DNA of 64,000 bases from Hydrogenophilales bacterium (GTDB lineage: Bacteria; Pseudomonadota; Gammaproteobacteria; Burkholderiales; Thiobacillaceae): positions 62,001 to 126,000 of the forward strand of contig JACPYT010000016.1 of assembly GCA_016195805.1 (NCBI GenBank). The letters run 5' to 3'. Positions 1 through 64,000 of the stretch are shown here, piece by piece; the stretch's first letter is position 1; every line of letters begins with the position of its first letter. A program made the translations under genes and the position numbers. The notes below the pieces were generated by a model that saw only the letters and a list, made by a program, of their open reading frames with translations, ran no database searches and had not been told where the DNA came from.

Positions 1-15
1 TTTGCGGTGCAGGGT

Positions 16-2625
16 TTATTTCGCCTGCGTTTCCACCTGCACCAGGGGTTCCTGGGGCACATTCGCCTGCGGGCGGGCGCGCCGGCGGGTGGGGTGCGGG
101 GCAGCCGGAGCGGGCGTTTCGGCGACACTTGTTGTCACGGTTGTCACGGGCGCCGTGGTTTCCACCTGCATCAGGCTGATGGGCTCGGCTTCGGCCCTGA
201 CCGCGGGACGGCGGCGGCGGCGCGGCCGGGAGGGCTCGCTGCTTTCAGCCGTGCCGGCCGCTGCGCCCCGGGTTTCCACCTGTTGCAGGTCGGCCTTGCT
301 GGCTGCCAGGTCCGCCAGGATGGTGGCGGGCGATGCGGTGACCGCGCCCGACTGTGGCGCGGCAAGCGCCGGCATGGCTTCCAGTTCAAGCGCTTGCTGG
401 GCCGGTGCGGTGGCCGCAGCCGGGGCGGCTTTGGCCGGACGTGCGATTTCGATGATCGCACGGTAGCCGGCGGTTTCGATGATGGCCTGCGGCGCGGCTG
501 CACCACCGGCCACTGCCGTTTCCGGACGGGCTTCGCGCGGGCGACGGTTGCCGCGGCCGCGGCGGCTGCGCGGTTCGCGCTTTTCCTCACCAGCGGCTTC
601 GCGCGGCGCTTCGGCGGCTTCCGCCACGCGCGGCGCAGCTTCGGCCTCGGGACGCGGTTGCTTCGGCTGACGTGGCGGACGCGGTTGCTTGGGTTGCTCG
701 CTGCCGCGGGCTTCACGCTCCTCGCGGCCTTCTTTCTGACGCGGCTCCTGCTGACGCGCTTCGCCGTTGCGGGGCTCGCCTCGTCCTTCACCACGACCTT
801 CGCCGCGACTACGGCGCTGGCCGGGCTTGCGCTCACGCTCGCCGCGGCGTTCGCTTGGGCGTTCGCTGCGCGCGATGGCGGCGACCGGTTCGGCTGCGGG
901 CACGGCTTCGGCCGTGGACGTCTCGTCGCCGCGCTTCTTGAACCAGCCGAAAATGCGCTCGAACAATCCACCCTGAGCCTGCGGCTCGGCCTGTACCACC
1001 ACCGGACGTGCGGTCGGGCGCTCGGCCGGGGCGGGCTGCGGCGGTGCGATCGACTTGACCGCCGCTTCCTGGCGTGCCGGCGCGGCAGCCGTCGCAGTCT
1101 GGTAGACGGATTCGGTTTCCGGCACGACCGCCATCTTGTAGCTGGGCTCGGCGGCCCCGCTCAGGTTGAGTTCGTCGTGGCGCAGGCGGGTGATGGTGTA
1201 GTGCGGGGTCTCCATGTGGATGTTGGGGATCAGCACCACATTGACCTTGAGACGCGATTCGATGGTGTGGATGTCGACGCGCTTCTCGTTGAGCAGGAAG
1301 GTGGCGACGTCGACCGGCAGCTGCACGTGCACGGCGCCGGTGTTTTCCTTCATCGCCTCTTCCTGCAGGATGCGCAGGATGTGCAGCGCCGACGATTCGG
1401 TACCGCGGATGTGGCCGGTGCCGTGGCAGCGCGGGCAGGGCGTGTAGCTGGTTTCACCGAGCGAAGGCTGGAGCCGCTGGCGCGACATTTCCAGCAGGCC
1501 GAAACGCGAGATCTTGCCGGTCTGCACGCGGGCGCGGTCGTGATGCAGGGCATCGCGCAGGCGGTTTTCGACCTCGCGCTGATGCTTGGGATTTTCCATG
1601 TCGATGAAGTCGATCACGATCAGTCCGCCCAGATCGCGCAGACGCATCTGGCGGGCGACTTCGTCGGCCGCTTCGAGGTTGGTGTTGTAGGCGGTCTGCT
1701 CGACGTCGCTGCCCTTGGTGGCGCGCGCCGAGTTGACGTCGATCGACACCAGTGCCTCGGTATGGTCGATGACGATGGCGCCGCCCGACGGCAGGTTGAC
1801 CTGGCGCGAGAACGCCGACTCGATCTGGTGCTCGATCTGGAAACGCGAGAACAGCGGCACGTCGTCGCGGTAGAGCTTGACCTTGTTGACGTTGGCCGGC
1901 ATCACGTGCGCCATGAACTGCTGCGCCTGTTCGTAGATGTCTTCGGTGTCGATCAGGAGTTCGCCGATGTCCGCCGAGAAGTAGTCACGGATGGCGCGGA
2001 TCACCAGGCTGCCTTCCTGGTAGATCAGGAAGGCGCCTTTTTGCGAGGTAGAGGCGCCGTCGATGGCTTTCCACAGGCTCAGCAGGTAGTTCAGGTCCCA
2101 CTGGAATTCCTCGGCAGAGCGGCCGATGCCGGCGGTGCGGGCGATCAGGCTCATGCCTTCGGGGATGTCGAGCTGCGCCAGGGTATCGCGCAGTTCGTTG
2201 CGCTCCTCGCCCTCGATGCGGCGCGACACGCCGCCGCCACGCGGGTTGGTCGGCATCAGCACGACATAGCGGCCGGCCAGCGAGACGTAGGTGGTCAGCG
2301 CTGCGCCCTTGTTGCCGCGCTCGTCCTTTTCCACCTGGACCAGCAATTCCTGGCCTTCCTTCAGGTTTTCGGGAACCTTGCCGTTGCCGGGCAGGCAGGC
2401 GCGGGAAATTTCCTTGAACGGCAGGAAGCCGTGGCGCTCGCAGCCGTAATCGACGAATGCGGCTTCCAGGCTGGGCTCGACGCGGGTGATGACACCCTTG
2501 TAGATGTTGCCCTTGCGCTGTTCCTTGCTGGCGGACTCGATGTCAAGGTCGACGAGCTTCTGTCCGTCGACGATGGCAACCCGGAGTTCTTCCGCCTGGG
2601 TTGCGTTGAAAAGCATGCGCTTCAT
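16..2625 (-). CDS. rne: Ribonuclease E
   Basis: Endoribonuclease that starts mRNA decay and matures rRNA and tRNA; in related bacteria it scaffolds the degradosome at the inner membrane. The 869-aa product opens with MKRMLFNATQ, followed by an S1 RNA-binding domain (about residues 35-120) and the RNase E/G catalytic core with the metal-binding stretches SIDVNSARATKG (near 300) and VIDFIDME (near 345). The Zn-link CPRCHGTG lies near 400. From about 500 onward the protein is low-complexity and rich in Arg, Pro, Glu and Ala, typical of the disordered scaffold tail. It is divergent from rluC, as in Escherichia coli. The stop codon falls 16 bases inside the window edge, so the gene is complete. 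Confidence 0.97.
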   Translation of the reverse strand: MKRMLFNATQAEELRVAIVDGQKLVDLDIESASKEQRKGNIYKGVITRVEPSLEAAFVDYGCERHGFLPFKEISRACLPGNGKVPENLKEGQELLVQVEKDERGNKGAALTTYVSLAGRYVVLMPTNPRGGGVSRRIEGEERNELRDTLAQLDIPEGMSLIARTAGIGRSAEEFQWDLNYLLSLWKAIDGASTSQKGAFLIYQEGSLVIRAIRDYFSADIGELLIDTEDIYEQAQQFMAHVMPANVNKVKLYRDDVPLFSRFQIEHQIESAFSRQVNLPSGGAIVIDHTEALVSIDVNSARATKGSDVEQTAYNTNLEAADEVARQMRLRDLGGLIVIDFIDMENPKHQREVENRLRDALHHDRARVQTGKISRFGLLEMSRQRLQPSLGETSYTPCPRCHGTGHIRGTESSALHILRILQEEAMKENTGAVHVQLPVDVATFLLNEKRVDIHTIESRLKVNVVLIPNIHMETPHYTITRLRHDELNLSGAAEPSYKMAVVPETESVYQTATAAAPARQEAAVKSIAPPQPAPAERPTARPVVVQAEPQAQGGLFERIFGWFKKRGDETSTAEAVPAAEPVAAIARSERPSERRGERERKPGQRRSRGEGRGEGRGEPRNGEARQQEPRQKEGREEREARGSEQPKQPRPPRQPKQPRPEAEAAPRVAEAAEAPREAAGEEKREPRSRRGRGNRRPREARPETAVAGGAAAPQAIIETAGYRAIIEIARPAKAAPAAATAPAQQALELEAMPALAAPQSGAVTASPATILADLAASKADLQQVETRGAAAGTAESSEPSRPRRRRRPAVRAEAEPISLMQVETTAPVTTVTTSVAETPAPAAPHPTRRRARPQANVPQEPLVQVETQAK

Positions 2626-3045
2626 TGTTTACTCCCGCGCGCGTGCATACGGGACAGGCCAGACTGCCGCCTTGTGTCAGCGGCTCATGCGATCACGGGT
2701 TGGGTTGGTGAATTGGCATGGAGCGAAGGTGTCCTGTTCCTGGAGAGTGTCACCGGCAAAGCCGGGGCGGTCTTTCCGATTCCCGCTGGCATGGAGCCGG
2801 GCGTGAATGCTGATTTCGTATGCTTCTTGTCGCGTCATTGATAACATCGCTGCTTTGCCGACTGGCGGGGCGGGTGGTTTCGACTGTTCGCGCCAACTTG
2901 AATTGTGAGCTGGGCGGCAGGAATCCAGACGGGCCGGGCAGGCGGCGGCCGGTGAGCGTTTTAACCGGCATGATCTCTAAAATTTACGGCATGAATGCCG
3001 GGCAATTGGACAGGCAAAACTCGGCCTGAACCGGCGGTAGTGTAT
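2626..3045. other. rne-rluC divergent intergenic region
   Basis: This 420-bp gap holds no convincing gene. It must carry the promoters of rne (leftward) and rluC (rightward). I saw no hexamer pair good enough to name for either. In E. coli the rne leader is a long structured 5' UTR through which RNase E limits its own expression; the length here would allow the same, but that is inference. Confidence 0.5.
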
Positions 3046-4011
3046 ATGAAAATGAAGGACTTAGAGAAAGATTCGGTCAAGCGGCTGAAGATCGACGACA
3101 GCGCGGACAGCCAGCGTCTCGACAACTTTCTGATGGCGCGGCTGAAAGGCGTGCCCAAGAGCCGGATCTACAAGCTGGTGCGGGGCGGCGAGGTGCGGAT
3201 CAACGGCGGCCGCGTCGACGTCAGTTATCGCCTGAAGCTGGGTGACGAAGTGCGCATCCCGCCGGTGCGCACGGCCACGCCGGTCATTACCCCCGCCACC
3301 CACCTGCCGCAGGGCGGCATCCGCCTGCTGCCGGCCATCCTCTACCGCGACGACGCGCTGATCGCCCTCAACAAGCCGGCCGGTATGGCGGTGCACGGCG
3401 GCAGCGGCATTTCGCGCGGGGTGATCGAGCAGATGCGGCTGGAGCTGCCGGAATGCCGTTATATGGAACTGGTACACCGGCTCGACCGCGAGACCTCCGG
3501 CGTGCTGCTGATCGCGCTGAAGCGGCGCGCGCTCACCGGGCTGCACGCGGCGATGCGTGACGGCAAGATCGAGAAACGCTACCTCACGCTGGTGGCGGGG
3601 CGCTGGCCGAATCCCGTGCAGCACGTGAAGCTGCCGCTGCACAAGCGTGTCACCGACGAGGGCGAGAAGCGCGTGACGGTGCGTGACGAAGGGCAGGCCG
3701 CCCACACCATCTTCCGACGTTTGCAAAGCTTTTCCGATTTCACCCTGCTGGAAGCGGAACTGAAGACCGGGCGCACCCATCAGATACGCGTGCACACCTC
3801 GCATCTGGGCTTCCCGATCGCGGGGGACGACAAATACGGCGATTTCGAGCTCAACAAGCGCCTGATGAAGCAGGGACTGAAGCGCATGTTCCTGCACGCG
3901 GCGAAACTGGTGTTCGATCATCCCATTTCGGGCGAGCGCATGCAGATCGAGGCGCCTTTGCCTGATGATTTGGCCAAATTTCTGGATACCTTGAATGCCC
4001 AAGCAGTTTGA
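3046..4011 (+). CDS. rluC: 23S rRNA pseudouridine synthase RluC family
   Basis: Converts uridines of 23S rRNA to pseudouridine (positions 955, 2504 and 2580 in E. coli). The 321-aa product has an N-terminal S4 RNA-binding domain (about residues 15-75, with RLDNFLMARL and SRIYKLVRGGEVRING). The catalytic domain contains HRLDRETSGVLL with the nucleophilic Asp at about 147. I chose ATG 3046 because S4 similarity begins right after it; an open frame extends 17 codons upstream. Its 3' end overlaps the following phosphatase gene by 17 bp, which suggests co-translation. Confidence 0.93.
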   Translation: MKMKDLEKDSVKRLKIDDSADSQRLDNFLMARLKGVPKSRIYKLVRGGEVRINGGRVDVSYRLKLGDEVRIPPVRTATPVITPATHLPQGGIRLLPAILYRDDALIALNKPAGMAVHGGSGISRGVIEQMRLELPECRYMELVHRLDRETSGVLLIALKRRALTGLHAAMRDGKIEKRYLTLVAGRWPNPVQHVKLPLHKRVTDEGEKRVTVRDEGQAAHTIFRRLQSFSDFTLLEAELKTGRTHQIRVHTSHLGFPIAGDDKYGDFELNKRLMKQGLKRMFLHAAKLVFDHPISGERMQIEAPLPDDLAKFLDTLNAQAV

Positions 4012-4651
4012 CTTATTGATTTTCGACTGGGACGGCACCCTGATGGATTCCGCCGGGGTAATCGTCGATTCGATCCAGCGCGCCTGCGAGGATATCGGCC
4101 TGCCTGCACCGAGCGATCGCGCCTCGCGCCAGATCATCGGTCTGGGACTGGTCCAGGCGTTGCAGGCCCTGCTGCCCGATCTGCCGGCCGAAGACTATCC
4201 ACGCCTGGTCGAACGCTACCGCCACCATTACCTGGGCCGCGACGACCAGATTCCGCTGTTCGCCGGCGTTGTAGACGGGATCCGCGAATTGCACGCGAGC
4301 GGCTTCCAACTGGCCGTGGCCACCGGGAAAAGTCGCATCGGCCTGGAGCGCGCGCTCGAAGCCAGCGGCCTCGGCGCTTGGTTCGCCGCCACCCGTTGCG
4401 CCGACCAGACGCATTCCAAGCCGCACCCGGCGATGGTGCTGGAGCTGATAGCCGAACTCGATGCCGATCCCGGCCGTACGCTGGTGATCGGCGACACCAG
4501 CCACGATCTGCTGATGGCGTCGAATGCCGGCGTCGCCAGCCTGGGGGTGACCTATGGCGCACACGAGGCGGGGGACCTGCATCCGCACGCGCCGCTCGCC
4601 CTGATGGACAGCTTTGTCGAGGTGCACGCATGGCTGAGCACCAACGCCTGA
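3995..4651 (+). CDS. gph: HAD-family phosphatase, phosphoglycolate phosphatase-like
   Basis: A 218-aa HAD hydrolase with the nucleophile motif DWDGT (residues 11-15), a Thr motif in VATGKSR and the acidic motif GDTSHD near 165-170. The alpha-helical cap lies between the first two motifs. Family members remove phosphate from small metabolites such as 2-phosphoglycolate, which matters in an autotroph using Rubisco, but substrate cannot be read from sequence. In betaproteobacteria this gene commonly follows rluC. It overlaps rluC upstream and the Rieske gene downstream. Confidence 0.85.
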   Translation: MPKQFDLLIFDWDGTLMDSAGVIVDSIQRACEDIGLPAPSDRASRQIIGLGLVQALQALLPDLPAEDYPRLVERYRHHYLGRDDQIPLFAGVVDGIRELHASGFQLAVATGKSRIGLERALEASGLGAWFAATRCADQTHSKPHPAMVLELIAELDADPGRTLVIGDTSHDLLMASNAGVASLGVTYGAHEAGDLHPHAPLALMDSFVEVHAWLSTNA

Positions 4652-4980
4652 TCTGCGCCGCCAGCGACCTCGCCGAACTGGGCCGCGGCGTGCGTTTCGA
4701 GTTGATCCGTTTCGGCCAGCCGCAACAGGCTTTCGTGGTGCGTTATGACGGCCAGCCGCGCGCCTTCCTCAACCAGTGCGGCCACGTGCCGGTGGAACTC
4801 GACTGGCAGGAGGGCGAATTCTTCGACCACTCGCGGCTATACTTGATCTGCTCCACCCACGGCGCGCTCTACCACCCGGCAAGCGGATACTGCGTCGGCG
4901 GACGCTGCGCCGGACGCGGCCTGATCCCGGTTCCGGTCGTCGAACATGACGGCCATGTGTATGTATTGGAAACAGCCTGA
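4630..4980 (+). CDS. Rieske [2Fe-2S] protein
   Basis: A 116-aa small Rieske protein without signal peptide or membrane segment, so cytoplasmic. The cluster ligands are C50-x-H52 and C74-x2-H77 (NQCGHVP and ICSTHG). The pair is 24 residues apart, slightly longer than in NirD-type ferredoxins. The start ATG 4630 lies inside the 3' end of the phosphatase gene (22-bp overlap). It sits between gph and sppA, an arrangement common in betaproteobacteria. Its electron partner is unknown. Confidence 0.88.
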   Translation: MAEHQRLICAASDLAELGRGVRFELIRFGQPQQAFVVRYDGQPRAFLNQCGHVPVELDWQEGEFFDHSRLYLICSTHGALYHPASGYCVGGRCAGRGLIPVPVVEHDGHVYVLETA

Positions 4981-4990
4981 TGGAAGAACA

Positions 4991-5941
4991 ATGAGCGAAC
5001 AAGAAAAACCTGCCCCGGCAAACTGGGAGCGCGACGTCCTGGAAAAACTGGCGCTGTCGGCAATTCAGGAACAGCGCCGCAGCCGCCACTGGAGCATCCT
5101 GTTCAAGACGCTGGGCTTCCTGTATCTCTTCATCATTCTGTTCCTCGCGGCAGGCTGGTTCGGCTCGGACGGCGTGTCGATCAAGGAACACACTGCGCTG
5201 GTCGACCTGCAGGGCGAGATCGCATCCGACAAGGCCAGTGCCGATACGGTGATCGCTGGCCTGCAGAGCGCGTTCGACGACAAGAAGACCAAGGGCGTGG
5301 TCCTGCGTATCAACAGCCCCGGCGGCAGCCCGGTCCAGGCGGGGCAGATCCATGACGAAATCAAGCGCCTGCGTGCCCTGCATCCGGACATTCCCCTGTA
5401 TGTCGTGGTGGACGACATCTGTGCCTCGGGCGGCTATTACGTCGCCGTCGCGGCTGACAGGATCTTCGTCGACAAGGCCAGCATCGTCGGCTCCATCGGC
5501 GTGCTGATGGACGGCTTCGGCTTCACCCAGACCATGCAGAAACTCGGCGTCGAACGTCGGCTGCTGACCGCGGGCGTCAACAAGGGTTTCCTCGATCCCT
5601 TCTCGCCGGTCGACCCCAAGCAGGAAGCCTATGCCAAGCAGATGCTGGAAGAAATCCACGGCCAGTTCATCGACGTCGTCCGCGAAGGCCGCGGCAAGCG
5701 CCTGAAGGAAACCCCCGAGATGTTCAGCGGCCTGGTATGGAGCGGCGAGAAGAGCATCCAGCTTGGCCTCGCCGACGGCTACGGCACCGTTGAAACGGTC
5801 GCGCGCGACGTCATCAAGGCCAAGGACGTCGTCGACTTCACCCAGCACGAGGGTCTCGCCGAACGGCTCGCCGGGCGCCTGGGCGCGTCGATGGCAACGG
5901 CGCTGGCGCCGTTCGAAAAAGCGGGCGTCACCCTGCGTTGA
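4991..5941 (+). CDS. sppA: Signal peptide peptidase SppA, short (36 kDa) form
   Basis: Membrane-anchored serine protease of family S49 that degrades cleaved signal peptides. The 316-aa product has one N-terminal membrane segment (about residues 40-60, ILFKTLGFLYLFIILFLAAG). The nucleophile Ser is in ICASGGYYVA and the probable general-base Lys in AGVNKGF. IVGSIGV is also conserved. The chosen start ATG 4991 follows the Rieske stop by 10 bp; an upstream in-frame ATG at 4946 would add 15 residues unlike the family. It is the single-domain form, as in Bacillus. Confidence 0.92.
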   Translation: MSEQEKPAPANWERDVLEKLALSAIQEQRRSRHWSILFKTLGFLYLFIILFLAAGWFGSDGVSIKEHTALVDLQGEIASDKASADTVIAGLQSAFDDKKTKGVVLRINSPGGSPVQAGQIHDEIKRLRALHPDIPLYVVVDDICASGGYYVAVAADRIFVDKASIVGSIGVLMDGFGFTQTMQKLGVERRLLTAGVNKGFLDPFSPVDPKQEAYAKQMLEEIHGQFIDVVREGRGKRLKETPEMFSGLVWSGEKSIQLGLADGYGTVETVARDVIKAKDVVDFTQHEGLAERLAGRLGASMATALAPFEKAGVTLR

Positions 5942-6150
5942 GCGATTACCGGCCGATCCCCTGCGCCGATCACGAGCGGCTGGAGTTCGCCGCCCTTACA
6001 AAACAGTGGCTGGAGGTGCGGGTGGAAGGCGGCATGGTGCAACGCCTGCTGCCGCTGGATGTGTACACCCGCGACGGCGCCGAATGGCTGAAGGCCGAGA
6101 ACGAGCGGGGTGAAGCGATGATCGTGAGGCTGGACCGGCTGACATTTTGA
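5938..6150 (+). CDS. rof: Rof (YaeO)-like Rho-binding antiterminator
   Basis: A 70-aa protein whose N-terminus (YRPIPCADHERLE) matches the E. coli Rof/YaeO signature YQPINCDDYDNLE. The rest is a small Sm-like beta barrel ending in MIVRLDRLTF, comparable to Rof ELRLDKITSF. Rof binds hexameric Rho and blocks its primary RNA site. The start is TTG 5938, overlapping the sppA stop as TTGA, so translation is probably coupled. Assignment rests on motif similarity seen by eye; an unrelated Sm-fold protein is less likely. Confidence 0.75.
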   Translation: MSDYRPIPCADHERLEFAALTKQWLEVRVEGGMVQRLLPLDVYTRDGAEWLKAENERGEAMIVRLDRLTF

Positions 6151-6252
6151 TCGTGGCAGCTAAGGCTGGGTGACGAAAGCGCCGTAATCAATACATGGCG
6201 AGTTTCGCCAGACAAGGTTTTATCTCTCCGCCCTTCGCCCAGGAGAACCGTC

Positions 6253-7065
6253 GTGCCCTCGCTTGCTTCGCGACCGGGAACGGTCCGTCTCTCGTCACCT
6301 GGCCTGCTGGCGCTTTCGGTCCCGGCATTCTCCGCAGGCCTGGATAGCGCTTCCAGCGGCAGGGATGCGCCGGCAAACTTCTCGCCGGAACAAATCCTTG
6401 CGTTTTCCCAAAAAGTCGAGCACGTGCTGGCCGCTCAGGACGCGCGGGTGGCGATCCTCGCGCGGATGGGACGGCGGCTCGCCGAGATGCCGCCGGGAAT
6501 GCGCTTTACCCACACCGCCTTCGCCGTGCAGGCTGCGCTCCCGGCAGCAAGCCCGGCGTGGCGATATCAGATCCAGAATCTGTACCAGCTCAAGAGATCG
6601 CCCGACAAGAGCGAACTGGTGCAGGATTTCGCCGGGGACTTCTTCGGCGTGGCCTACGAACTTGAGGCGGGCATCGTCGTGCCCTCGCTGGAACTCCAGG
6701 CGCGGCTCCTGAAGCTGATCGCCTCGCCGGATTATGCCGCCCTGCATGACGCCAACTATTCGGTCATTGCAAATCCCTATACCGAAGGCCGGCAGAACTG
6801 CACCGAGTTCGTGCTTGATGTGATCAGTGCCGCAATCCATCAGACCATCGATCCTAAAATTCTGAAAACGCATATCAGGGCGGGTTTCGAGCCACAGAAA
6901 ATCGAAATCAATGCGCTCAAGCTACGATTGGGCTCGATGTTCGTGAAAGGAATATCGCTTGACGACCACGACGGGACGCCCGTGACGGCGACGTTCGAGG
7001 CCATTGCCAGGTACCTGCAGCGGTTCGATCCGGGATGTGCGCTGCTGACGGTCAAGCCGGACTAA
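6253..7065 (+). CDS. DUF2145 family exported protein
   Basis: A 270-aa protein beginning at GTG 6253, six bases after an AGGAGA ribosome site. The N-terminus has a short hydrophobic stretch (GLLALSVPAFSAG), a likely signal peptide. The body shows features I associate with DUF2145: a start such as FSQKVEHVLAAQDARVAILAR, the block FTHTAFAV, ELVQDFAGDFF and QNCTEFVLDVI, the last with a Cys that could be catalytic. Function is unknown. It stands alone, converging on the rsmI-like gene. Confidence 0.75.
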   Translation: MPSLASRPGTVRLSSPGLLALSVPAFSAGLDSASSGRDAPANFSPEQILAFSQKVEHVLAAQDARVAILARMGRRLAEMPPGMRFTHTAFAVQAALPAASPAWRYQIQNLYQLKRSPDKSELVQDFAGDFFGVAYELEAGIVVPSLELQARLLKLIASPDYAALHDANYSVIANPYTEGRQNCTEFVLDVISAAIHQTIDPKILKTHIRAGFEPQKIEINALKLRLGSMFVKGISLDDHDGTPVTATFEAIARYLQRFDPGCALLTVKPD

Positions 7066-7118
7066 GGGCGGCACTCCCGGGACAGCGCGTTAGAGCAGGC
7101 GTGCTTCTCTCGAAATCC

Positions 7119-7823
7119 TTAGATTCCGATTCCGAACACTACCAACCGGTCCTTGACAGCATCGGCCTGTCCGCGCCAGTTTTTCGCGCTGCAGGTCTGG
7201 ATGCGCTGGCTCGGCAAGCTGAGATCGGCGCCGACGCTGACGAGCGTATCGGGTGACAGGGTGGTGGCCAAAGCGTCGAGCAGGGCGGCGCTGCGGTAGG
7301 GCGTTTCGATGAACAACTGGGTGGCGCGGTCGCGGCGCGCAGTTTTTTCGAGTTCACGGATGGCCTGGCTGCGCTCGGGTTCCTTGGCGGGCAGGTAGCC
7401 GTGGAAGGCGAAGCGCTGGCCGCCCAGCCCCGAGGCCATCAAGGCCAGCAGAATCGACGACGGGCCGATCAGCGGCACGACTGGAATGTTCGCGCGATGC
7501 GCGGCCAGCACAAGTGCCGCCCCGGGATCGGCCACGGCGGGGCAGCCCGCTTCCGACAGCAGGCCGACGTCGTGGCCGGCCTTGAGCGGCGCCAGCAGCG
7601 CGTTGATGGCTGAAGCCGGCGTGTGTTCGTTGAGTTCCTCGAGATGCAGCGTCTGGATCGGCTGCGGGTGGCCCATCGCCTTCAGGTGCGCGCGTGCGGT
7701 CTTGGCGCGTTCGACGACGAAGTGATCGAGCCGGCGCGCGACGGCGAGCGTGTCGGGCGGCAGGCAGACTTCCGGGCTGACCGGGCCCAGCGGTACCGGA
7801 ATCAGGTATAGAGTGCCCGTCAC
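7119..7823 (-). CDS. SAM-dependent methyltransferase, RsmI-like (tetrapyrrole methylase fold)
   Basis: A 234-aa protein with the RsmI/tetrapyrrole-methylase fold: start GTLYLIPVPLG, the GLLSEAGCPAVADPG block and LIGPSSILLALMASG. True RsmI (2'-O-methylation of C1402 in 16S rRNA) is about 280 aa; this protein lacks the C-terminal extension and matches the shorter paralogue found downstream of maf in betaproteobacteria. The target is probably RNA but is unproven. It is the last gene of the pycA-pycB-maf unit, four bases after maf. Confidence 0.85.
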   Translation of the reverse strand: MTGTLYLIPVPLGPVSPEVCLPPDTLAVARRLDHFVVERAKTARAHLKAMGHPQPIQTLHLEELNEHTPASAINALLAPLKAGHDVGLLSEAGCPAVADPGAALVLAAHRANIPVVPLIGPSSILLALMASGLGGQRFAFHGYLPAKEPERSQAIRELEKTARRDRATQLFIETPYRSAALLDALATTLSPDTLVSVGADLSLPSQRIQTCSAKNWRGQADAVKDRLVVFGIGI

Positions 7824-7827
7824 GAAA

Positions 7828-8448
7828 TCAAGCCGAGCGCCATGTGAGGACGTCGACGCCTTCGTTCAGCAGCATCCCGGTCAGCGCCATCAGCGGCAGG
7901 CCGATCAGCGCGGTAGGATCGGGGCTGTCCATGCGTTCCATCAGCGCGATGCCGAGCGACTCGCTCTTGGCCGAGCCGGCGCAGTCGTAGGGCTGTTCCT
8001 TGTGCAGGTAAGCCGTGATCTGTGCGTCGCTGAGCGGGCGGATGTGTACCACGGTCGGCACATCCTGTGTCTGCGCGTGGCCGGTGCGGCTGTTCAGCAG
8101 CGTCAGCGCAGTGTGGAATACCATGGCCTTGCCCTGCATTTTTTTCAGTTGGGCGAAGGCGGTGTCGAAATTGCCGGGCTTGCCGAGCTGTTCGTCGCCG
8201 AGCATCAGCACCTGGTCGGAGCCGATGATGAGTGCGTCGGGGTGCGTCGCTGCGGCCGCCTGCGCCTTCAGTACCGACAGGCGCAGCGCGGTGGCCGAGG
8301 GCGATTCATCGGGCAGCGGGGTTTCGTCGACGTCGGGCGCGAGCACTTCGAATGGGATATGCAGACGTGACAGCAGCTCGCGCCGATAGCGCGAGGTGGA
8401 AGCCAAGACAAGCTTGGATTGTCCCGGTTGGGCCTGGCCCAGCTTCAT
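7828..8448 (-). CDS. yceF: Maf-family nucleotide pyrophosphatase, YceF subfamily
   Basis: A 206-aa Maf protein (LVLASTSRYRRELL, APDVDETPLPDESP, LIIGSDQVL, AGSAKSESLGIALMERM). The spacing and residues match the E. coli YceF subgroup, which hydrolyses 7-methyl-GTP, better than the dTTP/UTP-specific YhdE group. In E. coli yceF lies divergently next to yceD-rpmF; here the same neighbours are kept but the pyruvate carboxylase genes sit between. Start ATG overlaps the pycB stop (ATGA). Confidence 0.9.
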   Translation of the reverse strand: MKLGQAQPGQSKLVLASTSRYRRELLSRLHIPFEVLAPDVDETPLPDESPSATALRLSVLKAQAAAATHPDALIIGSDQVLMLGDEQLGKPGNFDTAFAQLKKMQGKAMVFHTALTLLNSRTGHAQTQDVPTVVHIRPLSDAQITAYLHKEQPYDCAGSAKSESLGIALMERMDSPDPTALIGLPLMALTGMLLNEGVDVLTWRSA

Positions 8449-10292
8449 TCCGGCTGAATCTCGACCAACGCCATGTCGGGCGTCACCGCGTCGCCTTTTT
8501 TCGCGAATATGCTGATGACGACGCCGGCGATCGGCGCCTGCACTTCGTTCTCCATTTTCATCGCCTCGATCACCAGCACGCCGTCGCCGGCCTTGACCTT
8601 CTGGCCGATACTCACCAGCACGTCGACGATGGTGCCGGGCATGGCGGCCGTGACGTGGCCGGGGTGGCTGGCGCGCGGCTTCTGGCCGGCGGCGGCCGGT
8701 GCGGCGGCCGCCTTGCGCGGCGTGCTGTCGCCGCCGGTCGAGACCGCGACTTCGTTCAGCGGCTCGACCAGCACTTCTTCCGAGACGCCGTCGATCGATA
8801 CGAAATAGGGACGCTGGGCGGCATCGCTGCGGCCACTGCCGGAAAGCTTGATGTGATAGGTCTCGCCATGCAGCGTGATCCTGAACTCGTCGGCGGCGTA
8901 GCGCGGTGCGCTGTCCTCCTGCGACGCGCCCGGCGGCAGCAGTTGTTCTGGCTTGAGGCTGCCGGCCGCGCGTTCCTGCAGCCAGGTCTTGCCGATCTCG
9001 GGGAACATGGCGTAAGTCAGCACATCCTCGTCGGACTTGGCCAGTCCTTCGATTTCGCCGCGCAGCTTGTCGAGTTCGTCGGCAATCAGATCGGCCGGAC
9101 GGCAGGTGGTGACCTCGAGGTCGCCGATGGCGATCTTGCGCACCTCTTCGTTGATGGGGCCTGGTGCCTTGCCGTAGCGGCCCTGCAGATAGAGCTTCAC
9201 CTCGTTGGTGACGGATTTGTAGCGTGTGCCGGTGAGCACGTTCAGTGCCGCCTGGGTGCCGACGATCTGCGAGGTGGGGGTGACCAGCGGCGGATAGCCG
9301 AGGTCTTGGCGCACCCGCGGAATTTCGTCGAGCACGGCATCCATCTTGTCGAGCGCACCCTGTTCCTTCATCTGGTTGGCCAGGTTGGAAATCATCCCGC
9401 CGGGTACCTGGTTGATCAGCACACGGGTGTCGGTACCGGTGAAAGCCGATTCGAACTGCCAGTATTTCTTGCGCACCTCCTTGAAATAGGCCGAGATTTC
9501 CTCGATCAGCGGCAGCGACAGGCCGGTGTCGTAGGCGGTGCCGGCGAGCGCGGCGACCAGGCTCTGCGTGGTGGGGTGGCTGGCGCCTTCGGCGAATGCG
9601 CCGACGCTGGTGTCGATGAGGGTGGCGCCGGCTTCCACGGCCTTCAGGTGCGTCATGTGCGCCAGGCCGGACGTGGCATGGCTGTGGGTGTGGATCGGCA
9701 GGTGGGTGGCTTCGCGGATCGCGCACACCAAGTCATACGCCGTATAGGGCGTGAGCAGGCCTGCCATGTCCTTGATCGCGATGGTGTCGCAGCCCATCGC
9801 GGTCAAGCCCTTGGCGAGCCCGACGAAATGCGGAATGTCGTGCACCGGGCTGGTGGTGTAGCAGATCGCGCCCTCGGCGTGCCTGCCGGCGGCTTTCACC
9901 GCTTCGATCGAGACCTTGAGGTTGCGCAGGTCGTTCATCGCGTCGAACACGCGGAAGACGTCGACGCCGTTGTCGGCCGATTTCTGCACGAAGGCCCGCA
10001 CCACGTCGTCGGAATAATTGCGGTAGCCCAGCAGGTTCTGTCCGCGCAGCAGCATCTGGATGCGCGTGCTGGGCAAGGCCTTCCTGAGCTTGCGCAGGCG
10101 CTCCCACGGGTCTTCGCGCAGGAAACGCACGCAGGCGTCGAAGGTGGCACCGCCCCAGGCTTCCAGCGACCAGAAGCCGACCTGATCCAGTTTTCCGCAG
10201 ATCGGCAGCATGTCCTCGGTGCGCATGCGGGTGGCGATCAGCGACTGGTGGCCGTCGCGCAGGACGAGATCGGTGATGTGTACTTTTGCCAT
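8445..10292 (-). CDS. pycB: Pyruvate carboxylase subunit B (carboxyltransferase plus biotin carrier), OadA-like
   Basis: A 615-aa protein with an N-terminal carboxyltransferase TIM barrel (LVLRDGHQSLIATRM, AICYTTSPVH, HSHATSG metal site, VPGGMISNL), a PYC/OADA domain and a C-terminal biotinyl domain with the modified Lys in EAMKMENEV (near 580). Beside a biotin carboxylase subunit, and without the OadB membrane pump, it is best read as the B subunit of a two-subunit pyruvate carboxylase that makes oxaloacetate. An oxaloacetate decarboxylase alpha subunit is the alternative. Four bases separate it from pycA. Confidence 0.88.
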   Translation of the reverse strand: MAKVHITDLVLRDGHQSLIATRMRTEDMLPICGKLDQVGFWSLEAWGGATFDACVRFLREDPWERLRKLRKALPSTRIQMLLRGQNLLGYRNYSDDVVRAFVQKSADNGVDVFRVFDAMNDLRNLKVSIEAVKAAGRHAEGAICYTTSPVHDIPHFVGLAKGLTAMGCDTIAIKDMAGLLTPYTAYDLVCAIREATHLPIHTHSHATSGLAHMTHLKAVEAGATLIDTSVGAFAEGASHPTTQSLVAALAGTAYDTGLSLPLIEEISAYFKEVRKKYWQFESAFTGTDTRVLINQVPGGMISNLANQMKEQGALDKMDAVLDEIPRVRQDLGYPPLVTPTSQIVGTQAALNVLTGTRYKSVTNEVKLYLQGRYGKAPGPINEEVRKIAIGDLEVTTCRPADLIADELDKLRGEIEGLAKSDEDVLTYAMFPEIGKTWLQERAAGSLKPEQLLPPGASQEDSAPRYAADEFRITLHGETYHIKLSGSGRSDAAQRPYFVSIDGVSEEVLVEPLNEVAVSTGGDSTPRKAAAAPAAAGQKPRASHPGHVTAAMPGTIVDVLVSIGQKVKAGDGVLVIEAMKMENEVQAPIAGVVISIFAKKGDAVTPDMALVEIQPE

Positions 10293-10295
10293 GGT

Positions 10296-11714
10296 TTACA
10301 AGCCCTGATGTGCTGCGATGGCGGCCGCGATGGCGGCAGCCACCACCTCCGGCGGTTTCTTTTCGGTGTACTGGGTGAGTTCGGGGTGTGATTCGACGAA
10401 GGCGGTGTTGAAACGCCCGCTACGGAACTCGGGATTCCTGAGAATTTCCTGGTAATAGGGGATCGTCGTCTTCACGCCGTACACGAGCATGTCGGCGAGC
10501 GCGCGGCGGCCGCGCTCGACCGCGGATTCCCAGGTCAGGTTCCACACCGTGAGCTTGGCGCACATCGAATCGAAGTAGGGCGGAATGACGTAATCGGTGT
10601 AGATCGCCGCATCCACCCGCACCCCCGGGCCGCCCGGCGAGTAGTAGCGCGTGATGCGGCCGAGGCTGGGCAGGAACTCGTTCTTCGGGTCCTCGGCGTT
10701 GACGCGGAATTCGATGGCATAGCCGCGATGCGCAATGTCTTCCTGCCGGTATTGCAGCGGCAGGCCGGAAGTGATGCGGATCTGCTCCTGCACGATGTCG
10801 ACGCCGGTGATGGTCTCGGTGATCGGATGCTCGACCTGCAGCCGGGTGTTCATTTCCATGAAATAGAACTGGTTGTCCTGATCGAGCAGGAATTCCACCG
10901 TGCCGGCATTGACGTAGCCGACCGCCTTGGCTGCGCGCACGGCCAGCTTGCCGATGTACTGGCGCTGCGCCTCGGTCAATTGTGGGCTTGGCGCGATTTC
11001 GATCAGCTTCTGGTTGCGCCGCTGGATCGAGCAGTCGCGCTCGAACAGGTGGATGATGTTGCCCTGCGTGTCGCCCAGGATCTGCACCTCGATGTGCTTG
11101 GGCTGCACCACACATTTCTCGACGAAGACCTCGGGCTTGCCGAAGGCCTTGCTGGCTTCCGACACCACGCGGTCGTAGTTCTTCAGCAGCTCGTCCTCGC
11201 TGTCGCAGCGGCGGATGCCGCGCCCGCCGCCGCCGTTGGTGGCCTTCAGCATGACCGGGTAGCCGATCTTGCCGGCCAGCGCACGCGCTTCCTCGACGTT
11301 CTCCAGGTTGTGATCGGAGCCCGGCACCACTGGGATGCCGGCGGCGATCATTGCGTTGCGGGCCTGGATCTTGTCGCCCATGCGGCGGATCACCTCGGGC
11401 GAGGGACCGATGAAGCGGATGCCGCGGCGGGCGCAAATGGTCGCCAGATCGGGGTTTTCGGAGAGGAAACCATAGCCCGGATGCAGGGCGTCGCAGCCCG
11501 AGGCGGCTGCCAGGTTGACCAGCGTGTGCGCGTTCAGGTAGCCGAGAATCGGGTCCTTGCCGATGTGGTAGGCCTCGTCGGCCTTCTTGACGTGGAGCGC
11601 GTGGCGGTCGGCGTCGGTGTAGATGGCGACCGACTTGATGCCCAGTTCGGCGCAGGCGCGCACGATGCGGACGGCGATCTCGCCCCGGTTGGCGACCAGT
11701 ATTTTCTTAAGCAT
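10296..11714 (-). CDS. pycA: Pyruvate carboxylase subunit A (biotin carboxylase)
   Basis: A 472-aa ATP-grasp biotin carboxylase: N-terminal KILVANRGEIAVRI, ATP-binding GGGGRGIRR, and the catalytic EMNTRLQVEHPITE block, with a C-terminal biotin-carboxylase domain. It carboxylates the biotin on PycB using ATP and bicarbonate. It is a little longer than AccC (about 450 aa), and the pairing with pycB argues for pyruvate carboxylase rather than acetyl-CoA carboxylase. It is first in the unit and divergent from yceD. Confidence 0.88.
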   Translation of the reverse strand: MLKKILVANRGEIAVRIVRACAELGIKSVAIYTDADRHALHVKKADEAYHIGKDPILGYLNAHTLVNLAAASGCDALHPGYGFLSENPDLATICARRGIRFIGPSPEVIRRMGDKIQARNAMIAAGIPVVPGSDHNLENVEEARALAGKIGYPVMLKATNGGGGRGIRRCDSEDELLKNYDRVVSEASKAFGKPEVFVEKCVVQPKHIEVQILGDTQGNIIHLFERDCSIQRRNQKLIEIAPSPQLTEAQRQYIGKLAVRAAKAVGYVNAGTVEFLLDQDNQFYFMEMNTRLQVEHPITETITGVDIVQEQIRITSGLPLQYRQEDIAHRGYAIEFRVNAEDPKNEFLPSLGRITRYYSPGGPGVRVDAAIYTDYVIPPYFDSMCAKLTVWNLTWESAVERGRRALADMLVYGVKTTIPYYQEILRNPEFRSGRFNTAFVESHPELTQYTEKKPPEVVAAAIAAAIAAHQGL

Positions 11715-11748
11715 GGACTCGCCTGAAGTTGGGGTGGCTGGGGTTTCT

Positions 11749-11777
11749 TTGACAAAAAGAACGCGAAATCATATCAT
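11749..11777 (+). promoter_or_regulatory. Sigma70 promoter of the yceD-rpmF-plsX-fab operon
   Basis: TTGACA at 11749-11754 and TATCAT at 11772-11777, with 17 bp between. This is a full-consensus -35 and a five-of-six -10, about 45 bp upstream of yceD. A short inverted repeat (GTTGA-5-TCAAC, 11792-11806) lies near the expected start of transcription and might be an operator. Confidence 0.8.
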
Positions 11778-11820
11778 TGCGGGCTAATGTTGTTGACCAT
11801 ATCAACCGGGGTGCGTTGCC

Positions 11821-12252
11821 ATGCTTCAGGCTGTTGAAGTCGATCCATGGCGTTTTTGCAGGGATGCGCAGTCGTGGGAAATCCAGTCCGAGGTGGCTGC
11901 GTTTCCGCGACTTGCCCATGAATTTACGCAAGGCGCGCTGTTCTGTCGAGTTGTCGGGCGAGTGGACCCGCGTGGCAGCCTGTCCCTGCAGGTGTCGATC
12001 AGCGGCGAGGTGGGACTGACCTGCCAGCGTTGTCTGGGTAGCATGCCGCATGCGGTCGAGGTTGAGCGCACGCTGTATCTGGCGCGCAACGAATCCGAGC
12101 TGGAACGGCTGGACGCGTTGCCCGACAGCGATGCGATTCAGCCTGGCGAGCGACTGAGCCTGGTCGAGCTGGTTGAGGATGAAGTGTTGTTGAGCCTGCC
12201 GCTTGCACCCATGCACGCAGAAGGTGAATGCTCCCTACGTGGGGCGCAATGA
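11821..12252 (+). CDS. yceD: YceD/DUF177 family 23S rRNA accumulation protein
   Basis: A 143-aa acidic DUF177 protein. The conserved Cys pair occurs in GLTCQRCLGSMPH, with the family's acidic C-terminal half. In E. coli YceD is needed for normal 23S rRNA levels; plant homologues process 23S rRNA. It is directly upstream of rpmF, the usual position, and is the first gene after the strong operon promoter. Confidence 0.9.
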   Translation: MLQAVEVDPWRFCRDAQSWEIQSEVAAFPRLAHEFTQGALFCRVVGRVDPRGSLSLQVSISGEVGLTCQRCLGSMPHAVEVERTLYLARNESELERLDALPDSDAIQPGERLSLVELVEDEVLLSLPLAPMHAEGECSLRGAQ

Positions 12253-12299
12253 GGTTTTGGGCGCCGGGTTCCGGCGCCACGATTTTTAAGGAGTAAGAA

Positions 12300-12479
12300 A
12301 TGGCTGTTCAGCAGAACAAAAAGTCCCCGTCCAAGCGTGGCATGCACCGTTCGCACGATTTTCTGACCAACCCGCCGCTGGCCGTCGAGCCGACCACCGG
12401 TGAAGCGCATCTGCGTCACCATATCAGCCCCAACGGCTTTTATCGTGGCCGCAAAGTCGTCAAGGCCAAGGGCGAATAA
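12300..12479 (+). CDS. rpmF: 50S ribosomal protein L32
   Basis: A 59-aa basic protein starting [20 protein letters not shown] and ending KVVKAKGE, the standard bacterial L32 length. A good ribosome-binding site (AAGGAG) lies eight bases upstream. The form here lacks the zinc cysteines, as is usual in proteobacteria. It sits between yceD and plsX, linking ribosome and phospholipid synthesis in one transcript. Confidence 0.97.
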
Positions 12480-12548
12480 TTTTCTTGCGCGTCACGGCGT
12501 GGTTGTTGATGCCTGGCGCGACCGACTCAGCCAACGATTTCCGGCTGT

Positions 12549-13568
12549 ATGAGAAACATCACAGTCGCCATTGATGTCATGGGGGGCGATCATGGCCCCC
12601 ATGTCACGGTCCCGGCGGCGATCCGTTGTCTTGCACGTCACCCTGACCTTAATGTGATTCTGGTCGGGTCGCAGGACATCATCGCGGCCGAGCTCAAGGC
12701 GCACCGGGCCAGGACCGGTCCCCGTCTCATCGTGCGTCACGCCAGCCAGGTGGTGGCGATGGACGAGGCGCCCGCGCTGGCCCTGCGCGGCAAGAAGGAT
12801 TCCTCGATGCGGGTGGCCATCGACCTCGTCAAGTCCGGCGAGGCCGATGCCTGCGTGTCGGCGGGCAACACCGGCGCCCTGATGGCGACCGCGCGTTTCG
12901 TCCTGAAAACCCTTCCCGGTATCGACCGTCCCGCCATTGCCGCCGTCATGCCGACGATCAGCGGCCACGCACTGGTGCTCGACATGGGCGCCAACGTCGA
13001 CTGCTCGGCCGAGCATCTGCTGCAGTTCGGCATCATGGGTGCGATGCTGGTGTCGGCGGTGGAACACAAGCCGAACCCGAGCGTGGGCCTGCTGAACATC
13101 GGCGAAGAGGACATCAAGGGTAACGACATGGTGAAGCAGGCGGCCGAACTGCTGCGCGACAGCCATCTGAATTTCTACGGCAACGTCGAGGGCAACGACA
13201 TTTTCAAGGGCACTACCGATGTCGTGGTGTGCGACGGCTTCGTTGGCAACGTGACGCTGAAGGCCTCCGAGGGGCTGGCCAAGATGATTTCCACCACCCT
13301 GCGCGCCGAGTTCCGGCGCAACTGGCTGACCCGCATCGCCGGTTTGCTGGCCATGCCGGTGCTGAGCGCCTTCAAGCGGCGGATGGATCCGCGCCGCTAC
13401 AACGGCGCCACCCTGCTGGGACTGAAAGGCGTGGTGGTGAAGAGCCACGGTTCGGCCGACCGTTTTGCCTTCGAACACGCGATCGAAACGGCCAGCGACG
13501 AAGTCCGCAACAACGTGCTGAAACGCATTACCGATCAGATCCAACTCCTGCAACGGGTAGCCGCTTGA
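12549..13568 (+). CDS. plsX: Phosphate acyltransferase PlsX
   Basis: A 339-aa soluble enzyme that converts acyl-ACP and phosphate to acyl-phosphate, the donor for PlsY in phosphatidic acid synthesis. Family signatures: [12 protein letters not shown] at the N-terminus, [10 protein letters not shown] and DMGANVDC in the centre, CDGFVGNV and [14 protein letters not shown]-like blocks toward the C-terminus. Length is normal. Its stop overlaps the fabH TTG start. Confidence 0.96.
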
Positions 13569-14524
13569 CCTATTCCCGCATTCTCGGCACCGGCAGCTAT
13601 CTGCCGGCCCGCATCCTCACCAACGCCGATCTCGAAAAGCTGGTCGAGACCAACGATCAGTGGATCGTCGAGCGCACCGGCATTCGCGAACGACATATTG
13701 CCGCCGAGGGCGAGTTCACCAGCGATCTGGCGACCCAGGCGGCGCGCGCGGCGCTCGATGTTGCGGGCCTGAAGCCTGACGACATCGACCTGCTGCTGGT
13801 CGCCACCACCACGCCCGACCTGGTGTTTCCCAGCACCGCTTGCATCGTGCAGTCCAAGCTGGGCATGAGCAACGGCCGCCCGGCATTCGACCTGCAGGCC
13901 GTGTGCAGCGGCTTCGTGTACGCGCTTTCCGTGGCCGACCAGTTCATCAAGACCGGTGCGGCGAAGCACGTGCTGGTGATCGGCGCCGAAACGCTGTCGC
14001 GCATCACCGACTGGAACGACCGTGGCAACTGCATCCTGTGGGGCGACGGCGCCGGCGCCGTGGTACTGGGCGCGTCTGCCGAACCCGGCATCATCGCCAC
14101 CCATATCCATGCTGATGGCCGCCACAAGGAGCTGCTGCGCACCACCACCGGTCCGTCGACCGGCCTGCACGAGCCCGCGCTGATGCGGATGGAAGGCAAT
14201 GCTGTATTCAAGATGGCGGTCAACACGCTTGACCGCATCGTCGACGAGACGCTGGAGGCCAACGGCCTCTCGAAATCCGACATCGACTGGCTGGTGCCGC
14301 ACCAGGCCAACATCCGCATCATTGCCGCCACCGCGAAAAAGCTCGGCATGAGCATGGACCATGTGGTCACCACCGTGGCCGGCCATGGCAACACGTCTGC
14401 GGCCTCGGTGCCGCTGGCGTTCGACGTCGCGGTGCGCGACGGCCGCATCCAGCGCGGCCAGACCGTGCTGATGGAAGCCTTCGGCGGCGGCTTTACCTGG
14501 GGCTCCGCGCTCCTGAAATATTGA
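13565..14524 (+). CDS. fabH: Beta-ketoacyl-ACP synthase III
   Basis: Starts fatty-acid elongation by condensing acetyl-CoA with malonyl-ACP. The catalytic Cys is in [12 protein letters not shown]; His and Asn are in VPHQANIRI and [14 protein letters not shown] chose TTG 13565, overlapping the plsX stop (TTGA), which gives 319 aa and puts [12 protein letters not shown] at the N-terminus as in the family. The frame is open further upstream inside plsX, but that stretch is unlike FabH. Confidence 0.94.
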
Positions 14525-14534
14525 TTCAAGGAAC

Positions 14535-15479
14535 ATGCAAGTGGCTGCACTCGATAAAAAAATCGCTTTTGTATTTCCCGGTCAGGGCTCGCAATCGGTG
14601 GGCATGATGGCCGGCTGGGGCGAGCGTGCCGAAGTGCGCAATACCTTCGCCGAAGCGTCCGACGCGCTCGGGCAGGACCTGTGGGCGCTGGTGACCGACG
14701 GCCCGGCCGATCTGCTCAACCAGACCGTCAACACCCAGCCCGCGATGCTGGCGGCCGACATCGCCGCCTGGCGCGTGTGGCAGGCAGCGGGCGGTGCGAC
14801 GCCGGCGCTGCTGGCCGGCCACAGTCTCGGCGAATACGCGGCGCTGGTGGCCGCCGGATCCTTGAATTTTTCCGATGCAATCAAACTGGTGCGTTTCCGC
14901 GCCGAAGCGATGCAGGCCGCGGTACCGGAAGGCGTTGGCGCGATGGCGGCAATCCTGGGACTGGACGACGATGCCGTGCGTGCGGTCTGTGCCGACGCTG
15001 CCGCGGGCGAAGTGGTCGAGGCGGTGAACCTCAATTCCCCCGGCCAGGTGGTGATCGCCGGCAACAAGGCGGCGGTCGAGCGCGCGATGGCGCTGGCGAA
15101 GGAAAAGGGCGCCAAGCGTGCGCTGCCGCTGCCGGTTTCCGTGCCGTCGCATTCCTCGCTGATGCGGCCGGCCGCCGAGAAGCTGCTGGCACACCTGCAA
15201 GGCGTTTCGATTTTCGCGCCGACCATTCCCGTGCTGCACAACACCGACGTGCAAAGCCATGCCGATGCGGATGCCATCCGCGTCGCGCTGGCGAAGCAGC
15301 TGCATACCCCGGTGCGCTGGGTCGAGACCGTGCAGGCGCTGAAGGCCGCCGGCATCGAGCGCGTCATCGAATGCGGCCCCGGCAAGGTGCTGGCGGGCCT
15401 CGCCAAGCGCATCGACGACAGCCTGCCGGCTCTGGCGCTGGTCGACGAAGCCAGCCTCGCCGCCGCACTGAACAACTGA
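14535..15479 (+). CDS. fabD: Malonyl-CoA:ACP transacylase
   Basis: Loads malonyl groups on ACP. The 314-aa protein has FVFPGQGSQSVGM near the N-terminus, the nucleophile Ser in GHSLGEYAAL, Arg in VRFRAEAM and the catalytic His in PVSVPSHSSLM. Length is normal. It follows fabH by 10 bp and precedes fabG by 11 bp. Confidence 0.96.
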   Translation: MQVAALDKKIAFVFPGQGSQSVGMMAGWGERAEVRNTFAEASDALGQDLWALVTDGPADLLNQTVNTQPAMLAADIAAWRVWQAAGGATPALLAGHSLGEYAALVAAGSLNFSDAIKLVRFRAEAMQAAVPEGVGAMAAILGLDDDAVRAVCADAAAGEVVEAVNLNSPGQVVIAGNKAAVERAMALAKEKGAKRALPLPVSVPSHSSLMRPAAEKLLAHLQGVSIFAPTIPVLHNTDVQSHADADAIRVALAKQLHTPVRWVETVQALKAAGIERVIECGPGKVLAGLAKRIDDSLPALALVDEASLAAALNN

Positions 15480-15490
15480 CAGGAGACACC

Positions 15491-16261
15491 ATGCTGCAAG
15501 GACAAATCGCGCCTGGCTTTAATCTTGGAGGGCAGATTGCCCTCGTGACCGGTGCCAGCCGCGGCATCGGCCAGGCCATCGCACTGGCGCTCGGCAATGC
15601 GGGCGCCACCGTGGTCGGCACCGCCACCAGCGACAAGGGCGCGCAGGCGATCGGCGACTATCTCGCCGCGGCCAACATCAAGGGCGACGGCATGAAGCTC
15701 GACGTCACCGACGCGGCCGAGGTCGACGCCGTCATCGCGGCGATCGAAAAGGATTTCGGTGCCATCGGCATCCTGGTCAACAATGCCGGCATCACCCGCG
15801 ACAACCTCCTGATGCGGATGAAGGATGAGGAGTGGGACGACATTCTGGCGACCAACCTGACCTCCGTGTTCCGCCTGTCGCGCGCCGTGCTGCGCGCGAT
15901 GATGAAGGCGCGCAGCGGGCGCATCATTTCCATCGCCTCGGTGGTGGGTGCGATGGGCAACGCCGGGCAGACCAACTACAGCGCGGCCAAGGCTGGCATC
16001 ATGGGTTTCACCAAGTCGCTGGCGCGCGAAGTCGGTAGTCGCAACATCACGGTCAACTGCGTGGCGCCGGGCTTCATCGACACCGACATGACGCGTGCCT
16101 TGCCGGACGCACAACGTCAGGCACTGCTGGCGCATATCCCGCTGGGCCGGCTGGGTGCCGCCGAAGATATCGCGCAGGCTGTCGCCTTCCTGGCGTCGCC
16201 TGCCGCCGGCTATATTTCGGGCACCACCCTGCACGTCAACGGCGGCATGTACATGGCGTGA
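15491..16261 (+). CDS. fabG: 3-oxoacyl-ACP reductase
   Basis: NADPH-dependent reductase of the elongation cycle, 256 aa. Cofactor motif TGASRGIGQA, NNAGITRDNLL, catalytic Ser-Tyr-Lys as IASVVG...YSAAKAG, and the C-terminal SGTTLHVNGGMYM. The N-terminus is about ten residues longer than E. coli FabG (a start MLQGQIAPGFN). ATG 15491 has an AGGAGA site upstream. Confidence 0.96.
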   Translation: MLQGQIAPGFNLGGQIALVTGASRGIGQAIALALGNAGATVVGTATSDKGAQAIGDYLAAANIKGDGMKLDVTDAAEVDAVIAAIEKDFGAIGILVNNAGITRDNLLMRMKDEEWDDILATNLTSVFRLSRAVLRAMMKARSGRIISIASVVGAMGNAGQTNYSAAKAGIMGFTKSLAREVGSRNITVNCVAPGFIDTDMTRALPDAQRQALLAHIPLGRLGAAEDIAQAVAFLASPAAGYISGTTLHVNGGMYMA

Positions 16262-16304
16262 TTGGCCACAATATTTGGTAAAATCGTCCGGCTTCAATTT
16301 TCAC

Positions 16305-16330
16305 GGCTTCAATTCTGTTGAAGCCTTATT
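16305..16330 (+). terminator. Attenuator-like hairpin upstream of acpP
   Basis: GGCTTCAA (16305-16312), a five-base loop, TTGAAGCC (16318-16325), then TTATTT. A second copy of GGCTTCAA at 16290-16297 could pair with the same right arm, giving two exclusive hairpins in the 86-bp fabG-acpP gap. The tail is only partly T. It could reduce read-through from fabG or protect an acpP transcript end. Confidence 0.45.
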
Positions 16331-16347
16331 TCAAGAGAGGATCAGTA

Positions 16348-16581
16348 ATGGATAACGTACAGCGTGTAATTAAAGTCGTCGCCGAGCAATTGGGCGTCAA
16401 CGAGGCGGACATCAAGAATGAGTCCTCCTTCGTCGGTGACCTGGGCGCTGACTCGCTCGATACGGTTGAGCTGGTGATGGCGCTGGAAGAAGAGTTCGGC
16501 TGCGAGATCCCCGACGAAGACGCAGAAAAGATCACCACCGTCCAGCAGGCGATTGACTACGTCAACAGCCACTCGAACTGA
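16348..16581 (+). CDS. acpP: Acyl carrier protein
   Basis: A 77-aa acidic ACP that carries the growing acyl chain on 4'-phosphopantetheine. The attachment Ser36 lies in [12 protein letters not shown]. Start ATG 16348 has AGAGAGGA upstream; an in-frame codon ten residues earlier is not family-like. It has a longer leader than its neighbours, so it may have extra transcripts to reach the high level ACP needs. Confidence 0.98.
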
Positions 16582-16610
16582 TCGTTTACCAGTAATAGAA
16601 GGACTGACTT

Positions 16611-17843
16611 TTGTCCAAACGTCGCGTTGTCGTCACCGGCCTGGGAATCATTTCCCCGGTCGGCAATACCATCCCGGAAGCCTGGGACAATCTGGTTGCC
16701 GGTCGTACCGGGATCGCCCGCATCAGCCGCTTCGACCCTTCGCCTTTCGCCTCCCACATGGCCGGCGAGGTGAAGAACTTCGACGTTGAGCAATACCTCA
16801 ACCCGAAGGAAGCGCGCCGCATGGATACTTTTATCCAGTTCGGCATGGCTGCCGGCATCCAGGCGATACGCGATTCGGGCCTGGAAGTCACCGATGCCAA
16901 TGCCGAGCGCATCGGCATCAACATCGGCTCCGGAATCGGCGGCTTGCCGCTGATCGAGGAGACCCATTCCCTGCTGCTGGAGTCCGGACCGCGGAAGATT
17001 TCCCCTTTCTTCATCCCCGGTTCCATCATCAACATGATTTCCGGCAACCTTTCGATCCTGTACGGGATGAAAGGCCCCAACCTCGGCGTCGTCACGGCCT
17101 GTACCACGGGTCTGCACGCGGTCGGCTTGTCCGCCCGCATGATCGAGCACGGCGACGCCGACGTGATGATCGCCGGCGGTGCCGAGTGCGCCACGTCCCC
17201 CTTGGGCGTGGGCGGCTTCTCTGCCGCACGCGCGCTGTCCACCCGCAATGACGACCCGGCCACCGCCAGCCGTCCGTGGGACAAGGATCGCGACGGTTTC
17301 GTGCTGGGCGAGGGCGCCGGCGTGCTGGTGCTCGAGGAATACGAGCATGCCAAGGCGCGCGGTGCGAAGATCTACGCCGAGGTGGTGGGTTTCGGCATGA
17401 GCGGCGACGCCTATCACATGACGGCACCGAGCACCGACGGCCCCCGCCGTTCGATGCTGAATGCGATGCGCGACGCCGGCGTGAATCCTGACCAGATCAA
17501 CTACATCAACGCACACGGCACCTCGACGCCGCTGGGCGACAAGAACGAAACCGAGGCGATCAAGCTCGCCATGGGCGATGCCGCCTACAAGACCGTGGTC
17601 AACTCGACCAAGTCGATGACCGGCCACCTGCTGGGCGGCGCCGGCGGGGTGGAATCGGTATTCACCGTGCTGGCGGTGCACCATCAGCTGTCGCCGCCGA
17701 CCATCAACATCTTCTCGCAGGATCCGGAATGCGATCTCGATTACTGCGCCAACACCGCACGTGAGCTGAAGATCGATTTTGCGCTCAAGAACAACTTCGG
17801 GTTTGGCGGCACCAACGGGTCGCTGGTCTTCAAGCGCGTTTGA
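16611..17843 (+). CDS. fabF: Beta-ketoacyl-ACP synthase II
   Basis: Elongation condensing enzyme, 410 aa. Catalytic Cys in [12 protein letters not shown] (near 163), His in [12 protein letters not shown] and [15 protein letters not shown], and C-terminal [12 protein letters not shown]. The start is TTG 16611, preceded by AAGGACTG; no closer ATG fits. TGA at 17841 is in frame with the following pabB reading frame. Confidence 0.96.
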
Positions 17844-17996
17844 GCTCGCGGGGGTCGCCCCATCGCAACAACAGATCAAGCCAGCGCGCTCGAAATCCGG
17901 GAATGGCCGCAGCGGCCTGACCTGATCCGGCTTCAGTCGTCCAATCCGCAGCGTTATCCCGGCCTGTTCGCCAGCAGTGGCAACAGCGGCTGGGAC

Positions 17997-19187
17997 GTGC
18001 TGTTTGCGTTTCCGCAGGAGGTCACGCGTGTAAGCGCGGCCGAGGGCTTGAGCGGTTTGCAGTCGCATCCGGCGATGCGGCTGCATCCTGCCCGGTCGGA
18101 CTGCGACCTGCCGTTCACCGGCGGCTGGCTGTGTGCGCTGGCCTATGAGCTGGGCGGGCTGTTTGAGCCCAGCGTGGGTCTGGCCGAGGATGCCGAATTC
18201 CCCTGTGCCTGGCTGGCCCGTATACCGGCCGCGATCCTCTACAACCGTGGCAGCGGGCGCTGTGTCCTGGTGGCGGAATCCGGCCAGACTGCGCTGATCG
18301 ATACCATGGCAGACGACCTTGCGCAGACGCTGCCTGCGGTCGCAACCTTGCCGACGCCTGTTGCGCTCCATGAAGACGATCCTGTGGCATTCCTGTCGGG
18401 TGTCGCGCGCATCCAGGACTACATTCGTGCGGGCGACGTATTCCAGGTCAACCTGTCGCGCGGCTGGCAGGCCGAATTCGCGGCAGCGGTCCCGCCTGCG
18501 GCGCTGCTTGCACAGCTGATGCAGAAGAATCCCGCGCCCTTTTCCGCGTTGCTGCAGATGGACGACTGGGCCATCGTGAGTTCGTCACCCGAACGGTTGG
18601 TGCGCCTGGGCCGCGACGGCGCCCTCGAAACCCGGCCGATTGCCGGCACTCACCCCCGCAGCGAAGACGCCACGGAAGATGCCGCCCTGCGCGCACGCCT
18701 GCAGGCGCATCCCAAGGAACGTGCCGAACACGTCATGCTGGTCGATCTGGAGCGCAACGATCTGGGACGCGTGTGCGAGCCCGGCAGCGTGAAGGTGGCG
18801 GCGCTGATGGAGATCGCCAGCTATCGCCATGTGCACCACATCGAATCGACCGTGTGCGGACGGTTGCGCCGGGACATGACCGTGTTCGACGCCTTGCGCG
18901 CCGTGTTTCCCGGCGGCACCATCACCGGCTGTCCCAAGGTGCGCACCATGCAGATCATCCGTGAACTGGAGCGGACGCCGCGCCGCAGCTACACCGGCAG
19001 CGTCGGCTACATCAATCGCGACGGCAGCTTCGATTTCAACATCCTGATCCGCAGTTTCCTGCTGCGCGGGCAGGCAGTGGGCTTCCGTGCCGGTGCGGGC
19101 ATCGTGGCCGATTCGGTCGCGGCGCGCGAACTCGACGAGACCCGTGCCAAGGCGCGCGGCCTGTTGCGCGCACTGGATTGCGCATGA
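17997..19187 (+). CDS. pabB: Aminodeoxychorismate synthase component I-like, start uncertain
   Basis: Chorismate-binding enzyme, at least 396 aa, beside pabC, so most likely it makes 4-amino-4-deoxychorismate for folate. Conserved C-terminal blocks: DVFQVNLSRGW, SSSPERLV, MLVDLERNDLGRV, FPGGTITGCPKVR. GTG 17997 is the first standard start, yet similarity begins upstream: the frame is open from 17844, and the stretch LIRLQSSNPQRYPGLF aligns with the PabB N-terminus. CTG 17922 or another rare codon may be the real start. It has PIAGT where E. coli PabB has PIKGT, so anthranilate synthase is a weaker alternative. Confidence 0.85.
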   Translation: MLFAFPQEVTRVSAAEGLSGLQSHPAMRLHPARSDCDLPFTGGWLCALAYELGGLFEPSVGLAEDAEFPCAWLARIPAAILYNRGSGRCVLVAESGQTALIDTMADDLAQTLPAVATLPTPVALHEDDPVAFLSGVARIQDYIRAGDVFQVNLSRGWQAEFAAAVPPAALLAQLMQKNPAPFSALLQMDDWAIVSSSPERLVRLGRDGALETRPIAGTHPRSEDATEDAALRARLQAHPKERAEHVMLVDLERNDLGRVCEPGSVKVAALMEIASYRHVHHIESTVCGRLRRDMTVFDALRAVFPGGTITGCPKVRTMQIIRELERTPRRSYTGSVGYINRDGSFDFNILIRSFLLRGQAVGFRAGAGIVADSVAARELDETRAKARGLLRALDCA

Positions 19188-19993
19188 TCCTCGTCAACGG
19201 TCATCCCGCGGACACGGTGGATGCTCGCGATCGCGGGCTGGCCTACGGCGACGGCGTGTTCCGTACCCTGCGTACGCAGGCCGGCCGGCCGCTGTGGTGG
19301 CGCGATCATTACGCCAAACTGGCGGCCGACTGTGCGGCGCTGATGCTGGCGTGTCCCGACGAAGCCGAATTGCACACTGAAGTCTGCCAGGTCGCCGAAG
19401 CGGGGGAGGGCGTCGTGAAAATCATGCTCACGCGCGGCGCCGGCGCACGCGGCTATGCGCCGCCGCAGGACCAAGCAGCCATCCGGATCGTGCTCTCCGC
19501 ACCGCTGCCGGTTTACGCACAGGCCGGCGCACCGGATGCGATCACGGCGCGCTGGTGCAGCCTGCGCCTGGCGCGCCAGCCCAGGCTGGCGGGAATCAAG
19601 CATCTGAACCGGCTGGAAAACGTGCTCGCGCGCGCCGAGTGGAGCGACCCCGGGATATTCGAAGGACTGCTGTGCGACGACCGCGGCGCGGTGATCGGCG
19701 GGGTGATGAGTAATCTTTTGATCATGAAGCACGGCGAACTGTTCACTCCGGATCTGGCCGAATGCGGCGTGGCGGGCGTGGCCAGGGCGCGCCTGCTGCG
19801 CGCTGCACCGCGCCTGGGCATCCCGACCCATATCGGCCGCCTGCCGCCAGCGGCTATACTCGCTGCCGACGAAGTGATGATCTGCAACAGTGTCATCGGC
19901 GTGCGCCGCGTGGCCAGGCTGGATGACGTGACATGGCCGCCTGCGGGTTGGACGGCCGCTTTGAATAACGCCTTGTATGAAAACCTGGATTAA
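19184..19993 (+). CDS. pabC: Aminodeoxychorismate lyase
   Basis: PLP enzyme of fold type IV, 269 aa, that releases pyruvate from aminodeoxychorismate to give 4-aminobenzoate. The N-terminus has RDRGLAYGDGVFRTLR; the PLP Lys is in AGIKHLNRLENVLAR; the C-terminal CNSVIGVRRV is family-typical. ATG 19184 overlaps the pabB stop (ATGA). The 3' end overlaps mltG by 17 bp. Confidence 0.93.
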   Translation: MILVNGHPADTVDARDRGLAYGDGVFRTLRTQAGRPLWWRDHYAKLAADCAALMLACPDEAELHTEVCQVAEAGEGVVKIMLTRGAGARGYAPPQDQAAIRIVLSAPLPVYAQAGAPDAITARWCSLRLARQPRLAGIKHLNRLENVLARAEWSDPGIFEGLLCDDRGAVIGGVMSNLLIMKHGELFTPDLAECGVAGVARARLLRAAPRLGIPTHIGRLPPAAILAADEVMICNSVIGVRRVARLDDVTWPPAGWTAALNNALYENLD

Positions 19994-20966
19994 ACGATTG
20001 ATCACGCTTGCCGGTCTGGCTGCGCTGCTGGGCGCAGGCGAGCTGGCCTGGTATGGCAACCGGCCCCTGCCGATCGAGCCGCTGCCGAAAACATTCGATG
20101 TGGTACCCGGTACGAACTTGCGCAGCCTGAGCACGATGCTCGAACGCGAAGGCGTGATCGGCAATGCACAGGTCTTCTGGCTGCTCGGGCGCGTGCTGGG
20201 CAAGGCCGGGACGCTCAAGGTGGGGGTGTATATCCTCGACCGGCCGCTCACGCCGCTGGAACTGTATGCCAAGATCCAGCGCGGCGACGTCTCGCAGGCG
20301 ATCGTGCAGTTCATCGAAGGCTGGAACTGGCACGAGGTGCAGGCCGAACTTGCCGCGCAGCCGATGCTGAAGAACGACAGCGCCGGCATGAGCGAAGCCG
20401 GCATCCTGCAGGCCATCGGCGCGGAGGAAAACCACATCGAGGGTCTGCTGTTCCCCGATACCTATTTCTACGCCCCGCAGGCTTCCGACCTCAGCGTGCT
20501 GCGCCGCGCCTATCGCCGGCAACACGAAAAACTCATGGCCGCCTGGGAAACCCGTGCGCCCGGTCTTCCCTACCGTACGCCGTACGAAGCGCTGATCATG
20601 GCGTCGATCGTGGAAAAGGAGACCGGCACGGCATTCGAGCGTCCGAAGATTGCCGCCGTGTTCCTGAACCGGCTCCGGCTGGGCATGCGCCTGCAGACCG
20701 ACCCGACCGTGATCTATGGGCTGGGTGATCGCTACGACGGCAACCTGCACAAGGTCGACCTGCAGCGCGACACCCCGTACAACACCTATACCCGTGCCGG
20801 GCTGCCGCCGACGCCGATCGCGATGCCCAGCGAGGCCTCGATCCTGGCTGCGCTCAATCCGGCCAGGACCGATGCGCTGTACTTCGTATCTCGCGGCGAC
20901 GGCACCCATGTCTTTTCCAGCACCCTCGAAGCTCACAACCGTGCGGTAAACCGCTACCAGCGATGA
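19977..20966 (+). CDS. mltG: Endolytic murein transglycosylase MltG
   Basis: Inner-membrane lytic transglycosylase that cuts nascent glycan strands. The 329-aa protein has one N-terminal membrane anchor (residues about 5-24), a LysM-like region, and the YceG catalytic domain with the essential Glu in [11 protein letters not shown] and the block [19 protein letters not shown]. The pabC-mltG-tmk-holB order is conserved in many proteobacteria. Confidence 0.95.
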
Positions 20967-21577
20967 CGAAACCCGGAAAATTCATCACCCTCGAAGGCGT
21001 CGACGGCGCCGGCAAGAGCACCCATCTGAGTTTCGTCGCCGACTGGCTGCGCAAGCAGGGCAGGGAAGTCGTTGTCACCCGCGAACCCGGCGGCACCCCA
21101 CTCGGGGAAACCCTGCGCGAACTGCTGCTGCACCGCGACATGGATGCCGATACCGAGTTGCTGCTGATGTTTGCCGCGCGCCAGGCGCACCTGGCCGAAC
21201 TGATCCTGCCCGCGCTTGCCCGCGGGGCGTGGGTGGTATCCGACCGTTTCACCGATGCCAGCTATGCCTACCAGTGCGGTGGGCGCGGCATCGCGGTGGC
21301 GCGCATCGCCGCACTCGAAACCTGGGTGCAGCGCGGCTTCGCGCCCGACCTCACGCTGCTGTTCGATGTGCCGCCCGAGGTGGCGGAAGCGCGCCGCTCG
21401 GCTGCGCGCACCGCCGACCGCTTCGAGCGTGAGGCGGACAGCTTCTTCAGCCGCGTGCGCAACGCCTATCTCGACCGCGCGCGCGCCGAACCCGCGCGCA
21501 TTCTTGTGCTGGACGCGCGCCACAGCATCGCCGACCTGCAGGCCGAAATCGGCGAATTGTTGAAAGGGCTGGGGTGA
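20963..21577 (+). CDS. tmk: Thymidylate kinase
   Basis: dTMP kinase, 204 aa. P-loop [10 protein letters not shown] at residues 10-19, DR-motif SDRFTDAS, and the LID region [15 protein letters not shown] 20963 overlaps the mltG stop by four bases; the 3' end overlaps the holB GTG. Provides dTDP for DNA synthesis. Confidence 0.96.
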
Positions 21578-22557
21578 GCGCACCCTATCCCTGGCTGGAA
21601 ACTCCTTGGCAGCGCCTGTTGGCGACCCGGGCGCGTCCGGCGCAGGCCCTGCTGCTGGCGGGGCCGCGCGGGGTGGGAAAGGGCGCGCTGGCGCGGGCGT
21701 GGGCGCAGGCGCTGCTGTGCGAAGCGCCGCAGCCTGATGGCGCGGCCTGCGGCGAGTGCCCCGCCTGCCACTGGTACGAGACGGACACGCATCCGGACTT
21801 CCGGCTGCTGACGTTGCAGGAAAAAACCGGCAAGGAAGGCGAAACCCGCATGGCCACGGCGATCGAGGTCGACCAGGCACGCGAGGCGGTCGACTTCGTC
21901 CAGCTGTCCACCTATCGCGCGGGGTTCCGGATGGTGCTGGTCGACCCGGCCGACAGCCTCAACGTGGCGGCGGCCAATGCGCTGTTAAAGGTGCTGGAGG
22001 AACCGCCGTTAAATACGGTATTCGTGCTGGTCTCGGATCAGCCGCGCCGCCTGCTGCCGACCATACGCAGCCGCTGCAGCCGCATCGACATCGGTCTGCC
22101 GCCGGCCGATCAGGCGGCGCAGTGGCTGGCCGGGCAGGGCGTGGACGACGCGGCGAACCTGCTGGCACTGTCCGGCGGTACGCCGCTCGACGCGCAGCGC
22201 TGGGCCGACGGGGCCGAACTGGACGAGCGCCGCGGCGTGCTGGAAGGCCTGGCGCTGCTTGATCGGCTCGACCCGGTGACCCTGGGCGAACGCTGGAAGG
22301 CGGTTAGTCCGCAGACCTGGCACAACGTGGCATACAAGTGGCTGGGCGATTTGCTGGCGGTGAAGTTGCGGGGCAGCGTGCAGTTCAACCGCGATTTTGC
22401 CGAGGCGTTGACGCAGCTGGGCAACCAGGCCGATCTGGCGAAGCTGCTGGCCCTTGCCAGAACGCAGGCGAACGAAGGCAGGACGCTGGCCCACCCGCTC
22501 AACCGGGCGTTGCAGCTCGAAGCCTGGCTGATCCAGTACCGGCACGTGTTTGATTGA
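21574..22557 (+). CDS. holB: DNA polymerase III delta' subunit
   Basis: Clamp-loader subunit, 327 aa, GTG start overlapping the tmk stop. It keeps the P-loop-like [10 protein letters not shown], a four-Cys zinc module between about 48 and 65 (CGECPAC core), and the SRC arginine-finger motif in TIRSRCSRI. The C-terminal domain is diverged, as usual. Confidence 0.93.
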
Positions 22558-22569
22558 AGAGGTTCGAAA

Positions 22570-22941
22570 ATGAGTGCAGCAGTCAATGATGTCGCAGGCC
22601 AGGTACGCCCCGGCGTGCTGTCCCTGTCCATCAAGGAAAAATCGGCGCTTTTTGCCGCCTACATGCCGTTCATCAAGGGCGGCGGGCTGTTCATTCCCAC
22701 CAACAAGCACTACAAGATGGGCGAGGAAGTGTTCATGCTGCTGACGCTGATGGACGATCCCGCCAAGTTGCCGGTTTCCGGCAAGGTGGTGTGGGTGACG
22801 CCCTCGGGCGCGCACGGCAGCCGCACCCAGGGCGTGGGCGTGCAGTTCGCTTTCAACGAAAGCGGCAAGGCGGCGCAAAACAAGATTGAAGGTTTGCTCG
22901 GCGGTTCGTTAAAATCGGTGCGTCCAACCCACACCATGTAA
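22570..22941 (+). CDS. pilZ: PilZ-domain protein, type IV pilus biogenesis PilZ-like
   Basis: A 123-aa protein with the PilZ fold: LSLSIKEKSALFAAYMPF and GKVVWVTP...GVGVQF. As in PilZ proper, the N-terminal RxxxR and D/NxSxxG c-di-GMP motifs are absent or degenerate, so it probably does not bind c-di-GMP and instead acts through PilB/FimX-type partners in pilus assembly. holB-pilZ-tatD is a common order. Confidence 0.88.
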   Translation: MSAAVNDVAGQVRPGVLSLSIKEKSALFAAYMPFIKGGGLFIPTNKHYKMGEEVFMLLTLMDDPAKLPVSGKVVWVTPSGAHGSRTQGVGVQFAFNESGKAAQNKIEGLLGGSLKSVRPTHTM

Positions 22942-22967
22942 CGCCGTCTGCGGCGTTCACGAGCCGC

Positions 22968-23741
22968 ATGTACATCGATTCCCACTGCCACATCAACTTC
23001 CCCGACCTCGCCGGCAAGCTGCCCGAGGTCTTCGACCTGATGGCAGCCAACCAGGTGAGCCACGCGCTGTGCATCGGCGTGGAACTGGAAAAATTCCCCG
23101 AAATCCGCGCGCTGGCCGAAGCGCATGCGAATGTCTACGCGTCCGTGGGCGTGCATCCGGACCATGAAGGCTGCGCCGAGCCGACGGTGGCGGAACTGGT
23201 CGCACTGGCCGACCACCCCAAGGTGGTGGCGATCGGCGAGACCGGGCTGGATTATTTCCGCCTGACCGGCGACCTCGAATGGCAGCGCGAGCGTTTTCGC
23301 ACCCACATCCGTGCGGCGCGTGCCTCTCAGAAACCTTTGGTGATTCATACCCGTGCCGCCGCAGAGGACACCCTGCGCATCATGCGCGAGGAACAGGCGG
23401 GCGAGGCGGGCGGGGTGATGCACTGCTTCACCGAAAGCCTGGCGGTGGCGGAGGCCGCGATCGAGCTGGGGTTCTACATCTCGTTTTCCGGCATCGTGAC
23501 CTTCAAGAGCGCTGCCGCCCTGCGCGAGGTAGCGGCCACCATTCCGCTGGAGCGTATGCTGATCGAGACCGATTCACCCTATCTGGCACCGGTGCCACAC
23601 CGTGGGCAGACCAACCAGCCCGGTTTCGTGAAGCACGTGGCGGAGGAAATCGCGCGGGTGCGCGGCATGACGGCCGAGGCGGTGGGCGACGCCACCAGCG
23701 AGAACTTCTTCCGCCTGTTCGCCGCGGCCCGGCCGAACTGA
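22968..23741 (+). CDS. tatD: TatD family metal-dependent DNase
   Basis: A 257-aa TIM-barrel hydrolase. Metal ligands: DSHCHINF at the N-terminus, Glu in AIGETGLDYF, His in PLVIHTRAA and MHCFTES, and Asp in IETDSPYLAP. Members act as 3'-5' exonucleases in DNA repair and possibly RNA turnover. It is the last gene of the fab-holB operon and is followed by a bidirectional terminator. Confidence 0.93.
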   Translation: MYIDSHCHINFPDLAGKLPEVFDLMAANQVSHALCIGVELEKFPEIRALAEAHANVYASVGVHPDHEGCAEPTVAELVALADHPKVVAIGETGLDYFRLTGDLEWQRERFRTHIRAARASQKPLVIHTRAAAEDTLRIMREEQAGEAGGVMHCFTESLAVAEAAIELGFYISFSGIVTFKSAAALREVAATIPLERMLIETDSPYLAPVPHRGQTNQPGFVKHVAEEIARVRGMTAEAVGDATSENFFRLFAAARPN

Positions 23742-23747
23742 AATCGG

Positions 23748-23779
23748 GTGGCAGGCCTCATCCACAGGCCTGCCACTTT
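23748..23779. terminator. Bidirectional terminator between tatD and dnaJ
   Basis: GTGGCAGGCCT (23748-23758) pairs perfectly with AGGCCTGCCAC (23766-23776) across a seven-base loop, followed by TTTC on the plus strand. It lies in the 44-bp gap between convergent tatD and dnaJ and can serve both. Confidence 0.75.
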
Positions 23780-23785
23780 CGGGGC

Positions 23786-24901
23786 TTACTGCCCGAAGAA
23801 GGACTTCACCTTGTCCATGAACGACTGCGCGCGCGGATTGTTGTTGCGTCCCGGGCTCAGCGACTCGAACTCGCGCAGCAGTTCGCGCTGACGTTCGGAC
23901 AGGTTCACCGGCGTTTCCACCAGCATGTGGCACATGAGGTCGCCCGGCGCGTGGCTGCGCACGCCCTTGATGCCTTTTCCGCGCAGGCGGAACACCTTGC
24001 CGGACTGCGTTTCGGCGGGAATCTTGATCTTGGCGTGGCCATCCAGCGTGGGGATCTCGACCTCGCCGCCGAGCGCCGCGGTGGCGAAACTGATCGGCAT
24101 CTCGCAATGCAGGTCGTCGCCGTCGCGCTTGAACACCGGGTGTTCCTTGAGGTGGATCACCACATAGAGGTCGCCCGGTGGGCCGCCGTTGACGCCGGCT
24201 TCGCCTTCGCCAGCCAGACGGATGCGGTCGCCGCTGTCGACCCCGGCGGGAATCTTGACCGACAGCGTCTTGTGCTTCTTGACACGGCCTTCGCCGTGGC
24301 AGCTGGGGCAGGGGTCGGCCACCATCTTGCCGGTGCCGCTGCAGCGCGGACAGGTCTGCTGCACCGAGAAGAAGCCCTGCTGGATGCGGACCTGGCCGTG
24401 GCCGCCGCAGGTGGTGCAGGTGGTCGGCTGGGTGCCGGGCTTGGCGCCGCTGCCGTGGCAGGTGCCGCATTCTTCCAGGGTGGGAATGCGGATCTTGGTT
24501 TCGGTGCCGCGGGCACCTTCCTCCAGCTCGATTTCCAGGTTGTAGCGCAGGTCGGCGCCGCGATAGACGCGGTCGCGGCGATTGCCGCCGCCGCCCCCGA
24601 AAATGTCGCCGAAGATGTCCGAGAAGGCGTCGGAAAACCCGCCGCCGCCGAAACCGCCGCCCATGCCGGCCTGCTGGTCGACCCCGGCATGGCCGAACTG
24701 GTCGTAGGCGGCGCGCTTGTCCGAGTCGGACAGGATTTCGTAGGCCTGTTTGGCTTCCTTGAATTTCTCCTCCGCGCCCTTGTCGTCCGGGTTGCGGTCG
24801 GGATGGTGCTTCATGGCCAGCTTGCGGTAGGCCTTCTTGATTTCTTCGTCCGAGGCGTTCTTGGCGACGCCGAGGACTTCGTAGTAGTCGCGTTTTGACA
24901 T
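23786..24901 (-). CDS. dnaJ: Chaperone DnaJ
   Basis: Type I J-protein, 371 aa. J domain with HPD in [10 protein letters not shown] (near 34), a Gly/Phe-rich segment (about 75-110), four zinc repeats [24 protein letters not shown] and CPSCHGEG (about 140-210), and the C-terminal substrate-binding domains. It stimulates DnaK ATPase. Last of the grpE-dnaK-dnaJ set; the 85-bp gap to dnaK holds an inverted heptamer repeat. Confidence 0.97.
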
Positions 24902-24905
24902 GGTG

Positions 24906-24986
24906 GTGAGCGGTGAACGGTGAGCAGTAAGCGGAAAAGCAAAAAGCGGTGAACGGGCTTGCCGCTCACCGCTTACCGCTCACGGC

Positions 24987-24989
<3 letters not shown>
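24906..24989. repeat. Inverted heptamer repeat between dnaK and dnaJ
   Basis: On the plus strand four tandem heptamers GTGAGCG, GTGAACG, GTGAGCA, GTAAGCG fill 24906-24933. The reverse complement of the same unit (CGCTCAC, CGCTTAC, CGCTCAC, GGCTTAC) fills 24963-24989 and runs into the dnaK stop codon. A further half-copy lies at 24946-24956. The arms can fold into a hairpin in the dnaK-dnaJ transcript. A related array lies upstream of trpS. Confidence 0.7.
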
Positions 24990-26912
<1,923 letters not shown>

Positions 26913-26948
26913 GATGCGTTCCTTCTAAGTAAGTTTGAATTGATTCGA

Positions 26949-26976
26949 ATGTGGGGGAGGTCGGGCTTAATTCAAG
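26949..26976 (-). promoter_or_regulatory. Sigma32 (heat-shock) promoter of dnaK
   Basis: Read on the minus strand: CTTGAA (26976-26971), 14 bp, CCCCACAT (26956-26949). The sigma32 consensus is CTTGAAA, 11-16 bp, CCCCATNT. The -35 begins ten bases after the grpE stop and the predicted start of transcription is about 30 bases before dnaK. Confidence 0.82.
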
Positions 26977-26985
26977 ACGCTGCGC

Positions 26986-27510
26986 TCAAGCGTCCTTGCC
27001 CTTGGAAACCATCACCAGCGCCGGCCGCAGCGTGCGCTCGTTGAGGCGGTAGCCTTTTTGCAGCACTGTCACCACGGTGTTGGCCGGCTGGTCGGACTCG
27101 ATCATCTGGATGGCTTGATGCTGATGCGGGTCGAATTTCTCGCCCATCGGGTGGATCTCGTGCAGATTGAATTTGCCGAAGGCGGAAACCAGCTGCTTCA
27201 GGGTCAGCTCGACCCCGTCCTTCAGGTTTTCAACGCTGGGGGATTCTACTGCCAGCGCGGCTTCCAGGCTGTCCTTCACCGCCAGCAGTTCGCCGGCGAA
27301 ATTTTCCACCGCAAACTTGCGCGCTTTGTCGACGTCTTCCGCCGCGCGGCGGCGCATGTTTTCGGTTTCCGCCTTGGCGCGCAGCCAAGCGTCGTGATGC
27401 TCGGCCGCCTGGAGCTCGGCCGCTTTCAGCGCCTCTTCCAGGCTGGGCATGGTGTCCTTTTCGGGGTGGGCTTCGGCCGGGTTGGTGTCGGTGTTGAGTT
27501 CGTCCTGCAT
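26986..27510 (-). CDS. grpE: Nucleotide exchange factor GrpE
   Basis: A 174-aa DnaK nucleotide-exchange factor. Disordered N-terminus (about 1-30), long coiled coil (about 35-95, with [20 protein letters not shown]) and the beta domain with [14 protein letters not shown] and [12 protein letters not shown] chose ATG 27510, just after a GGGAG site and a sigma32 promoter; upstream residues in frame are translated tRNA-Ser antisense and not real. Confidence 0.95.
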
Positions 27511-27537
27511 GTGGGCTCCCAGTTGGTTCTGGCGGAG

Positions 27538-27565
27538 AACTGGGGACGAAAGACCGGGATTCAAG
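27538..27565 (-). promoter_or_regulatory. Sigma32 (heat-shock) promoter of grpE
   Basis: Read on the minus strand: CTTGAA (27565-27560), 14 bp, CCCCAGTT (27545-27538). It is a close match to the sigma32 consensus with the same spacer length as the dnaK promoter. The expected transcript leader to grpE is about 20 bases. Confidence 0.85.
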
Positions 27566-27621
27566 GGGAGCAAGGCATTTTTTCTGTCGCGGCGGCGAAA
27601 AAGCACGACTTCAACTCCAAT

Positions 27622-27650
27622 TTGCCGCGCGCAGGGGCTTCCGGTATGAT
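27622..27650 (+). promoter_or_regulatory. Sigma70 promoter of tRNA-Ser
   Basis: TTGCCG (27622-27627), 17 bp, TATGAT (27645-27650), followed by a GC-rich discriminator (GCGCCGC) typical of stringently controlled stable RNA promoters. The mature tRNA begins at 27662. Confidence 0.75.
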
Positions 27651-27661
27651 GCGCCGCTCTC

Positions 27662-27752
27662 GGAGAGGTGGATGAGTGGTTTAAGTCGCACGCCTGGAAA
27701 GCGTGTTCAGGATAATATCCTGACGGGGGTTCGAATCCCCCCCTCTCCGCCA
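27662..27752 (+). tRNA. tRNA-Ser (anticodon GGA)
   Basis: A 91-nt class II tRNA with encoded CCA. Acceptor stem GGAGAGG/CCTCTCC, anticodon arm CACGC-CTGGAAA-GCGTG with anticodon GGA, an extended variable arm (about 27704-27722) and T arm GGGGGTTCGAATCCCCC. It reads UCC and UCU codons. It starts a transcript that may continue into the glycosyltransferase genes, 25 bp downstream. Confidence 0.96.
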
Positions 27753-27776
27753 ATACAATACGACCAGGCCATATTC

Positions 27777-28526
27777 ATGCCGAAATATGCCTACCACGGC
27801 AGACTTTCCGTCGTTGTTCCCGTCAAGAACGAACAGGACAATGTTGAGCCGCTGGTGCGCGAAATCGCGGCGGCGCTGTCTAGCAACACCACGTTCGAAA
27901 TCCTCTATATCAACGATGGCAGTACCGATGCCACCCAGGCGCGGCTGGAGACGCTGAAAGCCGAGTTTCCCATGCTGCGGGTGATCCACCATCGCAGTTC
28001 GTGCGGACAGAGCCGGGCGGTGACGACGGGCGTGAATGCGGCGCGCCATGAGTGGATTGCGACGCTCGATGGAGACGGTCAGAACGATCCTGCCGATATT
28101 CCTGCGCTGCTGGCCAGGCTGGCCGATCCGGCGCAGCCGCCCAATCTGGAGTTGCTGGCGGGTTGGCGTGCCCGGCGCAACGACACCTTCCTGCGCCGTC
28201 TGTCCTCGAAAATCGCCAACGGCGTGCGCTCGCGCATGCTGAAGGACAACACGCCAGACACCGGCTGCGGCCTCAAGGTATTTGCCCGCGAGACCTTCCT
28301 GCATCTCCCCAACTTCGACCACATGCATCGTTTCCTGCCGGCGCTGGTGATGCGCAATGGCGGCGCCGTGGTCTCGGTTCCGGTGCACCATCGTGCACGT
28401 GAGCGCGGCACGTCCAAATACGGCGTACACAACCGGCTGTGGGTGGGCATCGTCGACCTGTTCGGCGTGGCCTGGCTGCAGCGGCGCGTGCGCCTGCCGG
28501 TCATCGAGCCCGATTCAGATCTGTAG
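27777..28526 (+). CDS. Family 2 glycosyltransferase, polyprenyl-phosphate sugar synthase-like
   Basis: A 249-aa GT2 enzyme with the GT-A fold: LSVVVPVKNEQDN at the N-terminus, INDGSTDAT, the metal-binding LDGDGQNDP and DTGCGLKVF. There are no membrane segments at the C-terminus, as in dolichol-phosphate mannose synthases of the soluble type. It probably transfers a sugar from an NDP donor to undecaprenyl phosphate on the cytoplasmic face; the sugar is unknown. I chose ATG 27777; the frame upstream reads through the tRNA. Confidence 0.85.
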   Translation: MPKYAYHGRLSVVVPVKNEQDNVEPLVREIAAALSSNTTFEILYINDGSTDATQARLETLKAEFPMLRVIHHRSSCGQSRAVTTGVNAARHEWIATLDGDGQNDPADIPALLARLADPAQPPNLELLAGWRARRNDTFLRRLSSKIANGVRSRMLKDNTPDTGCGLKVFARETFLHLPNFDHMHRFLPALVMRNGGAVVSVPVHHRARERGTSKYGVHNRLWVGIVDLFGVAWLQRRVRLPVIEPDSDL

Positions 28527-29246
28527 ATGAAAGCCCGCGTCATCGTCAAGGGGTTGGCGCTGATGTTGAGCTTGGCGCTGCTGGGCTATCTGTTCAAAAC
28601 CAGCGATCTGGGCAACAGCGTCAACCAGGCCTGGATCGATGCGCGGGTGCGCGGGCATGGTATCAACGGAGCGCTGCTATTCCTGCTGATGGGCGGGCTG
28701 TTTACCGCCATCGGTCTGCCGCGCCAGATCATCGCCTTTCTCGGTGGTTATGCCTTCAGCATCGGGCTGGGAACGCTGCTCGGCGTGCTGGCCGCGTTGC
28801 TGGGCAGCATGCTGAGTTTCAGTTATGCACGCCTGTTCGGCAAAGGCCTGCTGCGTACGCGGCTGGGTGAGCGTGCCGGGCGCTTCGATCACTTTATTCA
28901 CGATCACCCTTTTACCATGACGGTGCTGGTCCGCCTGCTTCCGGTGGGTAACAACCTGCTGACCAACCTCGTAGCAGGGATTTCCAGCATCCGACCGGCC
29001 TATTTTTTCTTCGGTTCGCTGCTCGGTTATCTGCCGCAGACACTGGTGTTTGCGCTGGTCGGCAGTGGGGTTCAAATCGCGCCTGCCCTGAAACTTGCGC
29101 TTGCCATCGGCTTGTTCCTGATCTCTGGGGCATTGGGTGCCTGGCTTTACCGCCGCTTCCGCCATGGCCAGAGCCTCGACGGCCAGGTTGACGCCGCGCT
29201 CGACGAAATGGGAGGCTCGTATGATGAATCCACAACCAGGCTTTGA
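28527..29246 (+). CDS. TVP38/TMEM64 (DedA superfamily) membrane protein
   Basis: A 239-aa multipass protein of about six membrane segments with the SNARE-associated/VTT signature: LGTLLGVLAALLGSMLSFSY region and VRLLPVGNNLLTNLVAG. Superfamily members are implicated in lipid scrambling, including undecaprenyl phosphate recycling by DedA proteins. It begins directly after the GT2 stop and overlaps the next gene by 26 bp, so the three genes are one unit. Confidence 0.85.
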   Translation: MKARVIVKGLALMLSLALLGYLFKTSDLGNSVNQAWIDARVRGHGINGALLFLLMGGLFTAIGLPRQIIAFLGGYAFSIGLGTLLGVLAALLGSMLSFSYARLFGKGLLRTRLGERAGRFDHFIHDHPFTMTVLVRLLPVGNNLLTNLVAGISSIRPAYFFFGSLLGYLPQTLVFALVGSGVQIAPALKLALAIGLFLISGALGAWLYRRFRHGQSLDGQVDAALDEMGGSYDESTTRL

Positions 29247-30828
29247 ATCCTCCGGGCGTAGCCTGCTGTTGCTGAGCCTGCTGCTGCTGGCCGCGCTGGC
29301 CGGGGTGGCGATGCTGACGCGCCCGCTGACCCCGATCGACGAAACGCGCTACGTCAGCGTGGCGTGGGAAATGTGGCTGCGCGGCGACTTTCTGGTGCCG
29401 TTCAAGAACGGCGCGCCCTATAGCGACAAGCCGCCTTTCCTGTTCTGGATGTTCCAGGCCGGCTGGGCGCTGTTCGGCGTCAACGACTGGTGGCCGCGTC
29501 TGGTGATGCCGCTGTTTTCTGCCGGCGGACTGCTTCTGACCTATCGTCTCGCCCGCCGCCTGTGGCCGCAGCATCCCGGCCTGGGCGGACAGGCCGCGCT
29601 GGTGCTGGTCGGCGCGCTGCTGTGGATCGTTTTCTCCACCTCGGTGATGTTCGATGTGATGCTGACCTTCTGGGTGCTGGTCGGCCTGCATGGCATGCTT
29701 GCCGCCACCGACGGGAAGCGTAGCGGCTTGGTCATGCTGGGGGTCGCGATGGGCATGGGGGTGCTGACCAAGGGACCGGTTATCCTGTTGCATCTGTTGT
29801 CTGTTGCCGCGCTGGCGCCATGGTGGAATCCGGGCCTGCGATGGGGCCGCTGGTTCGGCGGGCTGCTGTTGGCCGTGCTGCTGGGTGTGGCCATCGCGCT
29901 GGCATGGGCGCTGCCAGCCGGGTTTTCGGGCGGCGATGCCTATCGCAACGCGATTTTCTGGGGCCAGACCGCCAATCGCATGGTCGAGTCCTTCGCCCAC
30001 CGGCGGCCGTTCTGGTGGTACGTGCCGCTGCTGCCGCTGCTGCTGTTCCCCTGGTTCGCCTGGCCGGCATGGTGGAAAGCGCTGGCGGATCATCGTCGTG
30101 CCGGCCTCGATCGCGGTTCGCGCTTTTGCCTGGCCTGGATGCTGCCGGTGTTTGTCGCCTTTTGTTTCATCAGCGGCAAGCAGCCGCATTATCTGGTCCC
30201 GTTGTTTCCCGCTTTTGCGCTGCTGACGGCGCGCCTGCTGGCCGGGCGTGCGGATGCCCGGGTCGGGTTGCAGGCATTGCTGGCGGCGGCGTTGGGCGGC
30301 GTGATGATCCTGGCCGGTACCGGGCGGATTGCGGCATTGCATGGTCAGGTTGCGGCTTTGCCGCCGGTCTGGCCGGGCGTGATCCTGATCGTGCTGGCCG
30401 GGGTGGTTTGGTTAGCGGGCCGGCGCGGCGCCGCGCCGGTGCCCAATCTGGCTTTGCTTGGTGCGGCCATGCTGGCACTGGCGCAAGCGGACGTCATGCA
30501 TTCGCTCAAACCCATGTACGACGTCAAGCCGATGGCCTTGGCGATCAGGCAGGTGCAGGACGAAGGACGCCCGGTGGCGAATATCGCGATCTACCACGCG
30601 CAATATCAGTTTCTCGGCAGGCTGAAAATGCCGCTGGCGGAGGTGACCGGAGCCAGTGCGCCGGCATGGCTTGCCGCGCATCCTGAAGGCTATGCGGTGG
30701 TGTATCTGGGCAGCAGCCGCAAGTTGGCTGCGATTCCCGCACGCCACAAACAGGCGTATCGCGGGGGGAGTGCGGTTCTGGTGGACGCACGAACCGCGGC
30801 CGAACTGCTGGCCACGCCTGTCGAATAG
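29221..30828 (+). CDS. ArnT-like (GT83) membrane glycosyltransferase
   Basis: A 535-aa multipass protein with the acidic periplasmic loop motif PIDETRYVSVAWEMW and the block YSDKPPFLFWM seen in ArnT/PMT-family enzymes that use polyprenyl-phosphate sugars. About twelve hydrophobic segments follow. It likely moves the sugar made by the adjacent GT2 onto lipid A, another glycan or a protein. Start ATG 29221 (or 29224) overlaps the TVP38 gene. Confidence 0.82.
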   Translation: MMNPQPGFESSGRSLLLLSLLLLAALAGVAMLTRPLTPIDETRYVSVAWEMWLRGDFLVPFKNGAPYSDKPPFLFWMFQAGWALFGVNDWWPRLVMPLFSAGGLLLTYRLARRLWPQHPGLGGQAALVLVGALLWIVFSTSVMFDVMLTFWVLVGLHGMLAATDGKRSGLVMLGVAMGMGVLTKGPVILLHLLSVAALAPWWNPGLRWGRWFGGLLLAVLLGVAIALAWALPAGFSGGDAYRNAIFWGQTANRMVESFAHRRPFWWYVPLLPLLLFPWFAWPAWWKALADHRRAGLDRGSRFCLAWMLPVFVAFCFISGKQPHYLVPLFPAFALLTARLLAGRADARVGLQALLAAALGGVMILAGTGRIAALHGQVAALPPVWPGVILIVLAGVVWLAGRRGAAPVPNLALLGAAMLALAQADVMHSLKPMYDVKPMALAIRQVQDEGRPVANIAIYHAQYQFLGRLKMPLAEVTGASAPAWLAAHPEGYAVVYLGSSRKLAAIPARHKQAYRGGSAVLVDARTAAELLATPVE

Positions 30829-30834
30829 CCGGGC

Positions 30835-31077
30835 TTAAGCCTCGGCGTCGCGCTGCGGCAGCACCACTTCGCGCGAAGGCGAAATGGTCGAGATGGCGTG
30901 CTTGAAGATCATCTGTGCAGCCTGGTCCTGACCTTTCAGCAGCACCACAAACTGATCGAACGATTCGATTCGTCCCATCAGCTTGATCCCGTTGACGAGA
31001 AACACCGACACCGGAATGCGCTCCTTGCGCAGGGTGTTGAGGAAAACGTCTTGCAGGTGGTTATATTCTTTGGCCAT
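30835..31077 (-). CDS. hfq: Hfq-like RNA chaperone (divergent paralogue)
   Basis: An 80-aa Sm protein. Sm1 is [21 protein letters not shown] and Sm2 is [13 protein letters not shown]. Gln9, Lys59-His60 and the rim patch RKER (17-20) are kept. Compared with canonical Hfq it has Phe for the distal-face Tyr25, Met for Gln33, Phe instead of Tyr in the YKH motif, and two extra residues in the loop after LLK (GQDQAAQ). The usual partner hflX is absent, which suggests a second Hfq. Role in RNA annealing is inferred. Confidence 0.85.
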
Positions 31078-31133
31078 GATCGGCTCCCTGTCAGGTGAAG
31101 ACGGGGCAAAGCCCCGTTTATATTATTAGCGTA

Positions 31134-31949
31134 TTACTCGATTTTTGCACCGGCACGAACTGCCGTGATGGCGTCGCGGACGCGCTCTTGCTGGAGCTGT
31201 TTGACGATTTCGCCGCGCACGGTATCCAGTGGCGGCAGCTTGGGTGTGCGCGTGTCGTCAAGCCGGATGATGTGGTAGCCGAACTGCGTCTTCACCGGTG
31301 TTTGGGTGGTTTCGCCTTTCTTCAGACTGGCCAGCGCGTTGGAGAACTCGGGCACGAAGGCGCGCCGATCGGACCAGTCGAGCGCTCCGCCGTTTTTGGC
31401 CGAGCCCGGATCCTGGGAGTATTTCTTCGCCAGGTCCTCGAACTTGGCTTTCTTGCCGAGTTCGGCGATCAGTTTCTTCGCCTCGGCTTCGGTTTTCACC
31501 AGAATGTGGTGGGCGCGATACTCGGGCTCCATCGGCTGGGCCTTGGCCTTGTCGTACGTCGCCTGAATTTCGGTGTCGGTGACCGGATGGACTTTGACGT
31601 AGTCTTCCAGATAGGCCTTGGCGAGTTGATCCTTGCGACGGATATCGAGCGCAGCAGCCAGGTTCGGTTCCTTGTCGAGCCCCTTTTCGAGCGCTGCGCG
31701 CGACAGCAGTTCGAGATTGACCAGGGACTCGCGCACGCGGGCATCCAGCTGCGGGGAGTCGGGCTGGCCCTGGGCCATTTCGCGCTTGACCAGATCGCCA
31801 TACAGGGCGGGGATAGGCTTGCCGTCGACCACGGCCAGCGGCTTGCTGGCGGCGGCTGCCGGGGCGGGTGCTGCAGGAGCGGGGGTCTGTGCCTGTGCCA
31901 GCGGGGTAAGGGCCAGCAGGATCAGGGCGGGGAGAAGTGCAACGCGCAT
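31134..31949 (-). CDS. Parvulin-type peptidylprolyl isomerase, periplasmic
   Basis: A 271-aa SurA/PpiC-like chaperone. Signal peptide (about 1-20, ending LAQAQ), an Ala/Pro-rich linker, an N-terminal helical chaperone region and one PpiC domain (about 140-240: HHILVKTEAEA, LAKKYSQDPGSAKNGGALDW, FGYHIIRLDD). Expected to help outer-membrane protein folding. First residue of the mature protein is uncertain. Confidence 0.9.
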   Translation of the reverse strand: MRVALLPALILLALTPLAQAQTPAPAAPAPAAAASKPLAVVDGKPIPALYGDLVKREMAQGQPDSPQLDARVRESLVNLELLSRAALEKGLDKEPNLAAALDIRRKDQLAKAYLEDYVKVHPVTDTEIQATYDKAKAQPMEPEYRAHHILVKTEAEAKKLIAELGKKAKFEDLAKKYSQDPGSAKNGGALDWSDRRAFVPEFSNALASLKKGETTQTPVKTQFGYHIIRLDDTRTPKLPPLDTVRGEIVKQLQQERVRDAITAVRAGAKIE

Positions 31950-31960
31950 TCGGATTCCTT

Positions 31961-32224
31961 TCAGAGTTCTTCCGGGGTTAAGGCGGTAATCGACAACGCA
32001 TGGATTTCGCGCTGCATGAGTTCGCCCATGGCTTCGTATACCAGCCGGTGACGGGCGAGGGTGGAGAGATTACGGAATTTATGTGACACCAGCGTGAGGC
32101 GGAAGTGCCCGCCTCCTGAGGCTGCGCCGGCGTGTCCCTTGTGCTGGGCGCTTTCGTCTTCCAGCGTGTAGGTTTCGGGTTCCAGCGCGGCGAGGCGCTG
32201 GCGGATCATGTCTGCCGTGGTCAT
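31961..32224 (-). CDS. bolA: BolA family protein
   Basis: An 87-aa BolA/IbaG fold protein. The C-terminal block [20 protein letters not shown] contains the conserved His and helix. BolA proteins partner monothiol glutaredoxins in Fe-S cluster handling and affect cell shape and biofilm genes. Start ATG 32224 overlaps the yciI stop (ATGA); a 27-codon upstream extension is open but not family-like. Confidence 0.9.
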
Positions 32225-32523
32225 GCGGGAAAGGTTTTCCTGAAAGGTTTGACGCTGACACCGGCATAGACGCCGGCCGCCACGTAGGGGTCGGCGTCGG
32301 CCCACGCCTGCGCGTCGGCGTGCGTTTCGAATTCGGCGACGATCAGGCTGCCGGTAAAACCCGCGGCGCCCGGGTCATTGCTGTCGATGGCGGGGAACGG
32401 GCCGGCCAGCAAGAGCCGTCCTGCCTGCTGCAAGGCGTGCAGGCGTTCGACGTGGGCGGGACGGGTGGCAAGTCGCCGGTCGAGGCTGTCGGGCATATCC
32501 TGGCCGACGATGGCATAGAACAT
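32221..32523 (-). CDS. yciI: YciI family protein
   Basis: A 100-aa dimeric alpha/beta-barrel protein ([32 protein letters not shown] with the conserved His-Asp pair of YCII proteins). Exact reaction is unknown. Position between yciB and bolA is typical of betaproteobacteria; it overlaps both neighbours. Confidence 0.88.
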
Positions 32524-33140
32524 TATTGCTTTTCTTCCTTATCGAGATACCGGGTCAGCATCATGCTTTGACCGATTACAAACAACAGCATCAGCCCCAG
32601 GCTGCCGAACAGCTTGAAATCCACCCAGGCATCTGTCGAGAAGTTGAAGGCGACGATCAGATTTGCAACCCCCATGAAGGCGAAAAATCCGCCCCAACTC
32701 GTGTTCAACCGACCCCAGGCGATGTCAGGAAGTTCCATTTGTTCCTTCATCAGGCTCTTGATGACGTTGCGGCCGAGCGCGGCAGAACCGAAGATGATGG
32801 CGGCGAAGATCCAGTACAGAACGGTCGGCTTCCATTTGATGAAGCTCTCGTCGTGCAGCCACAGGGTGGCGCCACCGAACAGCACGATGATGCCGAGGCT
32901 GACCCACATCATGGTGTCGGTCTTGTGGCCGCGCAGTTTGACCCAGGCGATCTGCCCGACGCTGGCGACGATGGCGACCAGGGTGGCGAGATAGATGCCG
33001 GGCTTCTCACCCGCATGAACCGGCTGCGGCAGGCCCAGGCTGGCCATGAAGGCACGTGTGGCTTCGGCATTGGCGTCGCCGATCTTGTAGGCGATGAAAA
33101 AGACGATGATGGGGAACAGATCGAACAGCAGTTTTTTCAT
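32523..33140 (-). CDS. yciB: Inner membrane-spanning protein YciB (septation protein A family)
   Basis: A 205-aa protein with five or six membrane segments, beginning [19 protein letters not shown]. The family affects cell-envelope synthesis and septation through contacts with elongation and division proteins. ATG 33140 was chosen because it fits the family start exactly. First gene of the yciB-yciI-bolA-ppiC unit. Confidence 0.93.
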
Positions 33141-33248
33141 TATGGTTGGGCCATGCAGCCAGCCGTAATTCGGGCGATTGCTTATTTTGCTATGATTCCC
33201 CCTCCTGACCAAGCGCTTTTGGCGTTGGTCGCCTGACCCCGATCATCG

Positions 33249-34112
33249 ATGCTCAATATCGATCTGCATTGCCATTCCAATGTGTCTGACGGTGTGTTGC
33301 CGCCCGCCGAGGTGGTCGCGCGCGCGGCCGCCAACGGCGTGCACGCGCTCGCGCTGACCGACCACGACGACGTGGCGGGGGTTGCCGCTGCGCGGGCTGC
33401 GGCGGACGCAGCCGGGCTGATGCTGATCCCCGGCGTCGAAATCTCGGTGAGCTGGGGCGGCCACACCGTGCACATCGTCGGCCTGCGCATCGACCCCGCG
33501 CATCCCGCGCTGGCCGCGGGTCTGTACGACATCCGCCTCGGCCGCATCGAGCGTGCCCGGCGCATGGGCGACGATCTGGCGCAGTCCGGCATTGCCGGCG
33601 CCTACGAAGGTGCGTATGACTATGCCGCCAACAAGCAGATGGTGGGGCGCACGCATTTCGCCCGCTGGCTGGTGGCGCAGGGCCACGCGCCCGACATGCG
33701 CAGCGCGTTCCGGAAGTTCCTGACGCGCGGCAACCCCGGCTACGTCGAGCACGAATGGACCACGCTGGAAAACGCCGTCGGCTGGATCCGCGCCAGCGGC
33801 GGCATGGCCGTGATTGCGCATCCGGGCCGCTACGCGTTCAACGCGCGCGAACTGCATCGGCTGCTGGACGCCTTTCGCGCGCTGGGCGGCGAGGGTATCG
33901 AGGTCATTACCGGCAGCCATCATCCTTCCGAATATGGCAAGTTCGCCGACCTGGCTCGCGCGTTCGGCCTCAAGGCGTCGCGCGGGGCGGATTTTCACGC
34001 GCCGGGCGAGGGCATCGACATCGGCCGCCTGCCTGCGCTACCGCATTACTGCCAGCCGGTCTGGCAAGGCTGGCCTGAACTCGAATCGCATTGTTCCCTT
34101 TCCCCGACCTGA
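33249..34112 (+). CDS. PHP-domain phosphatase (RNase AM / 3',5'-nucleotide phosphatase type)
   Basis: A 287-aa PHP metallophosphatase. Metal motifs: DLHCHSNVSDG, LTDHDDVAG, IPGVEIS, and late AHPGRYAF and ADFHAP. Homologues such as E. coli YciV (RnmA) and Chromobacterium Cv1693 hydrolyse 3',5'-bisphosphates or 5' ends of short RNA. It leads the plus-strand set with yciO and an M50 protease. Confidence 0.9.
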   Translation: MLNIDLHCHSNVSDGVLPPAEVVARAAANGVHALALTDHDDVAGVAAARAAADAAGLMLIPGVEISVSWGGHTVHIVGLRIDPAHPALAAGLYDIRLGRIERARRMGDDLAQSGIAGAYEGAYDYAANKQMVGRTHFARWLVAQGHAPDMRSAFRKFLTRGNPGYVEHEWTTLENAVGWIRASGGMAVIAHPGRYAFNARELHRLLDAFRALGGEGIEVITGSHHPSEYGKFADLARAFGLKASRGADFHAPGEGIDIGRLPALPHYCQPVWQGWPELESHCSLSPT

Positions 34113-34118
34113 CGATCC

Positions 34119-34742
34119 ATGGCGCAATTCTTCAATATCCATGCCGACAACCCGCAGCCCCGCCTGATCCAGCAGGCGGTCGACATCCTCAAGCGCGGCG
34201 GCGTGATCGTCTATCCCACCGATTCCTGCTATGCGCTGGGTTGCCACATCGGCGACAAGGAGGCGGCGATGCGGCTGCTGTCGGTGCGCGGGCTTGACAC
34301 TGGGCACGACCTCACGCTGATCTGTCGCGACCTGTCCGAGCTCGGGCGCTACGCCCAGGTCGACAACACCCAGTTTCGTTTCCTGAAGGCGCACACCCCG
34401 GGTGCCTACACCTTCATCCTGCGCGGCACCCGCGAGGTTCCGAAGCGCCTGCTCCACAAGAAGCACGACACCATCGGCCTGCGGGTTCCCGCGCATCCCA
34501 TCGTGCAGGCGCTGCTGACCGAACTCGGCGAGCCCATCCTGTCGTCCACGCTGCTGCTGTATGGGGAAGATGTGCCGCTGACCGAACCCTGGGAAATCCG
34601 CGAGCGGCTGGAGCACCTCGTCGATCTGGTCATCGACGGCGGCGCCTGCGGCCTCACGCCGACCACCGTGGTCGATCTGACCGGCGACACGCCCGTCGTG
34701 CTGCGCTTCGGCAAGGGCAATACCGCGGATTTCGAGGCCTGA
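34119..34742 (+). CDS. YciO-type Sua5/YrdC family protein
   Basis: A 207-aa YrdC-fold protein: GGVIVYPTDSCYALGCHIG, KAHTPGAYTFILRGT and TIGLRVPAHP. It follows the YciO subgroup rather than TsaC, which makes threonylcarbamoyl-AMP. It may hydrolyse or bind TC-AMP; its role is not settled. It lies six bases after the PHP gene, as in many betaproteobacteria. Confidence 0.88.
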   Translation: MAQFFNIHADNPQPRLIQQAVDILKRGGVIVYPTDSCYALGCHIGDKEAAMRLLSVRGLDTGHDLTLICRDLSELGRYAQVDNTQFRFLKAHTPGAYTFILRGTREVPKRLLHKKHDTIGLRVPAHPIVQALLTELGEPILSSTLLLYGEDVPLTEPWEIRERLEHLVDLVIDGGACGLTPTTVVDLTGDTPVVLRFGKGNTADFEA

Positions 34743-34748
34743 TCGCGC

Positions 34749-35453
34749 ATGGAACTCACGCTGATTCAGAAAATTGCGGTGTTTGCCCTGCCGGTGATCT
34801 TTGCGATCACGCTGCATGAAGCCGCGCACGGCTATGTGGCGCGCTTCTTCGGCGACATGACCGCGGCGGCGGCGGGGCGGATCACTGCCAATCCGCTCAA
34901 GCACATCGACCCGGTGGGAACCATCCTGGTGCCGCTGGTCATCCTGCTGACCAGCAAATTGCTGGGCGGTGGGATGATCCTGTTCGGCTGGGCCAAGCCG
35001 GTGCCGGTCAACTTCGGCCGTCTGCGCCGGCCCAAGCAGGACATGCTGTGGGTCGCGGCCGCCGGCCCCGGCGTGAACTTCGTCATGGCGGTGTTCTGGG
35101 CGCTGATGATCCAGCTCGGCCATGCCCTGGGCAGCAGTTTTGCCAGCGCGCCGCTGATGCTGATGGGCGCAGCGGGCGTGTTCATCAACGTCATCCTGAT
35201 GGCGCTGAATCTCATCCCGCTGCCGCCGCTCGACGGCGGCCGCATCGCCGTCAGCCTGCTGCCGATGAAGCAGGCCATGCAGTTCGCCCGGATCGAACCG
35301 TATGGCCTCTTCATCCTGCTCGGCCTGATGTTCACCGGCATTCTCGGCATCATCCTGTGGCCGCTCATCAGCGTTTTCATTGGCCTGACCGCACTGGTCA
35401 CCGGCCTTGACACCACCCAGTTGATCGGCCTGATCCAGCTGGTGCTGTCCTGA
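34749..35453 (+). CDS. Site-2 protease family (M50) membrane protease
   Basis: A 234-aa zinc membrane protease with HEAAH in AITLHEAAHGYVARFF and the third ligand in LIPLPPLDGGRI. Five or six membrane segments; no PDZ domain, so it is the minimal form distinct from RseP. Substrate unknown. ATG 34749; the downstream gap holds the heptamer repeats. Confidence 0.88.
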   Translation: MELTLIQKIAVFALPVIFAITLHEAAHGYVARFFGDMTAAAAGRITANPLKHIDPVGTILVPLVILLTSKLLGGGMILFGWAKPVPVNFGRLRRPKQDMLWVAAAGPGVNFVMAVFWALMIQLGHALGSSFASAPLMLMGAAGVFINVILMALNLIPLPPLDGGRIAVSLLPMKQAMQFARIEPYGLFILLGLMFTGILGIILWPLISVFIGLTALVTGLDTTQLIGLIQLVLS

Positions 35454-35455
35454 CC

Positions 35456-35490
35456 TTCACCGCTAACCCCTTACTGCTCACCACTCACCC
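35456..35490. repeat. Heptamer repeat array upstream of trpS
   Basis: After TTCAC the sequence runs CGCTAAC, CCCTTAC, TGCTCAC, CACTCAC (35461-35488), a degenerate array with unit NGCTNAC on the plus strand. It is the same family as the dnaK-dnaJ array, but in one orientation only, and it fills almost the whole gap between the M50 gene and trpS, up to four bases before the trpS ATG. Confidence 0.65.
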
Positions 35491-35493
35491 AAC

Positions 35494-36699
35494 ATGTATT
35501 CCGATCGCGTTCTCTCCGGCATGCGCCCCACCGGGCGCCTCCACCTCGGCCATTACCACGGCGTCCTGAAAAACTGGCTGCGCCTGCAGAACGAATACCA
35601 GTGCCTGTTCTTCGTCGCCGACTGGCACGCGCTGACCACGCACTACGACACGCCGCAGGGGATCGACGAGAACGTGCGCGACATGGTGGTGGACTGGCTG
35701 GCGGCGGGCGTCGATCCGGCGCAGGCCACGCTGTTCATCCAGTCGCGCGTGATCGAGCATGCCGAGCTGCATCTGCTGCTGTCGATGATGACGCCGCTTG
35801 GCTGGCTGGAACGCGTGCCCACCTACAAGGACCAGCAGGAAAAGCTGGCCAGCAAGGATCTCTCGACCTACGGCTTTCTCGGCTATCCGTTGTTGATGAG
35901 CGCCGACATCCTGATCTACCGCGCCAACCGGGTACCGGTCGGCGAAGACCAGATTCCGCACATCGAATTCACCCGCGAACTGGCGCGCCGCTTCAACCAC
36001 ATGTACGGCCGCGAGCCGGGCTTCGAGGACAAGGCGCGCGCTGCGGTCAAGAAGCTCGGTTCGAAGAAGGCGAGGCTGTACGAGGAATGCCGCACCGCCT
36101 ATCAGGAGAAGGGTGACGGCGAGGCGCTGGAGTCGGCCAAGGCGCTGCTGAACGACGCGCAGAACCTGTCGATGAACGATCGCGAACGCCTGTTCGGCTA
36201 TCTCGAAGGCTCCGGCAAGATGATCCTCGTCGAGCCCGAGGCCCTGCTGACCGAGGCGTCGAAAATGCCGGGTCTGGACGGGCAGAAAATGTCGAAGTCC
36301 TATGGCAACACCATCGCGTTGCGCGAAGATCCCGAGACCGTCACCAAGAAAATCCGCACCATGCCGACCGACCCCGCGCGCGTGCGTCGCACCGACCCGG
36401 GCAATCCGGCCAACTGCCCGGTATGGCAGTTCCACCTGGTGTATTCCGACGACGCGACCCGCCAATGGGTGACTGCGGGGTGCACCAGCGCCGGGATCGG
36501 CTGCCTGGAGTGCAAGCAGCCGGTCATCGACGCCGTACTGGCCGAACTCGCCCCGATCCGCGAGCGCGCGAAGTATTACGAAGACAACCCCGACCAGGTG
36601 CGCAACATCCTCGCCGACGGCTGCGAAAAGGCGCAGGAACTGGCACGCGACACCATGCGCGATGTGCGCGAGGCGATGGGGCTGACGTTCGGCTACTAA
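35494..36699 (+). CDS. trpS: Tryptophanyl-tRNA synthetase
   Basis: Class I synthetase, 401 aa. HIGH-type motif HLGHYHGVL, KMSKS in DGQKMSKSYGN. Longer than the 334-aa E. coli enzyme because of an insertion and a C-terminal extension, as in other betaproteobacterial TrpS. The ribosome-binding region is occupied by the heptamer repeats, so no good Shine-Dalgarno is visible. Confidence 0.96.
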   Translation: MYSDRVLSGMRPTGRLHLGHYHGVLKNWLRLQNEYQCLFFVADWHALTTHYDTPQGIDENVRDMVVDWLAAGVDPAQATLFIQSRVIEHAELHLLLSMMTPLGWLERVPTYKDQQEKLASKDLSTYGFLGYPLLMSADILIYRANRVPVGEDQIPHIEFTRELARRFNHMYGREPGFEDKARAAVKKLGSKKARLYEECRTAYQEKGDGEALESAKALLNDAQNLSMNDRERLFGYLEGSGKMILVEPEALLTEASKMPGLDGQKMSKSYGNTIALREDPETVTKKIRTMPTDPARVRRTDPGNPANCPVWQFHLVYSDDATRQWVTAGCTSAGIGCLECKQPVIDAVLAELAPIRERAKYYEDNPDQVRNILADGCEKAQELARDTMRDVREAMGLTFGY

Positions 36700-36715
36700 A
36701 GAATCGCCCGCAGGA

Positions 36716-36745
36716 CGATGCCGAACCGGCGCCGGTTCGGCATCG
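36716..36745. repeat. Perfect 30-bp palindrome after trpS
   Basis: The left arm CGATGCCGAACCGGC (36716-36730) is exactly followed by its reverse complement. It lies 17 bp beyond the trpS stop. There is no T tract, so it is not a standard intrinsic terminator; it may act as an mRNA 3' end stabiliser or as a protein-binding site. Confidence 0.6.
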
Positions 36746-36792
36746 ACAATTCCGCATCGGGAATTTGGCCTATAAATATCAATGAGGGTTTT

Positions 36793-36805
36793 GATACGGC
36801 GTATC
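36793..36805. promoter_or_regulatory. Possible operator upstream of the yqjD-like cluster
   Basis: GATACG-g-CGTATC is a 13-bp dyad about 90 bp before the yqjD-like start, downstream of a TATAAAT that could be a -10 (36771-36777). Both are short matches and need transcript data. Confidence 0.3.
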
Positions 36806-36896
36806 GTTAGAGAGGCCTGAAGCGGGACATGGCCGGATTTGCCATGCAGTCATGATCCGCGTCTTTCAGCAGCGGCATCCTATGGAGGAATGCGCA

Positions 36897-37232
36897 ATGA
36901 GCACTCAAAACGTACCGGGCGAACCGGATGTTCCCGACGTGACCAAAGAGCAGTTGATCGCTGATTTCAAGACGGTGGTGGCGGATGCGGAGGCCCTGAT
37001 CAAGGCTACGGCCAATCAGGGGGGCGAGGCACTGGCCTCGGTACGTGCCAAGGCGGAAGCGTCGCTTGCCAAGGCGAAGGCGCAGATGGCCGATGCCGAG
37101 GCGGCATTGCTCGTTCGTGCCAAGGCGGCCGCCAAGGCGACGGACGTCTACGTTCACGAGAATCCGTGGAAAGCGATCGGCATCTCCGCAGGCCTTGCAC
37201 TGCTCGTCGGTTTCATCATGGGCCGCCGCTAG
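36897..37232 (+). CDS. yqjD: YqjD/ElaB (DUF883) family membrane protein
   Basis: A 111-aa protein with an Ala/Lys-rich helical coiled region (about 20-80) and one C-terminal membrane segment in ENPWKAIGISAGLALLVGFIMGRR. E. coli ElaB/YqjD are tail-anchored, bind ribosomes and are induced in stationary phase. Start ATG 36897 has GGAGGA eight bases upstream. It heads a yqjD-yqjE-yqjK-like cluster. Confidence 0.9.
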   Translation: MSTQNVPGEPDVPDVTKEQLIADFKTVVADAEALIKATANQGGEALASVRAKAEASLAKAKAQMADAEAALLVRAKAAAKATDVYVHENPWKAIGISAGLALLVGFIMGRR

Positions 37233-37241
37233 TCGCCCGCC

Positions 37242-37628
37242 ATGAGCGAGCAGACACCGGGTGGGGGCTTGTTCGATTCCCTGAAAGGCCTCGCAGCAAG
37301 CCTGGTCGCCCTCATACACACCCGGCTCGATCTGTTGTCGACCGATCTGGAGGAAGAGCTGGCGCGGCTGGTGTCGGTGCTGCTGCTGCTGTTCATCGCG
37401 CTGTTCTGTCTCGGCGTCGGGGTGCTGCTGCTCGCACTCCTGATCGTGGTCGCCTTCTGGGAAAGCCACCGGCTTCTGGCGCTGGGAGGGCTGACAGCCG
37501 TTTTCCTGGCAGGCGGTGCGGCGGCGTTCGGGTGGGCGCGACACAAGCTCAGAACCAAGCCGAGGTTGTTCGCGGCGAGTCTGGCTGAATTATCCAAGGA
37601 CCGGCAGCATCTGATGCATCGATCATGA
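37242..37628 (+). CDS. yqjE: YqjE-like (phage holin superfamily) membrane protein
   Basis: A 128-aa protein with an amphipathic N-terminus and two adjacent membrane segments (about 45-72 and 78-98), followed by a basic tail. It matches the holin-X/YqjE family and its place after yqjD. Not a phage gene: no phage neighbours. Function unknown. Confidence 0.85.
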   Translation: MSEQTPGGGLFDSLKGLAASLVALIHTRLDLLSTDLEEELARLVSVLLLLFIALFCLGVGVLLLALLIVVAFWESHRLLALGGLTAVFLAGGAAAFGWARHKLRTKPRLFAASLAELSKDRQHLMHRS

Positions 37629-37903
37629 ATCGCACCTTGAACCGGCTGGCCGCACGACGGGAATCTCTGGTGGCGCAGGCTGCGGCCCAGCGCAATGCGC
37701 TGGCACAAAACGTGGCACCCTGGCGCGCGCCCTTGGCGCTGGCGGACCGGAGCGTGGAGGCGATTCGCGCCCTCCGGCGTCATCCCGCCCTGCTGCTGGG
37801 CACCGCGCTCGTGTTTGTCGCCTGGCGGCCGCAGCGCGTGGGCAAATGGCCGCGGATGCTGTGGGCAGGCTGGCGGATCGGGCGGCGAATGTTCAGGAAC
37901 TGA
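37625..37903 (+). CDS. YqjK-like small basic protein
   Basis: A 92-aa strongly basic protein (RLAARRESLVAQAAAQR, C-terminal RIGRRMFRN) with one weak hydrophobic stretch (HPALLLGTALVFVAW). It overlaps the yqjE stop by four bases and occupies the yqjK position. Assignment is mostly by context. Confidence 0.7.
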   Translation: MNRTLNRLAARRESLVAQAAAQRNALAQNVAPWRAPLALADRSVEAIRALRRHPALLLGTALVFVAWRPQRVGKWPRMLWAGWRIGRRMFRN

Positions 37904-37929
37904 AAGATCTCTTGATCGGAGGGCAAAAA

Positions 37930-38601
37930 ATGCGTTACCTGCTTATCGTGTTGTCGATGCTGCTTGCCTCGTTGACAGCGGCCCGCGCCGACGTCAGCGT
38001 AGGCGTCGGCATCCACGTGCCCGGCGTCAGCATCGGGATCAATATGCCTGCGTATCCCCGACTCGTCCGGGTACCGGGCTACCCCGTCTACTACGACCCC
38101 CGGGTGAATGTGAATTTTTTCTTTTATGACGGCCTGTACTGGGTGTTCCAAGGGGACAACTGGTACGTGAGCAGCTGGTACAACGGGCCGTGGGACTGGG
38201 TCGATCCTTACGACGTGCCGCTTTATGTGCTGCGCGTCCCGGTACGCTACTACCGCCGGCCCCCGCCGTATTTTCACGGCTGGCGCCCCGACGCTCCACC
38301 GCGCTGGAATGAGCACTGGGGCCACGAATGGGAGCAGCGCCGGGGCGGGTGGGATACGTGGGATCGCCGTGCCGCCCCGCACCCCGCTCCCTTGCCGAGC
38401 TACCAGCGGAATTATTCGGGGGACCGCTATCCGCGCGAGCCGGAACGGCAACAGACGATCCGATCCGAGCGCTACCGCTACCAGCCGCGCGAGCCCGTGA
38501 CGCAGCAACATTACCAAAAGCAACGCAACGAGAATCAGAAGGGTCCGCAAGACAGGGGGCATGGAAACCAGCGCGAAGAGCGCGGGCAGGATCGCCGCTA
38601 A
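37930..38601 (+). CDS. Exported aromatic- and Arg-rich protein of unknown function
   Basis: A 223-aa protein with a signal peptide (about 1-20, ending ARAD). The mature part begins with repeating VGVGIHVPGVSIG strands and is then very rich in Tyr, Trp and Pro (YWVFQGDNWYVSSWYNGPW, YYRRPPPYFHGW), ending in a hydrophilic Gln/Arg tail. I do not recognise a named domain. The start has GGAGGGC upstream. Probably periplasmic or outer-membrane associated; co-located with the yqj genes. Confidence 0.75.
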   Translation: MRYLLIVLSMLLASLTAARADVSVGVGIHVPGVSIGINMPAYPRLVRVPGYPVYYDPRVNVNFFFYDGLYWVFQGDNWYVSSWYNGPWDWVDPYDVPLYVLRVPVRYYRRPPPYFHGWRPDAPPRWNEHWGHEWEQRRGGWDTWDRRAAPHPAPLPSYQRNYSGDRYPREPERQQTIRSERYRYQPREPVTQQHYQKQRNENQKGPQDRGHGNQREERGQDRR

Positions 38602-38719
38602 TGACACGACTGCAGACGGTTCGGGGTCAGGCGTCGACACCCGAATGACGGTGCAGAGACATTCCGCGTTGAGGAAGTCCGGATGGGCGACTGCTGAACT
38701 GCTGGGGGAGGATGCGTGA

Positions 38720-39034
38720 ATGCTGGTGACGTTTACGTGTAAGGCCTATGCCGATATCACGATGTTTGGTGACGTCGCGCTGGACATGCTGAAAATGATG
38801 GGGCACAGCGAGTCGGTCCCCGGCGCCATTCTGGCCGGGGATGTGCCTGCTGCGCTGGATCGTTTGAAGCGCGCAATCGAGTCGGCCAAGGCGGCGCCGG
38901 CCCGGAACGAATCTGAGAAAGCCCGGGACGATGACTCGGACGAGCCGCCTGTCAGCCTGGCGCACCGCGCCTTGCCCTTGATCGAATTGCTCGCTGCCGC
39001 TGCCAGGGAAAACTGCGATGTGATGTGGAAATGA
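38720..39034 (+). CDS. DUF1840 family protein
   Basis: A 104-aa cytoplasmic protein: MLVTFTCKAYADITMFGD, LKMMGHS, and a C-terminal SLAHRALPLIELL, with an acidic linker between. The pattern fits DUF1840, a betaproteobacterial family of unknown role. It is preceded by GGGGGAGG. Confidence 0.75.
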   Translation: MLVTFTCKAYADITMFGDVALDMLKMMGHSESVPGAILAGDVPAALDRLKRAIESAKAAPARNESEKARDDDSDEPPVSLAHRALPLIELLAAAARENCDVMWK

Positions 39035-39066
39035 AGCGAACAACGGTACCCGCAGCCTTGATGCGA

Positions 39067-39492
39067 TCAATGCTCCGCTCCGGGTTTCAACCCGCGCAGT
39101 TTCTTGGTGTCCCCCCGCCGCTGCTTGCTGTCCAGACGCCGTTTCTTTGACGCCAGCGTGGGCCGGGTGGGGCGGCGCGGCGTTTCCACTTCGCAGGCTT
39201 CGCGTATCAGCGCGAGCAGCCGTTCCAGCGCATCGTCGCGGTTGCGCCGCTGGCTGCGATAACGCTCGGCTGAGAGGATCAGCACGCCGTCCTGGGTGAG
39301 GCGGCGTCCGGCCAGGGTGACGAGACGGGTGCGCACCGACTCGGGCAGCGAGGGGGAGTGGGCGACGTCGAAGCGCAGTTGAACGGCGGTCGACACCTTG
39401 TTGACGTTCTGCCCACCGGGGCCCGAGGCGCGTACGAAGTCCTCCTGAATTTCGCGCTCGTCGAGCTCGATCTGGGCGTTGACCCGGATCAT
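39067..39492 (-). CDS. arfB: Alternative ribosome rescue factor ArfB (YaeJ)
   Basis: A 141-aa peptidyl-tRNA hydrolase that frees stalled ribosomes. It carries the GGQ motif in ASGPGGQNVNKVST and the basic C-terminal tail (SKKRRLDSKQRRGDTKK) that enters the mRNA channel. Length and layout match ArfB rather than RF1/RF2. Confidence 0.92.
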   Translation of the reverse strand: MIRVNAQIELDEREIQEDFVRASGPGGQNVNKVSTAVQLRFDVAHSPSLPESVRTRLVTLAGRRLTQDGVLILSAERYRSQRRNRDDALERLLALIREACEVETPRRPTRPTLASKKRRLDSKQRRGDTKKLRGLKPGAEH

Positions 39493-39508
39493 GGCCGCGG
39501 TTTTGCGA

Positions 39509-40306
39509 TCACCACTTCACCACATGCACGTTGTTGAGCGTGCGCCCGAGAAAGCGCTCGCCGATGGTCTGGAAACGCAGCGGCACGTCGGTGACGTAGA
39601 AGTCGTAGCGCGGCTGGGCGTGGCCGGGATTGGCGAGATGCTTCTCGGCCAAAACCGCGGCGACCTGCTCGGCCATGGCTTCGGCGGAATCGACCAGCGC
39701 GACCCCGTCGCCGACTACTTGGCGCAGCAGCGGCTTCAGCAGCGGGTAGTGGGTGCAGCCGAGCACCAGTGTGTCGATGTGCTCGGCCAGGAGCGGTTTC
39801 AGGTAATCCTGTGCCGTGAGCCGGGTGACTTCGTGGTCGAGCCAGCCTTCTTCCACCAGCGGCACGAACAGCGCACAGGCCTGCGAATGGATGCGCGAGT
39901 CGGGCGCGTAGTCGTGGATGGCGCGCGCGTAGGCGTTGCTGTTGATGGTGGTGGGAGTGCCGATGACGCCGATTCTCCTGCCGCCGCGCGCCGACACCGC
40001 GCCGGCGTCGATGACGTCGAGCACCGGCACCGGCGACAGGTCCTTGACCACCTGCGCCGCCACCGCCGCCATGGTGTTGCAGGCGATGACCAGCAGCTTG
40101 ACGTCCTTTTCCAGCAGGAACTGCGCGATCTGGGTGGTGAAGTGGGCGATGGTCTCGACCGATTTCACGCCGTAGGGCACGCGCGCGGTGTCGCCGAAGT
40201 AGACGATGTTCTCGTAGGGCAGGCGCTCCATCAGGGCGCGCACCACGGTGAGTCCACCGATGCCGGAATCGAATACGCCGATCGGGGAGTGTGCATTCGT
40301 GGACAT
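39509..40306 (-). CDS. murI: Glutamate racemase
   Basis: Supplies D-glutamate for peptidoglycan. The 265-aa protein has IGVFDSGIGGLTVV with the first catalytic Asp, the Cys of IACNTMAAVA and the second Cys-His pair of LGCTHYPLL. ATG 40306 gives the family N-terminus; the frame continues upstream but is not similar. Confidence 0.95.
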   Translation of the reverse strand: MSTNAHSPIGVFDSGIGGLTVVRALMERLPYENIVYFGDTARVPYGVKSVETIAHFTTQIAQFLLEKDVKLLVIACNTMAAVAAQVVKDLSPVPVLDVIDAGAVSARGGRRIGVIGTPTTINSNAYARAIHDYAPDSRIHSQACALFVPLVEEGWLDHEVTRLTAQDYLKPLLAEHIDTLVLGCTHYPLLKPLLRQVVGDGVALVDSAEAMAEQVAAVLAEKHLANPGHAQPRYDFYVTDVPLRFQTIGERFLGRTLNNVHVVKW

Positions 40307-40374
40307 GGGTGGCAGGATGGCGGGATGACAAAGCCAGTATTTTACCTTCAGGGCCGCCTGTGGCGGCATCCGGC

Positions 40375-40989
40375 ATGAGCGGCTGCGGTTGCGATTCGGT
40401 GTGCAGCGCGCCACCACCCGACCCGCGCTACCGGCGCGCGCTGTGGATTGCGCTGGTGCTGAACGGGCTGATGTTCGGTGTCGAGATCGTTTCCAGTTTT
40501 GCCGCGCAGTCGGTGTCGCTGCTCGCCGACGCGGTCGATTTCCTCGGCGACGCCGGCAACTACGGCGTGGCGCTGTTCGTGCTCGGCCTGGCGCCGGCGT
40601 GGCGCTCGCGCACCGCGCTGTGGAAGGGCTGGCTGATGGTGGGCTACGGCGTGTTCGTGCTCGGCAAGTCGGCCTGGCAGTGGTCGGCCGGCGTGGTGCC
40701 GGAGCCCTCGATCATGGGCTGGGTGAGCCTCTTGGCGCTGGCGGTCAATGTCGGCGTGGCGGCGCTGCTGTATGCACATCGCCAGGGCGACGCGCAGGCG
40801 CGCTCGGTGTGGCTGTGTTCGCGCAACGACGCGCTGGGGAATCTGGCGGTGATGGGAGCGGCAGCCGGGGTATGGGCGACCGCGCGTGGCTGGCCGGATA
40901 TTGCGGTGGCGCTGGTGCTGGCCGGGCTGGCCCTGACTTCGGGCACGGCGGTGATCCAGCACGCGCAGCGTGAGTTGCGCGTGAATTAA
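40375..40989 (+). CDS. Cation diffusion facilitator-like transporter, short form
   Basis: A 204-aa membrane protein with five or six segments. The CDF signature is present in SLLADAVDFLGDAGNYG and SRNDALGNLAVM. The N-terminus MSGCGCDSVCS is Cys-rich and may bind metal. It lacks the C-terminal cytoplasmic ferredoxin-like domain of standard CDF proteins (about 300 aa). Metal specificity unknown. Confidence 0.8.
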   Translation: MSGCGCDSVCSAPPPDPRYRRALWIALVLNGLMFGVEIVSSFAAQSVSLLADAVDFLGDAGNYGVALFVLGLAPAWRSRTALWKGWLMVGYGVFVLGKSAWQWSAGVVPEPSIMGWVSLLALAVNVGVAALLYAHRQGDAQARSVWLCSRNDALGNLAVMGAAAGVWATARGWPDIAVALVLAGLALTSGTAVIQHAQRELRVN

Positions 40990-41018
40990 ACCAGCGCCCG
41001 CCAGGAATTGCGGACTGC

Positions 41019-42077
41019 CTAAACCGCTTGCTGGCGCGACAGTGCCCAGGCGACGTGTTCGCGTACCAGCGGCGACGGATGGTGCAGTCGCGCAGTGAGC
41101 GCGGTCTGGATGGCGGGCGAGGGCGGGGCATTGCCTAGCGCGACGGCGATATTGCGCAGCCAGCGCACGTACCCGATGCGGCGGATCGGCGAACCCGCCA
41201 ACCGCTCGTTGAAGTCGGCCTCGCTCCAGGCAAACAGGTCCGCCAGCCGCGCGCTGTCGAGTCCGTTCCGTACGCCGAAATCCGGCAGCGTGGCGGTCTG
41301 CGCGAAGCGGTTCCACGGGCACACCAGCTGGCAATCGTCGCAGCCGTAGATGCGGTTGCCCAGCAGCGGGCGCAACTCGAGCGGGATGCTGCCCTTGAGT
41401 TCAATGGTGAGATAGGAAATGCAGCGCCGGGCGTCGAGCGAGTAGGGTGCAACGATGGCCTGGGTGGGGCAGACGTCGATACAGGCCTGGCAGGTGCCGC
41501 AGTGGCCGGCTTCGGGCGTGTCCACAGGCAGCGGCAGATCGGTGTAGATTTCGCCGAGAAAGAACCACGAGCCGTGCTGCCGGTTCAGCAGCAGGGTATG
41601 TTTGCCGCGCCAGCCGAGTCCCGATTTCGTGGCGAGTTCGACTTCCAATACCGGCGCGCTGTCGGTGAAAACGCGGAAATGGTGCGCGCCGATTTCCGCG
41701 CTGATTTTTTCGGCCAGCGTCTGCAGGCGGTTGCGCAGCACCTTGTGGTAGTCGCGCCCCAGCGCATAGCGGGAGACGTAGGCGGCGTCGGTGTCGGCCA
41801 TCACCGCGTGGGGGTCGGCAGCGGCCGGCGGGAAATAATCCAGCCGCGCGCTGATGACGCGGACCGTTCCCGGCACCAGTTCGGCCGGCCGGCTGCGCTT
41901 CGTGCCGTGCGCCGCCATATAATCCATCTCGCCATGAAAGCCCCGATCCAGCCACGCCTGCAAGCCTGCCTCAGCCGCGCTCAATTCACCGTCCGCAATG
42001 CCCAGCGCGGCAAAGCCGAGCTCGCGCCCCCATCGCTTGATTTGTAATGCCAGACGGTTTAAATCCTGCTCATGCAT
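41019..42077 (-). CDS. queG: Epoxyqueuosine reductase
   Basis: Last step of queuosine synthesis on tRNA. The 352-aa protein has a corrinoid-binding N-terminal region (LGFAALGIADGEL) and two [4Fe-4S] sites, CGTCQACIDVCP and CDDCQLVCPWN, with a C-terminal HEAT-like tail. Start ATG reads out of the same ATGCAT palindrome as tsaE on the other strand. Confidence 0.95.
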   Translation of the reverse strand: MHEQDLNRLALQIKRWGRELGFAALGIADGELSAAEAGLQAWLDRGFHGEMDYMAAHGTKRSRPAELVPGTVRVISARLDYFPPAAADPHAVMADTDAAYVSRYALGRDYHKVLRNRLQTLAEKISAEIGAHHFRVFTDSAPVLEVELATKSGLGWRGKHTLLLNRQHGSWFFLGEIYTDLPLPVDTPEAGHCGTCQACIDVCPTQAIVAPYSLDARRCISYLTIELKGSIPLELRPLLGNRIYGCDDCQLVCPWNRFAQTATLPDFGVRNGLDSARLADLFAWSEADFNERLAGSPIRRIGYVRWLRNIAVALGNAPPSPAIQTALTARLHHPSPLVREHVAWALSRQQAV

Positions 42078-42557
42078 AAGACTGATGATACCGTGCGCTG
42101 CCGCCGTCACTTGGCCGACGAGGCCGCGACGCTGGCATTCGGCGCGCAACTGGCGCGGGGCTTGAAGCCTGGACTTACGTTCTACCTCGAAGGCGATCTC
42201 GGTGCCGGCAAAACGACGCTGGTGCGCGGCGTGTTGCGCGCGCTGGGCTATGGCGGGCGGGTGAAGAGCCCGACCTATACCCTGGCAGAAAGCTACAGCC
42301 TGCCTGCATTTGAGCTGTATCATTTTGACCTGTATCGGATGCATGATCCGCGCGAGTGGCTCGATGCCGGGTTTCGCGATGTCAGCGACGGTCACGCCGT
42401 GAGCTTGATCGAATGGCCGGAAAAGGCTGCGGGCTGGCTGCCGCCCCCGGATGTGATCGTCCGATTGACAATTGCAGACGATGCGCGCGAAATTATCTGT
42501 GAAGCTGCAAGCCCTCGTGGCGCCCAATATCTGGAGACATGTTGCACGCCCTGTTGA
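42072..42557 (+). CDS. tsaE: tRNA threonylcarbamoyladenosine ATPase TsaE
   Basis: A 161-aa P-loop protein of the t6A pathway: EGDLGAGKTTLVRG (Walker A), VKSPTYTL and YHFDLYR. The annotated ATG 42072 touches the queG start; GTG 42093, seven codons later, is an alternative. The gene overlaps amiC by 19 bp; a tsaE-amiC-mutL order is conserved in proteobacteria. Confidence 0.93.
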   Translation: MHKTDDTVRCRRHLADEAATLAFGAQLARGLKPGLTFYLEGDLGAGKTTLVRGVLRALGYGGRVKSPTYTLAESYSLPAFELYHFDLYRMHDPREWLDAGFRDVSDGHAVSLIEWPEKAAGWLPPPDVIVRLTIADDAREIICEAASPRGAQYLETCCTPC

Positions 42558-43780
42558 GAGTTTTCCTGCTGTGTGGTTTGCTTGCGCCGGGCTGGGCCCA
42601 GGCGCTGCAGATCAGCGCCACCCGCCTATGGCCGTCGTCCGATTACACGCGGATCACCCTGGAGGCTTCGCAGCCTGTCGCCCATAAATATTTCCTGCTG
42701 TCCAACCCGGACCGGCTGGTGGTCGACCTCGAAGGGGTCGAGGCGGGTGCCGCGCTGGATGCACTGGCCGGGCAGCTGACCCCGGATGACCCCTTCATCG
42801 GCGCGATCCGTGTCGGGATGAACCGTCCCGGCGTCATGCGCCTGGTGCTGGACCTGAAAACGGCCGTCAAACCCTCGGTGTTCCAGCTGCAACCGCAAGG
42901 GCAATACGGCCATCGCCTGGTGGTGGATCTCTATCCGGCCCAGACCGGCGATCCGGCGGCCAGCGCCGCCGCGCCGCCGCAGCCGGACGTGGCCGAGCAA
43001 ACCACGCCGCCCAAGCCGGCCAAACCGGAGGCGAAAGCCAAACCGGAAACGCCGCAGTATGCGCGGCTGATTACCGTGGCGATCGATGCCGGCCACGGCG
43101 GCGAAGACCCCGGCGCCAGCGGGGCGAACGGTTCGCACGAGAAGGACATCACCCTGGCGCTGGCCAAGAAGCTCAAGCAGAAAATCGACGCCCGGGAAAA
43201 CATGCGTGCGGTGCTGATCCGCGACGGCGATTACTTCGTGCCGCTTGGCCAGCGGGTCGTCAAGGCGCGCGCGCTGAAAGCCGATCTGTTCGTGTCGATC
43301 CACGCCGACGCCTTCATCAAGCCGGATGCGCGCGGTTCGTCGGTGTTTGCCCTGTCTGAGCACGGGGCGACGTCGGTGGCCGCGCGCTGGCTGGCCAAAA
43401 AGGAAAACGACGCCGACCTGATCGGCGGCGTCAACGTCGACGTCAAGGATCCCTTCCTCAAGCGCACCCTGATCGACCTGTCGCAGACCGCGACCATCAA
43501 CGACAGCCTGAAGCTTGGGCGGGCGGTGCTGAAGGAAATCGGCAGCGTCAACACCCTGCACAAGGGAGAGGTCGAGCAGGCCGGCTTTGCCGTGCTGAAG
43601 GCGCCCGACATCCCGTCGATCCTGGTCGAGACCGCGTTCATTTCCAACCCGGACGAAGAAAAACGCCTGAACAATCCCGCCTATCAGGACAAGCTGGTGG
43701 ATGCCATCGCGGACGGCATCAAGGATTACTTCGACAAGCATCCCTTGACCGCCCCGTCGCGGCTGACGCGCAATCCATGA
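42539..43780 (+). CDS. amiC: N-acetylmuramoyl-L-alanine amidase AmiC type
   Basis: Periplasmic zinc amidase that splits septal peptidoglycan. The 413-aa protein has a signal peptide (1-22, ending AQA), an AMIN domain (about 25-130), a Pro/Lys/Glu linker (about 140-170) and an Amidase_3 domain with DAGHGGEDPGASG, SIHADAF and the catalytic Glu in ILVETAFISN. Confidence 0.94.
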   Translation: MLHALLRVFLLCGLLAPGWAQALQISATRLWPSSDYTRITLEASQPVAHKYFLLSNPDRLVVDLEGVEAGAALDALAGQLTPDDPFIGAIRVGMNRPGVMRLVLDLKTAVKPSVFQLQPQGQYGHRLVVDLYPAQTGDPAASAAAPPQPDVAEQTTPPKPAKPEAKAKPETPQYARLITVAIDAGHGGEDPGASGANGSHEKDITLALAKKLKQKIDARENMRAVLIRDGDYFVPLGQRVVKARALKADLFVSIHADAFIKPDARGSSVFALSEHGATSVAARWLAKKENDADLIGGVNVDVKDPFLKRTLIDLSQTATINDSLKLGRAVLKEIGSVNTLHKGEVEQAGFAVLKAPDIPSILVETAFISNPDEEKRLNNPAYQDKLVDAIADGIKDYFDKHPLTAPSRLTRNP

Positions 43781-44319
43781 CCGTCGTCAGCCTGTTGGGC
43801 GCGGCGGCCCCCGGATTCGACCGGCCGCTCGACGTGCTGGAGGCCTGTCACGGCCGCATTGGCAAGCAGTGCGATACCCTCGACAAATTGCTGGCGCATC
43901 TGCCGGCACACGGCGCGGATACGCAGGCGCAACAGGCGGCACGTGCGGTGCTGGCCTATTTCGATACCGCGGCGGTCCATCACCACGACGACGAAGAGCG
44001 CAACCTGTTTCCGCTGCTCGAACAGGCTGGTGCGCCGGGCGCCTGCGATCTGGTCGAGACCCTCACCCTGGAACACGAGGAGCATGCGCGGCTATGGCGC
44101 TGGCTGCGTCCGCTGCTGGCGCAGATTGCCGAGGGACGGTCGGCGGCGCTGGATGAGGCGCTGACGCGCCGCTTTGTCGCGATGAATCGCACCCACCTCG
44201 AGTTCGAGAACGCCCATGTGTTGCCGCTGGCAAGGCAGGTGCTCGGCGCCGCCGATCTCGAACGCCTGGGCCGCGCCATGGCGGCGCGGCGGGGTGTGCC
44301 ATTTGCAGCGCAGTCGTGA
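43777..44319 (+). CDS. Hemerythrin-domain protein
   Basis: A 180-aa four-helix protein with HHE-type ligands: ACHGRIGKQ, HHHDDEERNLFP, LEHEEHARLW and the His/Glu of THLEFENAHVLP. Members bind a di-iron centre and sense or store O2 or NO, or aid iron-sulfur repair. The gene overlaps amiC and mutL by four bases each, so it is built into the operon. Confidence 0.88.
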   Translation: MTVVSLLGAAAPGFDRPLDVLEACHGRIGKQCDTLDKLLAHLPAHGADTQAQQAARAVLAYFDTAAVHHHDDEERNLFPLLEQAGAPGACDLVETLTLEHEEHARLWRWLRPLLAQIAEGRSAALDEALTRRFVAMNRTHLEFENAHVLPLARQVLGAADLERLGRAMAARRGVPFAAQS

Positions 44320-46091
44320 CGATCCGGATTCTCCCCGATGTGCTGATTTCACAGATCGCCGCCGGCGAGGTGGTCGAACGCCCCGCCGCGGCCTTGAAGG
44401 AAATCCTGGAAAACAGCCTCGACGCCGACGCGACCGATATCCAGATCGATCTGGAGCAGGGTGGCATCAAGCGCATCCGGGTCGCCGACAACGGTAGCGG
44501 CATCGCGCGCGACGAACTCGCGCTCGCGCTCACACGCCACGCCACCAGCAAGATCGCCAGTCTTGCCGACCTCGAGCAGGTGGCGAGCCTGGGCTTCCGC
44601 GGCGAGGCGCTGGCGTCGATTGCGGCCATCGCGCGGGTGCAGCTCACCAGCCGCAGCGCCAACTCTAGTCACACCGGCGCCGAACACGCCTGGACGGTGC
44701 AGGCCGAAGGCGGTCATCTCTCCGTGCCCGCGCCGGCCGCGCGCGGTACCGGCACCACGATCGACATCCAGGACCTGTTTTTCAACACGCCGGCGCGGCG
44801 CAAGTTTCTCAAGACCGAAGCTACCGAATATGCCCACTGCGCCGAGACCGTGCGGCGGCTGGCGCTGGCGAACCCGGGTACGGCCTTTACCCTGACCCAC
44901 AACGGGCGGGTGCAGCTGCGCCTCAACGCCGAGCCGGCCCACTCGCGGGTACGCCAGGTGCTGGGCGAGGCGTTCGAGCAAAACGCCATTGCAGTCGAAG
45001 CCGCCGCCGGGGTGTTGCGGGTGTCCGGCTGGGTGATCCGGCCCAGCGCCGCAACGGGGAACCGCGACAACCAGCACGTATTCGTCAATGACCGCTATGT
45101 GCGCGACAAGCTGATTGTCCATGCGCTGAGGGAAGCCTACCGCGACGTGCTGCATCATCAGCTGAACCCGGCGTACTGCCTGTTCATCAGCCTGCCGCCC
45201 GACCTGGTCGACGTCAATGTGCACCCGGCCAAGACCGAGATCCGTTTCCGCGACAGCCGCGGCGTGCACCAGTTCCTGTTCCATGCGGTCGAGCGCCTGT
45301 TGTCGGCGCCGGTGACGGTGGGCAGTATTCACGGCGCGGCCGAGGTGCCGGCGCCGAGCGCGCCGAGAGCGGCCTGGGTTGCGCCGCAGCAGGCGTCGAT
45401 GCCGCTACAGGTGAACGAGGCGATGGCGTTCTACGCGCCGCTGGGGCAGGGGCCAGGAGAAAGTGTCGCCCCTGCGCAGCCGCTTTCCGAGCGCGGGCAG
45501 GGCGATGCGCCGCCGCTCGGCTACGCGCTGGCGCAGCTGCACGGCGTCTATGTACTGGCGCAGAACGCGCAGGGGCTGGTGCTGGTCGACATGCACGCGG
45601 CACACGAGCGCGTCGTCTACGAGAAGCTCAAGGCCGCGCTCGAGGCCCGCGCGGTACCGGCGCAGACTCTGCTGATCCCGGTCGCGCTCACGGTCGACGC
45701 TCGCGACGTGGCGGAAATCGGCCCGCACCTGGATGCGCTCGCAAATATCGGCTTCGAGTTGTCGATCACCTCGCCGACCTCGGTGGCGGTGCGTTCGGTG
45801 CCGTGGCTGCTGAAGGACGCCGACCCGGTCGAGCTCACCCGCGCGGTGCTCGCCGAAGTCGCCGAATTCGGCGTCGCGCGCCTGCTGGCCGAGCGGCGCA
45901 ACGAACTGCTGGCAACGCTCGCCTGCCATGGCGCGGTGCGCGCCAACCGCCGCCTGACGCTACCCGAGATGAACGCGCTGCTGCGCGAGATGGAAGCCAC
46001 CGAGCGGGCCGGGCAGTGCAACCATGGCCGCCCCACCTGGTTCCAGGTCAGCCTCGGCGAACTCGATGCCATGTTCATGCGTGGCCGCTGA
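44316..46091 (+). CDS. mutL: DNA mismatch repair protein MutL (endonuclease type)
   Basis: A 591-aa MutL. The GHKL ATPase has NSLDAD, DNGSGI and GFRGEAL. The C-terminal domain has the metal motif DMHAAHERVVYE (consensus DQHA-x2-E-x4-E) and the ACHGAVRA and CNHGRP blocks, so it is a nicking MutL used where MutH is absent. GTG start overlaps the hemerythrin stop. Confidence 0.96.
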   Translation: MTIRILPDVLISQIAAGEVVERPAAALKEILENSLDADATDIQIDLEQGGIKRIRVADNGSGIARDELALALTRHATSKIASLADLEQVASLGFRGEALASIAAIARVQLTSRSANSSHTGAEHAWTVQAEGGHLSVPAPAARGTGTTIDIQDLFFNTPARRKFLKTEATEYAHCAETVRRLALANPGTAFTLTHNGRVQLRLNAEPAHSRVRQVLGEAFEQNAIAVEAAAGVLRVSGWVIRPSAATGNRDNQHVFVNDRYVRDKLIVHALREAYRDVLHHQLNPAYCLFISLPPDLVDVNVHPAKTEIRFRDSRGVHQFLFHAVERLLSAPVTVGSIHGAAEVPAPSAPRAAWVAPQQASMPLQVNEAMAFYAPLGQGPGESVAPAQPLSERGQGDAPPLGYALAQLHGVYVLAQNAQGLVLVDMHAAHERVVYEKLKAALEARAVPAQTLLIPVALTVDARDVAEIGPHLDALANIGFELSITSPTSVAVRSVPWLLKDADPVELTRAVLAEVAEFGVARLLAERRNELLATLACHGAVRANRRLTLPEMNALLREMEATERAGQCNHGRPTWFQVSLGELDAMFMRGR

Positions 46092-46115
46092 TTCCCGGCC
46101 GGCAATTTTGACTAT

Positions 46116-46140
46116 AATCCTGAGCTAATTAGTCGGGTAT
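46116..46140 (+). promoter_or_regulatory. IscR/Rrf2-like operator upstream of the S24-fold gene
   Basis: The 25-bp site ends in AGTCGGGTAT and begins AATCCTGAG. It matches the IscR type 1 consensus (ATASYYGACT-RWWWY-AGTCRRSTAT) at about 20 of 25 positions. A TATAAT at 46113-46118 sits at its left edge, so binding would cover the start of transcription. ATG is 14 bp downstream. Confidence 0.55.
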
Positions 46141-46153
46141 TGACGAGACCTTC

Positions 46154-46516
46154 ATGAACGATCGCACTGAACGCAAGACCATTCCCATCCAGGACGTCAA
46201 CGAGGCCAGCAACTGCGCCAGCGCCGAGCCCTATGCGCTGATGGTGCTGGGCGACTCGATGATGCCGGAATTCGAAGAAGGCGAAATCATCGTGGTCGAG
46301 CCGTCCGGCCTGGTCAAGGACGGCTCCTACGTGGTGGCCTACGTCAACGACGAATACATCTTCCGCCAGATCGTGAAGCGTGACGACGGCTGGATGCTGA
46401 AGCCACTCAATCCGCTTTACGAGAACATCCCGGTGGCGGATATCGATGTCGCCAAGGGCGTGGTCATCATGAAGAAACGGCCCGGCAGGCGAAGCGAGCA
46501 GAAGCGCTACATCTGA
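46154..46516 (+). CDS. S24/LexA-fold protein without HTH and with an altered dyad
   Basis: A 120-aa protein that is only the LexA/CI-type S24 domain: MVLGDSMMPEFEEGEIIVVEP with Ser35, and EYIFRQIVKRDDG. At the position of the catalytic Lys (LexA Lys156) it has Arg71, and no helix-turn-helix is present. So it probably neither cleaves itself nor binds DNA. Role unknown. It lies between mutL and the SOR-like gene, both behind IscR-like sites. Confidence 0.75.
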   Translation: MNDRTERKTIPIQDVNEASNCASAEPYALMVLGDSMMPEFEEGEIIVVEPSGLVKDGSYVVAYVNDEYIFRQIVKRDDGWMLKPLNPLYENIPVADIDVAKGVVIMKKRPGRRSEQKRYI

Positions 46517-46598
46517 ACGCCTCACATAAGCCAATGAAGTAAAAGTGGTTTACCTATTAATTCAATCTATTTATCCACGAATAGAATATTTAAATAAA

Positions 46599-46623
46599 TT
46601 AGTTGACTGATTTACTCGGGTAT
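46599..46623 (+). promoter_or_regulatory. IscR/Rrf2-like operator upstream of the SOR-like gene
   Basis: The site reads TTAGTTGACTGATTT then ACTCGGGTAT. It matches the IscR type 1 consensus at about 23 of 25 positions. TTGACT (46603-46608) is also a good -35, with TAGACT (46625-46630) as a -10 at 16 bp, so the site covers the promoter. A DnaA-box-like TTATCCACG lies at 46571-46579. Confidence 0.6.
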
Positions 46624-46667
46624 ATAGACTGGGGGTGTAGTCCAACCCTACACAACAGGAGAAAACC

Positions 46668-47123
46668 ATGAGTGGATTGATCGCTAATTTTCCGACCGAC
46701 GGTATCGTGACAGTCAACCGGGTGGTACTGAAACCGGAATACACGGTGGATGACCTGCAGGAGCGGGTGGCGTTTCTGTGCGAGAACGTCAAGACCTACC
46801 ATTCCGATACGGGTTTCGTCGGCGGCTTCGTTGCGTTGAACTCCGGTCAGGTGTCGAACGAAGGCTCGACCATCGGCCAGGCTGTCGAAAGCCCGATGAA
46901 GGGCAAGGAGGCGCTGATCGTGACCTTCTGGACCGATTTCGAGAATCACGAGAAATCGCACCGTTCCGCAACCTTCCAGCCGCTGTTCCAGAAAGTGCTG
47001 GACCTGTGCGAAAACGGCAACGAGGAAATCGCCTACGAAATGCTGTGGTCCGGCAAGGCCTACGGTCCCGACGAGATCGCGGCGGCGCGTCAGGCCAAGG
47101 CGCAATACGCCCACGCAGCCTGA
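46668..47123 (+). CDS. Small SOR-like (sulfur oxygenase reductase-like) protein
   Basis: A 151-aa cytoplasmic protein with no named domain I can assign firmly. By eye the block TFWTDFENHEKSHR (86-99) closely matches TFWKDWKDHEEMHR of sulfur oxygenase reductase, where the two His bind iron; a Glu at 120 (in EEIAYEML) fits the third ligand, and Cys38 with GFVGGF (49-54) fits the catalytic Cys and GFVGF region. It is half the length of SOR (about 310 aa). Strong AGGAG site and leader dyad GTGTAG/CTACAC. An ABM-type dimeric barrel is the alternative. Confidence 0.6.
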   Translation: MSGLIANFPTDGIVTVNRVVLKPEYTVDDLQERVAFLCENVKTYHSDTGFVGGFVALNSGQVSNEGSTIGQAVESPMKGKEALIVTFWTDFENHEKSHRSATFQPLFQKVLDLCENGNEEIAYEMLWSGKAYGPDEIAAARQAKAQYAHAA

Positions 47124-47145
47124 ACGCCTGGGCAGATGAAGTCGG

Positions 47146-47176
47146 AGCGGCGGGGGAAACCCCGCCGCTTTTTTTC
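47146..47176 (+). terminator. Intrinsic terminator of the SOR-like gene
   Basis: AGCGGCGGGG (47146-47155), loop GAAA, CCCCGCCGCT (47160-47169), then seven T. A perfect ten-pair stem with a full T tract, ending the SOR-like transcript. Confidence 0.93.
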
Positions 47177-47235
47177 GCCTGGATGGAGGTTATCGGCCTG
47201 GAACGCCGAATCCGACCGCGCCACCCTGGCGCGGA

Positions 47236-48258
47236 TCAGCTGGGGTCTTCCATGGCACGCGCATATTGCCCGTCGCGCGCCAGGCCATTGAGGCGGCAGC
47301 GCTTGAGAAGCGCCTGCTGCGCGGCGCCGACGTTGCCTTCCCGGCCCTTCCATGCGGCCAGCACCGGCGCCTGCAGCGCCCGCCCGTACGAGAAGCTGAC
47401 CTGCCAGGGCTGCAGCCCCATCGCGTTCATGGCGTTGAGGTGGTCGGTCGCGTCTTCCGCGCTCTGTCCGCCGGAGAGGAACACGATTCCCGGCACCGCC
47501 GCCGGCACGTAGCGCCTGAGGCAACGCAGCGTGGCTTCGGCAACCTCCTGAATGCCGGCCTGGCGTACACATTTCTTGCCGGCGATCACCATGTTTGGCT
47601 TCAGCAGCATGCCCTCGAACCGCACGCGCTGGGCATCCAGCTCGGCGAACACCGTTTGCAGCACCTGCGCCGTCACCGCTTCGCAGCGCTCGATGCCGTG
47701 GGCGCCGTCCATCAGCACTTCCGGCTCCACGATCGGCACCAGCCCGGCCTCCTGGCACAGCGCGGCGTAGCGCGCCAGCGCGTGGGCATTGGCGCGGATG
47801 CCGAACGGCGACGGCAGGTCGCGCTCGTCGATGTCGATCACCGCCCGCCACTTGGCGAACTGCGCGCCCAGTTGACGGTATTCGGCAAGCCGGTCGCGCA
47901 GGCCGTCCAGCCCCTCGGTGATCTTGTCGCCGGGGCAGAGCGCCAGCGCCTTGGCGCCTTGGTCGACCTTGATGCCGGGAACGATGCCCCGGTCCGCCAG
48001 CAGCCTGGGGAAGGGAACGCCCTCGCGGGTACGCTGGCGCAGGGTTTCGTCGAACAGGATGATGCCGCCGATATGGCGCTCGATGCCGTCGGCGGTGAAC
48101 AGGATTTCGCGGTAACGCCGGCGGTTTTCCTCGGTGGATTCCACCTGGATGGAATCGAAGCGCTTCTTGATGGTGGGGTTGCTTTCGTCTGCGGCCAGCA
48201 CGCCTTTCTGCTTGGCGACAATGGCGTTCGCCACGGACTTGAGTTCGTCGATATTCAT
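47236..48258 (-). CDS. fba: Fructose-bisphosphate aldolase class I
   Basis: A 340-aa Schiff-base aldolase: GVLAADESNPTIKKRF, the catalytic Lys in GMLLKPNMVIAG, and FLSGGQSAEDAT and SFSYGRALQ. Class I enzymes are less common in bacteria than class II. With the PPi-phosphofructokinase downstream it fits a reversible glycolytic or Calvin-cycle role. Confidence 0.95.
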   Translation of the reverse strand: MNIDELKSVANAIVAKQKGVLAADESNPTIKKRFDSIQVESTEENRRRYREILFTADGIERHIGGIILFDETLRQRTREGVPFPRLLADRGIVPGIKVDQGAKALALCPGDKITEGLDGLRDRLAEYRQLGAQFAKWRAVIDIDERDLPSPFGIRANAHALARYAALCQEAGLVPIVEPEVLMDGAHGIERCEAVTAQVLQTVFAELDAQRVRFEGMLLKPNMVIAGKKCVRQAGIQEVAEATLRCLRRYVPAAVPGIVFLSGGQSAEDATDHLNAMNAMGLQPWQVSFSYGRALQAPVLAAWKGREGNVGAAQQALLKRCRLNGLARDGQYARAMEDPS

Positions 48259-48419
48259 GGACTACGATCCTCCGGACGGGATGAAAGCATCGGATTTCCG
48301 GGCAATGTCCTGGCGCCCGTCATCCCTCACTGTAGACCTTAAACTTTTAAGCTTCAGCGCGGATCACGATGTGTGCAGCAGCCGGCGGTCACCGGTAAGC
48401 TGAGGGATAATCGCCCTCC

Positions 48420-49364
48420 ATGCCATCCCCCCGCCATCCCCCTGCCATTTTCCTCATGGGGCCGACCGCCTCGGGCAAGACCGCGCTGGCGGTCAGCCTG
48501 GTCGAACGCTTCCCGCTCGAAATCATCAGCGTCGACTCGGCGCTGGTGTATCGCGGCATGGATATCGGCACCGCCAAGCCCGATGCCGCCACGCTCGCCC
48601 GTGCGCCGCACCATCTGCTGGATATCCGCGACCCCACCGAAGCCTATTCCGCCGCGGCGTTCTGCGACGATGCGCGGCGCCTGATGGTCGACATCGTCGC
48701 GCGCGGCAGGGTGCCGCTGCTGGTCGGCGGCACCATGCTGTATTTCCGCGCGCTGCTGCAGGGGCTGGATGACCTGCCGCGTGCCGATGCGGCGCTGCGA
48801 AAAGACCTGGAAGCGGAGGCAGCCGAGCGGGGCTGGCCGGCGCTGCATGCCGAGCTGGCGCAGGTCGACCCGGCGACCGCGGCGCGGCTGGCGCCGAACG
48901 ATTCGCAGCGCATCGGCCGCGCGCTGGAAATTTTCCGGCTCACCGGCAGCCCGATGTCGGCGCTGCTCGACCGCGTGCAATCCGCGCTGCCGTATCGCGT
49001 GTTGCAACTCGCCCTCATCCCGTCCGACCGCGCGGTGCTGCATCGGCGCATCGCCGCACGTTTCGACGCCATGCTTGCCGCGGGCCTGGTCGATGAAGTG
49101 AAAGCCCTGCGCCGAACCCATGCGCTCACCTCCGATCTGCCCGCCATGCGCGCGGTCGGCTACCGCCAGGCGTGGGCCTGTCTCGACGGCGAAATTGATT
49201 TGAGGGAATTGCGCGAGCAGGGTATTGCCGCCACTCGCCAGCTCGCCAAGCGCCAGCTCACCTGGCTGCGTTCATGGCCCGATGCGGTGGTGCTGGATTG
49301 CCTGGCGGAGGATCTGGAGGTGCAGGCCGTGGAAAAGGTGCAGGCCCACCTGCAGGCCGAATGA
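48420..49364 (+). CDS. miaA: tRNA dimethylallyltransferase MiaA
   Basis: Adds dimethylallyl to A37 of tRNAs reading UNN codons. The 314-aa protein has [11 protein letters not shown] (Walker A), [18 protein letters not shown], and [12 protein letters not shown]. Four bases separate its stop from the convergent xseA stop. Confidence 0.96.
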
Positions 49365-49368
49365 CGCC

Positions 49369-50724
49369 CTAATCCTTGCCGGTCGTTTCGACCCTGGCGC
49401 GGGCTTGCCCGCGATGGAAGCGGATGTCGACGGTGTCGCCCGGCTTGAGGGACGCGGCGTCCTGTACCACTGCGCCGTTTTCCAGCTGGACGATGCTGTA
49501 GCCGCGCGCCAGCACGCCTTCCGGATTGAGATGGGCGAGACTGCTGGTGAAGCGATACAGCTCGAGTTGGCGCTGGCCCAGGCCGCCCTGTACCGCGCGC
49601 CGGCCGCGCAGGCCCAATGCGTCCAGACGCTGCTGTTCGCGCTGGATGACGTGACGCGGCGTCACCAGCCGCTGGCTCAGGCGCGCGAGCTGCAAGTGTT
49701 CACGCGCCAAGCGCGTGTCGCCGGCATGGCGGAGCCGCTGCACCAGCTGGTTCAGACCGGTCTGCCGGCTGCGCAACTGTTCGGCCGGGTGGAGCAGCCG
49801 CCGCGCCAGGTAATCCAGCCGCTGTATCTCGTTGTGCTGTTTGCGGCCCAAGTGGTGTTGCATCTGGCGGGCCAGGTGTCCCAGTTGCTGCAACAATTCC
49901 TGGCGTACCGGGCTGGCGAGTTCGGCCGCCGCCGTCGGCGTCGGCGCGCGCAGGTCGGCGGCGAAGTCGGCCAGGGTGAAATCGGTTTCGTGGCCGACGC
50001 CGCTCACCACCGGCATCGGGCTCGCCGCAATCGCGCGCGCCACCGCCTCGTCGTTGAACGCCAACAGATCCTCCAGCGAACCGCCGCCGCGGCACACCAG
50101 CAGCACGTCGCACTCGGCGCGCGCGCCAGCGGTGCGGATCGCCGCGGCGATCTGCGCCCCGGCACCTGCACCCTGCACCGGAGTGGGGTAGAGGATCACC
50201 GGCAGCCCCGGCATGCGGCGCGTCAGCGCGGTCAGCACGTCGTGCAGTGCGGCGGCCTGCGGCGAAGTGACGATGCCGATGCGGTGCGGAAAGCGCGGCA
50301 GGGCGCGCTTCTTCATCGGGTCGAACAGGCCTTCGGCTTCCAGTTTCGCCTTCAGCTTGAGGAAGGCTTCGTACAGGCGCCCGGCGCCGGCGCGGCGGAT
50401 CGTTTCGGCGCCCAGCTGGAATTCGCCGCGCGCCTCGTACAGCGAGGGCAGGGCGCGGATCTCGACGTGGTCGCCGTTGGCCGGGATGAAGTCGGCAAAC
50501 TGGTTGCGCCCGCGGAACATCACGCAGCGCACCTGTGCATTGGCATCCTTGAGGGAGAAGTACCAGTGGCCCGATGCGGCACGGGTAAAATTGGACACTT
50601 CGCCTTCCACCCACAACAGTGGCAATTGCGATTCCAGCGCGCGACGCGCCATGCGGTTGAGTTCGCTGACGGTGAGCACGGGCAGGGCAGGTGCGCGGTC
50701 GGGAAGGTCGTCCTGAAAATTCAT
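49369..50724 (-). CDS. xseA: Exodeoxyribonuclease VII large subunit
   Basis: Single-strand exonuclease subunit, 451 aa. N-terminal OB fold (about 15-105), then the catalytic region with [30 protein letters not shown] and [13 protein letters not shown], and a long helical C-terminal part. The small subunit is not in this window. Confidence 0.95.
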
Positions 50725-51060
50725 GGCCTGCAGGATAACGGGTTAGCCTCGGCACGGTTCATGCACAGTCATCAAACGCTCATAAAAAAAATCTGACCAC
50801 CCTATTGACGGTAATTGTGTTTTTATAAGTCGCTGATATTAAAGGAATAAGTGCATTGTCTACTTTTTGGGCCAAACCACTTTTTCCTTTGTGGACGGGC
50901 GTTTAGAGAGATCGGCAGGGAGTTTCTCACAGACTTATCCACATCATTTGTGGAGAACTCGAAGGCACCCCGAAAAAAGTCGCCAGCATAAATTGGTGCT
51001 TGCCGAAACCTGCGCGTGGGCGCTACATTTCGCCTGTTGTTTTATTGGGAGTGGTATCCA
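50725..51060. other. AT-rich xseA-exbB intergenic region
   Basis: This 336-bp gap has no convincing gene. The left part (50780-50860) is AT-rich for this genome. It contains facing DnaA-box-like sites (annotated separately) and another TGTGGAC at 50889-50895. The GGGAGTGG before GTG 51061 is the exbB ribosome site. Promoters for xseA and exbB must be here, but no strong hexamer pair is obvious. Confidence 0.5.
50935..50957. promoter_or_regulatory. Facing DnaA boxes
   Basis: TTATCCACA (50935-50943) is a consensus DnaA box. After five bases, TGTGGAGAA (50949-50957) is an inverted box with one mismatch. The pair could regulate exbB or titrate DnaA. No replication genes lie nearby, so it is not taken as an origin. 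Confidence 0.5.
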
Positions 51061-51666
51061 GTGCTTGCCATCATCGAGGCGGCCGGTTGGCCGATCTGGC
51101 TGTTGATCCTGGCGTCTGTCATCGCCGTGGCCATCATCATCGAACGGGCCTATAGCTTGCGTAGCCAGGAAGTGGCGCCTGCCGGTCTGCTGCAGGAAAC
51201 CATCAAGGTATACAAGGAACGCGGCGTGACGCAGGAACTGGTCGCGCATCTGGCCGAGGGATCCCCGCTGGGGCGGATTTTTGCGACCGCGCTGAAGAAC
51301 GCCCACAACTCGCGCGAAGTGATGAAGGAATCCATCGAGGAATCCGGGCGCGCCGTCACCCACGAACTCGACCGCTTCCTGACCTCGTTGGGTACCGTCG
51401 CCAGCATGGCGCCTCTGCTCGGCCTGTTCGGCACGGTGATCGGCATGATCGAGATCTTCGGCGCGCAGACCGGTACCGGCACCAACCCCGGCCAGCTGGC
51501 GCACGGCATTTCGATCGCGCTGTACAACACCGCGTTCGGCCTGATCGTGGCGATCCCGGCGATGATTTTCTATCGCTTCTTCCGTGCCAAGGTGGAGTCG
51601 CTGGTGGTCGACATGGAGCAGCAGGCGATCAAGCTGGTGGAAATCGTCCACGGCGAGCGGAAATGA
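51061..51666 (+). CDS. exbB: Biopolymer transporter ExbB (MotA/TolQ/ExbB family)
   Basis: Proton-channel subunit powering TonB, 201 aa. Three membrane segments (about 8-28, 110-130, 155-180) with the conserved MAPLLGLFGTVIGMIE region. GTG 51061 was chosen because it follows a GGGAG site; an earlier ATG adds a poor N-terminus. The gene ends immediately before the inverted-repeat element. Confidence 0.92.
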   Translation: MLAIIEAAGWPIWLLILASVIAVAIIIERAYSLRSQEVAPAGLLQETIKVYKERGVTQELVAHLAEGSPLGRIFATALKNAHNSREVMKESIEESGRAVTHELDRFLTSLGTVASMAPLLGLFGTVIGMIEIFGAQTGTGTNPGQLAHGISIALYNTAFGLIVAIPAMIFYRFFRAKVESLVVDMEQQAIKLVEIVHGERK

Positions 51667-51933
51667 GAGCCTGTTGCAGCAGAAATCATGTCCCGCGTTG
51701 AGACCAGGATCGGATGGATGCAAGGCGCAGTGCGCAAGCAAGGGCCATTCCCTTGCCAAGCGCTGCAACGCAGCAGACGCCGATCCTGGCCTCAACCCGG
51801 AGGGCCGGTTGCCTACGGGCGCATTGCCGCGTTGCGGGTCGCTCATTTGGAACAGCCAAACCTCACTCCCCACGCCTTGCCCTGCATCCCGCAGGCAATC
51901 GGCGCGGGACATGATTTCTACTGAAACAGGCTC
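51667..51933. mobile_element. MITE-like inverted-repeat element between exbB and exbD
   Basis: A 267-bp block starting one base after the exbB stop. Terminal arms of 31 bp (51667-51697 and 51903-51933) are inverted copies differing at two positions; they begin GAGCCTGTT and contain AGAAATCATGTCCCGCG. Inside are two more inverted pairs (51697-51713 with 51780-51796; 51809-51822 with 51884-51898). No transposase gene and no target duplication is visible. It leaves exbD without a clear Shine-Dalgarno. A structured RNA is the alternative reading. Confidence 0.7.
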
Positions 51934-51939
51934 TATCCC

Positions 51940-52356
51940 ATGAATTTTCGTAAAGGCCGCCGCGAGGACTATCCGGAAATCAACCTGATTCCGTTCATCG
52001 ACATCCTGCTCGTCATCGTGATTTTCCTTGCGGTGACCACGACCTACGCGCGCTTCGCCGAACTCAAGATCAATCTGCCCACCAGCAGCGCCGCCCAGAC
52101 CCCCAACCCGCCCAAGCAGATCGAGGTCGCCGTATCCGAGGACGGCCGCTACGAGATCGACAGCACGGTGGTGGCCGATGCGTCGATCGACGGGCTGGCT
52201 GCCGCACTCAAGAAAGCTGCCGGCAGCGAGAACGAGCCCGTGGTGGTGATCAACGCCGATGCGCAGGCCACCCATCAATCCGTGGTGAACGTGATGGAAG
52301 CGGCGCGCCGCGAGGGGCTGACCCGCATTACCTTCGCCACCCAGACCAACCCCTAA
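51940..52356 (+). CDS. exbD: Biopolymer transporter ExbD
   Basis: A 138-aa partner of ExbB: short cytoplasmic N-terminus, one membrane segment with the proton-carrying Asp in INLIPFIDILLVIVIFLAV, and a periplasmic domain. exbB and exbD usually abut; here a 273-bp gap with the inverted-repeat element separates them, and only a weak AGG lies upstream of the ATG. Confidence 0.93.
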   Translation: MNFRKGRREDYPEINLIPFIDILLVIVIFLAVTTTYARFAELKINLPTSSAAQTPNPPKQIEVAVSEDGRYEIDSTVVADASIDGLAAALKKAAGSENEPVVVINADAQATHQSVVNVMEAARREGLTRITFATQTNP

Positions 52357-52367
52357 GCGGGCGTTCC

Positions 52368-53354
52368 ATGTTTTCCCTTCAGCATGTCTGGGCGCGCACC
52401 GGCGCGTTCACCGTGCTGCTCCTGCCCCTCGCCATGCTGTTCGCTGCCGTGTCCGGATTGCGCCGTCTGGCGTATCGGCGCGGCTGGCTGCGCGTCGAGT
52501 CCGTCGGCGTGCCGGTGATCGTGGTCGGCAACATCACCGCCGGCGGCAGCGGCAAGACCCCGCTGGTGATCTGGCTGGTGAACTGGCTGCGCAGTCAGGG
52601 CTATCGCCCCGGGGTGATCAGCCGCGGCTATGGCGGCCACGCGCGCGGCTGCGTCGAGGTGCAGACCGACAGTCCGCCGGCGTTGGTGGGCGACGAACCG
52701 GCGCTGATCCGGCTCAAGACAGCCGCTCCGGTGGTGGTCGGACGCGACCGGGTGGCGGCGGCGCGCACCCTGTTGGAACGCCACCCGGGCGTGGACGTGA
52801 TCGTGTCCGACGACGGCCTGCAGCATTACCGGCTGCACCGCGACATCGAGCTGGCCGTCATCGATGCGGCGACCGGGCTGGGCAACGGCTGGCCACTGCC
52901 GGCGGGCCCGCTGCGCGAACCGCCCGGGCGGCTGCGCAGCGTGGATGCGGTCGTCCAGGTGGTGCGCGGCGCCGTCCCGCCCCGTACCGATCGACCGGCT
53001 GCCTGGCGTGCCGATTACACCGCAGGGCAGGCCTATCGGCTGCGCACCCCGCAGGAAAGGCAGGCGCTGCGCGACCTGCCGTCGCACGACTGGCTTGCGG
53101 CGACCGGCATCGGCCGGCCGCAGGGCTTTTTTGCCATGCTCGATACGCACGGCCTGCGCTACCGTCCGCGTACTTTCCCCGATCACCATGTTTTCCGACC
53201 AACGGACTTGCCCGCCGACGCGGCGGTGCTAATGACCGAAAAAGACGCGGTAAAATGCCGGGAATTTGCAGGACCGGACTGGTGGGCGGTGGAACTGGAT
53301 GTCGCCCCCGAAGACGGGTTCGTTCGCTGGTTGGGCGCACGCCTCAAACAATAA
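52368..53354 (+). CDS. lpxK: Tetraacyldisaccharide 4'-kinase LpxK
   Basis: Lipid A kinase, 328 aa. Membrane anchor at about 12-32, Walker A in GNITAGGSGKTPL, SRGYGG, DDGLQHYRL, and LTEKDAVK-like MTEKDAVKC near the C-terminus. It follows exbD by 11 bp, an order (exbBD-lpxK-kdsB) common in betaproteobacteria. Confidence 0.95.
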   Translation: MFSLQHVWARTGAFTVLLLPLAMLFAAVSGLRRLAYRRGWLRVESVGVPVIVVGNITAGGSGKTPLVIWLVNWLRSQGYRPGVISRGYGGHARGCVEVQTDSPPALVGDEPALIRLKTAAPVVVGRDRVAAARTLLERHPGVDVIVSDDGLQHYRLHRDIELAVIDAATGLGNGWPLPAGPLREPPGRLRSVDAVVQVVRGAVPPRTDRPAAWRADYTAGQAYRLRTPQERQALRDLPSHDWLAATGIGRPQGFFAMLDTHGLRYRPRTFPDHHVFRPTDLPADAAVLMTEKDAVKCREFAGPDWWAVELDVAPEDGFVRWLGARLKQ

Positions 53355-53391
53355 GAATGCTCGCGCGCGTGGGTCTGAGGGAGGGTTGGGA

Positions 53392-54501
53392 ATGAAAGGT
53401 TCTGACTGGAGCGATCGCCGTCATCCCTGTCAATGGGAGGCCGAAAGCGAAGACACCGGATTCTGGGTGCCCGATCGTTCCGAGATCGTCACCCAGTTTT
53501 TCACCCGCTACCTGTTCTTTTCGCTCGCGGTCATCTATTTCTCCACGCTGGAAAGCGTTCGCCCGGTGCTGTTCAGCATCGAGCAGCTGCTGATCGCGCT
53601 GGGCGTTTATTTCTTCGTCAACAGCTGGTTCTTCCGGCAGGCGCTGCAAGGCGTCACGCTGCTGAAAATCCGCAGCGCCATGAGTGCCGACCTGATCATC
53701 GTCACCCTGTGCGTGATGCACGATCCCAATCCCATCCCGCCTTCGGCCCTGGCATTCCTGATGGTGCTGCTGGGCAACGGCATGCGCTATGGCATGCGGC
53801 TGTTCGCCGAAGTGCTGGGCGGCGCGTTTCTCGGCATGGCGATCGCCTTTGCCTTCCGCTACCGGGTGGGCGGATTCGAGGTCAATGCCGGCGATGTGTT
53901 TTTCGGCGTGTTCTGGGTCACCCTGGCCTTGTATGCCTACATCCTGATGGGGCGTATCGAGGATCAGCGCCGCCAGCTCGATTACCGCAGCCGTTTCGAT
54001 ACGCTGACCGGGCTGCTCAACCGCCACGGCCTGCTGGCCGCGGCAGACACCCTCTTCGACAGGGCGACAGCGGATACCCCGGCCACCGTGCTGTTTGCCG
54101 ACCTCAACCAGTTCAAGGCGGTCAACGACCGCTACGGTCACGGCGTGGGCGACCGCGTGCTGGCCGAGTTCGCGCAGATATTCAACGAGTCGGCCGAGAT
54201 GGGGGTGTGCGGGCGCTGGGGCGGGGATGAATTCGTCGCCATCCTGCCGCAGCGTGACGAAGCCGCCATCCGCCAGATTTTCGAACGCATCGAGGCCCGT
54301 ACCGAAGCCTGGAGCGCCAGCAACGGCCTGCCGATGGCGGTCAGCCTGGGCGTCGCCCACGCCCCGCGCGACGGCAACGACCTGGTGACGCTGCTGTCGG
54401 TGGCCGACATCCATCTTTATCAAAGCAAGTCGCACCAGTCCGAAACGGCTGAGGCGCCCCCGAATTACAGGACCCTGATCAATGAACCCGAAGCTTCTTG
54501 A
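53392..54501 (+). CDS. Membrane-bound diguanylate cyclase (GGDEF)
   Basis: A 369-aa protein with about five N-terminal membrane segments (residues about 35-185) and a C-terminal GGDEF domain with [12 protein letters not shown] (motif near 277), [14 protein letters not shown] and SLGVAHAP. No RxxD inhibitory site precedes the GGDEF. It should make c-di-GMP. It sits between lpxK and trm112, an insertion into an otherwise conserved order. ATG 53392 follows a GGAGGG region. Confidence 0.9.
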
Positions 54502-54667
54502 AATCCTCGTCTGCCCGGTCTGCAAGGGCCCGCTCGACTGGAAGAAATCCGCACACGAACTGGTGTGCCGCGCGTGCCGCCTGGCCTATCCGATCCGCGA
54601 CGACATTCCGGTGATGCTGCCGGAAGAGGCGCGCGCGCTGTCGCCTGACGAAATTCACGGCAAGTAG
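54482..54667 (+). CDS. Trm112 family protein
   Basis: A 61-aa zinc-finger-like protein: [13 protein letters not shown] and [12 protein letters not shown] with four Cys, then [12 protein letters not shown]. Homologues activate methyltransferases in archaea and eukaryotes; the bacterial partner is unknown. lpxK-trm112-kdsB is a standard order. It overlaps the diguanylate cyclase by 20 bp. Confidence 0.93.
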
Positions 54668-54680
54668 CGCGGACTCAGGC

Positions 54681-55439
54681 ATGCATTTCCGCGTAGTCAT
54701 CCCCGCCCGTTACGCGTCCAGTCGCCTGCCGGGCAAGCCGCTGGCGGATATCGGCGGGCGCCCCATGGTGCTGCATGTACTGGAGCGCGCCCTGCAGGCG
54801 GGCGCCGAATCGGTGGTAGTCGCCACCGACGATGCGCGCGTGCAGCAGGCCGTCGAAGCCGCCGGCTACCAGGCCCTGATGACTTCGCCGGACCATCAGT
54901 CGGGCACCGAGCGCCTGGTCGAGGTCGCCGAAACCTTGCGTTGGCCGGACGACACGCTGGTGGTCAACGTGCAGGGCGACGAACCTTTGATCGACCCGGC
55001 GCTGATCCGCGAAGCCGCGCGCCAGCTGGTGTTGCACGACGATGCGGTAATGGCCACGCTGGCGCATCCGATCCACGACCACGCCGACTTCGTCAATCCC
55101 AACGTCGTCAAGGTGGTGGCCGACGAAGCCGGCTACGCGCTGTATTTCAGCCGTGCGCCCATCCCCTGGCCGCGCGACGCGTTTGCTGCGCAGCAGGCGA
55201 TGCCGCACGAGCTCGGCGCGCTGCGCCACATCGGCCTGTACGCCTACCGTGCCGGCTTCCTGCGCACCTATGCCAGCCTGGCCAGCTCGCCGCTGGAACG
55301 TTACGAGATGCTCGAACAGCTGCGCGTGCTGTGGCACGGCCACCGCATCAGCCTCGGCATCACGCCCACCGCGCCCGCCCCGGGGGTGGATACGCCGGAA
55401 GACCTGGCGCGGGTTCGCGCGCTCTTCCAGGCTGCATAG
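54681..55439 (+). CDS. kdsB: CMP-KDO synthetase
   Basis: 3-deoxy-manno-octulosonate cytidylyltransferase, 252 aa. [39 protein letters not shown] and the C-terminal [11 protein letters not shown]. It activates KDO for lipid A inner core, in line with lpxK two genes upstream. Confidence 0.96.
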
Positions 55440-55526
55440 CAGCCTCTTGAATCCCGCAATAAAAAATTTTAAGTGTTGTTCGAATCGCGCTTGCCTTAGG
55501 CTAGTGCGGTTTTGACATATCCATAA

Positions 55527-56195
<669 letters not shown>

Positions 56196-56200
56196 CGGCG

Positions 56201-56566
56201 ATGCCGCAACAGGTTCACCCGCTGACCGACACCGAACGCTGGATCGTCTCCAGCGCGGTGAAGGAACGCTACGGCAGGGACGTCGAGATCCAGGACGTCG
56301 AAACCGAAATCCGCCTGCATATCGACGACCGCGAATTGACGCTGTGCCCGGGCTTTTACTGGAACGAGCACGGCTGCCATTTCGTGCTGTCCAAAACGGG
56401 CGACTCGCGTTATCGCAGCATGTTCTTCTATCGCATCCGCGATCGCTTCAGCACTGGCCGCGAAGAGTACGACGACATCGGCGACTGCGTCACCACGCTG
56501 CTGAAAATGCAGGCCGACGAGGAAGCCAAGCGTCTGGCCGAGGGCGACGCGTCCGGCAACAGTTAA
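56201..56566 (+). CDS. Conserved hypothetical protein after adk
   Basis: A 121-aa acidic protein I do not recognise. It has no signal or membrane segment. Notable blocks: PLTDTERWIVSSAVKERYG, LTLCPGFYWNEHGCHFVLSK and FFYRIRDRFSTGREEYDD. It starts five bases after adk and is followed by a terminator, so it is the last gene of the exbB-adk series. Confidence 0.7.
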   Translation: MPQQVHPLTDTERWIVSSAVKERYGRDVEIQDVETEIRLHIDDRELTLCPGFYWNEHGCHFVLSKTGDSRYRSMFFYRIRDRFSTGREEYDDIGDCVTTLLKMQADEEAKRLAEGDASGNS

Positions 56567-56573
56567 GCAATCC

Positions 56574-56597
56574 AAGCCAGCTCCATGCTGGCTTTTT
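56574..56597 (+). terminator. Intrinsic terminator of the lpxK-adk series
   Basis: AAGCCAGC (56574-56581), loop TCCAT, GCTGGCTT (56587-56594), then TTT. It lies eight bases after the unknown gene and ends the operon before pfp. Confidence 0.85.
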
Positions 56598-56653
56598 GTT
56601 ATGTCTGACCCGGGCAACCGGGTTCCATCAGGATAAAGAGGAGAAGCACCAAC

Positions 56654-57910
56654 ATGGCGAAAAAAATGAACGCCTTCTACGCGCAGTCCGGCGGCGTGAC
56701 CGCCGTCATCAACGCCTCGGCCTGCGGCGTGATCGAAACCGCGCGCAAGCACAAGGACAAGATCGGCAAGGTCTACGCCGGCCGCAACGGCATCATCGGC
56801 GCGCTGACCGAAGACCTGATCGACACCACCAAGGAATCCGCCGCCGCCATCGCCGCGCTGCGCAATACGCCGTCGGGCGCTTTCGGCTCCTGCCGCTTCA
56901 AGCTGAAATCGCTGGAAGCCAACAAGCGCGAGTATGAGCGCCTGATCGAGGTGTTCAAGGCGCACAACATCGGCTACTTCTTCTACAACGGCGGCGGCGA
57001 TTCGGCCGACACCTGCTTCAAGGTTAGCCAGCTGTCCGAGGCGATGGGCTATCCGATCCAGGCCATCCACGTGCCGAAGACGGTCGACAACGACCTGCCG
57101 ATCACCGACTGCTGCCCCGGTTTCGGCTCGGTCGCCAAGTACATCGCCGTGTCGACGCTGGAAGCCAGCTACGACGTGCGCTCGATGGCCAAGACCTCGA
57201 CCAAGGTGTTCGTCATCGAGGTCATGGGCCGCCACGCCGGCTGGATCGCCGCCGCCGGCGGTCTGGTCGAGGATCACGGCATTCCGGTCGTGATCCTGTT
57301 CCCGGAAATCGAATTCGACCAGAAGAAATTCCTCGCCCGCGTCGACAAACTGGTGAAGGAACACGGCTACTGTACGGTCGTGGTCTCCGAAGGCTGCCAC
57401 TACCCGGACGGCAAGTTCCTCGCCGAGCAGGGCACCCGCGACGCCTTCGGCCACGCGCAGCTGGGCGGCGCTGCCCCGGTGGTCGCCAACATGATCAAGG
57501 ACGCGCTCGGCCACAAGTTCCACTGGGCCGTCGCCGACTACCTGCAGCGCGCCGCGCGCCACATCGCCTCGAAGACCGACGTCAAGCAGGCTTACGAATT
57601 CGGCAAGAAGGCCGTCGAACTCGCGGTCAAGGGCCACAACTCGGTGATGCCGACGGTCGACCGCCTGTCCGACAAGCCCTACAAGTACAAGATCGGCATG
57701 GCGCCGCTGTCCAAGGTCGCCAACGTCGAGAAGTTCATGCCGCGCGATTTCATCACCCGGGACGGCTTCGGCATCACGGAGAAGTGCAAGCGTTACCTGA
57801 CGCCGCTGATCCAGGGCGAGGACTATCCGAAGTACAAGGACGGGCTGCCGGTATACGTGACGCTGAAGAACATTGCGGTGGCGAAGAAGCTGCCCACGTT
57901 CAAGCTCTGA
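56654..57910 (+). CDS. pfp: PPi-dependent 6-phosphofructokinase
   Basis: A 418-aa phosphofructokinase. The nucleotide motif reads NGGGDSADT: Asp at the position (E. coli 104) that is Gly in ATP enzymes; and PKTVDND has Lys at position 124. Both mark PPi use. MGRHAGW binds substrate. It runs reversibly, so it serves both glycolysis and the Calvin cycle. Good AGAGGAGA site. Followed by an H+-PPase, whose substrate is the same PPi. Confidence 0.93.
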   Translation: MAKKMNAFYAQSGGVTAVINASACGVIETARKHKDKIGKVYAGRNGIIGALTEDLIDTTKESAAAIAALRNTPSGAFGSCRFKLKSLEANKREYERLIEVFKAHNIGYFFYNGGGDSADTCFKVSQLSEAMGYPIQAIHVPKTVDNDLPITDCCPGFGSVAKYIAVSTLEASYDVRSMAKTSTKVFVIEVMGRHAGWIAAAGGLVEDHGIPVVILFPEIEFDQKKFLARVDKLVKEHGYCTVVVSEGCHYPDGKFLAEQGTRDAFGHAQLGGAAPVVANMIKDALGHKFHWAVADYLQRAARHIASKTDVKQAYEFGKKAVELAVKGHNSVMPTVDRLSDKPYKYKIGMAPLSKVANVEKFMPRDFITRDGFGITEKCKRYLTPLIQGEDYPKYKDGLPVYVTLKNIAVAKKLPTFKL

Positions 57911-57934
57911 CAGAACCGGGGTCAGGGAAAAGCG

Positions 57935-58147
57935 ATGACACTCGACCGCGCGCGGCAACTGCTCAAGGTGCAGGCCGATTTCGGCGGCTTCTACAACGGC
58001 AATTCAGCCAAGCTGATTCTGTCGGAAGTGCAGCGCGAGCATGGGCAGGACGCGGTCGATCAACTCATCCGGGAACTGGAGCTCGGCCGGATATTCGGTT
58101 TCGAGCCGGGTACGCGGTTCGAAGGTGGCCTGGCAATGGGTAAATAG
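57935..58147 (+). CDS. Small conserved-context protein between pfp and hppA
   Basis: A 70-aa protein of unknown family, no membrane segment. It reads as two helices followed by LGRIFGFEPGTRFEGG. Proper ribosome site GTCAGGGAAA and coding-like composition support it. Position between two PPi enzymes suggests a linked role, but nothing in the sequence names one. Confidence 0.65.
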   Translation: MTLDRARQLLKVQADFGGFYNGNSAKLILSEVQREHGQDAVDQLIRELELGRIFGFEPGTRFEGGLAMGK

Positions 58148-58151
58148 GTGG

Positions 58152-58178
58152 ACGGCAGCGCAAGCTGCCGTTTTGTTT
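58152..58178 (+). terminator. Intrinsic terminator just upstream of hppA
   Basis: ACGGCAGC (58152-58159), loop GCAA, GCTGCCGT (58164-58171), then TTTGTTTT. It leaves only about 31 bp before the hppA ATG, too little for a normal promoter, so hppA must be reached by read-through or by a promoter inside the 70-aa gene. Confidence 0.85.
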
Positions 58179-58209
58179 TGGTGCGTAGTAAAAACGATAA
58201 GGAGTGGTG

Positions 58210-60252
<2,043 letters not shown>

Positions 60253-60370
60253 CGTGCGGCCGCTTGATCCGGAGCGCTGGAAACCGGCGCACGATGAAAT
60301 GCGCTAAGCTTGTACCGGGGGCGTGCCCCCCGGAACGAAAAATCGTCCAAATTTGAGAGGAATTCGAACA

Positions 60371-60577
60371 ATGGCAAAAAACGTTGGTGGGATAGATCGT
60401 GTCATTCGTGCGGTGGTCGGGATCGGCTTGATCGGTTATGCGATGTCGAATCTGCCGGGCGCTGAAAACTGGATGGTGCCGGCAGGCGTGGTCGGCTTCA
60501 TTGTGCTGCTGACCGCCATCTTCGGCTTTTGCCCGGCTTATTTCCCGTTCGGCATCAAAACCTGCAAGGCGAAATAA
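60371..60577 (+). CDS. DUF2892 (YgaP-type) membrane protein
   Basis: A 68-aa protein with two membrane segments: [21 protein letters not shown] at the N-terminus (family signature) and a second segment ending in FCPAYFPFG. Such proteins often accompany rhodanese or sulfur-handling genes. ATG 60371 follows GAGAGGAA. Ends in a terminator. Confidence 0.88.
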
Positions 60578-60603
60578 ACTTTCGCAATCCTGCAGGGTCA
60601 TGC

Positions 60604-60633
60604 AAAGTGCGCCCCTCGGGCGCACTTTCTTTT
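60604..60633 (+). terminator. Intrinsic terminator between the DUF2892 gene and lolA
   Basis: AAAGTGCGCCC (60604-60614), loop CTC, GGGCGCACTTT (60618-60628), then CTTTT. An 11-pair stem; lolA begins nine bases later, so this could also act as an attenuator of lolA. Confidence 0.85.
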
Positions 60634-60642
60634 GGAGTCTCC

Positions 60643-61251
60643 ATGCGTTTATTGTTCGTGCTATTCGCGCTTGCGCTCGCCAGCGCAGCCCATGCCGGCG
60701 GGGTCGACCGCCTGAAAGCCTTCATTGCCGGCGCCAAGACCGCCGAGGCCGACTTCAGCCAGACCGTCGCTGACAAGAACGGCCATATCACCCAGCAGGC
60801 CAGCGGCAGGATGGCGTTTGCCCGCCCCGGCAAGTTCCGCTGGGACTACAGCGCGCCGTACGAGCAGGTGATCGTCGGCGACGGCAGCAAGCTCTGGCTG
60901 TACGACACCGACCTGAATCAGGTCACCGTCAAGCCGCTCGGCGACGTCATCGCCGGCACTCCCGCGGCCCTGCTGGCTGGCGACAACGCCATCGAAAAAT
61001 ACTTCAGCCTGAAAAATGCGGGCGAGATGGACGGCCTGGAATGGCTGGACGCCACCCCGAAAAACAAGGACACCACCTTCCAGCGCATCCGCATGGGCTT
61101 CAAGGGAGACGTGCTGGTGCAGATGGAGCTGTACGACTTCTTCGGCCAGCGCACCACGCTCAGGTTGTCGCACCTGGTTCGCAACCCGGCCATCGCGCCG
61201 TCGCGCTTCCGGTTCACGCCGCCGAAGGGGGCGGATGTGATCGGGGAGTGA
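60643..61251 (+). CDS. lolA: Outer membrane lipoprotein carrier protein LolA
   Basis: Periplasmic chaperone, 202 aa, that carries lipoproteins from LolCDE to LolB. Signal peptide 1-18 (ending AAHAG), then [33 protein letters not shown] and the C-terminal [10 protein letters not shown] typical of LolA. TTTGGAG precedes the ATG 60643. Confidence 0.95.
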
Positions 61252-61257
61252 TCGGTC

Positions 61258-61324
61258 GCAGGGCAGGGCCACTTCGGCAAGGCTCTCCTAAGCAACGTCG
61301 AAGGGCTGCCCTGCCAAGACGCCG
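61258..61324. repeat. Long-loop inverted repeat between lolA and rarA
   Basis: GCAGGGCAG (61258-61266) pairs with CTGCCCTGC (61316-61324), and CTTCG with CGAAG inside. No T tract. It may be a lolA mRNA 3' structure. Nothing else is seen in this 137-bp gap. Confidence 0.4.
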
Positions 61325-61388
61325 GATTTCCCCAAGCCAGCCCGAGCACCAGTTAGGTGACGCGCATCCGGCTCGTTACAATTCCTGA

Positions 61389-62714
61389 ATGTCCTCCCAA
61401 GACCTGTTCCAGACCGGCATCCCCGAGCCCGCGCGCGACCCCCACGCCCCGCTGGCCGAACGCCTGCGTCCGCACACGCTGGGCGACGTCGTCGGCCAGA
61501 CCCATCTGCTCGGCCCCGGCAAGCCGCTCAGGCTCGCCTTCGATTCCGGCAAGCTGCATTCGATGATCCTGTGGGGCCCGCCGGGCGTCGGCAAGACCAC
61601 GCTGGCGCGGCTGACCGCGCAGGCTTTCGGCGCCGACTTCATCGCCATTTCCGCCGTGCTCTCGGGCGTCAAGGACATCCGCGAAGCCGTCGAGCGCGCG
61701 CGCATGAACCAGACCATGGCCCGCACCACCATCCTCTTCGTCGACGAAGTCCACCGCTTCAACAAGGCGCAGCAGGATGCCTTCCTGCCGCACGTCGAAT
61801 CCGGGCTCTTCACCTTCATCGGCGCCACCACCGAGAATCCCTCGTTCGAGGTCGTCGGCGCGCTGCTGTCGCGCGCCCAGGTCTACGTGCTGAAATCGCT
61901 CACCCCCGACGAGCTCGGCCAGCTGATGCAGCGCGCGCTGCAGGAGCTGCCCGACCTGAAGCTGGGCGAGGGCGTCGACAAGCTGCTGGCCGCCTACGTC
62001 GACGGCGACGCCCGCAAGCTGCTGAACCTGCTGGAACAGCTCGACACCGCTGCGGCGACCGCGCAGGTGAAGGAAATCGACGCCACCTTCGTCGAGAACG
62101 CACTGGCCCAGTCGCTGCGCCGCTTCGACAAGGGCGGCGAGAATTTCTACGACCAGATCTCCGCACTGCACAAGAGCGTGCGCGGCAGCGACCCCGACGC
62201 CTCGCTCTACTGGCTGGTGCGCATGCTCGACGGCGGCGCCGACCCGCGCTATCTCGGCCGGCGGCTGATCCGCATGGCGAGCGAAGACATCGGCCTGGCC
62301 GATCCGCGCGCGTTGCGACTGGCGCTTGACGCCGTCGAAACCTACGAACGCCTCGGCACGCCCGAAGGCGAACTGGCGCTCGCCGAAGCCTGCCTCTACC
62401 TGGCCTGCGCGCCCAAGAGCAACGCCGTCTACGTCGCCTACAATGCCGCGCGCGCCTTCGTGCAGTCCAACCCCTCCAACGACGTCCCCATCCATCTGCG
62501 CAACGCGCCGACCAAGCTGATGAAGGAGCTCGGCTACGGCCGCGCCTACCGCTACGCCCACGACGAGCCCGAAGCCTACGCCGCCGGCGAACGCTACTTC
62601 CCCGACGACATCCAGGAACAGACCTGGTACCAGCCCACCCCGCGCGGACTCGAAGGCAAGATCGCCGAGAAGCTGGCGCATCTGAAAAAGCTGGATGAGG
62701 AGGCGGGGAAGTAG
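61389..62714 (+). CDS. rarA: Replication-associated recombination protein RarA (MgsA)
   Basis: AAA+ ATPase related to clamp loaders, 441 aa. Walker [14 protein letters not shown], Walker [11 protein letters not shown], sensor GATTENPSF and the C-terminal tetramerisation block with [11 protein letters not shown]. Acts at stalled forks. No neighbour overlap. Confidence 0.95.
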
Positions 62715-62792
62715 CGCATAACGACGAGGGAGCGGAGCGCAGGGGTTGCCTTACAATGAAGTCACAATACCGATCTGATTCATCACGACACC

Positions 62793-64000
62793 GTGCTTAA
62801 AAAGATTAAAGCCAGGGACCTCCTGCCAGGCATGCACCTGCACGAACTGTGCGGCTCATGGATGGAACATCCGTTCTGGCGCAGCAAGTTCACCCTGAAC
62901 GATCCCGAAGACATCCGACGCATTCTCGAAAGCGGCATCGCCGAGGTCTGGATCGATACCGACAAGGGCCTGGACGTCCCGGGCAAGATCAGGGCGGAGG
63001 TCGAGGAGTCGGTTACCGACGTGCTGATGGAGGCGGAGATCGCACAGCACGGCAGGGCGACCGGCCCGGCGTCGATGAGCGAAGAGCTTCAGCGGGCCGC
63101 CATGATCTGCGCCAAGGCCAAGCAGGCGGTTGTCTCCATGTTCCAGGAAGTGCGCATGGGCAACGCCATCAGCGCCGAGGCGGCCGGCGACCTAGTCGAG
63201 GAAATCTCGTCGTCGGTGCTGCGCAATCCCGGCGCGCTGATCAGCCTGGCGCGGCTCAAGACCGCCGACGACTACACCTACATGCATTCCGTCGCGGTCT
63301 GCGCCCTGATGGTGTCGCTGGGGCGGCAATTGGGGCTGGAGGAGAAGGACGTGCGCGAGGCGGGCATGGCCGGCCTGATGCACGACCTGGGCAAGGCCCT
63401 GATGCCGATGGACGTGCTCAACAAGCCGGGCAAGCTCACCGACGACGAGTTCCGCATCATCAAGAGCCATCCCGTCGAGGGCCATCGCCTGCTGGTCGAG
63501 GGCAAGACCGCCAGCGACATCGTGCTCGACGTCTGTCTCCACCACCACGAAAAGGTCGACGGCAGCGGCTACCCCGACCGCCTCGGCGGCGACCGCATCA
63601 GCCTCGTCGCCAAGATGGGCGCGGTGTGCGATGTCTACGACGCCATCACCTCCAACCGCCCCTACAAGGCGGGCTGGGACCCTGCCGAATCCATCCGGAA
63701 AATGACCGAATGGAGCAAGGGCCACTTCGACGAACGGGTGTTCCAGGCCTTCATCAAGAGCATCGGCATCTACCCGGTCGGCTCGCTGGTGAAGCTCGGC
63801 TCCGGCCGTCTGGCCGTGGTGGCCGAGCAGTCGGATAAATCGCTGCTGGCGCCGCGCGTCAAGGTCTTCTTCTCGACCAAATCGCAGACCTACATCGTTC
63901 CGGAACTGATCGACCTCTCGCGTCCGGGCACGACGGAAAAGATCGTCAGCCGGGAAGACGCAGCCCAGTGGGGAATCAGGAACCTGGACGAACTCTGGTT
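62793..64000 (+). CDS. HD-GYP domain c-di-GMP phosphodiesterase (partial, runs off window)
   Basis: At least 402 aa; no stop before the window end. The N-terminal DUF3391 region starts KKIKARDLLPGMHLH. The HD-GYP domain carries HDLGKALMPMD (His197-Asp198) and HHHEKVDGSGYPDRLGG (His250 to Pro261), the full motif set for c-di-GMP hydrolysis. GTG 62793 is chosen because DUF3391 similarity starts there; ATG 62829 is an alternative. Counterpart of the GGDEF protein at 53.4 kb. Confidence 0.92.
   Translation, partial: MLKKIKARDLLPGMHLHELCGSWMEHPFWRSKFTLNDPEDIRRILESGIAEVWIDTDKGLDVPGKIRAEVEESVTDVLMEAEIAQHGRATGPASMSEELQRAAMICAKAKQAVVSMFQEVRMGNAISAEAAGDLVEEISSSVLRNPGALISLARLKTADDYTYMHSVAVCALMVSLGRQLGLEEKDVREAGMAGLMHDLGKALMPMDVLNKPGKLTDDEFRIIKSHPVEGHRLLVEGKTASDIVLDVCLHHHEKVDGSGYPDRLGGDRISLVAKMGAVCDVYDAITSNRPYKAGWDPAESIRKMTEWSKGHFDERVFQAFIKSIGIYPVGSLVKLGSGRLAVVAEQSDKSLLAPRVKVFFSTKSQTYIVPELIDLSRPGTTEKIVSREDAAQWGIRNLDELW

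Follow-up and report, generated by a model that had tools for sequence, protein, structure and literature searches.

A single-domain protein family related to the iron-bearing half of sulfur oxygenase reductase in sulfur-oxidizing Proteobacteria and in phage contigs

Results

The SOR-like gene and its surroundings

At positions 46668–47123 of the window (the whole 64,000-nucleotide stretch analyzed here), a preliminary description had placed a small open reading frame whose product resembles sulfur oxygenase reductase (SOR). The frame is present; it encodes 151 aa and holds TFWTDFENHEKSHR, C38, the motif GFVGGF, and E120. The gene is real, since relatives were found across species genomes: a scan returned 374, and the best 80 of these are 77–97% identical to the window protein. 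The features of the locus are as follows.

46603..46630 (+): sigma-70-like promoter, TTGACT-16-TAGACT; weak (one found by scan against a mean of 0.4 in shuffled sequences)
46657..46661 (+): AGGAG, likely ribosome-binding site, six bases 5′ of the ATG, identified by reading
46668..47123 (+): SOR-like coding sequence, branch A, 151 aa, ATG start; open reading frame with conserved relatives
46779..46781 (+): codon of C38, aligned with the essential Cys31 of SOR
46947..46949 (+): codon of H94, aligned with SOR iron ligand His86
46959..46961 (+): codon of H98, aligned with SOR iron ligand His90
47025..47027 (+): codon of E120, aligned with SOR iron ligand Glu114; the hhalign alignment (below) ends before E120
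47146..47175 (+): possible intrinsic terminator, a GC-rich hairpin followed by seven T, identified by reading; a strong hairpin when folded

The weak promoter and the hairpin with its T tract suggest that the SOR-like gene is a single-gene unit; a consensus scan of the gene region listed no terminator, the hairpin at 47146–47175 included. Upstream is a presumable mutL and downstream a class I aldolase-like gene, both named from the appearance of their sequences. Just upstream of the SOR-like gene lies a small S24-peptidase-like (LexA/UmuD-type) gene of 120 aa (46154–46516, + strand), relatives of which were seen in 38 of 80 loci, all except one of them in Thiobacillus-type records.

The SOR-like gene is single-copy in its own genome, which contains both dsrA and soxB. 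Two of its dsrA genes are full length and score higher than the model cut-off (G000:C1:71276-72529 and G000:C17:184774-186027), one of them on the contig of the window, approximately 76 kb from the SOR-like gene. The SOR model PF07682 had no match in this genome at E = 0.001 or 0.01, a negative result that can be trusted because the same search recovered SORs in 10 other genomes. That result, together with the uniform length of the 80 relatives (all 142–153 aa), rules out that the gene is a fragment or pseudogene of a SOR.

The family has two branches

Record names among the best 80 of the 374 relatives include Thiobacillus, Sulfuriferula, Thioalkalivibrio, Sedimenticola, Chromatiales, and others. 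The family falls into branch A, of about 150 aa, to which the window protein belongs, and branch B, of about 130 aa (range about 130–145), which is 30–39% identical to the window protein. When 369 genomes of the class were searched with a profile, 74 matches were obtained, whose E-values were bimodal, a few fragments aside: 50 genomes had a best match below 1e-70 (branch A), and the branch-B set lay at approximately 1e-19 to 1e-25. Dropping G131 (a 25-residue match, E = 4e-6) and G361 (E = 0.001) left 72 family-positive genomes, a count that keeps the fragments G067 and G196; G067 was placed in branch B by its E-value and may be a branch-A fragment. Both branches occur together in five genomes (G043, G126, G237, G309, and G335). 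When the phylum was sampled, 8 of 299 genomes were positive, all with branch-A type proteins, and five of the eight lie outside the class. The plasmid search gave a single 34% fragment at E = 4, which is not credible.

T. thioparus DSM 505 and a second Thiobacillus genome have two branch-A copies each (L003 and L039; L010 and L037), one 96% and the other 85% identical to the window protein. G569, a relative from the same family, has a stretch of about 110 bases from the 3′ end of its SOR-like gene repeated in altered form just past the stop codon (L158:2013-2123), a partial tandem duplication.

Sequence profiles relate the family to the N-terminal half of SOR

Searched alone, the window protein had PF07682 as its sole Pfam match (E = 0.056; 12.7 bits against a 25-bit cut-off) and the SOR model NF047630 as its sole NCBIfam match (E = 0.0038; 16.3 bits against a 400-bit cut-off), and it did not match PF03992 (ABM) at E up to 10. 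Among 48 members searched at E up to 1, PF07682 was matched by 32 (best E = 9e-4), ABM by 14 (best E = 6e-3; 0.0063 against PF03992), and PF13826 by 13 (best E = 3e-3). Against the PDB, the window protein alone found SOR in fourth place (E = 0.85), after unrelated proteins; a branch-A profile placed SOR 6m35 first (E = 0.017), with unrelated triosephosphate isomerases next (E = 0.09).

Profile–profile comparison by hhalign matched the 48-member family to 10 SORs at 91.9% (P = 7e-7); the match spans 100 columns in the N-terminal half and takes in C38 and both histidines. Branch B alone reached 80.5% and branch A alone 57.6%, whereas a control comparison of the family with 15 ABM proteins gave 27% (P = 7e-4). 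The profile check against PF07682 and ABM that the preliminary description proposed thus came out in favor of the N-terminal half of SOR. ABM proteins themselves matched the second half of SOR (73%, P = 3e-5); therefore, a distant relationship links the family with both ABM proteins and SOR, and these two with each other, and it is on the iron half that the choice of SOR rests. Over the 369 genomes, PF07682 recovered 10 full SORs and six matches below the cut-off, five of which are branch-A genes whose alignments do not extend past position 115 of the 300-position model. The family and a full SOR occur together in 5 of the 369 genomes (G015, G043, G055, G126, and G247).

The full-length SORs of the class sample (L193–L202) form two groups, scoring 446–481 and 204–218 bits against PF07682; the lower-scoring group (L199–L202) has EGPEEP or DGPEEP instead of EGPWEP.

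Residues matching the SOR active site are invariant

The iron ligands of S. tokodaii SOR are His86, His90, and Glu114, and mutants of each, and of Cys31, are reported to be inactive, while mutation of Cys101 or Cys104 lowers activity about tenfold, leaving about a tenth (PMC7398979). We aligned 12 family members and a set of SOR halves with MAFFT, without guidance. The alignment placed C38, H94, H98, and E120 over Cys31, His86, His90, and Glu114 in all five N-terminal SOR halves, and N17, G60, T86, W88, and C114 likewise matched SOR in five of five. The one C-terminal half in the alignment shares only G60, E95, and H98. The original pairing, made by eye, of TFWTDFENHEKSHR with the iron-binding block of SOR was right, since the unguided alignment superposes the same ligands and the cysteine in every N-terminal half.

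Conservation was assessed in 179 non-redundant members from 198 loci (113 branch A, 66 branch B). Nine residues are invariant in all 179: H94, E95, S97, H98, E120, T86, W88, Y123, and W127. C38 is present in all 178 members that cover the position and C114 in 175 of 179; E119 is constant in branch A only. The assignments of E120 as putative third iron ligand and of C38 as putative catalytic cysteine are supported by alignment and by this conservation, and the putative ligands are unchanged even though branch B is so divergent from the window protein. Chance resemblance to SOR is ruled out by the profile comparison, by the location of the sub-cut-off PF07682 matches, and by residue conservation.

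The predicted fold is a single ABM-type domain

A structure model computed from branch A together with the phage branch-B sequences had a pLDDT of 89.6 and a pTM of 0.80; it supersedes an earlier, fair model from branch A alone (pLDDT 74). The predicted fold is one ABM-type ferredoxin-like domain and so agrees with the initial guess that the protein corresponds to one such domain, half of SOR. In structural comparison, ABM proteins outscored SOR; VIA-align matched the second half of SOR (150–308), not the iron half. The absence of SOR from the 50 Foldseek matches listed counts neither for nor against it. The preliminary description had named, as an outcome that would speak against it, a best profile match to ABM or another dimeric-barrel family with the ligands unconserved. 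This came true only in part: the nearest solved structures are ABM proteins, whereas by sequence profile SOR comes out ahead, and the ligand positions do not vary.

The family occurs with sulfur-oxidation genes

We next scored the 369 genomes for dsrA (119 genomes: 112 above the cut-off plus seven with truncated genes at E < 1e-30) and for soxB (156 genomes at E up to 1e-30, 148 of them above the cut-off). All 72 family-positive genomes match dsrA and/or soxB, although G337, which is 75% complete and has no dsrA, is included solely on a soxB match at E = 1e-31, so that the firm figure is 71 of 72. By gene content, the family is present in 57 of 105 genomes with both genes, in 6 of the 14 that have dsrA alone, in 9 of the 51 that have soxB alone, and in 0 of 199 with neither; Fisher's P for the association is 2e-29, which overstates independence because the genomes are related. 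The nine positive genomes with soxB and no dsrA mean that the family is not tied to Dsr alone, and 56 of the 119 dsrA genomes are without it. A survey of 75 Thioalkalivibrio strains reports dsr as confined to strains that diverge from the others, and a full SOR in no more than three strains (PMC6382920); a study of Sulfuriferula isolates reports no SOR (PMC12285272). The accessible parts of the two papers do not mention a short relative.

Bacterial neighborhoods vary

In one genome (G305, locus L112), branch B lies within a dsr operon, in the gene run dsrL-dsrJ-dsrO-dsrP-branch B-dsrN-dsrR, with dsrA on the same contig. DsrO scored above its NCBIfam cut-off and DsrJ and DsrP below theirs; dsrL, dsrN, and dsrR were named by order and family. 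Within the family to which G305 belongs, branch B is found in 27 of 60 genomes, and dsrP lies inside the 1.5-kb flanks in 2 of these 27, G305 among them. An ArsR-rhodanese gene is found in the neighborhood of 9 of 10 Thioalkalivibrio-named loci, and an MBL-fold gene in six; at L065, where the domains were checked, the ArsR-rhodanese gene is divergent and 237 bp away. These loci have one common gene order, and the ArsR-rhodanese link therefore counts as one event. A rhodanese gene lies approximately 1 kb downstream (where measured) in seven loci, namely 6 of 11 Sedimenticola-named loci and L058. Synteny is kept within Thiobacillus (mutL, the S24-like gene, aldolase) and within Thioalkalivibrio. 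An operon conserved across genera was sought and is absent, gene order not being kept, and a Pfam scan of 90 neighbors of bacterial branch B gave no recurring partner above three members.

Branch B is carried by phage contigs

A scan of IMG/VR with the A + B alignment found 25 contigs, some of them near-copies of one another, all of branch-B type. The 108 flanking proteins include major head protein, head protease, tail, DnaB helicase, and DNA polymerase families; among 18 contigs searched whole, Gp23 was found in one and large terminase in two. Of 21 phage contigs, five have a DsrC match above the cut-off, in each case close to branch B: dsrC lies 0.1–0.8 kb upstream of it in four related contigs (L132, L137, L138, and L139) and at approximately 1 kb in L150. 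In two of the five, a gene that looks peroxiredoxin-like from its sequence lies about 0.5 kb upstream of dsrC (L132:2518-3030 and L139:3168-3683). The four phage DsrC proteins that were read retain the C-terminal cysteine alone, which, according to PMC8190135, is the commonest state in phage DsrC, and such proteins may act like TusE.

In other phage contigs the partner is an IscU-like gene, which directly adjoins branch B in L133, in its near-copy L154, and in L141, and is separated from it by one 58-aa open reading frame in L135. IscA-like genes lie near branch B in the IscU-bearing contigs; in L141, the IscU- and IscA-like genes were named by similarity on reading. At E = 0.01, a phage copy matched nothing in INPHARED, and neither the window protein nor the three phage copies scanned hit a PHROGs family.

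Discussion

We conclude that the family is related to the N-terminal, iron-bearing half of SOR and probably works like it. By length and model score it is not a SOR proper. SOR itself is known; the family was previously uncharacterized, and among the papers listed by literature searches no title or abstract opening describes a short SOR or the branch-B phage module.

The reading that we favor, with fair confidence, is of a mononuclear non-heme iron protein that acts on cysteine-bound sulfane sulfur in cytoplasmic sulfur oxidation; its metal and chemistry are inferred. The protein would probably be a homodimer of ferredoxin-like domains, each subunit holding one mononuclear non-heme iron through H94, H98, and E120. 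Sulfane sulfur would be loaded onto C38 as a persulfide and from there offered to the iron; the iron may then oxidize it to sulfite, most simply with O2, or may otherwise activate the sulfur or pass it on. In either case, the role served would be cytoplasmic sulfane-sulfur oxidation. Several hosts are able to live without oxygen, and the neighbors in phages and operons also fit a sulfur-relay or Fe-S role; for these reasons the O2 step is the least certain, and we give an O2-dependent oxygenase activity specifically less than an even chance.

Those same neighbors bring up the main rival, a supplier of iron or sulfur (an iron chaperone or persulfide carrier, with no oxygenase activity) for Fe-S cluster assembly or Dsr maturation. 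An IscU-like gene next to phage branch B, or one reading frame away in L135, with IscA-like genes nearby, is what such a supplier would lead one to expect, as is the L112 operon, where branch B is followed by dsrN and the IscA-type dsrR. However, Fe-S assembly is universal, yet the sampled family occurs only with dsrA and/or soxB; marine T4-like phages often have iscU and iscA for other reasons; and a ligand set of the SOR type speaks for a mononuclear iron that is stably bound. We consider a supplier role unlikely.

Less probable still is a role without catalysis, as a sensor or regulator that would report cytoplasmic sulfane sulfur by binding iron and a persulfide. A small single domain with a possible promoter and terminator of its own, with no operon kept across genera, and divergent from the ArsR-rhodanese gene in Thioalkalivibrio L065, would suit such a function, but Pfam and NCBIfam detected no DNA-binding domain and conservation is centered on the catalytic set of SOR. 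It is likewise very unlikely that the protein is an ordinary member of the ABM superfamily, acting on an organic substrate or heme, whose likeness to the SOR active site arose by convergence in a common fold. Against it, 32 of the 48 members are found by PF07682, whose best E-value beats that of ABM, hhalign prefers SOR, the HxxxH motif is found in 0 of 15 ABM proteins, and the distribution follows sulfur-oxidation genes.

Returning to the iron-protein reading, a small protein that looks like the iron half of SOR, keeps the SOR-type active-site residues in all 179 members examined, and in our sample occurs only alongside sulfur-oxidation genes points to an overlooked step of sulfur oxidation. 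How sulfur oxidizers handle cytoplasmic sulfane sulfur is still incompletely known, and the family offers a directly testable candidate for one of the parts involved. The form that the ancestor of the two-domain SOR may have had is also suggested by it. Phage-borne dsrC genes, the role of which is debated, gain a companion in branch B. Taken as a whole, we see an evenly balanced case for a broader proposal: that this widespread single-domain counterpart of SOR is an unrecognized iron enzyme of cytoplasmic sulfur oxidation in Proteobacteria, and that several phage lineages have acquired its sister branch along with dsrC or iscU and use it to drive sulfur oxidation in the infected host.

Among known systems, the phage sulfur auxiliary metabolic genes (dsrC, dsrA, and soxYZ) offer a precedent for branch B, which is likewise found in phage contigs and has dsrC close by in 5 of 21; the word oxygenase is absent from the available part of a paper on such genes (PMC8190135). 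The dimeric alpha + beta barrel proteins of the ABM type (PF03992; SnoaB, IsdG, and FasU) share the predicted fold of the family and probably form a dimeric barrel of the same kind, but differ in that the 15 aligned ABM proteins, from related genomes, have no HxxxH motif and match the family profile more weakly than SOR does. ETHE1-type persulfide dioxygenases resemble the family in the reaction proposed, a mononuclear iron oxidizing a persulfide; they have a metallo-beta-lactamase fold and are unrelated to the family protein. SOR (PF07682; PDB 2cb2 and 6m35) shares with the family the ABM-type ferredoxin-like domain, the occurrence in sulfur oxidizers, and, by alignment, the putative iron ligands (H94/H98/E120 for His86/His90/Glu114) together with C38 for the essential Cys31. 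In contrast to the family protein, a single domain of 151 aa that scores far below the cut-offs of both SOR models (PF07682 and NF047630), SOR consists of about 310 aa in two fused ferredoxin-like domains and forms a 24-subunit hollow shell that carries out an O2-dependent disproportionation of sulfur.
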